In this document: piece by piece, positions 1 to 64,000 of the stretch
Numbering within the stretch: position 1 is the first letter of the stretch
Layout: each line of letters opens with the position of its first letter
NCBI RefSeq assembly: GCF_019649055.1
Contig: NW_026570242.1
Span: forward strand, 372,001 to 436,000
Length of the DNA stretch: 64,000 nt
Direction of reading: 5' to 3'
From: Paramacrobiotus metropolitanus
Lineage: Eukaryota; Tardigrada; Eutardigrada; Parachela; Macrobiotidae
Notes under the pieces: model-generated
What the model saw: only the letters and a program-made list of their open reading frames with translations
The model's database searches: none
What the model was told of the DNA's origin: nothing
Program-made: the position numbers and the translations under genes

Positions 1-36
1 ACATCACATGCATGGGAATTATGCAATGTATTGTAC

Positions 37-215
37 CTCTTGTAAACAACCTTCAAGTCTTTCCATTCCAGAAAACTGCACATTTTGGCTTTCCGCTGCA
101 GAACGGCGTTAACAAGTTCGCGGGTGATCCGCTTCTTCTGCTTTTCCGGTTGCGCCACGTACCATTTCTGTAGCCGGAGTTTTCCTTGCCGGCTGAATAG
201 CAGCATGAACTGCAT
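37..215 (-). CDS. AP1S: AP-1 complex subunit sigma, first coding exon (partial; gene runs off the left edge)
   Basis: Reading leftward from the ATG at 213-215, this exon encodes 59 residues beginning [19 protein letters not shown] and ending in the block [15 protein letters not shown]. This matches the N-terminus of the clathrin-adaptor AP-1 small (sigma) chain almost residue for residue. The exon ends in phase 2 at a GT donor (31-36), inside the strongly conserved longin-like fold, and the remaining exons lie outside the window. In the family, sigma pairs with gamma-adaptin in the AP-1 core at the trans-Golgi network and endosomes and helps recognise dileucine cargo signals. I see nothing unusual in the visible part. 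Whether it is orthologous to a particular vertebrate paralogue (S1, S2 or S3) cannot be told from one exon. Confidence 0.95.
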
Positions 216-1737
216 CTGGATTACAGATAAGGCACTTCAGATGAAACACGCAATAATGGTAACGTTTAAAGTACGACTTTGAAGCAAAATAATGAAAATA
301 TTATGAAATCAAAATTAAAAAAATAATCAGGTTCACTATCCAGGTAGTATACTGTACTGTGTACTATGAATTATTGTCATCACTCCGGAAGGAGTGTACT
401 GTACTTCACTAACCATTTTCGGGAATGATGTCGCGAGATCCAAGGTACAAGTCAAATACTGTTAAATGCTAAGTCGAGACGTAGTCAACAATAACAGTGT
501 TGTGCCAACAACTATTTTATGAACGTCGAAACGCGAAGCTGCGAATAATAATCTCTACCAAACACGGGTAGTCAGTCAAATACTGTCGTCTGACTCGTCT
601 CCATACTCCGAACTCCGAAGAACACTCAACGTACGGGTACGTAAAGTAAAACTTCAGCGAAAATGATTCAGAAAAGCGAAAAGATTACTGCGAAACCGAC
701 TAAAGAACAGACAAATACTTTTGAAAAGGAAAAAATAAATTTCATAACATAACATCATAAACTTTCACTTAAAATTTTATGTATTCGTCACTGTAAAAAT
801 ACTCTTCAATACTGCGCTGCCCTGCAACTTTGTCGCGACTTCCAGGTGGCAAGCCCTTACCTGACAGTTGGCATTTCCATTACACTTATTCACTCTACTG
901 CATACTGGTTTAAGAAATCGCTGGTATTGGTATTGTTACCAAAGCCGTGGAAAATCTTGTTGGAGTTTTAACGTGGCCTGTGCTACTCTTGAATGTGACA
1001 ACTTTTGATCTTTTGATTTTTTGAAGTTTTTTTAATATCACCACGTCAGCTCGATAGTTATTGATGATGCTTTAACACAAACTCAAAGTTTAGTAGGTCT
1101 CTGGGTCTTTAGCAGACAATTTTTTCGCACCGTTTTACGTTCTTGTCACCTTGTGTAGAAATTACAGTACGTGGCTGACTAATCTCTGCTGGTATTCTGA
1201 ATACATCTCGAACGTTTACAACTTTACTGTTTAGTGTTTACAACTTGGAACTTCCAAGTTGGAAGCTGAGGAAGCGCTTGAAGAAACATCATGAATGATG
1301 AAGATATCGTTGTGCACAATATAGACGCAGCGAAGAACGCTCATAATCTTTGATTTTTATAATCTTATGATTCTTACTGATCCGGATGTGATTCGTTTTT
1401 TGATTCGGAGATTTCTTTTGCCTTGTGACGTTTGCGGAACCGATCATCGGACTGATTTGTGGTCTAATATTCTGTGATTTATTTATCGGAAGACGAAAGG
1501 TACTGGAGACTATCGTAGTTTGTTGGTACGAAAAAGCTCTAATTGTTGCTGGTAATTTTTGACATGCTGATTGTGAGTGTTGGCTACGAATTGGTACTTA
1601 TTGCTTGTGAGTTGTGTATCATGCATCATGCAGTGTGGTATAAGTATAACTGGTACAGAGCAGACTATAGTTTTGGGCTAATATACGGAAAATGTGTTAC
1701 AGCTTAACTCAGCTAATATTGTTCATCCTTTGTGACC
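216..1737. other. Intergenic region between divergent AP-1 sigma and PRA1-family genes
   Basis: About 1.5 kb separates the AP-1 sigma start codon (minus) from the PRA1-family start codon (plus), so it presumably holds both promoters and 5' UTRs. I find no convincing coding exon, RNA gene or repeat in it. No clear TATA box or initiator could be assigned. Confidence 0.5.
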
Positions 1738-2885
1738 ATGGATTCTACAACTATCGATATCAGTGGGAATATGGAAATCCCGAAGAGCACTGGCGGTATG
1801 GGAGCAGCGTCGGGAATGATCCCGGGATCTGCGCCAGCTCCCGCTGCTGATCCTATTGGGAGTCATCCGGCCTTTGCCGCGGCGGGCTTTGCTAACAACG
1901 TGATCGTCAGAAAGTGAGTATCAGCGGTCCAGTAAACATCGCAGTGCTGATCTGAACGATCTCGTAAGATGAGGAATTGTTGATTGATTGCGTAGACTAC
2001 GGTTGTGTTCTGGATGTGAATTTTTATATTTTATTGTAAGTACCGAAATTCCACGCTGTACTCTGCACAGGTTATGGAGCGGACTGCAGAGCGTTCGCGA
2101 AATACCTTTAATCAAGCAGACCACGTCAACAGGTCGCCAGAATATGCGATCGTGGTTTGAATTCGGCAATTATAAACGATTCCGTAAACCGACTGTCAAC
2201 AAGCTCCTCTCCAAAGAATACTACACCGGACGGTTATTCCGGAATATCCAACATTTCCATGTGAACTACATCTGTATTTTCCTCATCTTATTCATTTACT
2301 GCGTGTAAGTAATATTTTTATACAGCATGATTAATTTAATCCAGAACGGAAAAATACCTGTGGATTGTCATTTGTCAGCGTGTTTAAATAAACACTAGCC
2401 TTGCGATTTTAGATTGACATCGCCTTTACTGCTGATTGCGCTGTTTGCCTCCGGTGGATTATTCTACTATGCCAGCGCCAAAAATTCTGTCAGAAAAATA
2501 GCGATTGCAGGTTAGTACACTTGTTTCTGGATACAACAATAATTAGTCTTTCGCAGTTGAAAATTTGATAACAAGATATTTCGCTTCTGATATGCACATA
2601 ATATTAACACTATACTTACATACAAAATGTTTTTCTTGCGTTACGAGGTTGCTACTTCTGTTTAAAGGTCTTGACGATCTTCGCTTTGCAGGTCGTGAGA
2701 TTACCCTTTTTCATCAGTACTGCGTTATCGGAGTACTGTCATTGTTGATGTTCTATTTGGTCGGAGCTGGCGGGACCTTCATGACGGTGCTGACATTGTC
2801 CCTCTTCATTATGTTGCTACACGCAGCCTTTTTCAGCATAGAAGATGACGGACAGGAATATGCATTCCAGCTGGAGGAAGTGTAA
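1738..2885 (+). CDS. PRA1 family protein (PRAF2/ARL6IP5-like), four exons
   Basis: Exons 1738-1915, 2071-2304, 2413-2510 and 2692-2885 join in consistent phase and give about 234 residues. The ATG at 1738 has a strong ACCATGG context. The first 60 residues are Gly/Ala/Pro-rich and unlike the family. After them come the PRA1 hallmarks: a short FGNYKRF-type segment, the run FRNIQHFHVNYICIF leading into the first hydrophobic hairpin, a loop with YYASAKNSVRK, and a second hydrophobic hairpin followed by FFSIEDDGQEYAFQLEEV. PRA1 proteins are small ER/Golgi membrane proteins with hairpin membrane segments that bind Rab or Arl GTPases or glutamate transporters. The call rests on topology and the loop motifs. 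Choosing between PRAF2 and ARL6IP5 would need alignment. Confidence 0.86.
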
Positions 2886-3510
2886 TTGGAGGAATGCGAG
2901 ACCTTGTTGTCAGTGTTAATACTTGCCTCGGTGAAGCGCTGATGGGAAAATCGGTAGACTGTAGAGTGTATAGTGCGTTCAAGTGGAACTAAGCGCTGAT
3001 TGGATGTTTACTGCATTCATACATTTTCTAATGACTGACCTTTTTTGGCCTTTTGGTTAATGTCCAAAGTATGGTGCTGCTGTTACTGGTTGCTGGAGAA
3101 GCTTTTTAAAGTACTTACTTGTGTCTAAAAATTTTGGCTGGATATGTATTGCTTCTTTACCATTAGTAAAGATTTCAACATCTGGTGCGAACAGCAAGCA
3201 AGTTCTGGCAGTTAGCACATAGATTCGTAGGCATAGGCAGTTTGTCAGTCAATCCACGTACTGAAAATCCAGAGTGTTTCTCTGTTTCATGCAGGATGAC
3301 ATTACAGTACAGTATACGTAAACACGATTTCTGTCGAAGCTTTTAACATTCATGCTTAACTCCTGATTGTGAGGTATCCTTCCGCAGCTTGAAGGTACAG
3401 ATACTCGTAGTCATAATACAGAGACCATATTAAACTACCTGTACTTCTGCTAAAGATTTTTTAAAGACAAGAAATGCGGTAGCATTTCGCAGCAAGTTTG
3501 TGTTTACTTA
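2886..3510. other. Intergenic region between convergent PRA1-family gene and GRL-1
   Basis: This 0.6 kb lies between two convergent genes and should contain both 3' UTRs. I see no further exon or repeat. Confidence 0.5.
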
Positions 3511-5238
3511 TCACAGCGGATGCGAAGCATTTAAACGCATAGCTGCTGCTTGTCGGCAACTGGCGGCTTGAATTTTCATCGGTAAATTAGCCGAACTTCC
3601 ATTTTGCATCCGATCAATCGCAAAGGTTGCGTATCCAGAAATGTATACCAAAATCTGCAATAAACGATAGTAGTGTTCGTGGCGGTTACACTCGTACGTA
3701 TTAGGCTACAAATATTAGTTATCTTATGGCCAGTGTCGGCAATCTAGTAATCTACTCGACAACTTCGGCAATTTAGTAATCTACTCGACCATACACGTTA
3801 CACGCTAAATACACAAAACAGCATAAGAGAACAGTAAACAAATAACTACTTTTATCGATGCAGAAGGTATCGCAGTTTAATTAAACAATAAATTATAAAG
3901 GGTACATGCTTAGTAAACTGCAGGATCGCGAGCATACCCACCATGGAAAGAACCTTCTTGTTGATTTCTATGAATCCTCCAATGGAAAAACCGTGTAATC
4001 GTTTCGATTCATTATACATCTCTAAAATTCTGAGGGTCCTTTGATGGATGTGATCCGAACATGCCTAACACCAACATGTTTTAACAAAAAATACAACAAG
4101 CTGTTCCTGTTAATTATATAACTATGGTTGTCGACCGGCTTTGCGTCCTTTCCCCTATATACAGCATTACATGTGTAGTAATTCGCGTAAGTGATTGCGT
4201 TCCGCCAACTTACATCTGTACCTACAGCACTGCATTTGCACAAGAAAGTGATCTTTTCGAAAGCGTCCAAAGTTTCGGAGCTCTGCAACAGTCAAGAATT
4301 AACAATGCAAGAATGTATTACAGCAACAACAAAATGCACTACCACTGAGCAGATTTGGTCGTGAACAAGAGTATTACTTGATCACAGATGTCGATGGCAG
4401 CGTAAAAGATCATGCTTAGCTGCACGGGAATTATGACAATGGTCCATGATGCGGTGGCAATGCGATGTATAACTTGCATATTTGCATGGGAGTCAGAAAA
4501 GGCCAACATGGCCAACCACGACGCTGCCGACATGAACTCAAGGATAATCCCCACAACTTCGATAAGCAGGACTACCGAAAACAGATTGCGCTTCCCCATC
4601 AACTGCCGAGTGAAGACGACATACGACCGGCATAACATCCAAATGTCAGTGCGCTGTTGATCGGCACTCTTATCAGTGTGACACCGCTGTATGACGCTTT
4701 TAGCGGTGTCCAGAATTTTCCTCCCGGCGGCACGTTTCGTTTGGGCAACATATGCGAATGCGGCATTACCACCGAGCAGGACCAGACAACCAAGAAGTCG
4801 AAAACTAGCATAATAGAACACTGCAAAACGCGGATACACTTTAAACGCTGAGAAGTAAGCAGTCGCCGCCGGAGTGTTATATCCGGTGACAATTTCTGTT
4901 ATAAATCGTGATCCGATGAGAGCAATTAGTGGCACCAGCCAGCGCAGTGTTGCTTCTTTGCAGCTGGCTAAGACTGTGATGGAATTCTCCTTGGGAAGAG
5001 TTGCCGTGAACAGCGTGCAAAATTGCTCCCAACGAAAGGTCAGAATAAGCGACAGAATAAACAGTCGAGCAGCCAAAATTTGAGTCTGAAGGTAGGCGGC
5101 AAATTTCACAAAAGGATTACCCTCCGAAAAGCCCACGGCTGGGAACGAGCCGGTATCAGTGAGCTCAATCATCAAGACAACGCACAGAAGGACATTGATA
5201 GTCAGCAGTAACCAGCCGACTTTGCTGCACCGCAGCAT
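3511..5238 (-). CDS. Gustatory-receptor-like multipass membrane protein GRL-1, four exons
   Basis: Exons, in transcript order, are 4378-5238, 4226-4282, 3942-4064 and 3511-3654. All are phase 0 and together give about 394 residues. Exon 1 encodes a series of hydrophobic segments, with a conserved YLQTQILAARLFILSLI block after the first one. Exon 2 is a 19-residue linker, exon 3 contains GFSIGGFIEINKKVLSM, and exon 4 begins with a last hydrophobic segment ending GYATFAIDRMQN. GRL-2, GRL-3 and GRL-4 in this window share exactly this exon plan. The pattern of an F-S-x-G segment and acidic residue in the penultimate exon, then a phase-0 intron, then the last transmembrane segment resembles insect gustatory receptors (7tm_7), which are ligand-gated cation channels. 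Family membership is inferred. The ATG at 5238 is the first in frame; a GTG two codons upstream is unlikely to be used. Confidence 0.8.
3737..3789. repeat. Short tandem duplication in GRL-1 intron 3
   Basis: A unit of about 28 bp containing TCTACTCGAC occurs twice in tandem (near 3737-3760 and 3765-3789) with one or two differences. It lies in the intron between GRL-1 exons 3 and 4. Confidence 0.6.
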
Positions 5239-6331
5239 GATCACAACCGTTTCACTGCTTAACTCAAAAGACCATTTGCTCCTGCCATGAGCCCATAATT
5301 AATATAATTTCTTAGTGAAAAAAGCAAGTCAGACAAATTAAAGCGCTATAAAATAACGTGAGTGTGTTATTCTCCTTCCTATCGGTTGTTGCCAGATACA
5401 AAATTGCCTGTGGTCAAATAGTTGCTGGTTAGTGAGTGCGATATATGTACGAATTCGGCGAAATTGGTTTTCCACAAATCGACGTCCATTAACTGCAAGA
5501 TGTACTCATACATGTACTGGCAAGGTGGATCTGTCTAGATCTGTAGTGGCAAACCGAGATCTATAGTACTAGTGGATCTATGATCTATCTATACCTTTAT
5601 CCCAAAGCAATCGCCTTGCGTTTTTCCTGGTGCACGTACCGGCTTCCATGGTCGAAAACGATGATAAGGCTCAAGGGATTTCGGTTGCGCACACAGCAGT
5701 AAATTCAGCTGCACCGGCATTTTCGCATTCGTACTTTCAAGAGCACCAAGATGAAATATGTGGAACGCCATTTTTCTTTTTCGTTAGGTAAATCTAGATA
5801 TACAGTAAGATCTCTTTTCGCAATGCAACAAAAATGAAGAAACTGGGCAAGCGCATGTCATTACTTTTGTTAATCGACCGGTTTTGACCGATTAATTAAT
5901 GTCCTTTTGTTTTACTAAAACAACTTCTGTAGTAGGTACGTATGGGTTTTTCAGAACGCCTCACGAACACCTGCAGGCCTGTGCATACGGTACTCATTCT
6001 GGAAGCGATGCAATATTTGTGTCTCGTAATCAAATAAGCAAAACTACTAGAAACCAATATAGTATTACATCTGCCAGATGTAGAGATCTCGCTAATAGTC
6101 TTAATGCAACTTCTCTCCAAGCAAAGTAAGATTCACAAAATATTTTTCTAAGCCTTCAAAAACTGTACCATGTATCATTCAGTGACGCAAAAACCAAATA
6201 AGAACAGTCCGAAGTCAAACTTTGACAAGCTACATTTCGTGTACAATAACCTTCCTTAATTCTCTAATGATTGGTTGATGTCAACGTTAACTCCCATTCA
6301 ATTCTTTCGGGACTTCCGCTCGTATTGGCGA
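5239..6331. other. Intergenic region, GRL-1 promoter side to PACRG 3' end
   Basis: About 1.1 kb upstream of GRL-1 and downstream of PACRG. Several short open frames occur, but none has a recognisable motif or splice context. A run of near-repeats of 'gatctat/gatctgt' at 5528-5590 is the only visible structure. Confidence 0.4.
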
Positions 6332-7783
6332 TCAATTTAGCACAGCAGATTCGTAAGTGGGAATCATGTATTTGATATTGATGAATGCATCTTCTCCACC
6401 GTGCCTTTCCATCAGTTCCAGAGTTTCGTTGATCTTTAAACCAAAATAAAGCAAGCAGCGTATTAGCACGATATTAAACTGTGACAGCGCTGTTGCTTAT
6501 TCATCGATAATCGCAGTATCTAAACAAAAGGTCATTTTTCGGTCTTTACCAGATCGCCCAGATTATCGCGGGTCTGTTGACTATACTCAATTCCATCTCC
6601 AAGGTTGGCTACGAAAGGAAAGCAAACATTTAGTGGGATGATATTTGCGCAGCAACTCCACGATTTTGCAAGAAAGCACAAAAGTATTACCGTAGGTACT
6701 TACGTAAGTTACATGTGTTTCAAATTTTCAATTATCATTTGCTGTAATAAGGTGCTGCATACAATTTACTTATGCAACAGATTATAATTATTACCGTTGG
6801 TAAAAGGGATCACCTTTACACTTATACAAAAATAAAGTTTTTGTTTCAAGCTTACCATTTTTGAATTTGAAGATATTGAAAGACGGAAGAAGTTGACGGT
6901 AGTAAGGTACTAATGCCTCTCCGCAAAGGTCACAGCACAGAATCAAGTGCTGGAGAACCTTGAGTGTTGTGCACATTACTTGTGGGTTGTGTGTGTTCAG
7001 GGCACCTAAACATTTAATATCACAATAGAAAGAATCTCCGTTACGCTAGCAGTCGAAATGACAAATAAGTAATAATCACTATTGTGAGCGTTTGTTCTGT
7101 TTATATTGCGTACGTTTCAGTGGCATTATCAGCTGGGGCACGACCGGAAGCACCAGGGGTCCACCATGTTCCAGGAGGTCGTGAGTGCCTTGTCGCGCAA
7201 AAAATTCGTAGGGGTGGGTGGTTTCCCTCAGTCCTTCGAAGAACAATGGAAGATAATGATGGTAATCTATTTTATCCAATGGAATCTAGTATCAGAAAGC
7301 CGGATTCAAAATAAGAAATAAGCGTTAAGGCGCATACCATAGTTGATGGTGACATGGACGATCATACCTTCCATGCAATTCGGTTCCCTCGGGCCCCATG
7401 TTCCAGTCCAATAGGGAAATCTCCCCGCTCATAGAATTTGTAAAAAAGAGTTTTTCCAATTGGGCGCGGCTTGAAGATACCGGTTATTTTGGGGAGAGCT
7501 ACCTGGGCAAAAAATCGTTCCGACTTCCGATATTACATTTTGCTATGGACGAAAGGCTTTAGTGCACTGAGTTCGTATGTAAATCTGATTTAATCAAAAA
7601 GGGTGTATCTGGAACGGATATATGTAGTACTTAGTTACTGACCTTAACATTTTTCTGCCGGCTCTGTGTCGTAAAGCCTGGAACGATTCGTTGATGGGTT
7701 TCTTTGGCTTTTGCCGCCTTGTCGTTTACACTTTTTACTCCACGAGTTTCGTAAAAAATTTGTTTATCCTTCTTGATTAACAT
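6332..7783 (-). CDS. PACRG: Parkin co-regulated gene protein (PACRG), six exons, complete
   Basis: Exons in transcript order are 7643-7783, 7368-7502, 7114-7285, 6856-7005, 6550-6608 and 6332-6433. They join in consistent phase to give 252 residues, close to the usual length. Diagnostic blocks run in order: [71 protein letters not shown] (shortened here), [17 protein letters not shown], and the C-terminus [24 protein letters not shown] is a HEAT-like protein that binds the inner junction of ciliary doublet microtubules, so its presence implies that the organism still builds motile or sensory cilia. In vertebrates it shares a bidirectional promoter with parkin. Here the next gene upstream is the GRL-2 pseudogene and no parkin is visible. 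Confidence 0.96.
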
Positions 7784-8784
7784 GTTCTAGCCGAGCAACT
7801 AGCGCTAGGAAAGTATAATTTGTTTGCATGAAGCAGCCCAGCTAACTAAATTTCAGAGGAAACGAAATTGACGGTGCGACAGGGAGCGACCAAAAGATTA
7901 GTGAAAATGAAATCATAATATTTTATCTTTTTTAGATGACGCAGATACTTAGTACTGCAGCTATGAATGGTTCCGCCCAGGACCAAGAACCTCAGCGACC
8001 TTAGGGATAGACCAAATCGCGTTGTTACAGCAACGCATAAAGAAGCACTTGCGTTGCCTATAAGGCGCCGCTCCATATAATGGAAGTTATAATTTTGTGT
8101 GCGTATCTTTGTTCTACTTGTAGCAACTATATTTTAACATAACCGTGGTACCGCATTAGCGCTATCCAGAAAATTTTGAATTCCCCTAGACTTTTACAAA
8201 AATCGTGAAGGAATAACTAGATCGGAAGGTCGTCATAGTAAATTCGACGCAGTCAGTCATATGGTCTATCTGTATAATCCAAGAACATTCCAAAGGAGTA
8301 TGTAAGCACTGCATAGCATCGTAACAAGTAAAAAGCATCATTAATGGCCATAAGTTCATAATACGGTACTACTTAATATAACTGCCATTAAGGCTGACGT
8401 TTCCTGCAACCATTTCTCGTACGCGTACTGGCACTTGCATTTGCTGCGCTCCAATGTAAAACTTATGGTTGTGTCTACATTTAATTAAATTAGAAGAGTA
8501 GTGTCCTGCACGTAACAAAATCCGTATTTCCAATATTAGGAACGTCTGCTGGGACACGACTGTACCGGCATTTTGTCGACATGCACTTTTACATTAGAAA
8601 AACGCAGCACACGATCGGCAACCGTTCGTGTACCGTTTGAGTACGTTATCATAGTGCCCGAATTAGTAAATTAATACTGTTTTCGAAGAAGCGCTTTACA
8701 TTGAGGGTCGGCGTTGGCCTTCAGTAAAGTCTGCTGGGTTTTCTGTTTTATTCGTTGAACCAATTTGACAGCTGTTAAGATCAA
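7784..8784. other. Intergenic region between PACRG and GRL-2
   Basis: One kilobase between divergent genes, presumably carrying the PACRG promoter. No exon, RNA gene or clear repeat was recognised. A 76-codon minus-strand open frame near 7846-8076 has no motif and no supporting splice sites. Confidence 0.4.
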
Positions 8785-9221
8785 ATGGGCGACCGCCACG
8801 TGCGACTGATACTGCTTGTGGCCGTTGCTGGTTTTGGGACAGTTTTCGCGCTGGATGTTTTTGACCTTAATTCATTTACAAGTCCGCGTAGTTCTTTTGG
8901 GCATTTTGAGGCCAACCGCTTTGTCAAAATGGTAGCTTATATTCAAACCCAGACGATTGCTTTCCGACTATTTGGGCTTTCGCTTATTTTTATATTTCGA
9001 TATGACCGCATTCGTATTTTGCTTACTAACGGCTTAAAAGACGAAACGATCGCGGTAATTCGTAACTGCAGGAATGGTGCGATACGCCCCTTGCAGCGTT
9101 GATACTGGTGTGTGCATTGCGCGCTGTGACGGAAATTGCTATCAGTTGGTATGATGCGGACTATATCGCGGTGTATGCGACCCTTCCGGTGCACAATCGG
9201 GTCATTCGAATTTATTTTGCG

Positions 9222-9352
9222 TTAATTCGTGGCGCTCACTGAAACTGCACTGCAGGACACATCAGGATTTTATTGCTTTGCGGGTTAAAAATGGGGAACA
9301 GAGAAACTGAAACATATGCCGACAGACTGAAAACAACCAGAACAAACGCCCC
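9222..9352 (+). repeat. Retroelement terminal repeat segment A, outer copy (A1)
   Basis: 131 bp starting with TTAATTCGTGGCGCTCACTG. It appears identical to 9642-9772. It is followed by a 35 bp purine-rich spacer (9353-9387) that is absent at the inner copy. Confidence 0.92.
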
Positions 9353-9387
9353 CTCTAAAAAAAAAGAAGAGGAGAGGGCGGGAGGGG

Positions 9388-9649
9388 AAAATCTTTGAAG
9401 CAAATTCACGAACACTGCAACTGGACAAAATTCTTACACTGCGTTACCCGCAGCATTTACTTATATAGGCACAGCCACACGCATGGAAAACAACAAGGTA
9501 ATTAACATGTCCGAGGGAGAATCTTGCAGCTGGGCGCTGGCCAATAAATCTGACGCGGTGCGATAAGCTGGTGCCGGTGAGGATGATGAAAGGAGGAGGC
9601 CGCTCGCTTCTAATTAACCGCTTTATCTTCGATAACGCTCATTAATTCG
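9388..9649 (+). repeat. Retroelement repeat segment B, inner copy (B1)
   Basis: 262 bp starting AAAATCTTTGAAGC and ending at the TTAATTCG octamer. It has the same length and apparently the same sequence as 13561-13822. Confidence 0.92.
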
Positions 9650-9772
9650 TGGCGCTCACTGAAACTGCACTGCAGGACACATCAGGATTTTATTGCTTTG
9701 CGGGTTAAAAATGGGGAACAGAGAAACTGAAACATATGCCGACAGACTGAAAACAACCAGAACAAACGCCCC
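9642..9772 (+). repeat. Retroelement repeat segment A, inner copy (A2)
   Basis: 131 bp copy of 9222-9352, joined to B1 through the shared TTAATTCG octamer. It overlaps the 3' end of the long recombinase open frame. Confidence 0.92.
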
Positions 9773-9792
9773 AAACAACCCCCAAACAGCCA

Positions 9793-10655
9793 TCAATAAA
9801 AGGATACTGGTGGTATAACGATATTGCTCCGAACGTAGCGATCCAACGCAGATGATTTCCAACGGCCAGCGGCTTGGACTTCATGATACGGAACATTGTT
9901 GGCCATAGCAGAGGACGCAGCTCCAATGCGAAAACTGTGTGTATGCACGGAAGGATAATCGGGCAAAACTTTCGGAGCGATTGCTCCAGATATACACGCG
10001 ATAAAGCGGTACCGTCAGAAAAAATAAAGAATGCCGATATCGGCGTACTGAAAACACGAACTGAGATAAATTCTAAATACGCCCGCACAGGGCATACGGA
10101 TCGTCCAGTAGATTTCAGAGAGATAGTGTAACCACTGCCAAACTGATCGGTCTTCGAGCTGGGAATATTAAGCATAACTTGATCACCATCATGCAACACA
10201 TGGCGCAACTGGATAAAATGACTGTAATAAACAGACGAAATAGCGAATTCAGAGACACGTAAAAACCCAAAATATGCAAAACAAAAGGCGCACCATAATA
10301 AGATTTGATCATAATGCGATAACGTGGATGAACGTAACCGGCATTTGAGAATGCGCATAATGTCCAGAGATACCGGCCGTCTGCTGTCCACTGCCACTGG
10401 AATTAACCGCTGATAACCTTTTAAAGCATGAGATATACGTACTGATGATGTTGGATCGATACCGCTGCGCTCAATCGTAAAATTTGAAATGGCGGCTAAA
10501 TAAGTTTTAACAGAGGCAAACTTTAAACCCCGACGAAAAAGATGTGCAATAAAATTCAACACGACCACTTCTGAAATGACAATTCGATCCAATGGAGAGC
10601 CAATAAAACGCGCAAACTGCTTCAAAGCCGACTCATAGGTGCGGCGCGTAGACAT
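9793..10655 (-). CDS. Retroelement tyrosine recombinase, with an internal frameshift
   Basis: The frame opens with an ATG at 10655, 17 bp after the pol stop. It contains an N-terminal SAM-like region, then FGFLRVSEF (first catalytic Arg) and IPSSKTDQFGSG (the conserved Lys region). The C-terminal box with HSFRIGAA, GRWKSSALDRY and the Tyr nucleophile is present, but in a different frame, which terminates at 9793-9795. The frames meet at about 9966-9975, near a run of A's, so this copy appears to have lost one base there. In the original frame translation continues to 9705 with unrelated sequence. The enzyme would integrate a circular DNA form by site-specific recombination. As it stands, this copy should not make active recombinase unless frameshifting occurs. 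Confidence 0.88.
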
Positions 10656-10672
10656 TGAGATGTGGTGATGTA

Positions 10673-12625
10673 TTAACTGCCAAGCGGTTGCATCTGCAAA
10701 AGGTCATGCCAACAATTAGGAATGCAAACCGGAGTAACAGAAGCCGACGGTGCCAATTTACGAAATCGTTCAAACTGCATGCGAGAAAGAGAATCGGCTA
10801 TAGAATTATCGATTCCAGGGATGTGCTTGATAGTAACAGTGAAATTAGACAAAGCGGCAGTCATTAAAATTTTGCGCATAACGTGCAAAATCAAGTGATT
10901 CTTAGAATTTAACGAAGACCAGCAATTAACAACCGCTAAATTATCACAATGAAACATGATTCTCCGACCACGAAAACGATCACGCCACGCGATGCATGCC
11001 AGATGAATTGGAATTATTTCCAAAAATGCTATACATTGCTCCATAAACTGCTGGGACGGCCATTGTAAAGCAAACCATTGTCCGTCGTAATAGGCTGCAC
11101 AGCCCGTACCGGCTGCAGCATCGGTAAATAGATGGATAACATCAGGCAACGACCACTTAATTGCCAAAAACAATGCAGTGCCGTTCCACTGCGGCAAAAA
11201 ATCATTCCACCACAGTAAATCATCACGGACATTGTTGTGTAATAAGATATCAGTTCCAATATTACATGACAAAGTGTGAATTAAACGGCGGGTAAACAAA
11301 CGACCAGCCGGCACGCACTTAGCGGCGAACTGTAACGATCCGATTAAACTTTGTAATTCGCGTTTAGTGCAACACGATTTATTTAGCCACTGCTTAACCA
11401 ACGACATGATTTCTTGTAATTTACCATCTGGAAGGGACAAAGTTTGTTCAACAGAATTCAACAGGATACCCAAAAATGGGAGGGATGTACACGGATTTTC
11501 GGCTTTATCTGGTGATAAGGGCACACCCAACTCATTACACACAGAAATCATAATATCGACTAAAGCCGCACAGCGAGCCAAAGTCCGGGCAATGAATAAA
11601 AAATCATCAACATAATGCAAAAACGTACTTAGATTCGAGCGATTAGCGACGATCCAATGAATCGCTTCCGATATAAGACAAAATAAGCGAGGAGATGACC
11701 GACAGCCAAAAGGCAACACAATATCGTAAAAATAATTAGGACCAACTTTAAAACCAAGCAAATGCCAGTCATCACGTCTGACAGGGATTAATCTAAATGC
11801 ATGTATGATATCTTGCTTAGCCATAACTGCACCAACACCGGTATTGATTAACATTTCAACTGCATCGTCAATCGCGCAATACGAAACTGTATAAGCGTTG
11901 CCATCAATATAGTCATTTACGCTATGACCATCAGGACTGGACAGATTCAGAATAATGCGATGGCCTGCGGGTTTTTTTGGGATAACGGAAAGGGGACTAA
12001 CCGAAAAAACGCGGAAAGGTGGACTGGAAAAAGGACCAACCGTGTGGCCAAGAGTTATTTCTTTTTGTACTGATTTCTCAATAAGCGGTTGATTTTCACA
12101 AGCAGATTTAGCATTAGGCGTAAAACGAGAACACTTAGGCCCAAAGTAGCCTAAATCAGCACCATTAGATAACATGTCAACAATACCACTTACAAAGCGC
12201 CGATCAGGATGATTAACCAAAAGACGTTGGAATGCCTCAGGTCTAAGAGGTGTCGATCCGGTTGGTAGCGGCTTCACCAACGTTGAGTTGCTTTGTGCAT
12301 GTGCGCAAACCATGGGCCCCCGAATCGCAGGCGGAACAACGGTGCAGTTTGCCGTACTGACACGGTGGTGAGCAAAATCCCCGCTGCCACTGAGAACAGA
12401 GAGGGTCATCCCTCTCGCCGCGCCCTCGAAAAAGCTGCTGATCTTGTCCCACGGAGGATGATGATTCAGGACAACGTAACGGACAGTTCCGGATCCAATG
12501 ACCGGGAACATTGCATTTGTAGCAACAATAGCCAGCAGGTGGGAAACGCCCGGCAGGTGGAGCAACTTGAGCGGGTTGGCGATAGTTCCCAAAATTTTGC
12601 AAAAAACATTCGCGGTAGATATCAT
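10673..12625 (-). CDS. Retroelement reverse transcriptase - RNase H polyprotein
   Basis: A 650-codon open frame. Reverse transcriptase motifs run in order: SVIPKKPAGHRIILNLS, QDIIHAFRLIPV, LPFGCRSSPRLF and the catalytic LHYVDDFLFI. They are followed by an RNase H domain with FTDAAAGTG, FLEIIPIHLA, FHCDNLAVV and the C-terminal HIPGIDNSIADSLSRM. This domain set and the order RT-RH then tyrosine recombinase are those of DIRS/Ngaro elements. The first ~125 codons overlap gag in another frame and show no pol-like sequence. The STPLRPEAFQRLL segment looks like the natural start of the RT region, so translation probably enters within or just after the gag overlap. Confidence 0.93.
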   Translation of the reverse strand: MISTANVFCKILGTIANPLKLLHLPGVSHLLAIVATNAMFPVIGSGTVRYVVLNHHPPWDKISSFFEGAARGMTLSVLSGSGDFAHHRVSTANCTVVPPAIRGPMVCAHAQSNSTLVKPLPTGSTPLRPEAFQRLLVNHPDRRFVSGIVDMLSNGADLGYFGPKCSRFTPNAKSACENQPLIEKSVQKEITLGHTVGPFSSPPFRVFSVSPLSVIPKKPAGHRIILNLSSPDGHSVNDYIDGNAYTVSYCAIDDAVEMLINTGVGAVMAKQDIIHAFRLIPVRRDDWHLLGFKVGPNYFYDIVLPFGCRSSPRLFCLISEAIHWIVANRSNLSTFLHYVDDFLFIARTLARCAALVDIMISVCNELGVPLSPDKAENPCTSLPFLGILLNSVEQTLSLPDGKLQEIMSLVKQWLNKSCCTKRELQSLIGSLQFAAKCVPAGRLFTRRLIHTLSCNIGTDILLHNNVRDDLLWWNDFLPQWNGTALFLAIKWSLPDVIHLFTDAAAGTGCAAYYDGQWFALQWPSQQFMEQCIAFLEIIPIHLACIAWRDRFRGRRIMFHCDNLAVVNCWSSLNSKNHLILHVMRKILMTAALSNFTVTIKHIPGIDNSIADSLSRMQFERFRKLAPSASVTPVCIPNCWHDLLQMQPLGS

Positions 12626-13367
12626 TATGAGTGATGGACCAAATAGACGGCACTGTAGGGTTCATACGGGCAAACATGCGGAAACGGATGTCATAATCAA
12701 GCCACTGCGTTGACTTATTAGGATCCACAAAACTGGCAATTAAATCCAAATACTTCATCATGGGAGCAACCAACTCAGGACGGTTATAGGTCCGATAACG
12801 GAAGAAAATATGATAAGCGCGGACCCACTGCGCAAAGGTCATGGATGAAGCCCGTCGGCTTGCAGAGCTTACGATAGACACATGACCCAAGTCATCTCGG
12901 CGTATTTTTGGCGATGAAAAATCAGTCGCATGCGTAACAGGCATCAGCTCGAGAAAATCGATAAAGACAGAGTGGTCAAACAACAAAGGAACCAACTTGT
13001 CTGACACCGAAGGTAAATCACTGATGTCGGCAGACGGGATAGCATGCTGAGATGAAAACTTGAGACCCGAACGGTCAAAGAATTGTGCACTACTATTCCC
13101 AGTTGGAACGTAAACTACACTGCCATTACCTGCAGAAGGCTGCGTACCGGTGTTTGTGACATTGTGAACCGGAGAAGCCGATGATAAACGGGAAACGGGA
13201 TCTTTCGTCAACTTGGCAATTTCCTCAGATAGCTGCTTGTGCTTAACAATTAGCTCCGCCAGCGCATCAGCACGGGAATCAACCGAAGAGGTGATTTTTA
13301 AAACAGCGTTGCGCCGCGTAGGAGCTTTCTTGGCAACACCGCCGACGATAGGCTTCTTAGGTGGCAT
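12243..13367 (-). CDS. Retroelement Gag-like nucleic-acid-binding protein
   Basis: Starting at the ATG at 13367 (MPPKKPIVGG), about 374 residues; the same frame stays open to 13601, inside repeat B2. The N-terminus is basic. The C-terminus has a CCHC zinc knuckle (CYKCNVPGHWIRNC), a further Cys cluster (CSQWQRGFCSPPC) and a second CX2CX4HX4C knuckle (CSACDSGAHGLRTC). Such fingers bind RNA in the Gag proteins of DIRS/Ngaro elements. It overlaps the long pol frame by about 380 bp. Confidence 0.88.
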   Translation of the reverse strand: MPPKKPIVGGVAKKAPTRRNAVLKITSSVDSRADALAELIVKHKQLSEEIAKLTKDPVSRLSSASPVHNVTNTGTQPSAGNGSVVYVPTGNSSAQFFDRSGLKFSSQHAIPSADISDLPSVSDKLVPLLFDHSVFIDFLELMPVTHATDFSSPKIRRDDLGHVSIVSSASRRASSMTFAQWVRAYHIFFRYRTYNRPELVAPMMKYLDLIASFVDPNKSTQWLDYDIRFRMFARMNPTVPSIWSITHNDIYRECFLQNFGNYRQPAQVAPPAGRFPPAGYCCYKCNVPGHWIRNCPLRCPESSSSVGQDQQLFRGRGERDDPLCSQWQRGFCSPPCQYGKLHRCSACDSGAHGLRTCTKQLNVGEAATNRIDTS

Positions 13368-13560
13368 AATGACGATTTGAGTGCACAGCAAAATGCAAAT
13401 AACTGATGAAACCGATAACAAATCTAGTCCTCGATGAAATGAAAACCTTATCTGTGCGTAACTATTTATTAACGTACAGAATAAAATGAAAGTGAAGAAC
13501 GCTAAGAACTTAACACGCATAAATCGAAAACACCAAAAGGTCACGTCAACTTCTACTGCA

Positions 13561-13822
13561 AAAATCTTTGAAGCAAATTCACGAACACTGCAACTGGACA
13601 AAATTCTTACACTGCGTTACCCGCAGCATTTACTTATATAGGCACAGCCACACGCATGGAAAACAACAAGGTAATTAACATGTCCGAGGGAGAATCTTGC
13701 AGCTGGGCGCTGGCCAATAAATCTGACGCGGTGCGATAAGCTGGTGCCGGTGAGGATGATGAAAGGAGGAGGCCGCTCGCTTCTAATTAACCGCTTTATC
13801 TTCGATAACGCTCATTAATTCG
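13561..13822 (+). repeat. Retroelement terminal repeat segment B, outer copy (B2)
   Basis: 262 bp copy of 9388-9649. In element orientation it is the 5' end, so it should contain the promoter. It ends in TTAATTCG directly against GRL-2 exon 1 sequence. Confidence 0.92.
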
Positions 13823-15324
13823 ATTTTTTGGCGGCATCCTGATTTACGGCGTCGACGCGTTTTTTGTATTCTATGCCCGAGTAGTTCTTGTTAGAGTCGA
13901 CAGCATACTGGCCGAAGCGCTCCAGGTTGTGACTAAATGCCGCTCGTATCACGTTTGTACCAAATCCGATTATAAAGATAAATGTCAGAGTCGGAACTTA
14001 ATTCGCCTAGGCCAATCGTACACAGTTCTACAAAAAACACTGCGGTTCCAACGCGATACCTTCCGAGGAATTCTGTCCATTCAGTTAGTAGGATCTACTG
14101 TGGAATTAATGGGGGTTGCTTCCTCTTTCGTAATATGTGGATTCCTGACTGAGACCTGCCAAGGTATTCGTTGGGGAATAACCAAAGCGGCGTGGACCGT
14201 CTTAATAATTTCTGCTCAGTTTTATGTGGTTTTTGGCGCCGCTGTTTATGTTAATTCACATGTAAGTCTGGATAAATTATCGTTATGGTTGCAATTACAG
14301 TACGTATCTTTTTTTGTTTCTTTTGAAGTTTTAACTGATATCAATGAAAAAATAAAAAGGTGAAGGTGAAAAGAAGTTTGAAACTTTTTGATATTTTTTT
14401 AATCTGCAGCTGGCGGAGTGATATGCTGTCCTGTCCAATCGCGAGTCCAGAGCTGTGTACATGAATGAATAAGTGTACACTGTACAATACATGAATAGCT
14501 TTAAAAAATATTATTATGTACGTTGGTGTATATTTCAAAAATTCAGCTTCCGGTTCTACCGGATTTCGTAAAACGGTTTCGGCGTGCGTCTTTTTTAAAA
14601 CAAAATGCATGTAATAATATTATAGTTTCTAGATTTTTTTGCGTTGGCAGCGTTACCAGTGTTTTTGGTTTGTTGTATCCTGCGTAGGTATACGGAAAGG
14701 GCTGCTTGTAACATACAGTCTGTTTAATTATACAGCTAGTTCTTGATACGGCTGTATCTAGTGTGCCGTGAACTTGGTTTCTGTTAAGTAGAATCAAAGA
14801 ATTTTGGCGGCCTTCAAAACGACTGCCTATCTGTGCCGGGTAAGCGGCTAATTACTTCATGAAAAATTTGTGCAAGCCAGTTCCGGCTAAACCTGCAAGT
14901 AAAATTTTTTAGGCATGTCCAGTTGACGCTACAGGCATTGCCATTCTGAAAACAAAACGGATTCGGAGCGCCCTCGCGGGTATTCAACGGCAGGATTTAC
15001 AGACATTACTAAAACCGTTGTGCTAAAGGTAAACACAATGGCGCATAAATTTGAACTTAACGTCATTTAAGCGCTTTCCACACTTGCTGGTCGCTCTGAC
15101 CAGCCAATAACAACAAAAGACGTTTTGCTTTTGTTCATCTAATATTAAAGAAGTATGGGAACAATCTATGGGTTTGAAAGTTTTTCGCTTTGCAGTTTTT
15201 GCTGTGCATGTTTGGCTATCTGGTATTCGCGATTGATCGCATGGAGCAAAACGAGAAACGGGCAGATATCAGAATTGTTTGTCCAGCCTTAATTAAGCTG
15301 GAAAATCTGTCAAATGCGTCATGA

Positions 15325-16678
15325 TCATATTTGTTACTTTAACATGAACGGATTTACGTGGTTCTGCTCTTTTGAACACCACAACAGCAATTATTTCTAA
15401 GGCAGTTGTCTCGTACGACGTTAACCGGCAAATTGTTGACAATTGTTTCAGAAAGTTATTGCTGACTCGCTGTCTCAAAAGCGCAGTCAATTTTTCACAT
15501 TTAATCCAACTACAGCCCCACATTTCGTTTTTTGTTTCCACTGAACAATTTTGGGTGCATGTTCCATAGTTGTAAAAGAGTCTCAGTAACAGACTCTCTA
15601 TAAGTGCAGATAAATATTTGCTTCCGAATTATCGCAGTGAGTTGTCGGCATGATGTGAAACGGCTTCCTGGATCCTTCTTTTAGCGCAGTACAATTGGAC
15701 GTCTATCAGAAGCAGGAGACGCGCGCTCCGCGTGCAATTTAGCTAGTACTAGCTGGGTGAGTACGAGGATGCACGCAGTCAAACCGACAGTAAATTTTTT
15801 CAGCGAGACCAACCGACAACCGTGCACATGGCATAGTGCAAGCGACTGCCAACCATCCACGGATGGCTATCACCTGTACCACGCATACAGTGCAAACGAT
15901 ACCTCCCTTCCACGGGTGGCTGTTATGTGAAAAAATAATCCACTTGTGAGCGTGGTTGTCGGTTGGTCTCGCTGAAAAAATTTACTGTCGGTTCGACTGC
16001 GCGCATCCTCGTACTATATTGGGTGAGTACACAAACTAGTTTGTGTGTTGCATGCACCTTTTCCTGCCAGCATCCTTAATTGTTCTAAATATCGGCCATA
16101 ATAAAAATTCATACGTATTGGGTGAGTACTTGCACTGTTGTACAAACTATGGCAGCTGACCGGAAGCGACAGTTTGCATGCAGCAGATAGACAGAACCTC
16201 GAATACAAGTGTACTTGCGACTATATTCCCAGTTAACAAGAACAACCCTCCACTTTGAAGTGCCTTTCTGATGTTTATCCAAAAACCAGGCGACTAACAA
16301 TGACACAAATGCAGCTGCAACAACCAACTAAAGTAAACAGTAGAAGAAAAATGTCACATCAACTACGTTTTGCATGCAACATATTCTCAACAGCAGCAAC
16401 CAAATGTGCCTGCATTTGCTATGCTCAAGTTTTAACAGACGCACTGGCATAAAATTAATTAAGATTCATAATAAAAAAAATTAAATGCGTGTCTGCGAGG
16501 AAACTACTGGTGCCGGTATTTTATCGGACTTAAATTGCTTGTCCAAAAACGTACTAGAAACTGCTTTTGCGGCACTCTATATTTCCGTTAACCAGTGTTT
16601 TTGGGGGACATCTTTACATTCCGCGTCTAATATTATTTCGCGAAGATCCAAATGTAGCAGCGGAGCCATAAATGTTAA
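15325..16678. other. Intergenic region between GRL-2 and GRL-3, containing a MITE
   Basis: Apart from the inverted-repeat element at 15761-16014 I see no gene. The decamer GGGTGAGTAC recurs at about 15754, 16020 and 16120, which may mark older insertions or a tandem spread. Confidence 0.45.
15761..16014. mobile_element. MITE-like element with ~65 bp terminal inverted repeats
   Basis: Left arm 15761-15826 begins GTACGAGGATGC. The reverse complement of 15949-16014 begins identically and matches it with only a few differences, including the shared block CAGCGAGACCAACCGACAACC. The total length of about 254 bp, with no coding capacity, fits a non-autonomous DNA transposon. The superfamily is unknown. 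Confidence 0.85.
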
Positions 16679-18351
16679 ATGGAGCACCGCGGCGTACGGC
16701 TTCTGTTAATTGTTGTCAGCATTGTTTCCGGCATAATTTTTATATTCGATGTTTTCGATGTTGCCTCATTTGCAAGTTCCGGTACTTCTGTTGGATTTTC
16801 CGACGCCAACCGCTTTGTTAAAATGGTAGCATATATCCAAACACAGACAATTGCTTTTCGGTTATTTGTCCTTTCTATAATTTTTATGATTCAATATAGT
16901 CGTATTCAGTTCTTGATAGCAAACAGTTTGAACGCCGAAGCTGTTACGGTAATTCGTAACTGCAGAAATGGTACGGTACGGTCCTTTGTGGCGTTGATGC
17001 TGCTGTGTGCATTGCGATGTGTCACCGAAGTAACTATTACTTTTTATCATACTGATTATATTGTTCACTATGGAGGCATTGCCGTGCAGGATCGGGTCAT
17101 CCGAATTTATTTTGCTTCCATTCGATTTCTTGGCGGTACGCTGATTTACGGCGTGGATGCATTGTTCATATTTTGTGCTCGAGTAACACTTGTTAGAATC
17201 AAGAGTATTTTAAGTGACGCACTCAAAATTAGAACCGAATACGATCTCACGGATTCAAAATTATGGCGCGTTCAAGGCAGAATTCAGGTTCCCGGTGTAC
17301 GTGGTCTGTGTCGAGGATATGCAGTTTTTCATCAAAGACTGCGATTACAACGCGATACCTTTCGAGGAATATTATTCCTACAACTGTCCGGATCAACGTT
17401 GGAGTTTATGTCTGCTGTTTCGACGTTTGTAATGTGTGGATTTAAGACCGGGACGTGTCAAGAGACTGGGGCTATCTGGGGAGTGTCCAAAGCGGCGTGG
17501 ACAGTTACCATAATTTTTGCTCAGTTTTACATGGTCTTTAATGCCGCTGTTGATGTTAACACATGCGTAAGCCTTGACCAGTTACCATATGTCATTAAAA
17601 CAAATATGGAATTAAGGTTTGTGTCTTGATTAGCTATACGTAGTAATTTGACCAACGTCCAAGATTACGATTGTTTGTAAAGCAATAATAGCATGATAAA
17701 CAGCTGTATGTATTGAAGTAAACCTTGGATTTTTCTGTCGAGTAGAACCAAAGAATTTTGGCGACATTAAAAGAATAATCTCTATGCATCGGGTGAGTGT
17801 CGTACCGTGCGTTTACTTTTTTTCTATAATATCAGTACCGTTTGGACAAATTGTTTTTGATTTACTATACATATGTCTCTACTATCTGTATTTTCGTTTT
17901 ATAAAACCGTTTTTCGACGAAAAAAAACGGATCGCTTGACTTTTGGTTATATAATTTTCAGACACGACTAGTTGATGCTGCAGACTTGGCCGTGCTAAAA
18001 GCGCTCACGGATTCGGAGCGTCCGCTTGGATATTCTATGGGTGGTTTCACCAATCTTACTAAAACTGTCGTGTCAAAGGTAATCCCCAACTGGGTAATAG
18101 CTGTATCTGACGCTTGCGGCATTCATCGTGTTCTTCCAAAAGTTTGTGTGTTCAGCTTGCATTTGCACTTTAAAATTTCCGTCATGATATTCAAATACAC
18201 TTTGCAGTTTTTGCTATGTATATTTGGCTACGTGGTTTTCGCAACTGACCGCATGCAGCAAAGCGAAATGCGGAGCAGCGATACTGGAAGTGTCAACCCA
18301 GCCATACTAACGATGGAAAACCATCCAAATAATATCTCTTACCTGATTTAA
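16679..18351 (+). CDS. Gustatory-receptor-like membrane protein GRL-3, four exons; exon 2 carries a one-base deletion
   Basis: Exon 1 (16679-17566, phase 0) is open for 296 codons, with the family block YIQTQTIAFRLFVLSII, several hydrophobic segments, and LQRDTFRGILFLQLSGS before the sixth. Exon 3 (17962-18078) carries the GFTNLTKTVVSK segment, and exon 4 (18208-18351) the last transmembrane segment GYVVFATDRMQQ plus a polar tail. Exon 2 (17746-17792) is 47 bp, whereas the aligned GRL-2 exon is 48 bp. The missing base after a run of A's makes the exon out of frame and introduces a stop. Everything else is intact, so this is either a very recent pseudogene or an assembly error. The role is inferred as chemosensory by family resemblance. 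Confidence 0.76.
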
Positions 18352-18777
18352 TATGTGCTATAGTCTTTCGGGTGAATTTTGTATTCAAAGTTTGCAGTCA
18401 CATTACAATATGTGATAACGTAATTGTTTAATTTTTTTTTTGTCATTACTTATTTGGCACAACCGGTTGTTCGTATTTGGCTCAGCTGGATTGAAGGACA
18501 AGGTTGCGTATCGGTTTTGAGTATTTGACACTACAATGTCATATTTGTACTGTAATTGCAGCTGATGGCTGTTTGTAACTGTTAACATTTCAGTTTCATT
18601 ACGCCGTCCCTACCTTTCCCGGCAGCCCACAAACCGATAATCGAAAGAAAAAATTCAAAATGCACCTCAAATATCAATGTTTTGTTACACCTTTTTGACA
18701 TGAAACACGCATAATTATGCAGTCAATTGAATTTTGAACACAGTGGTACGTGTTCAGCGCATTTAGCTGACTGCTGA
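18352..18777. other. Short intergenic region between convergent GRL-3 and pseudophosphatase gene
   Basis: About 0.4 kb, presumably two 3' UTRs. No feature recognised. Confidence 0.4.
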
Positions 18778-20572
18778 TTAGTCAGAAGCAGCTGCATGGA
18801 TCTCCACATCAACATCGTTGAGGCTGTCAGCGGAACGTTGCTGCGCTTGTGACATTCCCATAGAGGTCACGCGGGTATCCGCTTTTGGCAGGACTTTGCG
18901 TTCAAACACGATCGGCGCTTTTAGCGATGAGAGACGCTTGATTTTATCATGAATTTGCTCCAGGCATCCCTTTTCCAGCACAGTAAAGGTATTGAAAACT
19001 GGGGAATTTCGCTGCTCATGAAAAATTTTCCATTGAATCTCTTCTTCCAGCAACCTTATTTCTTCCCTTGACACTCGTAATTTACAATCGTCGCCGTTTC
19101 TTTCGTTGGCTTTGCATTCGTTTCCACTTAGACGTTTCGTTGTGCTCTCGACAACGTTGCTTTCAGTCGACTTTCCGTTTCCTGCCGCCGAGTGTTTGTT
19201 TGAACCAGTCGAGTTCATTTTCGAAGCCACAACCGATGCGTCGTGTCCTGTGGTGAAATTTGACGACGAATCGACATTAGGCGTTAGGATCGATTGAGCA
19301 CGGCTGACTTCTAAAAACGTGCGATATATATGTCAAAGAACAGGACAAGTGACGATTAAAAGGTTTATAGTCCGTATTTAATCATGATCAGTTAATACCG
19401 GGCATAAATGGTACGTTTGATTGAAATTCAGGATTATTGATCCAATTGTGCTGAAATCCCGTTAAGACCTTTTCCGAAGCGCAGTCCAGCGCGACTGATG
19501 GACAACAGCGGCAAAGGTGACTGTAGGCAGCCTATAGAAAATTGGCAGTATTGGGTTGAGTTAATGTTTATGTTTTGGTACTCATTTTTGTTTCACTTTT
19601 GGTTTATGTTTTTACTATAGGATTACTGAATTGTTAACCTCTACGCCCATGTTTGTCAATTTCAACAAAAGCGCAACAATAACTGCTGCGGCCACACAGC
19701 TCTCAGGTTCGCCATATATTAGGACGTTCCTTTGTTCCTTCAAATGAGACTCTGAAAAATATACAAGATCAGCTGTCTTCTGACTTCTTGTACTGCAGTG
19801 ATAACTTTTTTGTAGAATGCAGCATAATCAATTGTAATGCAACACAAAAACATTCTTTACCACAACATTAATTGAATCTGGTATAATTGTAGTCAGTGCG
19901 GACTTTACCGGCGAACAAACACACATTATGCAGTTCTCTTAAATTGCACCCCATAGCGCTGCAGTCATTATCCGATGCATTCTCCAACACACAATAATAG
20001 ACACGCTCGTCTTCGTGTGCACTGAATCCGAACCTGTCGAACATTTCTTTTATATCAATTATACGAACTGTCCATAATCAAATTAAAGGTGACTGCACTG
20101 CACTCCAGTGCCCATCACAGAGCAGTTCACATCCGTACGTTTTGTCGCGAATGACGGAACAGCTAACGTGAGCATCGATATCCGCCATAATATGCATGGA
20201 TCTGTCGGATACAAATGTGTCAGAAGCGCAGAAGCACAGCCGACCCAAATCATTTCTATCGATAGGAATATGCAAAGGGAGCACTTGAATTCTGCTTAAT
20301 TCCTGCAATAATGATGCACTTTTTGAGGATAGAATTTTTTCGAATGGTAATTGGTAAGTACCGCTCGTGTGTTTGTGCTCTGATATGATTTGCAGTTTGG
20401 GTAAAATTCCGTGAATTTTTCGAATCCTCCATTTAACAAGCAGACCGTATTTTGATTTTGGCTTCCATGCAGACGAGCCCATATATCGTTCGCTGCATCG
20501 ATTAGGGTATCTGAAGAACTGTATTAGATTTAAACCTGTGCACATGTTGTCCAGTACTATAGTAAATATCAT
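18778..20572 (-). CDS. STYX-like pseudophosphatase (dual-specificity-phosphatase fold, active site lost), five exons
   Basis: Exons in transcript order are 20104-20572, 19909-20046, 19639-19751, 19399-19531 and 18778-19310. All phases close, giving about 461 residues. The core reads like a dual-specificity phosphatase: LRELHNVCLFAESHLKEQ, then the active-site position NVLIYGEPESCVAAAVIVA where active enzymes have VHCxxGxSRS, then the following helix and EAYSHLCRCCPSV-type segment. The Cys and Arg of the CX5R loop are absent, as in STYX/STYXL1 scaffolds. The N-terminal 190 residues are unrecognised and the C-terminal 180 residues are polar, with a short charged helix (REEIRLLEEEIQWK). The start codon at 20572 is the least certain part, and there may be upstream exons. 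Confidence 0.6.
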
Positions 20573-22386
20573 GTTTAATTCCGGAGACGCTATTACAGCG
20601 TTAAGAAGCTAGGTCAGCTAGCTTCTAGATCTCGGTTTTCCTGATATATATAGCACTCAATTCAACGAAACCAAGGTGCTTGTTTATTAAATAGGTTGCA
20701 TGTCGGATATAGTATTTCCCTTTTGTAACAATTATCCCTATTATATATACTTTAAAATCATCTGGCCTTACCACGATAGTACCGTCTGGCGACGGCGGCA
20801 ACTAACCGGTAGCAGAAGATGAATTTGATTTCATGTCATACAGCAAAATTGTTTGCTTATATGAAAGGTCATCAAGCCCGTCGAGTGTGTGCCATCCTTT
20901 TGCTTTCGTCTGAAGATAAAAGAAAAATATTGTACACGTACATTTATATACCTATTGGTTTTTCAACCCATAAAGTCTCAGTATGTTGCCTTTGCAAGTC
21001 TTTTGGCCGTTGGTACATGTCCGCTATCGTACTCATCCTCCGGTCTAATATCTGGAATTAAACCTCAGTAAATGCACATAATTGACTAACGAAAAGCATC
21101 AAAATCTTAAAGCATGTCGAAGCTCTTATCTTTGCTCGTGACAAACAGATGTTTTCATCTGATTTTAACAAACCCCGCATTGACTTTTGCAGCGTTCTGC
21201 TGAAACAAGTTGTTTTTTAAGCGAAAAATAAATTTTGTAATTCGTCAGTGTTTGATACAGAATTTTGAATTCTAGTTGCGTAAACAATCGATGAAATAGC
21301 TCTTACTTTCTGCAAGACTTACCAAAAATCAGCATATAATGCGGACGGGATAAACACGTTAAATTGCCGTAAACTAAATTTATTTTATTGTACGCCTCTA
21401 CAGGATATATCCAATTCATTTTAATATTGAAAAAAAGCTGCGATTGCTTGTGAGAGTAAGAGGAAGAGGAATACTACTGGTTTTCGTGAAGTTTTTGTAG
21501 CGTTAGAAGCTTATGCAAATTTCCGTCAAGGATTGCTGAATGAAGCGAAACACGTGCAGCTACCAGTTCGTATGAAGGTTGCCAGGAAGTGGAGTCACAC
21601 ACAATACGGTGTATGTATTATAGATAGCGCAATAAGTACGTGGACATGAAGAAAATGTACAGTCATTTCTAATTTAGTGCGGTATAGTTAATTAATTCAT
21701 TGCCATATTTATATGGCGGTTCTCTTTTGTTAGTCCATAGTTCATCCGATGAAGCTCGTATATATAAATCATATTTTACAAGTCCATGTTTGCTAGTACT
21801 CTTTAATTTGATGCATTTGCAAATGTACCGATTTCAACGTTATCAACATAAACTAGACTTAATAATGAACTGCTACAGAATAAAAATCAAACTGCAAAAA
21901 GTTTTTATTATATTTTTATTCCAAAATTAGTTTAAGCTGCCGCCACACTTGTTTGAGGGCAAACTTTCCACCAGTATTGACTATCGGTTTGGGAGCCAAA
22001 ATATTCCTGAGAGAATAAAAACACTCCACGTCATTGTCACTTGTCGGTTTGTTGTCTACTACACCTGCGGCAGTCGGCAAATATTTCGAGCCTGTATATA
22101 TGCAAATATCTCTTCCATTTGATCGCAGGAATAGCTGCTTTATCGATACACTGCTAGCACTTTATAACACTGCTAAAATAATTGCTTATGAAATATTACT
22201 GTTGTTCATTCAATAGCTGCTGCATAACCATAAGTGTAACATTTTACAGTTACAAGGTAGCCTCGCGCATCCGCGCTCGGCACTTAAGTACTGGATAGTA
22301 TTGGCTTTGTTTTGGAAAGGTCATTATCTATATATAAAGACTGACGTTCGGAACGAAAAAGCGCGTTGCCGCTTAGCAGCAGTAAC
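20573..22386. other. Intergenic region upstream of GRL-5
   Basis: About 1.8 kb of AT-rich sequence with only short open frames that lack motifs or splice support. A TATA-like run (TATATATAAAG) lies at about 22329-22340, some 50 bp before the GRL-5 start codon, and could be its promoter. Confidence 0.4.
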
Positions 22387-24564
22387 ATGGAGGAAAAACA
22401 ATCCGCAGTCAACAACAACAAATTGCTGAACATACCAGCTTCCCACAAGAACATTTTTTCCTGCTATACACCGATAATTCTTCGGTTTTTGCTCAGCGGA
22501 AAGGTAGAATATCGTAACAGCGTAAAAGCCAACAGATCGGAAAATCATCACTGGCGTTGGACTGCGGGATGGACCAGCACGAAGATTATCATTGCGTGCA
22601 TTTTGACCTGCTTCATGGCTTCGCTGGTCATGGACCTGCTAGATCTGTTTGGCGACGGTCCTTCCAACGAGCCATCATATGGGAAAGTGCGAAATATCAT
22701 TTCCATGATCGCTTATGCCGACACGCAGATTGTACTGTTTCGCATTTGCGTTATCCTGCTGTTCGTGCTCCTGCGAGGAAAACAAATTATTGCCTGCTTA
22801 AATTTTGTTATCGGCAAAACAGCAGTGGGATTCAGTATTCCAGGAAATGTTTTAAAACGGTAAGAAATCTGTTTGAAGATTATTAGGCAAAGGTTTTGAA
22901 ACTGGTTAAAATAAAATCTGATCTAAAATATTAGCAAATAGTGACAAATACGGTATATTGTAGCAGACAGTTGACTAAAATTGCGTGACGTTACACGCAC
23001 AATTACAGTTAAACGAAAACTTTGGCGCATGATAATCATCATTAACTCTGTAACAGTCTGTATACTGCATTTTGATATAAGTAACAACCTCATAATACGT
23101 TGCGAAATTTATAAAAGCGGCAATTGCGTATACGGCAATAACATTGCCTCCGTTGTTTTTACATATGCATTATATCACCCGTATTCTGTATACTGTAGGT
23201 ACATGATGTTAGCACATGCTCTTTTTATCATCTCTCTTATCGGGACTTTGGCAAATTTAGCGGGAAAGTTGACAAAGCCTTCCGCTTATGAAAACTTCTG
23301 GCGTCTGGAACGTTACGGTTTCATGAGCGCTCCTTACGGTGTCATCTTTTTTGTGCTGCACGTGCCAGTGTCCATCGGTAGCATTTTATTTGCCCCTCCT
23401 ATGATAATCTTATTCGCATATCTGACATCTATTTTACATGCATGCGCACAAAGCATTGAACAACAGTTCACAGCGATTCTGCAGGAAATCGAAGAGGTCA
23501 ACGTTGAATCCAGTGTGCTGACCGTTAAATTAAAGCGCATGCGCGAACAGTATGAATCTCTGCTGGAAATGACTCAGGAAGTTCAGAGCATTTTCACAGT
23601 AAAACTTTTGGCAGACATCGTCACCAATGTTTTTGAGATCTTGGTGTTTACAGCATGGCTGTTGATATGGTTTGTCGTGCCGGAAGGAAATAGTGTATAC
23701 GACTGTCCGGGCAAATTTGGTGTGACACTGGTAGCGTTGGGGAACTTGTGGATGCTGGGCGGGAAGCCGCTTCAGCAAAGTGCAATGGTAAGTCTGAAAA
23801 TCACCTGAACTTTTGTGGACGAAAGGTCTGCAGAATCCGCCAGCATTCACCAAAATAGCCGTCATGTGCAATATACCAGCGTATTTAAGAGCTAATTTGG
23901 TTATTTAATTTTTTCCAGCCGGGGAAATTGGCACTTTTAGTGGAAGACTTTATTTGCATGCGACACTGTCAAATTCGAAAGGACGCTCCAGTTTGTGTGC
24001 CGATTGAAAATGTGGAGAAGGTACCTAATCAAAGAAGCAGAAAGCGCAAAAAATGTGTGCTCAGATAAACATGGTTGCTCATTTGAGCAGGTTGTAAGCA
24101 GGCGCACGAATAGCAGTTAACTTTCTTTGGTAAAACAAATTTCTAACATAAGTAAATTATAAAATTAATGTTATTGAGTTTTGATGTATCGATTTGTTTG
24201 ATGCATGTGTATGTACTTGTACATGTTTATAATATCCTGCAGGTAATGCTGGGCGTAGCCAGCGTCAGCTCTGAAGAGCGAGAAGTTTGTTACGAGTTTC
24301 TGCATCGATTGAAGACCAGCAGCTTGACCTTTCACGCTGGAGATCTCTTGGAATTGGACTATGGCTCGGTTCTGACGGTATGTAGGTCATCTGAGCTCCT
24401 GTTGCTTGTGACGCGACCGAATTAATAACTCTGTTTCTGTTGTTAAGGCCACATTTTTCGTTTTTGGATTTTTCTGCTTCGTGGTCAACCAGATCGAAAG
24501 CTTCGTTCCCAGCACCCGCAGTTTGGTTATTGATGCGGTCAACTGTACTGCGACGTGGCAGTGA
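22387..24564 (+). CDS. Divergent gustatory-receptor-like protein GRL-5, five or more exons
   Basis: Exon 1 starts at 22387 (ATG after 5' sequence with a TATA-like run) and is open to about 22860. A second large exon ends at 23787 with a clean GTAAGT donor, followed by 23919-24020, 24243-24377 and 24448-24564, all phase 0. The protein has an N-terminal polar region, a paired hydrophobic block around YADTQIVLFRICVILLFVLL, a long loop with EQYESLLEMTQEVQSIF typical of insect gustatory receptors, FHAGDLLELDYGSVL in the penultimate exon, and a final transmembrane segment. The junction of exon 1 to exon 2 does not close: the obvious donor at 22862 is phase 2, but no AG before 22990 keeps the frame open. 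A missed exon, an odd splice site or a lesion may lie there. Confidence 0.68.
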
Positions 24565-26091
24565 ACCAGTTTATTAACCTTTCGAATATTTCATATTCGT
24601 ATTATATATACACATATACAATGTACGACAAAAAGAGGTTGAACCGATCAGTCGGTCCGCGGTTCAAAATAACCTCGCAACGACACGCCACCACTAAAAC
24701 TTGGACGCTTACTCACTACTTTCGTGCGCTCGCGCTCCGTGAATATCAAAGTGCAGCTATACTAGTTGCATATCAAAAGGTGTAGAAAAAAATTTTAAAC
24801 TTTTTGATACTAAACCTGTGGCTGTTTATGGCGAAAAACACAAATTCTAGCCATTTTGCTTTCTCGTAGGCACAGCATAGGATCTGTGCGCATAACCGTT
24901 TGGCTTGCAATCAATGCTTAAGTCTATGGAAAAGCAAAATGGCTAGAATTTGTGTTTTTCGCCATAAACAGCCACAGGTTTAGTATCAAAAAGTTTAAAA
25001 TTTTTTTCTACACCTTTTGATATGCAACTAGTATAGCTGCACTTTGATATTCACGGAGCGCGAGCGCACGAAAGTAGTGAGTAAGCGTCCAAGTTTTAGT
25101 GGTGGCGTGTCGTTGCGAGGTTATTTTGAACCGCGGACCGACTGATCGGTTCAACCTCTTTTTGTCGTACATTGTATATATATTTTATATCATAATATTA
25201 TTTCATTTATTAATCGACCGCAGCGTACGTTGTGTTTGATGTATTATTCGTTTTTTTATCTATTGGTAAAACCAGTAGAACCAAAGTCCTCGTTAAAGTT
25301 AGTACTGTAACCGTTTTCAGGTTTCATGCTTGCGTGCACTGCAAATGTCTCGTTTTTGACTTGTGAACGACAATAATAATTCATTTCAGTAAGTAACCTC
25401 TCAGGAGCTGCACGGGAAACAGATACTTGAAATCATTAGGCATTTATTGTGTTTTCTCGATAGCTGTGGCACCTTTTTTACCACATTGCGCGCAAAAGCG
25501 GTGCAACCGCTTTCGAGGAAATTGTAGCAAGTTGGTAACTGGCTGTCAACTTCTAACAATCTGTGGAACCCTGTTCATCCATTGGCTATTCGTAGAGCCA
25601 TGTACGACAACATGTACAAAAGCAAACAATAGTAACCATGAAATTACAAAAAACGCATTACATATACCACACTAGACCGGGGCGCAGCTGCTGGTGGAAT
25701 AAAACCGCCGATAAAAAGTACTGCCTTTACTACCATTATTTAAATAATTGTGTAGCACAAAATTATGGCACAAAGTTACTGCCTCATTGCATATATCGGT
25801 AAAATCTTTCGGCGAGCCGCTGAATGTTCTAACATTTCACACATTTTATTGCTTGTGCGTGTACTAGTTTAGTCCTTTATTTTCAGTTTTTGGCAGTTAG
25901 TCACATTTAAACAACTCGCATAATTATATTGAAAGATGATCACCGGGTTGTTGCATTTTGCTCGAAGATTATTAATGCAATATTTTGCTAGTATATGTAT
26001 ACGAATTTAGAAGAAAATGCGATGGATGGTCCAAGTTATGAATACTTCATTGGTGATCTGTTTGACTCGTCTCGTGGTCGGGATCTCGGGT
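24565..26091. other. Intergenic region holding a large foldback repeat
   Basis: Contains the palindromic element at 24615-25178, starting only 50 bp after the GRL-5 stop. The remaining 0.9 kb (25180-26090) has no recognised gene. Confidence 0.5.
24615..25178. mobile_element. Foldback element: near-perfect inverted repeat with 248 bp arms
   Basis: Arm 24615-24862 is the reverse complement of 24931-25178 with almost no mismatches along the stretches I compared, for example GGTTGAACCGATCAGTCGG against CCGACTGATCGGTTCAACC. A 68 bp loop (24863-24930) separates them. The ends are TA-rich (TATACAATGTACGAC). There is no coding capacity, so it is a non-autonomous foldback or MITE-type element, and young given the arm identity. 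If it is transcribed with the GRL-5 3' UTR it would fold into a long hairpin RNA. Confidence 0.9.
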
Positions 26092-26983
26092 TTACTTGAC
26101 GGTGTCCAGAACCTTGCAGATTTCAGTGAAGATCTTCTCGACGTCACCGTCAGCGGCGATCTGAAGGAAAATCACAGAATAATGTTTGACACCGAGTGCG
26201 GGGTTTTCTAATAATGATATGTACCTTAACGGCCTTTTTGTTGTTGATCAGTTCATCGACCAACGGTTTAGTGTCTTTGTTGTAGACCTCGATGCGTTTC
26301 TTAACAACTTCCGGTTTGTCATCAGCGCGAGCTCCGGTCTTGGCGCGAGCAGTCAGGCGCTCGGTCATCTTGGCTTCGGGAACATCCAATACGATGACGG
26401 CCTTGGCTGGTCCAAGCTGCAACAAGACAATTCCGATAGCAGATCTCCATTTTTGTTGATAACTTACTAAAGCTTTGTCCGCACTGTTTACGCAAAATAA
26501 CACACCTCTTTTTCCAGTTGAGCCAGTTGTTCCTTGTTGCGAGGGAACCCGTGCAGCAAGTATGGCTTGTTGATTCCGACGGCTTTTGCCATCTGCTCTT
26601 TCAGGAGCTCAAAGGTCACGTCCTAACGAAGGGCACAAGTTTGGGGGAATTCCGTTGTACAAAAAAAAACAATGGTTCATCCTTACCGATGGCACGAGTT
26701 CTCCTTTGTCCAAGATTTCCTTAACCTTCTTGCCGCGTTCTGTGTTGTTCTTGACTTCATCGCGCAGCAGCTGGCCCATGGAAAGGTGGGTGTAGCCATA
26801 CTTGGCCTTGATCTTCGCCGCCTGAGTGTGCTTGCCGGCTCCAGGACCTCCCATCAAGAAAATGATGGGCAGGTTAGCCTTCTTAATTGCAGCAATATCG
26901 GCTGGCTGAAATCGTGCATATTTAAAAAAAACGGAACTGGAAGGACACAAGACGCACTACAGGGACGCGGGAGCACTTACCAT
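26092..26983 (-). CDS. AK1: Adenylate kinase 1 (cytosolic short type), five exons
   Basis: Exons in transcript order are 26981-26983 (ATG only), 26687-26905, 26506-26622, 26225-26416 and 26092-26160. All are phase 0, giving 199 residues. Landmarks are the P-loop [13 protein letters not shown], the [12 protein letters not shown] segment, the AMP-site GFPRNKEQ, the short LID region [18 protein letters not shown] and the C-terminal [10 protein letters not shown]. The enzyme interconverts ATP+AMP and 2 ADP in the cytosol. The short LID and total length identify the AK1 class. Two positions are unusual: His follows the P-loop Lys where nearly all family members have Gly, and Gln replaces the usual Asp in the STGDLLR segment. 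A start codon alone in exon 1 is compact but permitted. Confidence 0.96.
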
Positions 26984-28274
26984 GTTAGCTGTGGATTAAT
27001 ATAGCGATTATGGTGTCGAACAGATAGTTGTATGTGTAAGGAGTAAGAAGTTTTAATGGCTAAAAAATTTATTTTAGAAGTTATATTTCTGACCGCCAGA
27101 ATGAAATGGAAAGGACGACCTATTCCTGGTTTTCCTGATCACAGTTGCCAGGCGGCATTAATCACAAAATAATAAAATCGACTGACCTCGTCTCAAAGTC
27201 GGGAAACCTTGATACGGCAAGTACGTACTGTACTAAGTGTAAGTAAGTACTTGCTTTACTTTGATATTACGTAAGTAACGTTAAACAGCAGTTAACTGCT
27301 GTTTGTGCAGAAGTCAGGCAAGTTACGCTTCGTAGCGTTTCCACATCAAACTTCCACGCACATTACGAGACAATGCGCTAGCGTTCTACGCTATGACGTA
27401 CATACGCCTACGTGCATAAAATATTATACCGGTAATGTACCACTTTTAAAAAAATTTAATATCAAGCATTTTGGGCAACAGCGATATACTTATCCGTACA
27501 AATAGCATTTGTAATGTAGCGCTTATGCATAACTTATGCATAAGCGCATGACTGTACGATTATATTGCTGATGTTTTTGGAATTTTACACTTCAGATGTT
27601 GTGGTGTAATTGGTGTTTATAGGCAATGAACCGCTTGCTCGTTGTATTGTATTAGCACGAAAGAATGCAGTGCTATCCTAATATGTATATCTATATAATC
27701 TCCATCGTTTACGACTCTTTAAAAGAAAACCTTTTGCGTCAACGGAGGAAAACGGAAACTGACACTAGTTCCCTTGAGTTATCCTTAATGACGTATGCTT
27801 GGTCAATATGTAATATGTGCCGTAGCACCGATGTTGTTCAGAATGCGGACAAATTACGCTTTCTTTATTTGCATTACCTAGGATGCCGGTATAAAATACT
27901 TATGCAGCGGCAGCAGAATCCGTAAATATAAGCTCCTATAACAAATACATCCTTTTACGCGGTCGCTAAACCAAATATGGAAGAGTCCGATTGCGACTGG
28001 GCATGTATCCCACAGAGATCAGAATGATGCCCTTGCTCTATATCAATAGAAAGGGCGTCATTTGTCACAACAAATTACTCCCACGTGTCTAACCAATATC
28101 AAACCAGTTGTCGCTGAACCTTTTAAAACTTAATGGATATAAAATATTTTTCGGCTAATGTGGAATATTTTTCGGCTGAACTATTTTTCGGCTTTACTTT
28201 TTGATTGTTAACGAAGTGGACAGCCACGGCCCATGTGCAATCGCAGCTAGCTGTAGCAGCTGATCTTATAACAT
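26984..28274. other. Intergenic region between AK1 and GRL-4
   Basis: About 1.3 kb between divergent genes. An 86-codon open frame at 27665-27925 has no motif or splice context, so I do not call it. GCTTATGCATAACTTATGCATAAGC near 27521-27546 is a short palindrome. Confidence 0.4.
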
Positions 28275-29883
28275 ATGTCTTGGAACGGAGCTTTACTACG
28301 ACGCGCAGTCCAACGCAATCGTCTCATTAGTCGGCAACAAGGAATGACCGCAGCTCCGATACGGTTTTTCAAAATACGTTTTATACTGGCCGTTATTAGT
28401 ACTATTATGTGTACAATTTTCATATTCGATATTATTGATATTGGATCATTCAGCAATGCCGGTTTTGCCGGCGCGAACTCCTTTGTTCGAGTAATGGCTT
28501 TTCTCCAGACTCAATTGATAGGCTTTCGGTTGTCATTTTTGTCGGTTATCTTGGTCATCCGGTTTGAATGTTTTCACACTTTGTTCACAAAAAGCCTGGC
28601 TAATGAACACTCGACGCCTGCCGTCATTGCGAAATGCCGACAAAGAACACTGCTGTTTCTTGCAGCACTCGTATTCTTATGCGGACTACGTTTTCTGATG
28701 GAAATCATCGTAATGCTGTACGACCCCACAGATACCTCCCAGTTTGCGGTTTTTGTATTAGATTCTCGTTTTGTGCGTTCCTATTATGCCGTTTTTCGGT
28801 TGGTTGGCAGTTCAGTGGTCTGCGGTATCGACGCATGGTTTGCATTCTTTTCGGAACTAACCCTCAATCAAGCAAAGGTAGTGGAACAAAATGCCCTTTC
28901 CATAACCGAGTGTTGCAGAGAAGATCCCGGCAGCACTCAAATACCGATGGATATCTGGATACTTTGCCGGACGTATTTCGATTTTGCTGTACGATTGCGT
29001 CTAAAACGGGACCTCTTCCGCACAGTCTTATTGATTCAAGTTACCGGTGCAATATTAGAGTTCATGTCAGCTGTTTCCTGGCTTGCAATGTTTGCTTTGT
29101 CCAGCAATGTTGCAATTACCTTGGGAATTTTACGACGTATTTTGAACGGGGCGTGGACTATCGTGACAATTTTGCTGCAGTTCTGTATGCTACTTTACGC
29201 CGCCGCTCAAACCAGTCGATATGTAAGCTTTACCAGTTTTAGGTGCCACTAACAGTAAGATACAAATTTTCATATTACTTGCGCGGCAGGTTAATGATTA
29301 TTGATTATTAGTTGTGTATGTTGTAACTGCCTCGTATTTACAGCACAATAAAATCTTGGAGGTCTTCAAAAAAATTGAATTTCTCAGGAAAACAAAGGCA
29401 AGTGCATTCGCACAAATAAAGATATTGTTAGTACAGATATGCTTCTGATCACGTCTTTTGATATTCCGTGTATATCTTATGATAATTAGGCTCCCTCGGA
29501 GTACAGACAACAAGAGACTTTAAAAGTACTGGAAATCTTAAATGATTCCAAAAGGTCAAGGGGGTTTTCCATTGCGTTCCTGGTAGATATTAATGAGAAG
29601 GTTGTATCTATGGTGAGTGTTGTTTTATTGTATTACGTACTTATATACAATCGATAAGCTAAATTTTAGCTTTGATTTCACTAATGGCAAAATTTCTGAT
29701 TTATTTCAGCTTCTAGTTTACATTTGCGGTTACATCATGTTTGCGATTGATCGTATGCAGAATGGTCAATCCCTTGGCAGTTCCCTTGAAAACCCAATGA
29801 AGATCAATTTGACCAGCTGCCACCAGCGTGCATTCGTGGCATCTCAGAACTGTACACATTTACCAAAATGGGAGACACCATGA
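28275..29883 (+). CDS. Gustatory-receptor-like membrane protein GRL-4, four exons, intact
   Basis: Exons 28275-29222, 29344-29397, 29490-29612 and 29710-29883 are all phase 0 and give about 432 residues. It is the best-preserved member of the four-exon group. The N-terminal basic region is followed by a first hydrophobic segment and the family block FLQTQLIGFRLSFLSVILV. Exon 2 encodes a short basic linker, exon 3 has SRGFSIAFLVDINEKVVSM, and exon 4 starts with the last transmembrane segment (GYIMFAIDRMQNG), then a tail. The donor of exon 2 is GCAAGT, so intron 2 is probably a GC-AG intron. A chemosensory channel-like role is inferred from the shared exon plan and C-terminal pattern. Confidence 0.84.
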
Positions 29884-31075
29884 ATGTCAACCATGGCTTT
29901 TTTTGCCGCATAACAGCTATCGGGACTCAATAAACGTTGAGAGATATATTTATATTTCCAAGATATGTAAATTTATTAGCATCATGTACATCCAGAGAAT
30001 ATATAGAATAGATCTGTAGTACAACACTTGTGCTTGTACTTCTGGCGCTGGTTATTCAGTTAACACTGCAGGATGTCGAAGTGGCCAAAAGGAAATGAGT
30101 TCTGACCACAATAAATGTGACGCCAAATTGATAACAATACTTATATGTATCATCATCCTACTTAATGTAAAATTATGCAAAATAGTGAAAATACCATATA
30201 TACATAAATCTACAGTAAAGCTGCATGCCATTATAACCGGAAGGAGTAGAAGAAGAAGAACGCATAGGTGCGAGGGACAATAATGATGTTACGCTTCTAC
30301 TGTCATCATTACAACTTACATATATTTTACAAGCCCACACGGATGAATAATGTCTTAGGATTTCGAGCATGTAAAAAGATACGTACAAAATTAAAAGTAC
30401 AAAATTTACAAAAAAAAATTAAAAAAAAAGTACAAAATTTTCTCAAAAGTGAACAGATCGACAGCGCAACGCATATACGAGTACAACAGAATATTTGAGC
30501 TGGCTTCACTTTTACGGGACAGTACGTACACAGTAGAAGTACGTACACAGATCGTCAGCACACTACTTAGTTTATTTACAGCGTATCAATCTAAAAAATA
30601 ATAAAAAGCTAATTTGGACTGAGTAATAAACAAGAAATTTTTTTTAAAGATTAATGATCTCGCAAATTTGCCAAATCACAGAGCGCGTCTAATGACGAGT
30701 CAATCCAGCTAATAACAGCAGGCATTCTATTGAATCCGCTGCCTAATTTTTTCTGATTTCTCTGTATCGCAAAAATCATCGAAACCGGCTTCCGGTAAAC
30801 GTTAGCACACTCAGCTTCACGGTCTACGGCATTTCCCTGGTAAATTAAAGGTGCGAAAACAGCCGCAGGCAGCCATTATACATGTACGGTACATAAAATA
30901 AAACACTTCCTTATTTCAGTGGGTTATTATAAGCCAGTTATTCGGAACTTGCTCGTGTATGTTCAACTGCAAGGGATACCCGGCTTTACTATATTAATAA
31001 CAATAAGTAACCTTTCTCTGATAAATATTTGTTGCCGTTGTGTGGGCGATCTGTATGCTCTGGGATTTTATCAAA
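29884..31075. other. Intergenic region between GRL-4 and the Gly/Phe-rich secreted gene
   Basis: About 1.2 kb, very AT-rich, with a poly-A/T-rich stretch at 30405-30435. Nothing recognisable as a gene. Confidence 0.4.
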
Positions 31076-32607
31076 ATGACGGCTGTATTGCAAGTATTAA
31101 TTGTTACTCTCGGTCTTTCGATAACAGCAGTATTGTGCGACAACACATGGAATCCTTTTAATGACCCTTTTGATTGGTCCAAGATACGGAATGCCCCACA
31201 AGGATTCGGCAAAGGATTCGGTTCCTTCGGAAATGGTAATAATTTCGGGGGTTTTGGAAGCGGCGGATTTGGCGGCAATAGCGGACGAAGCGGATCTCGA
31301 CGAGGATCCGGCAACAGTGGCAGTACATCTGATAATAACAACCCCGGCACGTCCAGTAACGGTCAAGGGGGTCGGGTTTCGGCAGTTTCGGTGGATTCGG
31401 CAACAATGGCTTTGGATTTGACAACAGCGGTTTCAACAACTTTGCCGATACATTTAACAACTTCCAAAAACAGTTCGGCACACAGTTTCCGTCATTTTGG
31501 CCCAATAATAATTTCGGCGGAAACGGCGGAAATGTGGATACATCGGCCACCAGTGCGACGCAATCACCGACGGCCGGTAGTAATGTTGTATCCTCCACAA
31601 CAGCGAGCACAACAACCACCAGTACGACGACAACAACAACGGCCACCACCGCACCGACAGTGTTTGCAACCACGTCCGCATTTAGTAAGTTACACTGCGC
31701 AATTCCACATTTTCAAGTTGGATAAGTATAATTATTTTGCTTGTACATATATAGCAGCTTGACTAAAGTATTTTAAAATTTAAATTACTGCTTAATGTCT
31801 TATAAAATGGTTTAAAAGCCATTTTTAGCCAATCGTATAATATGTGCACTATTTTTAATAGTGGTTTCTATTCATTTTGTAGCACCCGGTCAAGATATGT
31901 TCATCAGTTCTCGAAACTGCACGACGGATGATCAGGTGATTGGGATCTCTCCCAGCCCATCCGATCAGTGTGGTTCCGTGGAATGCCAATGCTTTCAGGG
32001 AGTGTATTTTTGCTATTCTACGTGCAAACCACCTCCAGCCCAGCAGACATGTGACGTAATTGTGGCTGGCAATGATATCTGCCCGCAGTACGGCAACTGT
32101 GGTCAGTACTGATAGCGACTTTAAATTATCCATATTATTTATGCTAATTAGAGAATGCCGGTATCTTTCGAATATATACCGGTATGCTATACAATACCGG
32201 TATCCTTTAGTGGCGATCGCCAGCTGGAAAATCTATCATTTTTCTACCTTATGGAAAGCAGATCAGTTTTGTAAAAGAAGTGCCAGTGTGTAATTAGTCT
32301 GATAATTGTAGGGCCGCTCGTCAACGAATCCATGGGCAATGCCAACATCTTCCGCTGTGATCCACGCAGTCCAACCGTACATCCATCCATCTGCTGGATG
32401 TATGAAATCCTCTTCGGCAAATTGACCGCCCCTCTGGGATTCTTCGAAAGTGTGTCGAACGACTGCACTTTAGCGCATCACTGCACGTGCAACGACGGCT
32501 GGGTTCAACCGGTCCAGTTTAAAAAAGAAGACTTCGTGACGCCGGCTAATAATCATGTTTTTGTTAGAAAAACTGCAGGAAATAAAGGCGCTTTTGCTTC
32601 CGCTTAG
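31076..32607 (+). CDS. Secreted Gly/Phe/Asn-rich protein with Thr-rich linker and VWC-like Cys domain, three exons; frame break in exon 1
   Basis: The ATG at 31076 opens a signal peptide (LQVLIVTLGLSITAVLC). Next comes a Gly-Phe-Asn/Ser-rich stretch (GFGKGFGSFGNGNNFGGFG), then a second GF-rich stretch and a Thr/Ser-rich linker ending exon 1 at 31684. The two halves are in different frames and meet at the run of five G's at 31367-31371. Exon 1 is 609 bp, but the next exon (31883-32101) needs a phase-1 donor, so exactly one base appears to be missing. Exon 3 is 32312-32607. The C-terminal half has about 14 cysteines in a pattern like von Willebrand C domains (CGSVECQC, CPQYGNC). It is likely a cuticular or extracellular matrix protein; the specific role is unknown. 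Confidence 0.74.
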
Positions 32608-33324
32608 AAAAACAGCCTGTTTATTCAATTGACGTCTAGTAATTCCTGAGTGTTCCTGTTCCTGCAATTCCTTATTGTTGCCTTTTAATGCTGTTGATGA
32701 GGGAGAAGAATATAAACTAAGTCAGTCTGCAAGTTATCATTTCCGCATACTCTTGCTTGACATATACAGAGCCCCAAAAACAAGTTAATTTCCTGATTCG
32801 ATGTTGTGAGCAAGCAGACTTGGTGTTGGAAAGTCTTGTTCTGTGTCAAGTGGTCAAGTGCACGATAAATGGTAGTCGCAAGGATAAGCACATCGGCACG
32901 TCTGTCTGTCTTTTGCACTGCTACTTTGTTTATTTAATTTTTTTCTAATGTTGTTGTTAAATGTACCGTTTTCCATAAATTTACACCAATATGACTGCTA
33001 TACACTGTATGGTACTTGTGACACTCGTAGAATGCAGTTATGCACTTCATTATTGCACGAAACTGAGGAAGGTTTTTTCATAGTACTGGCAAACAAACCA
33101 TTTTGACATCGAATTCCGCGTAGTCCATTTGCATCAAGCTTTATTAAGTTGCGATATTTACTCGTAAAATTACTAATCTGGCGCATCTTGCATAATAATA
33201 TGAAATCCTTTGGCTTCATTCGAAAACAGAATTAGACTTGCAGTATTAAAGCTGTTTTGACACTTTAGAAAAGGAACGGATACAGCACACTTTGCACACA
33301 TTTCTATTCTATACAGGTATCAAG
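32608..33324. other. Intergenic region
   Basis: About 0.7 kb downstream of the Gly/Phe-rich gene. Short open frames without motifs; no feature supported. Confidence 0.4.
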
Positions 33325-33889
33325 TTATAATGTACATGAAAAAGCAAATAAACATACCGGCCCGATAACACAACCGTTACGGATCGGACAAGAAAGTCTG
33401 AGCGCAGCTACACAAGAACCTTCTTTCCGCAAACGGATGGGCAACAACAAACCGAGGCCGGGTAAACAATTCTTTGGATTGACCGTGTCATCTTCATCCA
33501 AAAAGACGCATTTTAAATAGCACATTGGCATTATTCTTTCCTTTTCGGCTTGGCCTGAACGGAAGTGGTTGCGTCAGTTCTCCAGCTTCTTCAATCATCT
33601 GCATTGGCAACGCTGACCTTTTGAATGGAATACTTTGTAATCCAAAAGCTCGGTTCAGGAAAAACGGTCTGGCACTGATGGCAGGTTGTGACTGATCCTC
33701 CTTGTTGATGACCTCCCATTCCCTGCTGGGTGGCTCCGTGTTAACGGTGTAGTAGTTCTTCTGATCTTTGGTTGAATCAGTCTGATAGACATAAGGTATC
33801 CAAGGGCTCTCCATTCTGGACAGAGTCTGAGCAAGAACAATATTAATCGTGCAGAAGAAGTGAAAGGTCAAACCGACAAAGCGGTGCAT
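33325..33889 (-). CDS. Small secreted protein, unrecognised; a Cys-rich continuation lies in an overlapping frame
   Basis: From the ATG at 33889, a 131-codon frame (to 33494) begins with a signal peptide (RFVGLTFHFFCTINIVLA) and continues as a polar, proline-rich peptide with single dibasic sites (FKR, SRKGK). The mature part has no cysteines. Overlapping its 3' end, another frame (33531 to about 33360) is open and has six regularly spaced Cys, including NCLPGLGLLLPIRL and SCPIRNGCVIGP, and ends at a possible GTATGT donor. The two may be one gene joined by an intron I could not place, or separated by a frameshift. A peptide-hormone precursor is conceivable, but there is no amidation signal, so I do not claim it. 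Confidence 0.42.
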
Positions 33890-35125
33890 CTTGGAATAAG
33901 ATACAGAACTCTAGATCTTCGGCAGACTGTTCTGGCTGATTGAAAATTGACAAAATATTTTGACAGCCGTTAGGTTTCAAGTTAGTCTGATATCTTTATA
34001 CCGGAGTGGACATTTGGATGACGGTTAAAATCACAGACAAACCTTAGCAATCGCCGTCACGGCAAGCCGGTAAATATGCGCAGTACGTTGATTACAAGTA
34101 AATCATATTCATCAGGAGGGTAAGGTCTACAATTACCAGCTTAATCGGCTGTGGTAATGTAGTCCAAAATTTAAGTAAAGCCTCAGTTGACGTCAGTGAT
34201 AAAATCGCTATTGTTGGTTTAATATGGGCATGGAACGATTAATAATATGGGAACAAATATTGTGGAGCTATCAGTCGGAGTAACACCCATATATGCTGTC
34301 TCTGGTGACAAAACTATGCCGCATCGCAGAACTGTGCCTCTTATGATTACCACAGACCTTCCTTAATGCACTGGCGCTTAGGATACCATATTTGTCGCGT
34401 TTGGCTAGTAATTTGGATTTTACTAGATTAGTAAAAATCTTTGGCTCGATTCAAGTTTTGGTTAAGGAGAATGGTTGTTAAATGAAATTACTCTGTTGCC
34501 AGCTAGTCACATAAACTTACAACAGCATATTATCTCCTGCTTTCATCAAATTTACCACGTGCAGCATTTTAAGATGGTGTGAAATTTTAGGTAAATATGT
34601 GGTTATTCAGTAGAACAATACGGAGAACTCGTGGTAGGCCTACTTTATCCTTTCCGATTTGATTGTAATCGCTTTGTTTAACACAGAAAATTTGCGGAAA
34701 TGGTTTCGTTAATATAATTTTATATCAAATATATGAATCTGCCTCACATGCCCCTGTGTATATTAGTGGGAGTTAAAACCCACATTCCTTCCGCTTTGTA
34801 TTTTCTAGGCTTTCAAATCTACCTTTCTCTTGCAGCTGTAAGAAAAATACCGAAACGCTATCTCTTGTGTTTGTTTTCCTTTCGAACTGCTGTGCAGTGT
34901 ACACACAAATTGCGTTGCAAGTCTATTTCTGCTATAATTGATGGAATAAGCTGGTGCACAACTGAAAGGTAATTAAAGTAAATCAAACACATTCGAGTTA
35001 AAGGCCGGCATTCGTTATAAGGCTATTGTCCACAGAAAACCGTTTTCCCCTTTTTTAGATTTAAATACGAAGTTTGTTATAATAGTGAATGAAACACTTA
35101 AGAAGTATACCGAGCTACGCATAAC
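33890..35125. other. Intergenic region upstream of GRL-6
   Basis: About 1.2 kb between divergent genes. No exon, RNA gene or repeat recognised. An 80-codon frame at 34733-34972 lacks supporting signals. Confidence 0.4.
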
Positions 35126-36990
35126 ATGAACGCAGTAAAAGACCCACGCAATCATCGCTCGACAAGAAAAGCGCCCGAAATCACCGACTTAATTAGGCCT
35201 TCTGGGCAGACGTATCCCTTAATATACTTTAATCATATCTTTGGATTCCAAGCTAGAATACTTAGCGCCATGGGCCTATGGTCCACAGTACCAAGTGCCA
35301 GTAAACGTTTTGCAAAGTGGACATTTCTACGTCGTACGGTGACCTTAGCCGTTGTTCTACCGGCAATGATCAGCACCATATACTGGCTAATTAGGACCTT
35401 TTCCTATATAGGCCCTCAGGAGTATTTCGCGCCCCATGAACGTCCCCTTATTCGATCACTGGCGACCATCCCTATGGTGGCCATCCCGGCACGAGGAATT
35501 TATGTCCTTATGTGCCTGACTTTTGGTCACGTGGATCTCGGTAGTTTAGCTGAAGAGATTGAAAAGGTCGCGGTTATTTCGGTTAATTCACGGGAGATGT
35601 ACGTGCATCTTCTAAAAAAATGGCGTAGAACGAATGCTTTATTACTAGTATACTGTATAGCGGCATTCTGGACAACGGTTATCCTCAATGACCTCCACAA
35701 CTCCCTGAGCCTCACCCACGGCTCAGAGGATGGCAGTGTGAAGTTGGCGCCATTGAGCCTGCGCATCCCGTTATGGGTAATTATTGTCATGGATGTCGTA
35801 TTTTCCAGGATTCCATACGTGCTATCCCAGTTGGTGTTGATTACAATTACGGCCAGCGCCTTTGTGCTAATTGACTGTGTGGTTAGTGTTAACGGTAATT
35901 TGGAGGGCTTGGACGGGGAGATTGTGGAGATGATGACGCAGCCCAGCGATCTACCAACACGGAACCGTTGTTCAGGTCAGTATAATTACACAGGAAAAAC
36001 AAACGCATTATTATTGTTGACTCGGCAGTTTTAATTATGGTCATTACGCGCTTAACCTTTTCCAGGATACTTAGACAATCCCGTGTACGGGATAGAGCGC
36101 TCGACATCTGTAGCGGAGACACTAATGCAGGTCCGCGCGGCACAGTTTCATTTTGTGGACCGTACCAACCACAAACTGGGTGTGTTTCTTTTGATTTCTT
36201 ATCTCGTTGATCTTGTCGTCTCTGCCGGCATGCTGGCAGTGGTGATCACAAATGAAGAACACACGCCATATTCCTTGCCAGCAAAAGTGGTGGGAACAGC
36301 TGTATTTGTCAGTTACGCCATACTCGTATTTGTTCCGATGGTCATTGCAAGTGAAAAGGTCAGTGTCACATTTCGTGGCCATGACGCTTACCAGTATACG
36401 TCTGCGATCGTTAAATTTATATATTTGAAGGCTTTGTCGACTGCGTCAATCCTGTACCAGACGATCATGAAAGCGAATGACCTGCTGAAAACACCGCAGG
36501 TATGGATTAAACATCGATACGTGGCTATCCCATGGCCTTAATAGATTTATCGTTAGCTAAATTAACACATTAATAGACTGGGCTAAAATACAGGGAAAAG
36601 CCTTACGGAAAGTCCTAACTAAATTTCGAACCCTGGCGTCGGCTTTTCCGATAAACTTTAGCGCTGGCAATCTGTTCTACATCGATCGAAATTTCTTGGT
36701 AGCGGTAAGTAATCTCTGAACAAGTGCTCTATGCAATTCCCTATGTATAAAAAGCAGAAGTCCAATAATAACATTCCTTCCACATGCACGAAAAGATTTT
36801 CAAGACCCGACTTTTTTCTGTACAGACCTTTACACTACTGTTTACCTACGCCGTACTGGTTCGCGAATTTTTGGATCAGCAAGACGTCAGGGCCCTCGTC
36901 GAAACATCTGCAAACACTTCCGCTTTATTAGAAGCTGTGCTAAATACGACAAATGTTAGTACACCAGTACCGCTGATGAAACATTTGTGA
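35126..36990 (+). CDS. Gustatory receptor-like protein GRL-6 (7tm_7-type), five exons, complete
   Basis: Exons 35126-35975, 36066-36358, 36395-36499, 36594-36704 and 36826-36990 close in phase and give about 507 residues. It has a long N-terminal cytoplasmic-type region and multiple hydrophobic segments. The C-terminal signature is the clearest in the window: the penultimate exon has INFSAGNLFYIDRNFLVA, and the last exon starts TFTLLFTYAVLVREF, matching the insect gustatory receptor TYxxxxxQF motif with Glu for Gln. The phase-0 intron just before this segment is also conserved in insect GRs. Such proteins are inverted seven-transmembrane ligand-gated channels in sensory neurons. This gene links the more divergent GRL-1 to -4 group to the GR superfamily. 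Confidence 0.8.
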
Positions 36991-39584
36991 AATTAAATTC
37001 GCATCCAAAAGAGTCATGATCTGTTGCATATAAAAATAATAATATGCGAGCATAAAACGCACTGCAGAGTTGCTGCAATGGGCACTCTGCCTCTGTAAAA
37101 GCAACGAATATACATGTACATAATCGATTTTAACGGAGCTGCAGTGATTTTTACATGTTACGGGCAGTATCCCATACAATCTGGTATAAACATGTGAGTA
37201 TGTATATTCCTTTATCCCATTTGTTCTTATTTTTATGTCACAATGAGTTGTGAAAAACGACATACCAATACCGCATACTTTTCAAAGCGGCAGCCAAATA
37301 TAATAATATGCACAATACAACAAATCAAACTGATTGTGAGATAAGTTTCGGTAAATTTAGGTATTTATGTATTTTTTTGTAACCAAAGCCATGCAAGACC
37401 AATCGCAAGGTCAGTAACACGTTTAATATAAGTACTTTGTATTAAGACAAGGTTGCCTTACGCAGAGCTATGGACGGTTTTAATGTGATATTTGCTACAA
37501 AATTCTGCAAAAAAAGATTAATAAAAATATTCGACCGGAAACGAAAGAGCCATGAAAGTGGCTGCGCCGCTGGCTGCTTATAGGTTTGGCTGCTGTACAT
37601 ACATACACTGTGCAAAAGATTTTTGATTTTTATTTTCCGAAAGACCTCTAATACAGTTTTTTCAAAGGGTCTGAATTTTTGTTTTTTGCATATTTTGAAA
37701 TCTAAGACTACACAAAGCGCTTTAAAACAAAATGAGACAAATGGAGCATAACCTCACGTTACATAGGTGCAAGTATTTTGCCTATGTTGAGCACACTTAT
37801 AGAGCACAAGTAATAATATTACGTCGATTATGAATAAATACTTGTACAACGTGAATTTTTTAGTGCGCTGCCACAAAGACTTCCTTCTTCGTTAAAGAAA
37901 ATTTCATCCTGCATCGTAAATAATTTGGAGATGTAGATACCCTTAATTAATAATGAATACACTTAATTAAGCTTGCTTTTGTGACAAATTATTCCGAACA
38001 CGGACACAAATCTAAACGTATTTCAGTGCTGCATAATTACATAATAGACTTTTAACTCAGAGGCGTTTGAGACAGTGGAAATTATAAAAAATGTTGTTTG
38101 CATCTGTATCCTAGTATACAGATATACAGCAATATGTATAAATTGTTATCGTTCGGCAGTTAGCAAGAAATCGTATACGTGCTGGGCAAAAAAGACTGTG
38201 TAAATACGAGTAAAACAGCACGATAACAATACTATTTCAATGTTCAAGAAAAAATCAACGACATTAAATTATTCTGTAAATAAATGAGTTTTTAGTAATA
38301 TTTTGGTTATGATGGGCCTAGAAACATTTGTTAGGTTTCATCTTCTTCATATCCTACTTGCCACCATCTGCTTGATATTAACCAGCTTTTACGATTCAGC
38401 CAGACGATGATTATGGTGCTGTAATTTTGTACCAAAGTAATCAGCCAAACAGCTGCCGCTGTTGGCGCTTTCCTTATAAGTCCATCGTACAAACCGCAAA
38501 AATACGGCGTGGCGGAGTGTAGATTGCTTTACGCATGAGTCATTTAAAAAAGTCATCCTCCGAAGGTCGGGCCATCCCACTGTATAGATAGCTGTACAAT
38601 ACGCGTTTCAAGTACAGTACCTGACAAAACGAATGAAAAGAAAAACCCGTCGCTGTAAACGGCGTTGACCTGTTCAATAACAATGCCCAAATTTGTTGTT
38701 CTGTAAATATGACGCAGTAAAATCCATAAGAGCAATAATGTGCGAACGTGCCTGACCTTGCCCCCTAGCTAATGCATCCGCAAAAATATTGCAACTTAAA
38801 TATAATTAGTATAACAAATATACTGGATACTAGCCTAATTTGGGGTACTAAACCTCAATTAAAGTACGTCTACTAGGGCTTAAATTATTTGGTATTATAG
38901 TAAAATTTTGAGGGAGTAATCCTGCATGCGCACTTCTTTATGATTTCGATTAGAAAATAACGCGCATTTTGCTATGTAACGCGCTTATTTATTAATTTTA
39001 ACCGGGGGTTGAATAAGACGTTTGGTAAAATTTTGATACTCCGTAGTGCAGAAAAAAACTCGGCTTCGGACTACATATTAGAAATTATGATTACATTGTA
39101 ACGCGAACGCCAAGTTTAAAAAATTGGGTAAGCGTCAGCATGTCTGCGTCAAGCAATTTACATGCGCTGAGATTTCTATTGCGAATAATTGTGTTCGTTC
39201 CGACGTGCATCGCAGCCACCACCGACTTCCGCTACTTACTGTGACAACAAAATATGTAGTCTCTGTAATCAGCCGCATTACAAACAAGCCGACCGCAATT
39301 GCTCACCATGTTTTTACTCGTCTTCAGAAATTTCTAGTGAACTTTTTGCGGATGAATCATCCACTAAGCTCTAGACGGCCCCGCTGAATATAAAATCAGC
39401 CGGAGAAACATAATATATATTTACTGACACTGAACAGTCCGTATGCCGTTAGTCCGTATACCCGTTTCGCTTTGCACCAGTCCAAAATAAATATTTGACT
39501 TGAACTTGTAATTATATCATTCGCTCCAACGTTCTTCTCTGTGTGAATAGTATTAATTTTATCTTCGAGAAAGCCTTTTCCAAA
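36991..39584. other. Long intergenic region upstream of the small heat-shock protein gene
   Basis: 2.6 kb with no confident gene. Two weak coding-like patches are noted. On the minus strand at about 38389-38735, overlapping frames may be remnants of a decayed gene. On the plus strand at about 39207-39374, an AG is followed by an open frame with CSLCNQPHYKQADRNCSPC (zinc-ribbon-like) and a stop, which could be an orphan terminal exon. An HSE-like TTCGAGAA pair (39563-39570) precedes the heat-shock protein start. Confidence 0.4.
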
Positions 39585-41877
39585 ATGTCTAACTACGGAA
39601 CCGTGGAAGTACGCATTCCTATTCTGCAGCGCGGTGAAAGCGTGATTGACCAGTATGGACAGCGCAGCCAGTTTGACGATGAGATGCGCAAGATGGAAGC
39701 GGAAATGCAGAAGTTGACCGGCGAAATTTCCGAAGGGAACAAGCGCATTGCCTCGCGCGTCATCCAGACCACCAAGACCACCACTACCCGGACCAGCAGC
39801 GGTACCGGCTTCGATAACCAGAACCAACAGTTCGCCATCCAACCGCAGCCAATTCAGCAACAGGGCGGCAATGTTCAGTCGCACACCAGTCAAACGCATC
39901 AGACTTTCACCTCTGGTGGTACGCAATTTGACCAGCCGCAGGATTTCAATACACAAGGTAAAACACGAAGTAAAATACTTCTTCACATATATTTGATATT
40001 TATAAAGCGCTTCACATGTCAGCACCACGTCCGTTTTCCACGTATTCAGTTTTTGGCAACTTTTCATTTACAATTTATGCGTTAATTCGCAAGAAAGATT
40101 TTTATATATAGTTGAATAGAAGCATATTTTCCGTCGAAAATTGTAAAAGTATAGTCCTCTACAAGACTACAGTTACTACTGCTGCCTTGCATAAAATTTT
40201 TGTTCGCGCTTGTCGAATAATTACACTGTTACACAGCATAAGAGCATGTAGCTGCATTGTACAAATAGTTTTGTAGCATAAATTTCAATGATTAAGAACG
40301 TCAACAAATGGAACAGTTTGATATCAGGAATAGTGGTGGTAAAATGCAGCTACTTATAATAATTTTTTCGCCCGGCTCTGATCATGGCGTTCACTGCCAC
40401 CGCGGCCGCCGTTTGACGTCATGTCCTTGGAGCTGACACAATGTCGCGGCGGAAATGGTAAAAACTTTATTACAAGGCAGATGATTTTCAGTGTATAGTC
40501 TACGGATAAATTTATTTATCCGAGAGCTTCCAGCAGCTGGTATCCATTTCCATCTGGAATGGTTTAGACGGGTTGCCAAAAATATCATCTATTAATTAGC
40601 AGGCGGCAAACAACTGCCAGTTCATTGATCGGCTTTAAAGCATCAGAACTATTTCCCTTTACTGGCTGCGTTAGTAATTGGCGCCTTGGAGAGAAACTAC
40701 CCGGTCGAAGCAGACCGTTTTATTTCCTGTGTCCGTTTGCTCCAGTGTAATCGCAATCCATTAAAGAATCACAAAACTCATCTGCATCCGTTATAGGCTT
40801 GTTGGCCAACGTTCGTACATCATTGCAGCCAGAGTTTGGTAAAAATACTTTGAAACTTTTCGAAGTACTGTACTCGTTCAAACTTTTTGAAATTACTTTA
40901 TTCACGAAACAGCTTTCGAAGATCTTTCTTAGATGCAATCCCGGCAAGCAATGTGTACTCGAAACAGTAAAAATGTATAAGTACAGTACTTACTCGTACT
41001 TACTGGAGTAATATAAGCGGTTAACATTAAGTGACATACTTTTTTAATAATTTTTAATCGGAGCGGTTCATTCTATATTCTAAGTACGTAATCAGTTAAA
41101 TTCCCCCCGTATAATTAATTTTGCTCCATACTTTCAGGCGCTAACGTTATTGAATCTCGTCGCACTGTGACCACTCACAAGACGGTAACCCATTCAGGCA
41201 GTGGCCAGAATCTGCTGCAGAATGTCAACCAGCCGCCACAACCACAGGCCGTGCAATGGGCATCGCCAGCCGGCAGCAATGTGCAGGAGAGCCGCTCCCA
41301 TCACACCACGACAAGCACCTCCCACACCGGTGGCCAGCAGCAATTCCAAACCCAGCCGCAACCCATCCAGTGGGGCGCTCCAGCCGGTAGCCAGCAGTCC
41401 AACGCTCAAGAAACACGCTCTTTTCATAGCAGCACGACAACCAGCCACACCGGCCAGCAGCAGCATCACCAGCAGCAGAACCAGAACACCGGCCAAATGG
41501 TGCAGTTTGATCAGCAGAACAACCAGGAACTGCAGTCATGGCTGAGCAATCTCAACAGTCCTCTTATCTCCAATCATCAGGATATCTCGGGACAGGATGG
41601 CAAGTGCTTGAAGCTGCGATTCGATGTCAGTCAGTACCGACCGGATGAGGTCAGCGTTAAGATGGTGGACGGGAAGCTGCGCATCCATGCCAAACATGAG
41701 GAGAAAACCGAAAACAAATCCTCGTACCGGGAGTTCAATAAGGAGTTCTCCTTGCCTATCGGTACCAACCCGGAACTGATTAAATCGTCGCTGTCGAAAG
41801 ACGGTATCTTGACGGTGGAGGCGCCTTTCCCCGGACAACTGACGGGACAGCAGTACCTGCCTCTGACCAACTACTAA
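39585..41877 (+). CDS. Small heat-shock protein (alpha-crystallin/HSP20) with long Gln/Thr/His-rich N-terminal repeats, two exons
   Basis: Exon 1 (39585-39957, phase 1) and exon 2 (41138-41877) give about 370 residues, roughly twice the usual size. The alpha-crystallin domain lies near residues 270-355, with LKLRFDVSQYRPDEVSVKM, DGKLRIHAKHEE, YREFNKEFSLP and the C-terminal beta strand DGILTVEAPFP. The preceding 200 residues are low-complexity and rich in Gln, Thr, Ser and His, including two copies of a repeat of about 40 residues (QWASPAGSN...TSHTGGQQQ and QWGAPAGSQ...TSHTGQQQ). Small HSPs are ATP-independent holdases that form oligomers. The long disordered N-terminus could drive condensation or client capture under stress, which is an inference. 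A poly(A) signal follows at 41910. Confidence 0.93.
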
Positions 41878-41909
41878 ATAATATTATAACTTTCTTTCGC
41901 TTCGAATTA

Positions 41910-41915
41910 AATAAA
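41910..41915 (+). other. Polyadenylation signal AATAAA of the small heat-shock protein gene
   Basis: AATAAA lies 33 bp after the stop codon in a T/A-rich context, a good distance for a short 3' UTR. Confidence 0.6.
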
Positions 41916-42994
41916 AAATGTTCTGGAATAATTAATAATTATGGGTTTATTACATTTGTTTCCTCTGCTCGCTTGCCTCAGTCAGTAACGTACCTGATTA
42001 TTTACGTTAAACTTGTACCGATTGTTTTCATTAGAAGGTTGCTCTTTTCAACAGCAACCGCATTTCGTGCAGCAAAGCGATAAGTTTTTCATACACAAAA
42101 AATTTTGGAATACTGATTCTGGTATTTGCTAGTAGTGAGTCAAGTGGTGGTCCGCTGTGCTTATCGCTACCAAAAAGTGTTTTGCATTGCCGGTGCAAAG
42201 TGGCACCGCTGATAGCAATCCGTACGTACATACTGCGAGTACCAAAAACGTTTATTCAGATTATAATTATGGTTATGAATTTAGGGTATCTCCTTCAGCG
42301 CATCAGCACGCAGAGATGGTAACGTGCAAAAAAATTCATTTTGGTTCGCCGAAAAACTCTTTGTTAACACCACACATTTTACATTCACCACGGCTATTTT
42401 TAAACAGCAGACACATAGTTTCAGTGTTTCGAAAGTTTGTTGTAATGCTTAAATAAATATTGCTGATTTGACACGTCACACGTCAAGTCAACGACAGCTC
42501 GAACCGACAGCGACAACCACGCCAGGAACCCTACCTCGCCATAGAAAGTACATTTTTACAAGCATATACTTTTTGTGCTTTCGCTTAGTAACAAAAATGG
42601 GCTTCCAGTATCGTTCGAGGCATCTGCTCATAACGGGAATTCTACAATTAATCATACGGTACATTATATTAGTACTTGTATCATGTATATGCTTCTAAAT
42701 GAATAACATAGCGGTGCAAACCCGAACATTTTGATTTCAGTTTTAATTTAACTTTAACAAGGATTTGAACATTTAAATGACCAGTGCATTAATTACACTT
42801 TTACAAAAATGAGCGTCCTAATAATCACCAGATTCACTACAACAGTATTCTGGAATTCATAGGCCATCGATTTTGCGTAGTTCATCGGAAATCGTCATTT
42901 ATCATTAATATTCGTTTTCATTACTGGACTTAATGACGTTTCACGGATTCATATTTCTTAAAGATATGCAAAAGTCTGCGAAGTTAGTAGCAGA
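41916..42994. other. Intergenic region upstream of the receptor cyclase-like gene
   Basis: About 1.1 kb. Open frames of 76-99 codons near 42157-42700 have no motif or conserved composition. No feature supported. Confidence 0.4.
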
Positions 42995-45900
42995 ATGCCA
43001 TTGTGCACGTTCTACACGTTTGCAGTACTGATCATGATGGTACGTTCTGTGTTTGCCCCAGTGCCCAGTTTTGATACTGGAGAGATGATTCTGACGCCCG
43101 ACGAATACGAGGACACTCTGTCGGCCGTGGAGACCTTTTGGTCCCATCCAACATATCTGGCCCATCCTCCCGATGTGACGGTCACATCCAATGAAAATTC
43201 AAACGTTTCGATTATTGGTAATGGTGTAGAAGAGATGCGGCCATTAGTATACAAATGGATAATGGAATACGCAGCGTACCGAGAACCGTACATCGCAGTG
43301 GACACAAATGGTAGTGTCTACTTGGGTAACCTGCAGTTAGCACAAATTCCAAATGCTTCAGAAGCTTTGACCGGGCAATATTCCAACGGTACTCCTGTTA
43401 ACAATGATTTTGCCAAACGGTTTACCGGCGAAAGAAACTCTTTTCTGGATTATCTGATTTCACCACAAATTTTCGGCGACAACGATATGCTGCTGCATCT
43501 GCCGTTAATGGCTTCCGGAGTTTTCGTTGCCTATTATCTTCCGCAAATTAACAGTTCTACACCACTGTGTCTCACTAAAGAACAACTGGAGGGCATCTTA
43601 AATGGAACTATTACTTACTGGACTGACCAGAGGTTGTGTTCTCCCGAAAACGAATTCTGGTGTGCCAATGAAACCCTGCTAAACGGAGACTCGCCTATAC
43701 AAATCTGTACGAACCTTTAACGAAATTGGTCAAAACTTTAGCACTCTATAGCCCCATTCACCCAGTACGCAAAACCACTATTCCATTAATCCTGGATACA
43801 TTAATTATTTGTTGGTTTTAGCAAAAATGTTGGGTTTTCAGTTGTTCCAGGGTATGCATCTGTCGCCAACCTCGTACTGAGTTCGTATTTACTTGGGGAG
43901 AACTCGTCGTTTGGTTATGGATGGAAAAATGCATTTCCACAGTCCAATATCATAGAATCCCGATCGACGGTGGAAACAATGGGATCGTGCTTACAGGTGC
44001 AATACAGCTTGTGCATTGGGCAGTACTCTGATGTCCTCTCTACGGTGGTCACCACTGTAAGCCTAAGGAACAGTGCGGGATACTATGTTGGACTGTCGTC
44101 GCACTCGGTAAGAGGCTGTACGCACTGGAACCAAAATTACTAAACTTTCGAGTCAGTGCAATTCAACAGTTTTTTTTTTGAAACCTGCAGATAGAAAGCG
44201 TGACTACTGGGCATTTCAGCAGCGTGAACATCTCATCGTACCAAAAGGTCAACTACTCCATGTACATTGACCAGAATGGCAACGATTCCTATCCACTTGT
44301 CTACATGTATTACATGCTGATCAGACGCGGCTCGAAATTCATGGACAAACCAACAGATTGTGACCAAGCGGTTAATCTCCTACGATTCATCCGTTTTTTC
44401 TACAGCAGTGAAGAAGCGCGATCCAGTGCGGCTCGTCTGGGAGCGGTGTTCGTCCCAGGAACAGCGTACGCCGCTGTACGCAATCAGATGAAGCGCATAC
44501 GCTGCGGCAACACCAATAACATCGTCTGGATGTTGTTAAAAGATCAAATCCAAAATGATTTAGCTTCTCAAGTGGACACCCTCACCGAAGCTCTGTTATC
44601 GCTCTTGTCCATACCAAGTCTGATTTTAGTGGCGTACAGTATTTGGAGGTTTGCCAGATTTGTAAGCATCCTTCAACGCGTTCGAGATGGCGTGTATAAG
44701 GTGCCGAGCGCAGCTATTTTCCTCGTGAGCAGACAACATACGTTGACGGATCGGTTTAAAGGAGTGGTCGCATCCAGAAGGGTAGTCGATTATTACACCC
44801 CGAAGTCTTATGTGCATACTATGTATTTTGGACGATGGAAAGCTTATCAAGTTATGCTGCGGCCGTGTAGTATGAATATCCATCGCCTAAGCCAAGCAGT
44901 AAAAAGAGTGAGCTCAGTCCTCTCTAGCCAGACCTTATTTCGTGATACCTTAACCCTGATCAGATTTTTTGATTTTTAGAAGCTTGTCGAAATTATGGAG
45001 CTCTCCGGTCACCAAAGGATCGCAACCTTTTATGGACTGACCGAAGTGAAAAACGGCCGGTACTTTGTCTCTAATTTTTGTATGCTGAATGGCAACAGAC
45101 TAAGCCATGGAATAAATGCTACTACAGGTGTCCTTCATGTGATACTTTAGTGTTATTTGCATTATTTTTCCAGGTCCATACGGAGATCTTCGGTCAATTA
45201 TTATTGCTAAAGAGTACACGTTTTCGTTAAATATGAAGTATTCTCTGGCGGGAGATATCGCCGATGGCATGGAGTTTCTCCATTATAATGGAATCCTTCA
45301 TGGAAATTTGCGCAGCTGCGCCATTTATATCGAAGCTAACTTCAGTGCAAAAGTTGGAGATTGGTAAACTAGTAACTGAATGCTTTTCGTGAACTTGTTT
45401 GAAACGTGTAAGTATGTGCACTTCAGGGAATACAATACACTGCACCGCTTGCAAGGAACATATTTTCCTCAAGAAATTCGACTGGCGCAAACTTTGACCT
45501 TATTTGAGCAGACGGCTTTCTATCCGTGGCTATACTGGACCGCCCCTGAAGTGCTACAGTGTGGGATGCTCGGCACTGCTGTTGTGCTAACAAAAGCACA
45601 AGATGTGTACAGGTTCCGTTCGAAATAGCGTATGGTAGCGTACTATGTGTTACTTGCTACTTGTAACAATTAAGCAGTGAGCATTTTTCCCCGTGCTTAA
45701 CCTTCCCCAGCATTCAGCATTATAGGCCATAACACAGCGTACCGTTGATTCACTCGTATCGATACGAAAAGCATTGATTTTAACAATAACAATTTACGTG
45801 CTACTGAACCGTTGCAGTACTTGGCAAACCGAACGCTAAACAAAGGTTTTGCTTTAGTTTTGGGATAATACTGGGTGAAATTTTTGGTGAGGAAGCCGCA

Positions 45901-48543
45901 TTTCAACGATATCAAGACGGTCCATACAACTTCACCCCCACGGAAATCATAACAAAGATATTAAGTGGTAACTTACGACCCCGCTTGTCAACTGGAAACG
46001 AAGTGCCGACGTCCATGACGCGCTTGATGAATTTCTGCTGGGCTTTTGCACCGCGTGACAGGCCACATTTCCGCAGCATCACAAGAGTACTTCGACTAGT
46101 TGTGTCACCCCGAAAACCAATTTCGGATCTTGTGGTAATCGAAAGTCAGCTGCTCGCCGACAAGCTGAAAAAAAAGGCAAAGAGGATGGAACATCGTTAC
46201 GAGATGGTTTCGAAAAGTTTCCACAAGTACAGCCGGACACTGGTGCCCTTTCCCATATGGCGAAGAATTTATTTGGGTAACAACTGTGGACACGTTGGGT
46301 AAGACAGCATGCCCAATTTGTGTAATTTTAGGACATATGCGGCCTCCTTTGAACCGCTACGAGGACGCCGTAGTACTCCGGTGTTCGCTAGCAAATTACG
46401 ATGCCATCATTGCGACAAGCGATCCACAGATTGCAATGGACACTATTAATCTTCTGCAGCGCGTGTTTGAAGAATTAGTAGAAAAGAACGGTCGGATATA
46501 TCGCATGTATCAAGATGGAGCGGCGGTAGTGGCCGTAGGTGGTGCGCCTTTCGGTTTGGAATTGGATCCCGTGCACAGCATCGCACAGACCGCTTTGGAT
46601 TACCTTGTCTGGGCTAACAACTCTCGAGCACCGTCGCAACCGGCATTGAAAATTCGAATGGGCATCCATTCGGGGTCGGTAGCAGCGGGATGTGTGGACT
46701 ACGCTGCGGCCCATTATGTTCTATTTGGAGAACTGATGAAGATTGCCTTTAATATCGAGCGGACATCCGAACCGTATCGCGTCCTGATATCCGAAGATTT
46801 CAATGACAAATTACGGCAGCGTAAGTCTGACATAAATACTTGCATGAACGACGTAATACTGGCAAGCGCTATTTACATAGATATATTTTCTTAGTGGCAA
46901 AAGTTTACGTGAAATATAAAGTCGTCGAATCCAGCCGGACCGTGCGAGGTTACGACAAGAAAACATTCTGGTTGATTGGCTCGAATGTTTATGATCAACA
47001 ATATCTATTGGACGATATTCTGTACGGCAAAGACGAGCTGGACATTGACAGCGACGAGCACATCGCGTATGGTTCGGAACTCGGCATTATTACTGATTGC
47101 CATGGCGTTGCCGTATGCAAACCCGACAGCCATCACTATGCGCATCGTGGTGAACCAGCAGTACTGGATTCGGCAGCAGTTATTCGAGGGCTGAAAAAAC
47201 GAAAAGCAGCGGCAATGAAAATGCCCCCACCCCATGTTCTAAAGGCCCAGATACTAGATCACCCTTCGCAAAAGAAGCACCGGAAGAAAGCTAAACATGA
47301 TCCTCTAGAAGTTGAGTCTGTGAAAGTACAGCCCGTTTCTCGAATTCCATTTAGTACTTATGATGAGGTGGAACAAGTTACGGCTACAGAAAGAGGTGTC
47401 TCTCCCGCGGATGTGCTCGTCGGGATACATCATGGTAGTAAGTTTACGGAGAGTTTCATTACTGTCGCTGCAATATGTATGATAAAGCGAGTAGTGAGTA
47501 TTAGTACTGTACCGCATTTGTTTTGTAGCTCAAATTCAGGGTGAGCATGACCCTGGTCACGATTTAACAAGATTTACCGAATTCAGTGCTACCACAAATC
47601 AAGCATATTTGATCCCATGTGACGGGGAATCTGCCATTGAAACTCGAACCTCGGATTTGGTACCGTGTCCGTCACTTTTTCAAGAATCAGCAGTATATTC
47701 CGAAGGTGAAGTGCGTTGGCCAATGAGGATTGATGTCTTGCACTCTCCACCGTACGGATCGTTGTTTGGCGCGATAAACATGAATTCTGCAGCAAACCAA
47801 CTGGAAAATATTCCAGATCGACCTTATACGGTCAAAAGTGAGCAACCTGTTGAAAGAGCCACGAATATAAAAGCGCGAACTGACGACCAGCAGCTGGTTG
47901 TTGAAAAGATAAGAAACGACGGGCTACTTGAAATTCGTCCAGAGAAAATGGAAGATTACAGTCGTGACCTTGCTGAGGGAACAGCAGCAGATCCGAAACA
48001 AGACACGGAACACGTTCTACTAGCTAGCAGTAGTAGCCGTGCCATATCTGTGTATGCTGATTTGCCAAGTATTCACAGTGATATTGGTAAGGTCACTCAA
48101 CAAGGTGTTTCAATGTTTATAATTTTTGTAATGGCGAGACAGGCCTTTTTACATTAGTACGGAAGTGCTTATTGAGATTAATAATTGCAGCTACGTACGG
48201 ACTGATTCCTCCAGTTCGTGTCGGCATTTCCCACCATGAATCTACGAGCTGGTCTTCGGCGCAGCAAGACCAAGAGAACGCTGATGCAGCGTTTACCACT
48301 TCCGACGATGCCCTCCCTCTACATATTGAACAAAGTGAAATCAAAGCCGATGAGGAGCCACTGCAAATGCTGTTGTCGGTCAATGCACCGTTCCAGCCGG
48401 ATGAGGATTTGATTGGTTTCAGTTCTGCTCAAACCAATCGCAACAATCCTCTACTAAGTCTCAATGAAAGTTCAGGTCACCAGGTGGAAAATTCGCAGTC
48501 CCACTCGGATGCTACCGGAAAACAAGATCATGCAGAGAACTGA
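42995..48543 (+). CDS. Receptor guanylate cyclase-like protein with PstS-like ectodomain, kinase-homology domain and degenerate cyclase domain; eleven exons
   Basis: Exons 42995-43706, 43842-44107, 44191-44907, 44980-45127, 45174-45363, 45427-45612, 45858-46276, 46332-46820, 46895-47437, 47529-48086 and 48191-48543 close in phase (about 1526 residues). Order: signal peptide; ectodomain resembling bacterial PstS phosphate-binding proteins (LPLMASGVFVAYYLPQIN, LEGILNGTITYWTDQRL, FVPGYASVANLVLSSYL, SYPLVYMYYMLI); one transmembrane helix (LLSLLSIPSLILVAYSIW); kinase-homology domain (GDIADGMEFLHYNGILHGNL); linker helix; class III cyclase fold (IRMGIHSGSVAAG, HYVLFGELMKIAFNIER); RGYDKKTFWLIG; then a polar tail of about 450 residues. 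Both metal-binding Asp and the catalytic Asn/Arg positions are substituted, so cGMP synthesis is unlikely unless it pairs with an active partner. The PstS-like ectodomain is not the usual ANF-receptor type of animal receptor cyclases. Confidence 0.88.
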
Positions 48544-48736
48544 TTGTCCGGTTTTTTGGTTTTGGTGCATGTTGTACTTACAAAGAAGTTTGAGAGTCTG
48601 CAACGAGCTGTAAATTTGTTCGGGAAACGGCGGCCACAGCTACTGTATTAATGCTACACTATTTATTCCGTTCACTTTGGTTTCTGTGTTAATTAATATG
48701 GTCACTGATTGTCCGACCGAAGGATGGTTCTGAATT

Positions 48737-48742
48737 AATAAA
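48737..48742 (+). other. Polyadenylation signal AATAAA of the receptor cyclase-like gene
   Basis: AATAAA about 190 bp after the stop codon, followed by a T/G-rich stretch (TTTTGTTGTTT), the usual layout of a cleavage site. Confidence 0.6.
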
Positions 48743-48743
48743 A

Positions 48744-49101
48744 TTTTGTTGTTTAGTCTCCAGTTAGCGTACTTCTAAGTTCTAACGCATAAGATAGATC
48801 TATATGAGTAGTTTGTAGTTCTAATTTTGACTCCAGACTTGAACTGGCTCGTACAGTTTGTAGTTTCTTTACTACAGTATTTCAGTGTTCCTGTGCAGGT
48901 CATCGAAAAAGGCAGAACTAACCAATAGAGCAGGCGACCGGTCGGCTTTTATTTTACCTTACGGACGGAGATGAACGAAAAGGCGTAAATAAAATCTTTG
49001 ACTTCTTAGGATTATAATATTAACGAAGTTTATAGTCATGTGTTCAAAAAAAGCGTATGACAAAAACAGATCAATTTTAAAAAATTAAAAACAGAACTTC
49101 A
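48744..49101. other. Short intergenic region between convergent genes
   Basis: About 0.36 kb between the cyclase-like poly(A) signal and the stop of the Pro-rich gene. No other feature seen. Confidence 0.4.
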
Positions 49102-52095
49102 CTAAGGTAATTCCAGTATTCCCAGGGCTCTGTACAAATGGTATTCGTCAAACATACGATCCCACCATGGCGTCGATTTTAGTCTCTTGATCTCCGAAGG
49201 CGGCAAGCTTTTAATGTCACGTGCGGGTACGCGAGGAGCCGGAGCTGCTGGTTGCTTTGGAGGAAGTGCTGGAGACTTGAGAACCGATGGTGGGAGTTTT
49301 CCTGGTGGTGGCATTTTGTTTTGCGTTTTCGGGCTCGGTCTGTTCACAGGAGCGGATATTTTCGGCGGAGGCGGCCTTCCGCTTGGAGGTGGTGGTGCAC
49401 GGGGTGGTGGTGGAGGAGGCCCTCTTGGAGGTGGGGGCATTCCCCTAGGTGGCGGCGGTCCTCTAGGAGGCGGAGGCATGTTTCTTGGCACTGGACCAGG
49501 CCCTCGAGGCCGGGCAGCCGGGCCTCTTGGTGGCAGCGGGGGCCCTCTTAACGGTGGTGGTGGACCTCTTGGCGGTGGACCTCTTAGGGGCTGTCCTCTT
49601 GGGGGTGGCCCTCGGGGAGGAGGAGGTCTGCCGCCAGGCGGAGCGCCACGCCCTGGTGGTGGCCCTCGGGGTGGCGGTCCACGCGGGCCAGGGGGCCCTC
49701 TCTGACCGGGGCCGCCTGGCGGAGGTCTTCCCGGCGGACCACGGGGTGCGCCAGGCTGTGGTCGCCCTGGTGGGCCAGGGCGTTGCGGGGGTCCTCCTGG
49801 CCCAGGCTGTCTGGGTGGAGGGCCACGAAATTGCGGTGGTCCTCGTGGTGGCGGTCCCCGCCCTGGTGGTGGACCCATTCCTGGCGGTGGCCCTTGTCCT
49901 GGAAATCCGCGTCCCGGTGGAGGCCCCCTGCCTGGAGGTGGTCCCCTGCCGGGCGGCGGCCCCATTCCAGGCGGTGGTCCTCTTCCTCTTTGAAAGCCTG
50001 GTGGACCGGGCTGAAATTGCATTTCTGATGCGGATTCTTCTGTGTCAAATTGGCTCTTGACCTCGGCTTCAGACGCAACTGGTTCGTCATCGTCGTCATC
50101 CATCTTCATGTCGGCAGACTGCTTAGCTTTGTTCTGAGAAACTTTCATAGAGAGCTTCGCCGAATCTGTTTTAGCCGCTACCGACTGTTTGTTATCTGTT
50201 TCATCGTTCTCCTCGATATCATGTTCGGTTCTGTGTCGTTTCGCAGCCCTTTTATCTCTGTTTCGGCGCATACGTTTTCGAGATTTCATTTCCGTTCGAT
50301 ACGCAGTCTCGCTAGTGTCGAGCTCTTTTTGCCTTTTTTCACCACTGGACTGTTTCTCTTGCTCTTGACCGGAAGCTTCAGCCCTGTACGGCTGCAGTCG
50401 CACCGGGTTTTGTGTTCTGTCCAGCTCAAGTTTGGCAGCTTGCCGCTGTTCTTGCCCTGTTTTTCGGTTGATTTTTTGTTTATATGCTCTGTCCTCATTC
50501 TTTACAGATGCCGCTTGTTCGTTCTCGTTGTAATCATCGTCGAATTCTGCCTTCGCTTTATCTTTCTTTCTGGCAGACTTGGCCTCAGTCTTAACAGTCT
50601 CTTTAATCTTGTTCTTCTTCGACAGCTTGGTCTTCTCCTTTCGGGACTGCGCATTTAGTTTGCCAGCTGCTTGTGCATTTTCGTTTTCGGTATCACGCCG
50701 TTTGCTCTCATCTTCATCATCATCTTCTGCATCCATCTGCTTTTCTGCCACGAAATCGGCGTTGGTTTCCTCCAGGAAGTCAGAAGTTGTTTCATGAGCC
50801 AGTTCAAAGTCATCGGCGTCGTTTTGTACAGAATCTTGTTTGTCAGCCTGCAAGGAAAATTAATTTTAAACAGCGTTCCACTTTAAAAAGTTTCCCAAAA
50901 CCAGCCAACCAACTGGAGGTTTTGCCCAAACAGCATGTCACACGAGCTGATGCAGTGTGTAATACACAAATTACGGACTCCAAAGGCGCCAGAGCGGCCT
51001 TCAAGCTAAGCCATACAATTATAGTGAATCTTCCGAGTTTTTAACTGTAATTCTAAAACAAATAGTTGGTTCGTTGAGATGGTTTTAGAATAATCAGTGT
51101 TTAGTAATCGTTATACGAGGTTTTGTTTGTTTTCTCATCTTTTCAGTAGGTGGTTCGCACGTCGCAAATTACAGACGGCAGCACAGGACAACTGAGACGA
51201 TGTCCGTAATATGCTGGAAACTCGCTGCCGTGTCACAGCCATAAGGTTGTGCGCGTAGTGACGTAGACATTGCCTAATACAACAAACCTACCGAATCAGC
51301 TGCTTTGTTGGAGCTGTCACTGTAATCGTCGTCGTCCAATCCCCAACTTGCGTCGTAAGCTGCTGTTCGTTTGGCCATGATGCCTTTGTTGCCTTTCGCT
51401 GTGTCGTCATCGTCATCATCCTCTTCGTCTAGCGATTCTTCATTCGACTCCTCTTTCGATTCTTCCTTTTGTTCAAAGTATGCCCTGCCTTCGGGCCGTC
51501 GATCCCATTTGGAAACATAAGCCTTCTTCGTGTCCAGTTCCGTCTTCTTAGTGTCTTTCTTTTTCTCTACTTTTTCGTTTTTATCATAATCGTCGTCATC
51601 GAATTTAACTTTGTCTTCAGCAATGCTAGCCATGTAATCCTCGTCCATTTCCTTTTTCGATTTCTTCGCCTCAGTCACGTCTTTTTTGTCACTGGCGTAG
51701 TCGTCGTCCTGGAATTCGGTTTTGACTTTTCTGGCGCTTTTCTCTTCGTAATCATCGTCGTCCATCTTGTAATCGTCATCGTCGAATATGACCTTTCTAC
51801 TCTTAAGGTCTTCTTCGTAGTCATCAAAGAGTTCCTGTTTACTTTTGCTTTCTTTAGCCACACTGTAGTCGTCATCATCTAAGACAACCATCTGTGATTC
51901 GTAGTCGTCGTCCTGAAATGCTGTATCGGCATCCATACGCGCGGCTCGCAGTTCGCGATTTTTGGCGCTGCGGGCAAACACATCTCCGACCAGCGTTCCC
52001 TCCAAGCCCATGTTATGAGGGAGTCCATCGTTGATGGAGATCTGGGCAGCAATTACAACAAGTAGTTCAACAAATCCAAATTTCACCATACGCAT
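49102..52095 (-). CDS. Secreted polyampholyte: DDDDY-repeat acidic part, charged middle, Pro/Gly/Arg-rich part; two exons
   Basis: Exon 1 is 51292-52095 and exon 2 is 49102-50847; the phase-0 junction (TCG/GTAGGT ... TTGCAG/GCT) gives about 849 residues. It starts with a signal peptide (VKFGFVELLVVIAAQISI). Residues 60-270 contain repeated DDDDY/DDDY units spaced by Lys-rich stretches. The middle is Lys/Glu/Arg-rich. Residues about 555-790 are dominated by PPPGRGPPPRGPP-type repeats. A short ordered-looking C-terminus (PSEIKRLKSTPWWDRMFDEY) closes it. I recognise no known family. Acidic repeats with Tyr suit calcium binding or Tyr sulphation, and the basic Pro-rich part could phase-separate with them. 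An extracellular matrix, mineral-associated or adhesive role is possible but unproven. Large open frames on the opposite strand are shadows of the repeats. Confidence 0.75.
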
Positions 52096-53587
52096 TCTAT
52101 AACTTTAGAGTTAACGATATTGTTCTGCAGCAGTACATCGGCTGCTGCCTCTTTGCCATGTTGGTTTTTCGTTTGGACTAGAAAACACCGGTAGTTTCCA
52201 TGGAAGAAAACGGTATTATGGTACGCATTGTTTACAGTAGTATATTTAAAAATTTTTATGCACATAATGTCAACTTATCAACCTTGAACACCAACGCTCC
52301 TGACGTCGGTCTTGGTTTCGTCGCTCAGTAGGTAATAAAGATGGCGGACATGTAACAACTTCTGAGTTTTGTGATCATATCGTGGAAATGAATGCTCTTT
52401 AAGGAAATGTATTCGTGTTTTTAAATTCTGGGTTATTTAATAACAATACGAAAAGTTAATGTAATGTTTAACTGGTTTCCTTCGTGTTTAACAACAATGA
52501 TTACATACTACGGTTACAAGTTCCAAAAACAACCAAAATCACTCCCTTCCGCAATTTTACTTCTGCCCGGCAAAGTGCCTAAAACTGCGGCAGCGTTTCC
52601 CTTCATTATCGCAAGACTAATGCGCTGTTTTAAGAAAGCGGTAGATCTGTTTTCTCCTGTCTTTTCGCGAATCAGGCGACCAAAAACGAATTGAATACGA
52701 AAAGTTGTTCGAATTCAAGTCTTTCGTTAGTACCAGCCAGTCGCACTTAACTTATTAAGCATGTCATAAGTTAACTTAATCATGACCGTTAACAAACGAT
52801 GTTTATTCCAAGCCTATTTTGATGGTCTTTGTTTCGCTTGAACAAAATTGTATGCAAATATTGTCGTAAAGAAAACCATGAATGAGCTTACAACGAGACA
52901 GTCAAGACTCGATCAATTCCTTTGTATTCCGGCGATTTCGCTGCGGTACGAGTATGTTTTAACCATTTCTGTGTTAGTTCAATGCTTTTTGAACATGGTT
53001 CCTTATTATTCTGATGTACATAATAACCACCTAAATCGGTTTTGGGTTGCTCTCAACGCTTTTCTAGCACAAGCTTGCAGGAAGCGGAAGAATCAGTGTA
53101 GCGAAAAGGATAGGAAATACAGATACAACGAATCAAGCAAATGAGATACTTATTTACAAAAAATCCTTCAGAGAGAACAGCCATTAGGTTTCACTCACGA
53201 TTGTATTCAGCTTCCAGCAGAAATACGCAGCGTAATAATTATTTTATTGTGAAAACATGGCTCAACTGAATTTGTACACTTTTATTGTTTTCTAATACGG
53301 TTTTGGTTTGCCTGCTTTTTATGCCGCAGTACATGCAAATTTTTTTTTCTAAGTAAATGCCGCAGTACATGCAAATTATGCTGCTCAGTGAACAGATAGT
53401 TTTCACATCGCGATCCAGTTTTTTTTGTACGCGGGTACTATCAACTCGCATTTTTCCAACAGAGCAGTTTATTAATGGGCTTACTTTGTCGTACAATATT
53501 TACACCGAAAAAAGTGATTCTGCGTTGTTTTTCTGCGCAAAAGCTTTCTGAGCGCAAGCTTTTGAGCTTCAAGCCATCTATTTGGAT
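52096..53587. other. Intergenic region
   Basis: About 1.5 kb. Open frames at 52464-52694 and 52848-53144 lack motifs and splice context. A duplicated stretch GCCGCAGTACATGCAAAT occurs at about 53323 and 53358. No gene is supported. Confidence 0.4.
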
Positions 53588-54265
53588 TTAAAAGCATTTA
53601 ATACTAGTCCAGTGAGTACAACAATTCATTAAATCCCAACCGAATATTTTCTTCGACGCGCAAAAGGCTTGGGCACTTGGATACGTATTAGGATAATAAA
53701 GGCACCCATACCAGTAGCCCACGGTTCGCCAAGACTCGTACCGCGGTGCAGTTTCCTTCCCGATAGCTCTAGGACAAGTTTGCGGCATACGAAAGCAACC
53801 GTTTTTTTCCCAACTATCGCAGCAACGCGGCACGTTGGGATAAACATCTCTTCCATAGCCCCACTCTCCGTAATACAAGCAGAACTGTGCCAGAGTCAAA
53901 TGCTGAGTATGGGCTATGTATGTAGTGCAGTCCCAGTTGTACCATTGGCGGTTTTTACCAATTATGGCTTTTGTGGCCGGATCCTGTTGATTAAAACCGT
54001 AGACCATGTTTGGACAAGGATTAGTTGCATTTGGACCCGTGTACGAACGAGTTGTCGTTATTCCCGTTGTCGTACTTTTTGCCGTTGTGCTGGTGGCTTG
54101 GCCTTTGATCACAAAGATCTGACTGCACAATACCAACAACAAAACGCTTATTTGACAGAAAATACCGCCATTCAGCGCTACACCAATTGAGTAGTACCAC
54201 ATTATTAACCATTCACCATGCAGATTTTTTAGCAGAACGGAGCGGTTCTGATTGTGATTTCGCAT
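53588..54265 (-). CDS. Secreted or membrane-anchored Thr-rich, Cys-rich protein, unrecognised
   Basis: A single open frame of 225 codons; the second Met (MWYYS, at 54202) is the more likely start because it directly precedes the hydrophobic segment (ISVLLLVLCSQIFVI), a signal peptide or anchor. A short Thr/Ser-rich linker (TTAKSTTTGITTTRS) leads into a domain with 12 Cys, including two CC pairs, and many aromatic residues (YNWDCTTYIAHT, CCDSWEKNGCFRMPQTC, YWYGCLYYP). The domain seems to be self-contained, ending four residues after its last CC motif at IKCF. No known family recognised. The neighbouring gene upstream has a similar Thr-rich stalk plus Cys-containing ectodomain. Confidence 0.66.
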   Translation of the reverse strand: MRNHNQNRSVLLKNLHGEWLIMWYYSIGVALNGGIFCQISVLLLVLCSQIFVIKGQATSTTAKSTTTGITTTRSYTGPNATNPCPNMVYGFNQQDPATKAIIGKNRQWYNWDCTTYIAHTQHLTLAQFCLYYGEWGYGRDVYPNVPRCCDSWEKNGCFRMPQTCPRAIGKETAPRYESWRTVGYWYGCLYYPNTYPSAQAFCASKKIFGWDLMNCCTHWTSIKCF

Positions 54266-54915
54266 TATTTCTAGCAGTTAAACAAGAGTCATTAGTATGA
54301 TGTTGCTACGGAATATTTGCTTGCCATAAATGGTTAGGATAAATGCCGTCTAAAAAAATGCTTTCTACTGTACCTGATTCCTTGCAAGTTGCGAGTACTG
54401 CAGTACAGTACTATATAGCGCTTTAAGAGGTATACCACCCTTTCGCTGTTACGTAATCCTTGTCTAACCATTGATACAGAGATTAACATCTAACCCGCTG
54501 GCAAAATATAGCCTCGACTGAAACAGCTAAAATGCATACTTCTACAGTACTTAATTTTCGTTTATCGATACATACTGTAGATTTCTACTAGTAAAGTGGA
54601 AGCACATTCGATTTACCGCAATACAGTATTATAAAAAAATTAAGAATTCACAAAAAATAATAATAAAGCAAGAAAATTGTAAGAAGAAACGATAACGCAG
54701 AAACGATATTGTGACAGGATAAAAGGCTATTATAAAAAGACAAAGTCAAAAATAACCCGAATTAACAGAATTACAGTTACTAAACCCTTAATCTGGCGCT
54801 CCAGCACGCCCATTTTCTATGTCGAACGGATGAACCCCATTACTCGATATCATCCCGAGTAACCTGCCATTTCCAACAATTTTCAATTTTCCGGGCACCA
54901 CTACCAATCATATGT
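54266..54915. other. Intergenic region
   Basis: About 0.65 kb without recognised features, A-rich around 54630-54760. Confidence 0.4.
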
Positions 54916-55043
54916 CTACTGCTCTCTTCCCAGGAAACACTTAGTTACTGCGATCCATATCGTTCCAGCAATAAAAAGCGTAATTGCAGCGGCCGTCAAA
55001 ACGATGGAATATTGCCAAGAAGAAATGCTTGGAATCCAAGTAT
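54916..55043 (-). CDS. Probable alternative terminal exon of the mucin-like membrane protein
   Basis: After a good acceptor (TTTTGTTACAG), a 128 bp phase-1 frame encodes WIPSISSWQYSIVL, a second hydrophobic helix (TAAAITLFIAGTIWIAV) and a short tail TKCFLGREQ ending in TAG. The phase fits the donor of the Thr-rich exon (58213). It lies 194 bp beyond the main stop codon, so it could replace exons 4-5 and give a different membrane anchor with almost no cytoplasmic tail. It could instead be the end of a duplicated, otherwise lost gene copy. Confidence 0.5.
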
Positions 55044-55236
55044 CTGTAACAAAACACTATTGTTAGTGACACTATGGTTAAGTTAAGTAATGAGTAATAA
55101 TCTAAAATCAAAACAGTCATAAAAGTATGTTCTTGGCCTGTAGTTTTTATCGCTTAAGCAACCGCCAGTTACGAATCACATGGGCTGAACTCACTGTTTA
55201 GAGCAGCGTGACACCACTTGGCCTTTTTCGTGTTTA

Positions 55237-58200
55237 TTACGCTTCGTGCCTCAAACGTCGCACCGTGACCTTAGCGTAGTAGGTCTCTTTACGACGGATC
55301 GGCAACGCATGGGATTTTGCAACAGTCGACTGGCTCATTGAAGCAGAGGATATGCTCTCTGCATCGTTTTGCATACGATGCTTCACACAGCGGTATAGGG
55401 CTCCGACTGCTACTAAGACCAGAACCTGTTAAGCCAGTACAACTATTCGAGTGCCATTGTTCGGTAACATAAACTTAACGGAAATTTGTACGAAAGCAAA
55501 AAAATCTGTGGTTACAATATCGCGAAAGTATCGTGCTTGTGGACTCACTGAAAGTTAATATGCATTCTTACCCCAACACCGGCCGCAGTTCCGACGATAG
55601 CCCACATGGATAGACCTTCTGCAATAATTATATCAATATACAACATCCGCATTGCTAGGGTAGAGTTTTTCAAATATACAATGCAACAGAATAATAATAC
55701 TGGACAAACATAAGCAAACGCTGTACATAAGCAAACGAGTACCACCGTATGAGTCACAACAAAACAAGGCTTATCAGGAATATTATAGTACGTGCACAAA
55801 ATTAATATGCATTCGTTTGCACGCCGATGTCACCGTCAACAAGCGTGCAATTTACTTTTAAGTTCTTACTAACACCTTACACACTGCTTACATATGCTGC
55901 TTCTTTTAAGTTCTAACTAACACCTACACACTGCTTCTACTGCTTACATATAGATATTATTAGTCGTGCTGTACCGTGAAATTTTATAATTTCTCTTTCC
56001 AGAAAGCAAAAATCATGCTGTGACCTGTGTATATCTGTATTCTGCATGAATGTACGAATTACATATGGCCGTCGGTCCGTACCAGTTGCTAAATAATGTA
56101 CCACCATATGTTCGTGCATGGCTTTACTGTGAAATTTTTCAAAATAATAAAATAATTAATAATAATACAAAAAATCAGTGCGAATACGCTTCCATCAGAG
56201 CGAAAACGCAAACCAGCAATGCGCACTGTAGCAGCTCCATGTCGCCCGACCGGATAACCTGCTGGTCGCACGGAAGTCTTGCATTATTTTCGCACAACGT
56301 TTGGCTTAACTGTATTAACTTTCTAGTACCTGCATGAATATTTATAGAGTAGTGATATGCCGAAGCAAAGCGTTCTCTGGGAGTCGCATATCCCGAATAG
56401 CATACTCCGGTCGAATACGTAGAACATGCTGTCTATGGCCGAACATACTATCTGGAAAGTCTATCAAGATTTTGAAACAGCTAAATTTGTTTTCAAAACT
56501 CTAGAGTACTGTAGAATAGTAGTATTTTGCTTAACATTTTTCTTTTTTTTAGGTGATCAATCCGTTCACAACCCGTTCACAACCCTTCAGTCGGCTCACA
56601 ATCTGCAGCAGCGCCTTTTACTTGGTGAACTGCCGTGCCGTCGCCTTTATTCCGTACACAACTTTTCCCCGCGCTATCTTAAAAGTATCTTTCACTCTGT
56701 TCACCACTTTTCGGACCAACGCAACTTGAATTTGTTTCGCTCATGACAGGACATAATCACAGCTGACAATTTTAAGACAATTACTATTTTATCAAGTACG
56801 GTGATTTTTGAGTGAACTTCGGATGCTACAGTCGCACAAAGCACAAATCCCGCTAATTAATGGTTGGGAATGTGAAACCAATGGTTATTTCAATTAATTT
56901 TCCAAGTACGTCAAAATTTGGAAATTTTCTTTTACGTACAGATAATGATTTGCTTGATTGCTTTTCCTTGGCTGCAGGCAACAGCCAAATTAGTAGGCTC
57001 CACAACTAACACAAATTAACTGCCGATGCTATAACACCACTATACCGCTTGTGATGATCGCAGTAAATGATTTGAAGGCTGTCACACATCCCATATATTT
57101 TGGCTACCTATCACTTCGGCCGTTTTCATTTCGGCCGCGTTCATTTCGGCCAAAGTTTTTCGGCCGCCGTTCACTTCGGCCGCCGATCACTTCGGCCACA
57201 GTACATTTCGGCAGACTCTCATTTTGGTTTAATTTGTGCACGAAAACGCTAATTTCGATCTAACTTCGACAGTAACTGAAAATTTGAAGTCCAAGCAAAC
57301 CTAAGAAAATGACCTTCGACTGACATCAAATCCTGAAAAGATTAAAAATTGAACAGTACTAAGAAAAACGGTCCGTTTTTCTGGTTTAACGCGCTGGGGC
57401 GTGGCTAAAGGCTGGGGCGTGGCTAAAGTGCGGCAATTTACCGGGTAAACGTGGCTTAAGCCAAACCAACCCAATATCATAAAATCTGAGGCGTTGTAGT
57501 TAACTAGAAGCTAGTGTTTGGCGAACATTTCACGAAACTTTTACATTCAACACCTAGTACGCCATCATTAGATTATAAAAGAAATATACCGGCCCTACAT
57601 TTTGATGCGTTCGCGAAGTGAAAAAAACCAATATCATGACAATGCGCAGCGTGCTAAAATGCTACTTGTAAGCACATGTTAGGGACGTAGTGCGTAAATT
57701 ACGTACGGTGGGGTAGAGGGCGAAGGCTTAAACCAGAAGATCAAAACCCTAAGAAACCCTAAGAAAACTAAGAAGGCCCTGGAACAGAAGATAACCTACC
57801 AATACTAAGAATAACCTAAGAAAACCTAAGACACATAAGAAAACCTAAAAACGCAACAAAAACCAGGAAAACTTGAAACTTGGAGATGGCTAAATGTGAT
57901 GATGCCGAAATAAGCTGTGGCCGAAATGAGTGCTGGCCGAACTGAGCCCCGGCTGAAATGAACGTTGGCCGAAATGGACGCATGCGGCCGAAATGTAACG
58001 CCGCCGAAGTGATCGGACGCGATATAGGCATATTGGCCGTTTATGTTTCTAAAATTGCTATCGGAAACTGAATGCCTTCAAGTACCCAGTTCTTCTTAGG
58101 TTCTTGCGCATCGCACTTTTGGATTACATGCAGCAGTAACCAGCCAATAGTGTACCTACTGCAACGTTTTTATTCAGCCTGCTAAATTAATCAGGTATTC

Positions 58201-61092
58201 GAGTAGCCTTACCTTCTGTGGTATTAGACATTAGGGTAGCGTTTTTGGTTCTCCCGGTAGTCGATTTGGATTCGTCAACTTCCCTGCCTTTTACAGCTAC
58301 ATCAGGCAATGTTTCCATTGTTTCGGCCGCAGTAATATTATCCATGAGGTTCACTGTTGTGACATTCATTGTCTGGTCTTGCATGTTCCCACTTATTCCT
58401 GTCGTGATCCGAGTTGCCGATGATGACGTTGCTCTAGTCGTAACCTGTACTGTGGCCGGTATGGTTGTTGTCATTAGCGGTGTTGTTGTCGTGCTCGCCG
58501 TTGTGGTTGTCGGTGTAGCCCGCGCTGACGTTGTCACAGCTTCGGTAGTCACCGTTGTCGGCATAGTGGAGGTCGATGCCGTGGTTGATATCAAGGCAGT
58601 GGTTGTGTATTCTGTTGTCGCTTCGGAACTAACAATCGGTATAGTCGAAGGCGGATCGATCGTAGTAGTGGTTGGCGAAGGGTTATCGCAGCAGTACTTA
58701 AGGTCACAAAGGTATGCCCGAACATGATAAATGAAGTTTTTTTGTTTTTTATCTGCAGTCGCTACGAACTGTCGTTTTGTGACATAATAAAACCCAGATG
58801 GTACTGGAACATCTGCAAGTAATGAGCATCGCGTTTGGTAAGTATTTTACGTATACTTCAGGTATACTTCAGGTATAAGCCAGCAGCTTAAGGGAAGTGG
58901 CCCGGTACATCGTACCAAATTCGTGTACATGCACGAAATCTTTCGCTTTCGCGCACTCCCAAACCCTTTTTTCTCTTGTTTTATGACAATCTGTAGTCAA
59001 ATGATTTGTATACACAGGCCTGAAAACCGTTTGCGCGCGCAACATCCGGTTCGCGAGTTATGGCTGTTAGAAAATTCCAAAAAGTTTAAATGCATTCAGG
59101 TGTACCAAAAGTCTCATTATGGACCGATCTCTTTCAGATTTTGCACGTAAATGCACATAACCACGAAGAGCGTTTTTACACCGATCCACTGTTCTAGCAT
59201 GTTTTTCAAATTTTAAAATGAATTTCAAAAATTTTAAAATTCATTTTAAAATTTGAAAAACATCAATGGAAGTCTGGATCGGTGTAAAAACGATCTTCAT
59301 GGCCATGTGCATTTACATGCAAAATTTGAAGGAGATCGGTCCATAATGAGACTTTTCGTACACCTGAAAGCATTTAAACTTTGGGGAATTTTCTTACAGC
59401 CATAACTCCCGAACCGGATGTTGCGCGCGCAAACGGTTTTCAGGCCTGTGCATACAAATCATTTGACTACAGAATGTCATAAAACAAGAGAAAAAAGGGT
59501 TTGGGAGTGCGCGAAAGTGAAAGATTTCGTGCATGTACACGAATTTGGTACCATGTACCGGGCCACTTCCCTTAACACTCCAGTTACTGTAACACTCCTG
59601 ATTTGCGCTTCTGGTTATTCAGTATTTCTCAATAGCTTTTACTTTGTTCCACATTCTGAACAACCGGGCACCAGCCCCTACATGGTATGTTATGAGATAA
59701 ACTGCTAGCCACATTTACAGTAACGTGTTCAATGGAAGGAACTCAAAGAAGCCAAATTTGATTTTACACCTGCCGCTTTTGCGGTATATCCGGTTGCGCA
59801 GCTTATCATGAGAGTGAGTATTAGAAAACAAAGGGAGCACGTGACCAGTTGTTTAAAATGTGTAATAGCAGGAACTGTTGTTGAAAAATATGAAAATATT
59901 CAGCAAACATTTTTTTGAACGAAGAAATCGTACAGACACCGAGACACGTACTGGGGTTTAAAGGAAGTGCCCCGGATATTGCATAGGACCAAACGCGTGT
60001 ACATACCGTACTTGCACGCAAACTTTCGCTTTCTTGCACTCCTAAACTTTCGTCGTTGTTTTTGTGGTATTTTGTAGCCAAATGATTTGTACACACTGGC
60101 GTGTAAACGATTTGTACACGCCACATCCGGTTGAGCAGTAATCGGTCAACAATGAGACTTTTGGTACATCTCAGTTCATTTAAACCTTTTGGAATTTTAT
60201 TTCATCCATAACTCCCCAACCGGATTTTTGCATGCAAACAGATTTCAAGCGAACGTGGGCAAATCACTCGACTACAGAATGTCATAAAACAATAAAAAAA
60301 TTATTTGGGTGTGCGCAAAATTAAAAAGCGAAAGTTCTCGTCCGTGTACCCGAATTTGGTGCTGTATATTTGATTCCGGGTCATTTCCCCTAAGACAGGA
60401 AAAGTTGATCTGTTGGGCTTTTTCTTTTTTAAACAACTGCTTAGATAAAGACGCAGACAAAAGAGATACTAAAATGCAAAGAGGTAGTTTAACGTAATAA
60501 AACTTGAACAGTTATAGTCACTTGTACTCTGTATATGCTACCTGAATCTGGAGGGTAAGTGTTTGCTTCGATGGTGTAGAGCATATGGCAGTTGCATACA
60601 GCGTCACCGTCGTAAAAGTTTTGACCTTGCGCAAACCATTTGTCATCTTCCACTTTGCAGTTGACGTATTCGTTATTATTTCCCATATTCGTTACGATGC
60701 GCCAATCTAGTACCAAATAAACGCATTTGGTTATAGACAAAATCCTTTCTTCGAACAATATGTTTTCGTAATTTTTACGGAAAGTTCTGAAATTTTAATT
60801 ACCGCTTACTCGGGCTTTTACCATCCTGACTTGCCAATACTTTCAAATTAAAATTTGATTCTGAATCGGAGTCATAAGCGTCCACAAAATCCACCGTGAA
60901 CCCATAACCTCCGCTGTAGTATTTTCCAATTTTATCCGGCGAAAACCAGCTGTCGGGATTATCGTCAGTCGCATAAGAGTAAGGGTCAAATGGTTCATAT
61001 GGTTTGCGGAACGGATCCGATAATTGTTGATCTTGACAACTGACGAACAGCACATTCAGCAGACACAGACCGATAAGCAAAACAAGACGCAT
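55237..61092 (-). CDS. Type I membrane protein: Cys-containing ectodomain, mucin-like Thr-rich stalk, one TM helix, basic tail; five exons
   Basis: Exons in transcript order are 60810-61092, 60542-60706, 58213-58812, 55572-55618 and 55237-55425. Phases 1,1,1,0 close, giving about 427 residues. A signal peptide (RLVLLIGLCLLNVLFVSC) is followed by an ectodomain with few Cys (CKVEDDKW, CNCHMLY, LCDLKYCCDN), about 130 Thr/Ser-rich residues (TTTTASTTTTPLMTTT) that would be heavily O-glycosylated, a transmembrane helix split over exons 4-5 (WAIVGTAAGVG / VLVLVAVGAL), and a tail with RRKETYYAKVTVRR. I do not recognise the ectodomain. Introns 2 and 3 are large (1.7 and 2.6 kb) and hold the mobile repeats at 57104-58040 and 58888-60393. 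A surface receptor or coat protein is likely. Confidence 0.76.
55853..55951. repeat. Imperfect tandem duplication (~50 bp unit)
   Basis: TTTTAAGTTCTTACTAACACC...CTGCTTACATATG is followed at once by a near copy, TTTTAAGTTCTAACTAACACC...CTGCTTACATATAG. It lies in intron 3 of the mucin-like gene. Confidence 0.7.
57104..58040. mobile_element. Non-autonomous element with inverted arrays of TTCGGCC-type repeats at both ends
   Basis: The left end (57109-57213) has about seven copies of a 13-17 bp unit around CATTTCGGCC or CACTTCGGCC. The right end (57902-58040) has about seven copies in reverse orientation (GGCCGAAATG). The outermost units match as inverted termini (ATCACTTCGGC). The body is A-rich with many AACCTAAGAAAA-like strings, plus a 17 bp tandem CTGGGGCGTGGCTAAAG. 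No coding capacity. It lies in intron 3 of the mucin-like gene. Confidence 0.75.
58888..59575. mobile_element. Large imperfect palindrome (foldback element), 688 bp
   Basis: Starting TTAAGGGAAGTGGCCCGGTAC and ending GTACCGGGCCACTTCCCTTAA, the two halves are complementary with scattered mismatches over about 340 bp each, meeting near 59232 in a short A/T palindrome. It lies in intron 2 of the mucin-like gene. No coding capacity. Confidence 0.88.
59957..60393. mobile_element. Degenerate, internally deleted copy of the 58888-59575 palindrome
   Basis: It starts TTAAAGGAAGTGCCCCGG and ends CCGGGTCATTTCCCCTAA. Shared blocks include AAATGATTTGTACACA, CACATCCGGTT, CAATGAGACTTTTGGTAC and CTACAGAATGTCATAAAACAA. 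The centre is missing and divergence is higher than in the neighbour, so it is an older member of the same family. It lies in the same intron. Confidence 0.8.
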
Positions 61093-61710
61093 CAACTTGT
61101 AGCTTCTTCATATGTTGACGTTTTGTTATTATATGCTAACGAACGCAAACTTATAGTATCGATAAAACTAGCAAGTAAAGCTTTCGAGATGAACGACCAT
61201 AGTTCATCAGCAGCTATTATAATTTGAAGTACGCAAGTATGAAACTATTCGTTTCTTTAACTTGTGTGATGTAATTTTCCCAACACTCCGAAGCAAAGTT
61301 CGGCACAAAGGTTATTTTGAAACGAAAACTGGCTTATAACATTGATAATTGTAGATATCAACAAAATGGCTTTGTTTACTACACAGATACTGAACGCTTC
61401 CACATGGATATAATATTATACCGAAAAGCGTGCGGTTCTCTATTTATAATAAATAAATTATATCGGTTATTGTTTTCCATCATTCAGCATGCGTAAGTAC
61501 AATACACCAACCAAAATTAAAACTGAAAATCTTCCTATTCAAAGCTTATGTATTATCGCTTGTCTACGTGGTTGTTGTTGTTGCATAAGTATACAGCGTA
61601 GTCCTTAGAAGGACCATTGCTCCAGCAAATGTAAACCATCAGAATCGTCATGGTAACAAAGTAAGCATATAACAGTGACAACTGGTCGATTATTCTAAAT
61701 GGCTTCCTAT

Positions 61711-62253
61711 TGTTTCGTCCACCATTCATGTTGTCCACCATTCATTTTGTCCACCGTACGTTTTGTATACACTATAAAGCGTATTGCAGTGCAAATCGAA
61801 TTCCTTGACGTGATAAGTCGCGTCAACGAGTTCGATTTATGCGGCCCACAGCGCACACTGAACTGCAACTGCAAATTACACTAGTGTCTTAAGTCAAACT
61901 GGCTTCTTACAACCAGTAAGGAAACATAAGAAAACAAAAAACCTAAGAAAAAACAAAAAGACGTGCGAAGATATAAAAAAACGTAGGGAAACATAAGAAA
62001 AGGAGAATATCAGACTCAAGAAACCTAAGAAACCACAAGCTGGAAAGCATAAGAAAACCATAAGAAAACATCATTAAGCTTAAAAATTCTTAGAAGAAAG
62101 AAGAACAGATCAATACAGCCTAATCGTTCAATACAGTTTTGTGTGGTACAAGCAGTCAATTAAACTGTAAGACACGTTGTAAGCGGATGGTGGACGAAAT
62201 GAATGGTGGACAAAATGAATGGTGGACAAAATGAACGGTGGACAAAATGAATA
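61711..62253. mobile_element. Non-autonomous element with inverted arrays of TTTTGTCCACC-type repeats
   Basis: The left end (61711-61772) carries three copies of a ~16 bp unit (CATTCATTTTGTCCACC). The right end (62187-62253) carries four inverted copies (GGTGGACAAAATGAATG). The body between them is A-rich with AACCTAAGAAAA / CATAAGAAAA strings, like the element at 57104-58040. No coding capacity. Confidence 0.74.
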
Positions 62254-62441
62254 GACACGTTCTAAATCACCGAACTCTCTTCGAAAACGATCCAACTCGA
62301 TTTTCAAAAAAAATTTAGGTGCACGGAAGGCAACCGTGAACCCATACGTGGTGGCGACTGGTTATTACGTAGTTTCCACCTCATAGCAACGAAAGGCATA
62401 TGAACATGCTGCTGTTGAAACTACGCGCACCAATTTCGATT

Positions 62442-63731
62442 ATACAGGTCGGCCACGCCAAGTTGTCACCAAAATTTTAATGATTTGTTAAAAATTTCAA
62501 GTGACTGTAGAATTTTTATTTATATACAGTATTACGTCATCACCATTTTTATCCTGCATTGTTTGAATACGAGCTTGACAACAAAGAAACGTTCTTCGAC
62601 ACGTTGTAACAGGAAATTCGGAGGCCACCTGCTTCGAAATACTATCTGACCCATAAACCGTTGTTGCCTTCCGTGCACCTACATTTTTTTTAAAAATCGA
62701 GTTGGTTCCGTCGTCCATCGGCGACAAGTTTGCAGAATTGCACATCCATTGGTCTTCAGGAGCGTATTTTGCCTGGTCCTGTTTCAGCCACTGAAAGGTT
62801 ACAACGGCGCCTTGGGATTTGGCACTGTCAACATAGAGGAGTACATCCTTTGCGCGGGTCCCATCAGAGTGTGAATGATCCTAATTTACCATCCTTGGCA
62901 AAATATGATTGCCGAAATATGTGGCATCCATTTTTGCTATACCGTCTAGCAGATAAATGCGGCTCACTCCAGTCCAGCCCATCTCCGTGGGGCACATCAC
63001 ATTTTTTAAAAATCGCTTTGTTGGTTTTTTCTTCCCGTCGTCGGGGATTGACAATAAATCAAAGGGACTATGGATATCCCTCCTCACGTTAAAATCTTTT
63101 AGGGTCATCCGTGCCTTATCTTTTTTAAAGATCATTCGACCTTTAAGTGGTCCAGGGCGCCTACGAAAAATGTTTTCTCGCTAGTGCCACTTCGCTTTCC
63201 GGTTTTCCTGGAAGACCGGATGCCGATAGTTCGCTGTTGTCTTCCAGTGACGATCTTGGTAGACTATGTTGCGCATCACGCTCCTAAGAGTTCTTAGTTT
63301 ACTTTTAAGCAGTATTGGGTTGGAAAGACTGAGTTTAAGCAAACTTGCCAGGAGTTTTCGGATGGGGGTGGGATATTTAAAAACCGGGATATTTTGGAAA
63401 AAAATCGTTTTTCTCCGAGTTTAATTAACACCTCATCCCTTTAGTTTTCATTTCCAGTGAACAAACAGAGATTTTTTTACATACTGAAATAAATTTCAGG
63501 CGCAGAAAGTCTTTCACTGATTTTTTGGTATGCCAAGTGTACCGATGGGAGAGCAACCCCCAGTGTTTACACTTCGGGGGTTGTTTATGGCGTCATCTCT
63601 GGAACTAACGCTCAGATACTAATTTCAATAAGCGCAGAATTTAATTCTGAACAAAAAACGGGCATCCGATTTTGAGCGGGAAAACATATCAGAATTTTTA
63701 AAAATTTTTAAAGTTTTGGTGACAACTTGGC
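62442..63731 (-). mobile_element. Tc1/mariner-like DNA transposon remnant, ~1.3 kb with terminal inverted repeats
   Basis: GCCAAGTTGTCACCAAAA at 62458 recurs as its reverse complement at 63714-63731, and the preceding TACAGGTCGGCCAC at 62442 resembles Tc1-type ends. The spacing of about 1.3 kb fits this superfamily. Inside, on the minus strand, is a broken transposase. Confidence 0.7.
62497..63184 (-). pseudogene. Transposase remnant (Tc1/mariner-type DDE domain)
   Basis: Two frame segments separated by an in-frame stop (near 62880) read as the DDE half of a Tc1/mariner-like transposase: GWTGVSRIYLLDGIAKMDATYF, then VLLYVDSAKSQGA (around the second Asp, where active enzymes have DNA.H), then NSANLSPMDDGTNSIFK (third acidic position). 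The N-terminal DNA-binding half and the first Asp are not recognisable. It is a decayed copy and not expected to be functional. Confidence 0.66.
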
Positions 63732-64000
63732 AAACAGCTTCGGCTTCGCCTCAGAAGTTTGGTTCTGACCAAGGCGAGCGATTTGGAAGCGGTCGCGTTA
63801 CGACTTCAGACGCTAAATACCTACTCTGTAAGCGTATTATTTACTGTTAACCGGAACAAGTATTCAGTGTCAGCAAAAAGAGCGGCAGGATAAAAATACT
63901 GTACTTTAATAACACTGCTAAAAGCAACCTTAAAATACTTCAACAATGACGGCGCCCTATCAGCACCGTGTAATCAACGCTTTAGCAAACGAAGGATTTT
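63732..64000. other. Right edge of window
   Basis: No gene recognised in the last 270 bp. Confidence 0.4.

Follow-up and report, generated by a model that had tools for sequence, protein, structure and literature searches.

The window, as we call the whole 64,000-nt stretch of Paramacrobiotus metropolitanus DNA that was analysed, carries a gene at 42995-48543 that was modelled as 11 exons separated by 10 GT-AG introns, phase-consistent throughout and giving 1526 codons plus a stop (Table 1). The 4.58 kb frame is unbroken, and the predicted protein of 1526 aa has, in order, a signal peptide, a PstS-type ectodomain, one transmembrane (TM) helix, a kinase homology domain and a cyclase domain, and ends in a 456-residue C-terminal tail. 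Above-threshold hydrophobic stretches lie at aa 3-21 and aa 460-478, the positions of the signal peptide and TM helix. The phase-consistent eleven-exon model of the original prediction is borne out. As the splice sites were picked to make phase and frame fit, phase agreement alone is weak evidence; the intron 1 donor is weak, falling under the listing score of the splice-site scan, and alternative sites exist for introns 1, 9 and 10.

Table 1. Features of the window gene and its predicted protein (positions are those of the window).
Feature	Position	Strand	Evidence
Signal peptide, aa 1-21	42995..43057	+	hydrophobic stretch aa 3-21
Exon 1: signal peptide and N-terminal half of PstS-type ectodomain	42995..43706	+	open frame, phase 1 end; PBP_like_2 7.9e-4 for the exon alone, below the cut-off
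PstS/PBP_like_2 domain, aa 162-428, split by introns 1 and 2	43478..44496	+	TIGR00975 3.4e-12; PF12849 6.3e-13
Exon 2: middle of PstS-type ectodomain	43842..44107	+	within PBP_like_2 and TIGR00975 matches
Exon 3: C-terminal part of ectodomain, TM helix, juxtamembrane part, start of kinase homology domain	44191..44907	+	single open frame
TM helix, aa 460-478	44590..44646	+	mean hydropathy 1.95
Kinase homology domain, aa 555-817, exons 3-7	44875..46089	+	PF07714 1.1e-21
Exon 4	44980..45127	+	window gene model
Exon 5	45174..45363	+	59% identity to paralogue C22:987422-987613
Exon 6	45427..45612	+	window gene model
Exon 7	45858..46276	+	window gene model
Exon 8: bulk of cyclase domain, active-site residues substituted	46332..46820	+	PF00211 match
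Exon 9: end of cyclase domain (to about 46977), then start of C-terminal tail	46895..47437	+	model, Pfam
Exon 10: C-terminal tail	47529..48086	+	window gene model
Exon 11: C-terminal tail and stop	48191..48543	+	window gene model

Pfam searches with the whole protein gave matches to PBP_like_2 (PF12849; 6.3e-13, aa 166-400, 49.5 bits against a cut-off of 27), PK_Tyr_Ser-Thr (PF07714; 1.1e-21, aa 555-817) and Guanylate_cyc (PF00211; 7.4e-18, aa 887-1070). The NCBIfam PstS model, TIGR00975, gave one collinear match spanning exons 1-3 (3.4e-12, aa 162-428) at 46 bits, which is under its curated cut-off of 205 and so short of a PstS equivalog; the same cut-off was missed by all five ectodomains scanned, the best of which reached 178 bits. 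The search for PBP_like_2 in the ectodomain was thus positive, and the claim that a receptor-cyclase-like protein here carries an ectodomain of the PstS (type II periplasmic) kind stands, as does that of introns within it, since introns 1 and 2 interrupt the PstS domain. Exon 1 alone matches PBP_like_2 below the cut-off (19.7 bits, 7.9e-4), exon 3 alone has no PBP_like_2 match in Pfam and gives a sub-threshold Pombe_5TM only, and the window's own ectodomain is absent from the results of genome-wide exon-by-exon searches. As a single sequence the ectodomain found nothing up to E 1 among solved structures, and AlphaFold models of exon 1 were poor and uninformative, with a pLDDT of 47.7 when 20 of the 80 PstS loci described below served as the alignment and of 40.7 for the exon alone. 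Profile-profile comparison of three divergent ectodomains, the window's first, against 20 PstS gave a probability of 99.7 (E 1.8e-25), and six reversed ectodomains used as a control had no match. The window protein did not match ANF_receptor (PF01094) at any E up to 1, and this family has 86 matches elsewhere in the genome; the domain order is that of a receptor guanylate cyclase, but the ectodomain is not of the ANF_receptor type.

Residues expected at the two functional sites were compared. For PstS we take the phosphate ligands to be T10, F11, S38, D56, R135, S139, G140 and T141 (E. coli numbering), and for the cyclase eight positions were checked that we presume to be the two metal-binding Asp, the base-recognition Lys, Glu and Cys, the Asp of FGD and the catalytic Asn and Arg. 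The window ectodomain keeps one of the eight ligand positions (S139) and has also lost Asn177, and its cyclase domain keeps none of the eight checked positions. T10, S38, D56, R135, G140, T141 and Asn177 coincide with the PhoX ligand list at an offset of 24, with PhoX 34 being Ser in place of Thr, and the counterpart of Asn177 is a ligand in the PhoX structure, according to PMC5439949. Judged from its residues, the window gene seems degenerate, having apparently lost its phosphate pocket as well as its cyclase active site, and its product is most likely a pseudo-receptor.

The gene belongs to a family. Eight clear loci combining a PstS-type ectodomain with a receptor cyclase were found in the genome, the window's included, on four contigs and with the same domain order. 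One of these, L012, has a PBP_like_2 score under the cut-off (25.4 against 27 bits) and was counted as clear because of its TIGR00975 match (3.7e-14). A ninth locus, on contig C40 (L013/L094), has a weak ectodomain and was counted as weak. Pfam recognises its kinase and cyclase pieces and nothing in its N-terminal ectodomain piece, for which the PstS profile gave an E of 0.23. Kinase and cyclase matches are also present in the divergent paralogues L006, L012 and L013. Retention of the checked cyclase positions ranges from 8/8 in L001 and 5/8 in L005 to 1/8 in L006 and none of the four readable in L012; L006 and L012 have losses like the window's in both the phosphate-ligand and the cyclase sites. 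The original prediction missed the degeneracy of the window gene and the existence of the family, in which an almost intact phosphate site and, in L001, an intact cyclase site are found in the least changed members and not in the window gene.

Contig C71 carries four copies, of which L001 alone was read as intact, as L002, L003 and L004 have frame breaks in this assembly; the C71 paralogues are not degenerate in their PstS-ligand and cyclase motifs. L001 matches PBP_like_2 (4.6e-23), Guanylate_cyc (7.2e-63), the E. coli PstS structure 1ixh (6e-29) and TIGR00975 (2.1e-52, 178 bits, cut-off 205), and is 28-33% identical to five PstS. Seven of its eight ligand positions are kept, the exception being Phe11, which is Leu; the residue aligned with Asn177 is Gly, where 79 of 80 PstS (the best 80 of at least 587 relatives) have Asn. 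One uninterrupted exon (aa 211-542) encodes the C-terminal half of the PstS domain, the TM helix (aa 401-419) and the start of the kinase homology domain (aa 514). In three exons compared between L001 and L002, silent differences have reached saturation (pS 0.75 to 0.80) and pN is 0.08 to 0.16. Taken together, the E. coli PstS match, the nearly complete ligand site, the complete cyclase site and the shared exon suggest that L001 may be an animal receptor that converts extracellular phosphate directly into a cGMP signal. A missing first exon in L002 and L004 was considered and dropped, as L095 and L096 have such exons, bearing GGSTMPFDVYQ, at more upstream positions.

The architecture would be an artefact if the DNA were bacterial contamination, if the contig were chimeric or if two neighbouring genes had been wrongly joined, and the weak intron 1 donor could be read in that direction. 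This is extremely improbable and already largely contradicted: the identical domain order recurs at the eight clear loci on four contigs, the PstS part, TM helix and start of the kinase homology domain of L001 share an exon, and the window ectodomain has introns. Furthermore, PstC had no match in the genome in a search that was positive in all 14 control genomes, although this does not prove its absence. N-glycosylation sequons are enriched in the window ectodomain (11 against 5.1 in shuffled sequences, with 8 of 1000 shuffles as high), and the cytoplasmic part has 4 against 2.5 (230 of 1000 shuffles as high). The original prediction's rejection of bacterial contamination is upheld by the seven further clear paralogues, the lack of a PstC match and the sequon enrichment in the ectodomain.

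The sequences document the homology, the architecture, the family and the residue loss, and we think it probable that the window gene encodes a diverged protein, probably without catalytic activity, from a family of PstS-ectodomain receptor guanylate cyclases, in which the C71 members sense phosphate and signal through cGMP and the window protein is a pseudo-receptor. For the C71 members we infer phosphate binding and coupling through a dimer: the PstS domain would probably shut around extracellular phosphate in the manner of a Venus flytrap, and closure would act via the single TM helix, the kinase homology domain and a linker helix to change the activity of the cyclase dimer, so that extracellular phosphate would set intracellular cGMP. 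The window protein would have kept the fold family and architecture with both the phosphate and the cyclase site gone; one possible role, proposed by analogy, is that of a partner without catalysis of its own for active cyclases, another that of a scaffold built on its kinase homology domain and tail, and it may bind a different ligand.

Other readings of the window gene were weighed against this. It may encode an active receptor whose PstS-type pocket has been remodelled to bind a ligand other than phosphate and whose signal passes through the kinase homology domain or the tail and not through cGMP. The unbroken 1526-codon frame, the retention of ectodomain homology with substituted ligand residues, and the similar losses in L006 and L012, which imply that a subgroup persisted, all fit; however, a conserved new ligand site was not found, the L006 and L012 ectodomains being just 26% and 23% identical to the window's, and we regard this as unlikely. 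That the gene is the decaying remnant of a receptor cyclase, whether expressed or silent, with little or no constraint acting on it, would explain the loss of both functional sites and sits well with the frame breaks in three of the four C71 relatives, but is harder to reconcile with eleven exons bounded by GT-AG sites, an unbroken 4.58 kb frame and an exon 5 that shares 59% identity with the paralogue at C22:987 kb (pS 0.82, pN 0.24); it is decidedly unlikely. The original prediction of an active receptor cyclase that makes cGMP and binds an oxyanion or small metabolite agrees with the domain order and the family matches. It is nevertheless very unlikely, as an oxyanion ligand is unsupported with 1/8 phosphate-ligand positions retained and an active cyclase with 0/8.

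For the preferred reading, of a phosphate-sensing family with a pseudo-receptor in the window, an origin can be proposed, with slightly more doubt than confidence: an animal lineage may have captured a bacterial phosphate-binding protein and fused it to a receptor guanylate cyclase, giving a sensor that reads extracellular phosphate directly and has cGMP as its output (C71), after which the family radiated and a subgroup including the window gene gave up phosphate binding and catalysis alike and became regulatory pseudo-receptors. A scan of genome contigs with L001 alone found no relative; the contig search with alignment A2 gave at least 596 stretches, at least 587 of them relatives, of which the best 80 were kept, and because its search pattern contained the Gly37-Ser38 region, conservation of both positions among these 80 is by construction. 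A quick maximum-likelihood tree was made from 91 rows: six ectodomains, five plasmid or phage PstS and the 80 PstS (best of at least 587). The six animal ectodomains fall on one side of a branch with an SH-aLRT of 93, under the 95 mark, and branches are very long (up to 8.3), so that mutual attraction between them is possible. The tree resolves no bacterial donor group. A single capture of the PstS ectodomain is plausible; alternatively it may have an older eukaryotic origin, the tree being one without other eukaryote rows.

How animals detect extracellular phosphate is an open question, and for mammals PMC10104895 describes the detection of phosphate levels as unknown. With most of its ligand residues retained in the least changed members, this PstS domain, encoded in the genome and borne by an animal receptor cyclase, offers a ready-made and testable candidate receptor for extracellular phosphate. 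Such a receptor would mean that a bacterial solute-binding protein serves as the extracellular part of a single-pass receptor in an animal, and could be the basis of a genetically encoded switch from phosphate to cGMP. Among the papers listed in searches of an open-access library, none described an animal cyclase whose ectodomain is of the PstS or PBP_like_2 type.

Animal receptor (particulate) guanylate cyclases share with the window protein a signal peptide, an extracellular ligand module, one TM helix, a kinase homology domain and a cyclase domain, but have an ANF_receptor (PF01094) ectodomain where that of the window protein is PstS-type (TIGR00975/PBP_like_2), and in the latter the checked catalytic residues are lost. 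Bacterial PstS, the substrate-binding protein of the phosphate ABC transporter (TIGR00975), is collinear with the family ectodomain, and L001 shares with it the identity and ligand positions given above; unlike it, the family here has a TM helix and signalling domains inside the cell joined to the PstS part, scores under the TIGR00975 cut-off and occurs in a genome in which PstC was unmatched. DING proteins are PstS-like phosphate-binding proteins reported from eukaryotic tissue, that of animals included (PMC7922408, PMC2225411); they carry an N-terminal DINGGG signature (PMC7922408), and as of 2007, according to PMC2225411, no genes for them had been identified in genome or EST databases of eukaryotes. 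The family described here differs from them in being encoded in an assembled animal genome, with introns, without DINGGG and fused to a receptor. Ionotropic glutamate receptors, likewise found in animals, have a type II periplasmic-binding-protein fold, but are of a different family and have an ion-channel output.

The window gene was modelled as 11 exons joined by 10 GT-AG introns with consistent phases (1526 codons); the donor of intron 1 is weak and alternative sites exist for some introns. As had been originally predicted, the product carries a signal-peptide-like stretch and a transmembrane segment (hydrophobic stretches above threshold at aa 3-21 and 460-478) as well as kinase homology and cyclase matches, the Pfam matches along the protein being, in order, PBP_like_2 (6.3e-13), PK_Tyr_Ser-Thr (1.1e-21) and Guanylate_cyc (7.4e-18). 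The first of these bears out the proposed PstS-type ectodomain, which was also matched by the NCBIfam PstS model TIGR00975 (3.4e-12), at 46 bits and so below the curated cut-off of 205 bits. The TIGR00975 match covers aa 162-428 in a single collinear stretch over exons 1-3, which supports both ectodomain introns. PBP_like_2 matched exon 1 by itself below the cut-off (7.9e-4) and did not match exon 3 by itself. The single open frame of exon 3 joins the C-terminal end of the PstS match, the transmembrane helix and the beginning of the kinase match. As a single-sequence query against solved structures, the ectodomain returned nothing up to E 1. After the cyclase domain comes a 456-residue tail, in which Pfam found nothing up to E 1; at the corresponding place, the paralogue at C22:985 kb likewise has an open frame that is long and charged.

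Features of the window and paralogous loci, with residues aligned to E. coli PstS T10, F11, S38, D56, R135, S139, G140 and T141
Feature	Location	Strand	Aligned residues	Ligand positions kept	Basis
Small-heat-shock-like protein, upstream neighbour	window 41119-41877	+			open frame; likeness by eye only
Window gene	window 42995-48543		E E G G P S V A	1/8	
C-terminal tail	window 46978-48540				
Proline-rich low-complexity frame, downstream neighbour	window 49102-50859	-			open frame
L001	C71:557000-563500	-	T L S D R S G T	7/8	
L001/L002 pair	C71:557000-571800				
L003/L004 pair	C71:635500-649500				
L005	C4:363800-369800		S M G D R A G T	4/8	
L006			Q M N D I T G L	2/8	
L012			K L T R R Y L S	1/8	
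L013	C40		H V G R R T T V	1/8	

The least changed member of the family is the paralogue L001, whose spliced product of 1034 aa is without a break and matched Guanylate_cyc (7.2e-63), PK_Tyr_Ser-Thr (2.5e-23) and PBP_like_2 (4.6e-23). With an E-value limit of 0.01, a single-sequence search of solved structures retrieved 21 sequences, namely 20 phosphate-binding proteins and one unrelated methyltransferase (0.0084). The best match, 2z22 (3.2e-31), is PstS of Yersinia pestis, and 1ixh, which spans aa 36-364 (6e-29), is that of E. coli (PMC5439949). In exon 4 of L001 (aa 211-542) a single open frame runs through the C-terminal half of the PstS match and the transmembrane helix (aa 401-419) into the kinase match, which begins at aa 514; the fusion is therefore shown at the DNA level with no need of splice prediction.

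A PstS profile was built from 20 sequences, 15 of them from the best 80 of at least 587 relatives and five from plasmids and a phage. With E-values computed for an assumed 100,000 sequences, it scored the ectodomains of L001 (4.2e-65), L005 (2.5e-45), L006 (4.2e-23), L012 (3.8e-20), the window protein (2.6e-13) and L013 (0.23); none of six reversed ectodomains matched. When a profile of the divergent ectodomains (those of the window protein, L006 and L012) was compared with that of the 20 PstS sequences, the probability was 99.7 and the E-value 1.8e-25.

Genome-wide searches covered 169.8 Mb in 533 contigs, among which the window corresponds to C22:372001-436000. PBP_like_2 gave eight exon-level matches, which fall into loci on C71 (four), C4 (one) and C39 (one); in the C71 and C4 loci there is a cyclase match less than 3 kb downstream on the same strand. 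All 16 exon-level matches of TIGR00975 lie within the C71, C4, C39 and C22:985 kb loci. Two further loci, at C22:985-988 kb and C40:719 kb, emerged when the window, L001 and L006 proteins served as queries; the ectodomain match of the C40 locus is weak. Pfam confirmed kinase and cyclase matches in L001, L005, L006, L012 and L013. At least eight loci, including the window gene, are clear. These eight are a minimum, since members can escape searches of this kind: the ectodomain of the window gene itself, divided among three exons, is absent from both profile results. The search for PstC, the transporter partner of PstS, gave no match, and ANF_receptor matched 86 times elsewhere in the genome. 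For Guanylate_cyc there were at least 200 exon-level matches, the scoring having covered 150 of 849 candidates; the cyclase family of this animal is very large.

On C71, a pair of neighbouring PstS-cyclase genes is present twice, approximately 80 kb apart. L001 and L003 share 99.4% amino-acid identity across a 314-codon exon, and frame breaks were seen in L002, L003 and L004. The pairs may have arisen by recent duplication of the segment, with some copies now decaying, or they may be duplicate haplotypes or errors in the assembly.

Phosphate ligand positions were read from a MAFFT alignment of the six ectodomains with 85 PstS sequences (the best 80 of at least 587 relatives plus the other five), in which the divergent N-terminal lobes are aligned with uncertainty. 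L001-like motifs are also present in the open frames of L002 and L004. In PhoX the ligands are Ser34, Ser62, Asp80, Arg159, Gly164, Thr165 and Asn201, and in E. coli PstS it is the Asp that tells phosphate apart from other oxyanions (PMC5439949). At the counterpart of Asn201 (E. coli N177), 79 of those best 80 have Asn, L001 has Gly and the window protein has Thr, which counts against an unchanged site.

Eight cyclase positions were also scored: two metal Asp, base-recognition Lys, Glu and Cys, the FGD Asp, an Asn and an Arg. All eight are kept in L001, five in L005, one in L006, none of four readable in L012 and none in the window protein, which by sequence is therefore a pseudo-cyclase. L005, an open frame of 1138 aa, is intermediate at both sites, suggesting stepwise loss within the family.

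Between L001 and L002, three exons gave pS of 0.75, 0.77 and 0.80 and pN of 0.15, 0.08 and 0.16; five comparisons of the window gene with L012 gave pS 0.74 to 0.96 and pN 0.24 to 0.53, and window exon 3 with L006 gave 0.82 and 0.51. As pS is saturated, these values show no more than a stronger conservation of amino acids than of silent sites. N-glycosylation sequons in the ectodomains numbered 11 against 5.1 in shuffles for the window, 9 against 3.6 for L001 and 13 against 3.8 for L005, with 8, 5 and 0 of 1000 shuffles as rich, respectively. The cytoplasmic parts were not enriched (4 against 2.5, 0 against 3.7 and 2 against 3.6), and density in bacterial PstS (best 80 of at least 587 relatives) was 0.42 per 100 aa. 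Such enrichment, confined to the ectodomain, is what a protein passing through the animal secretory pathway should show.

The two lobes of PstS shut on phosphate held between them, and receptor cyclases are dimers in which the ectodomain controls the cyclase. In the C71 proteins, lobe closure on phosphate probably drives the cyclase dimer. The window protein, with neither a phosphate nor a cyclase site, probably either modulates partners or signals via its other parts, and its sequence does not decide between the two. No description of a PstS-type ectodomain on an animal cyclase, nor any treatment of tardigrades together with PstS, was found in the open-access papers searched; in the available text of a comparative tardigrade genome paper, "cyclase" occurs once and means adenylate cyclase (PMC5531438). 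The architecture may already be present, unremarked, in automatic annotation of eukaryote proteins, and we rate this PstS-ectodomain family as a new form of receptor guanylate cyclase.
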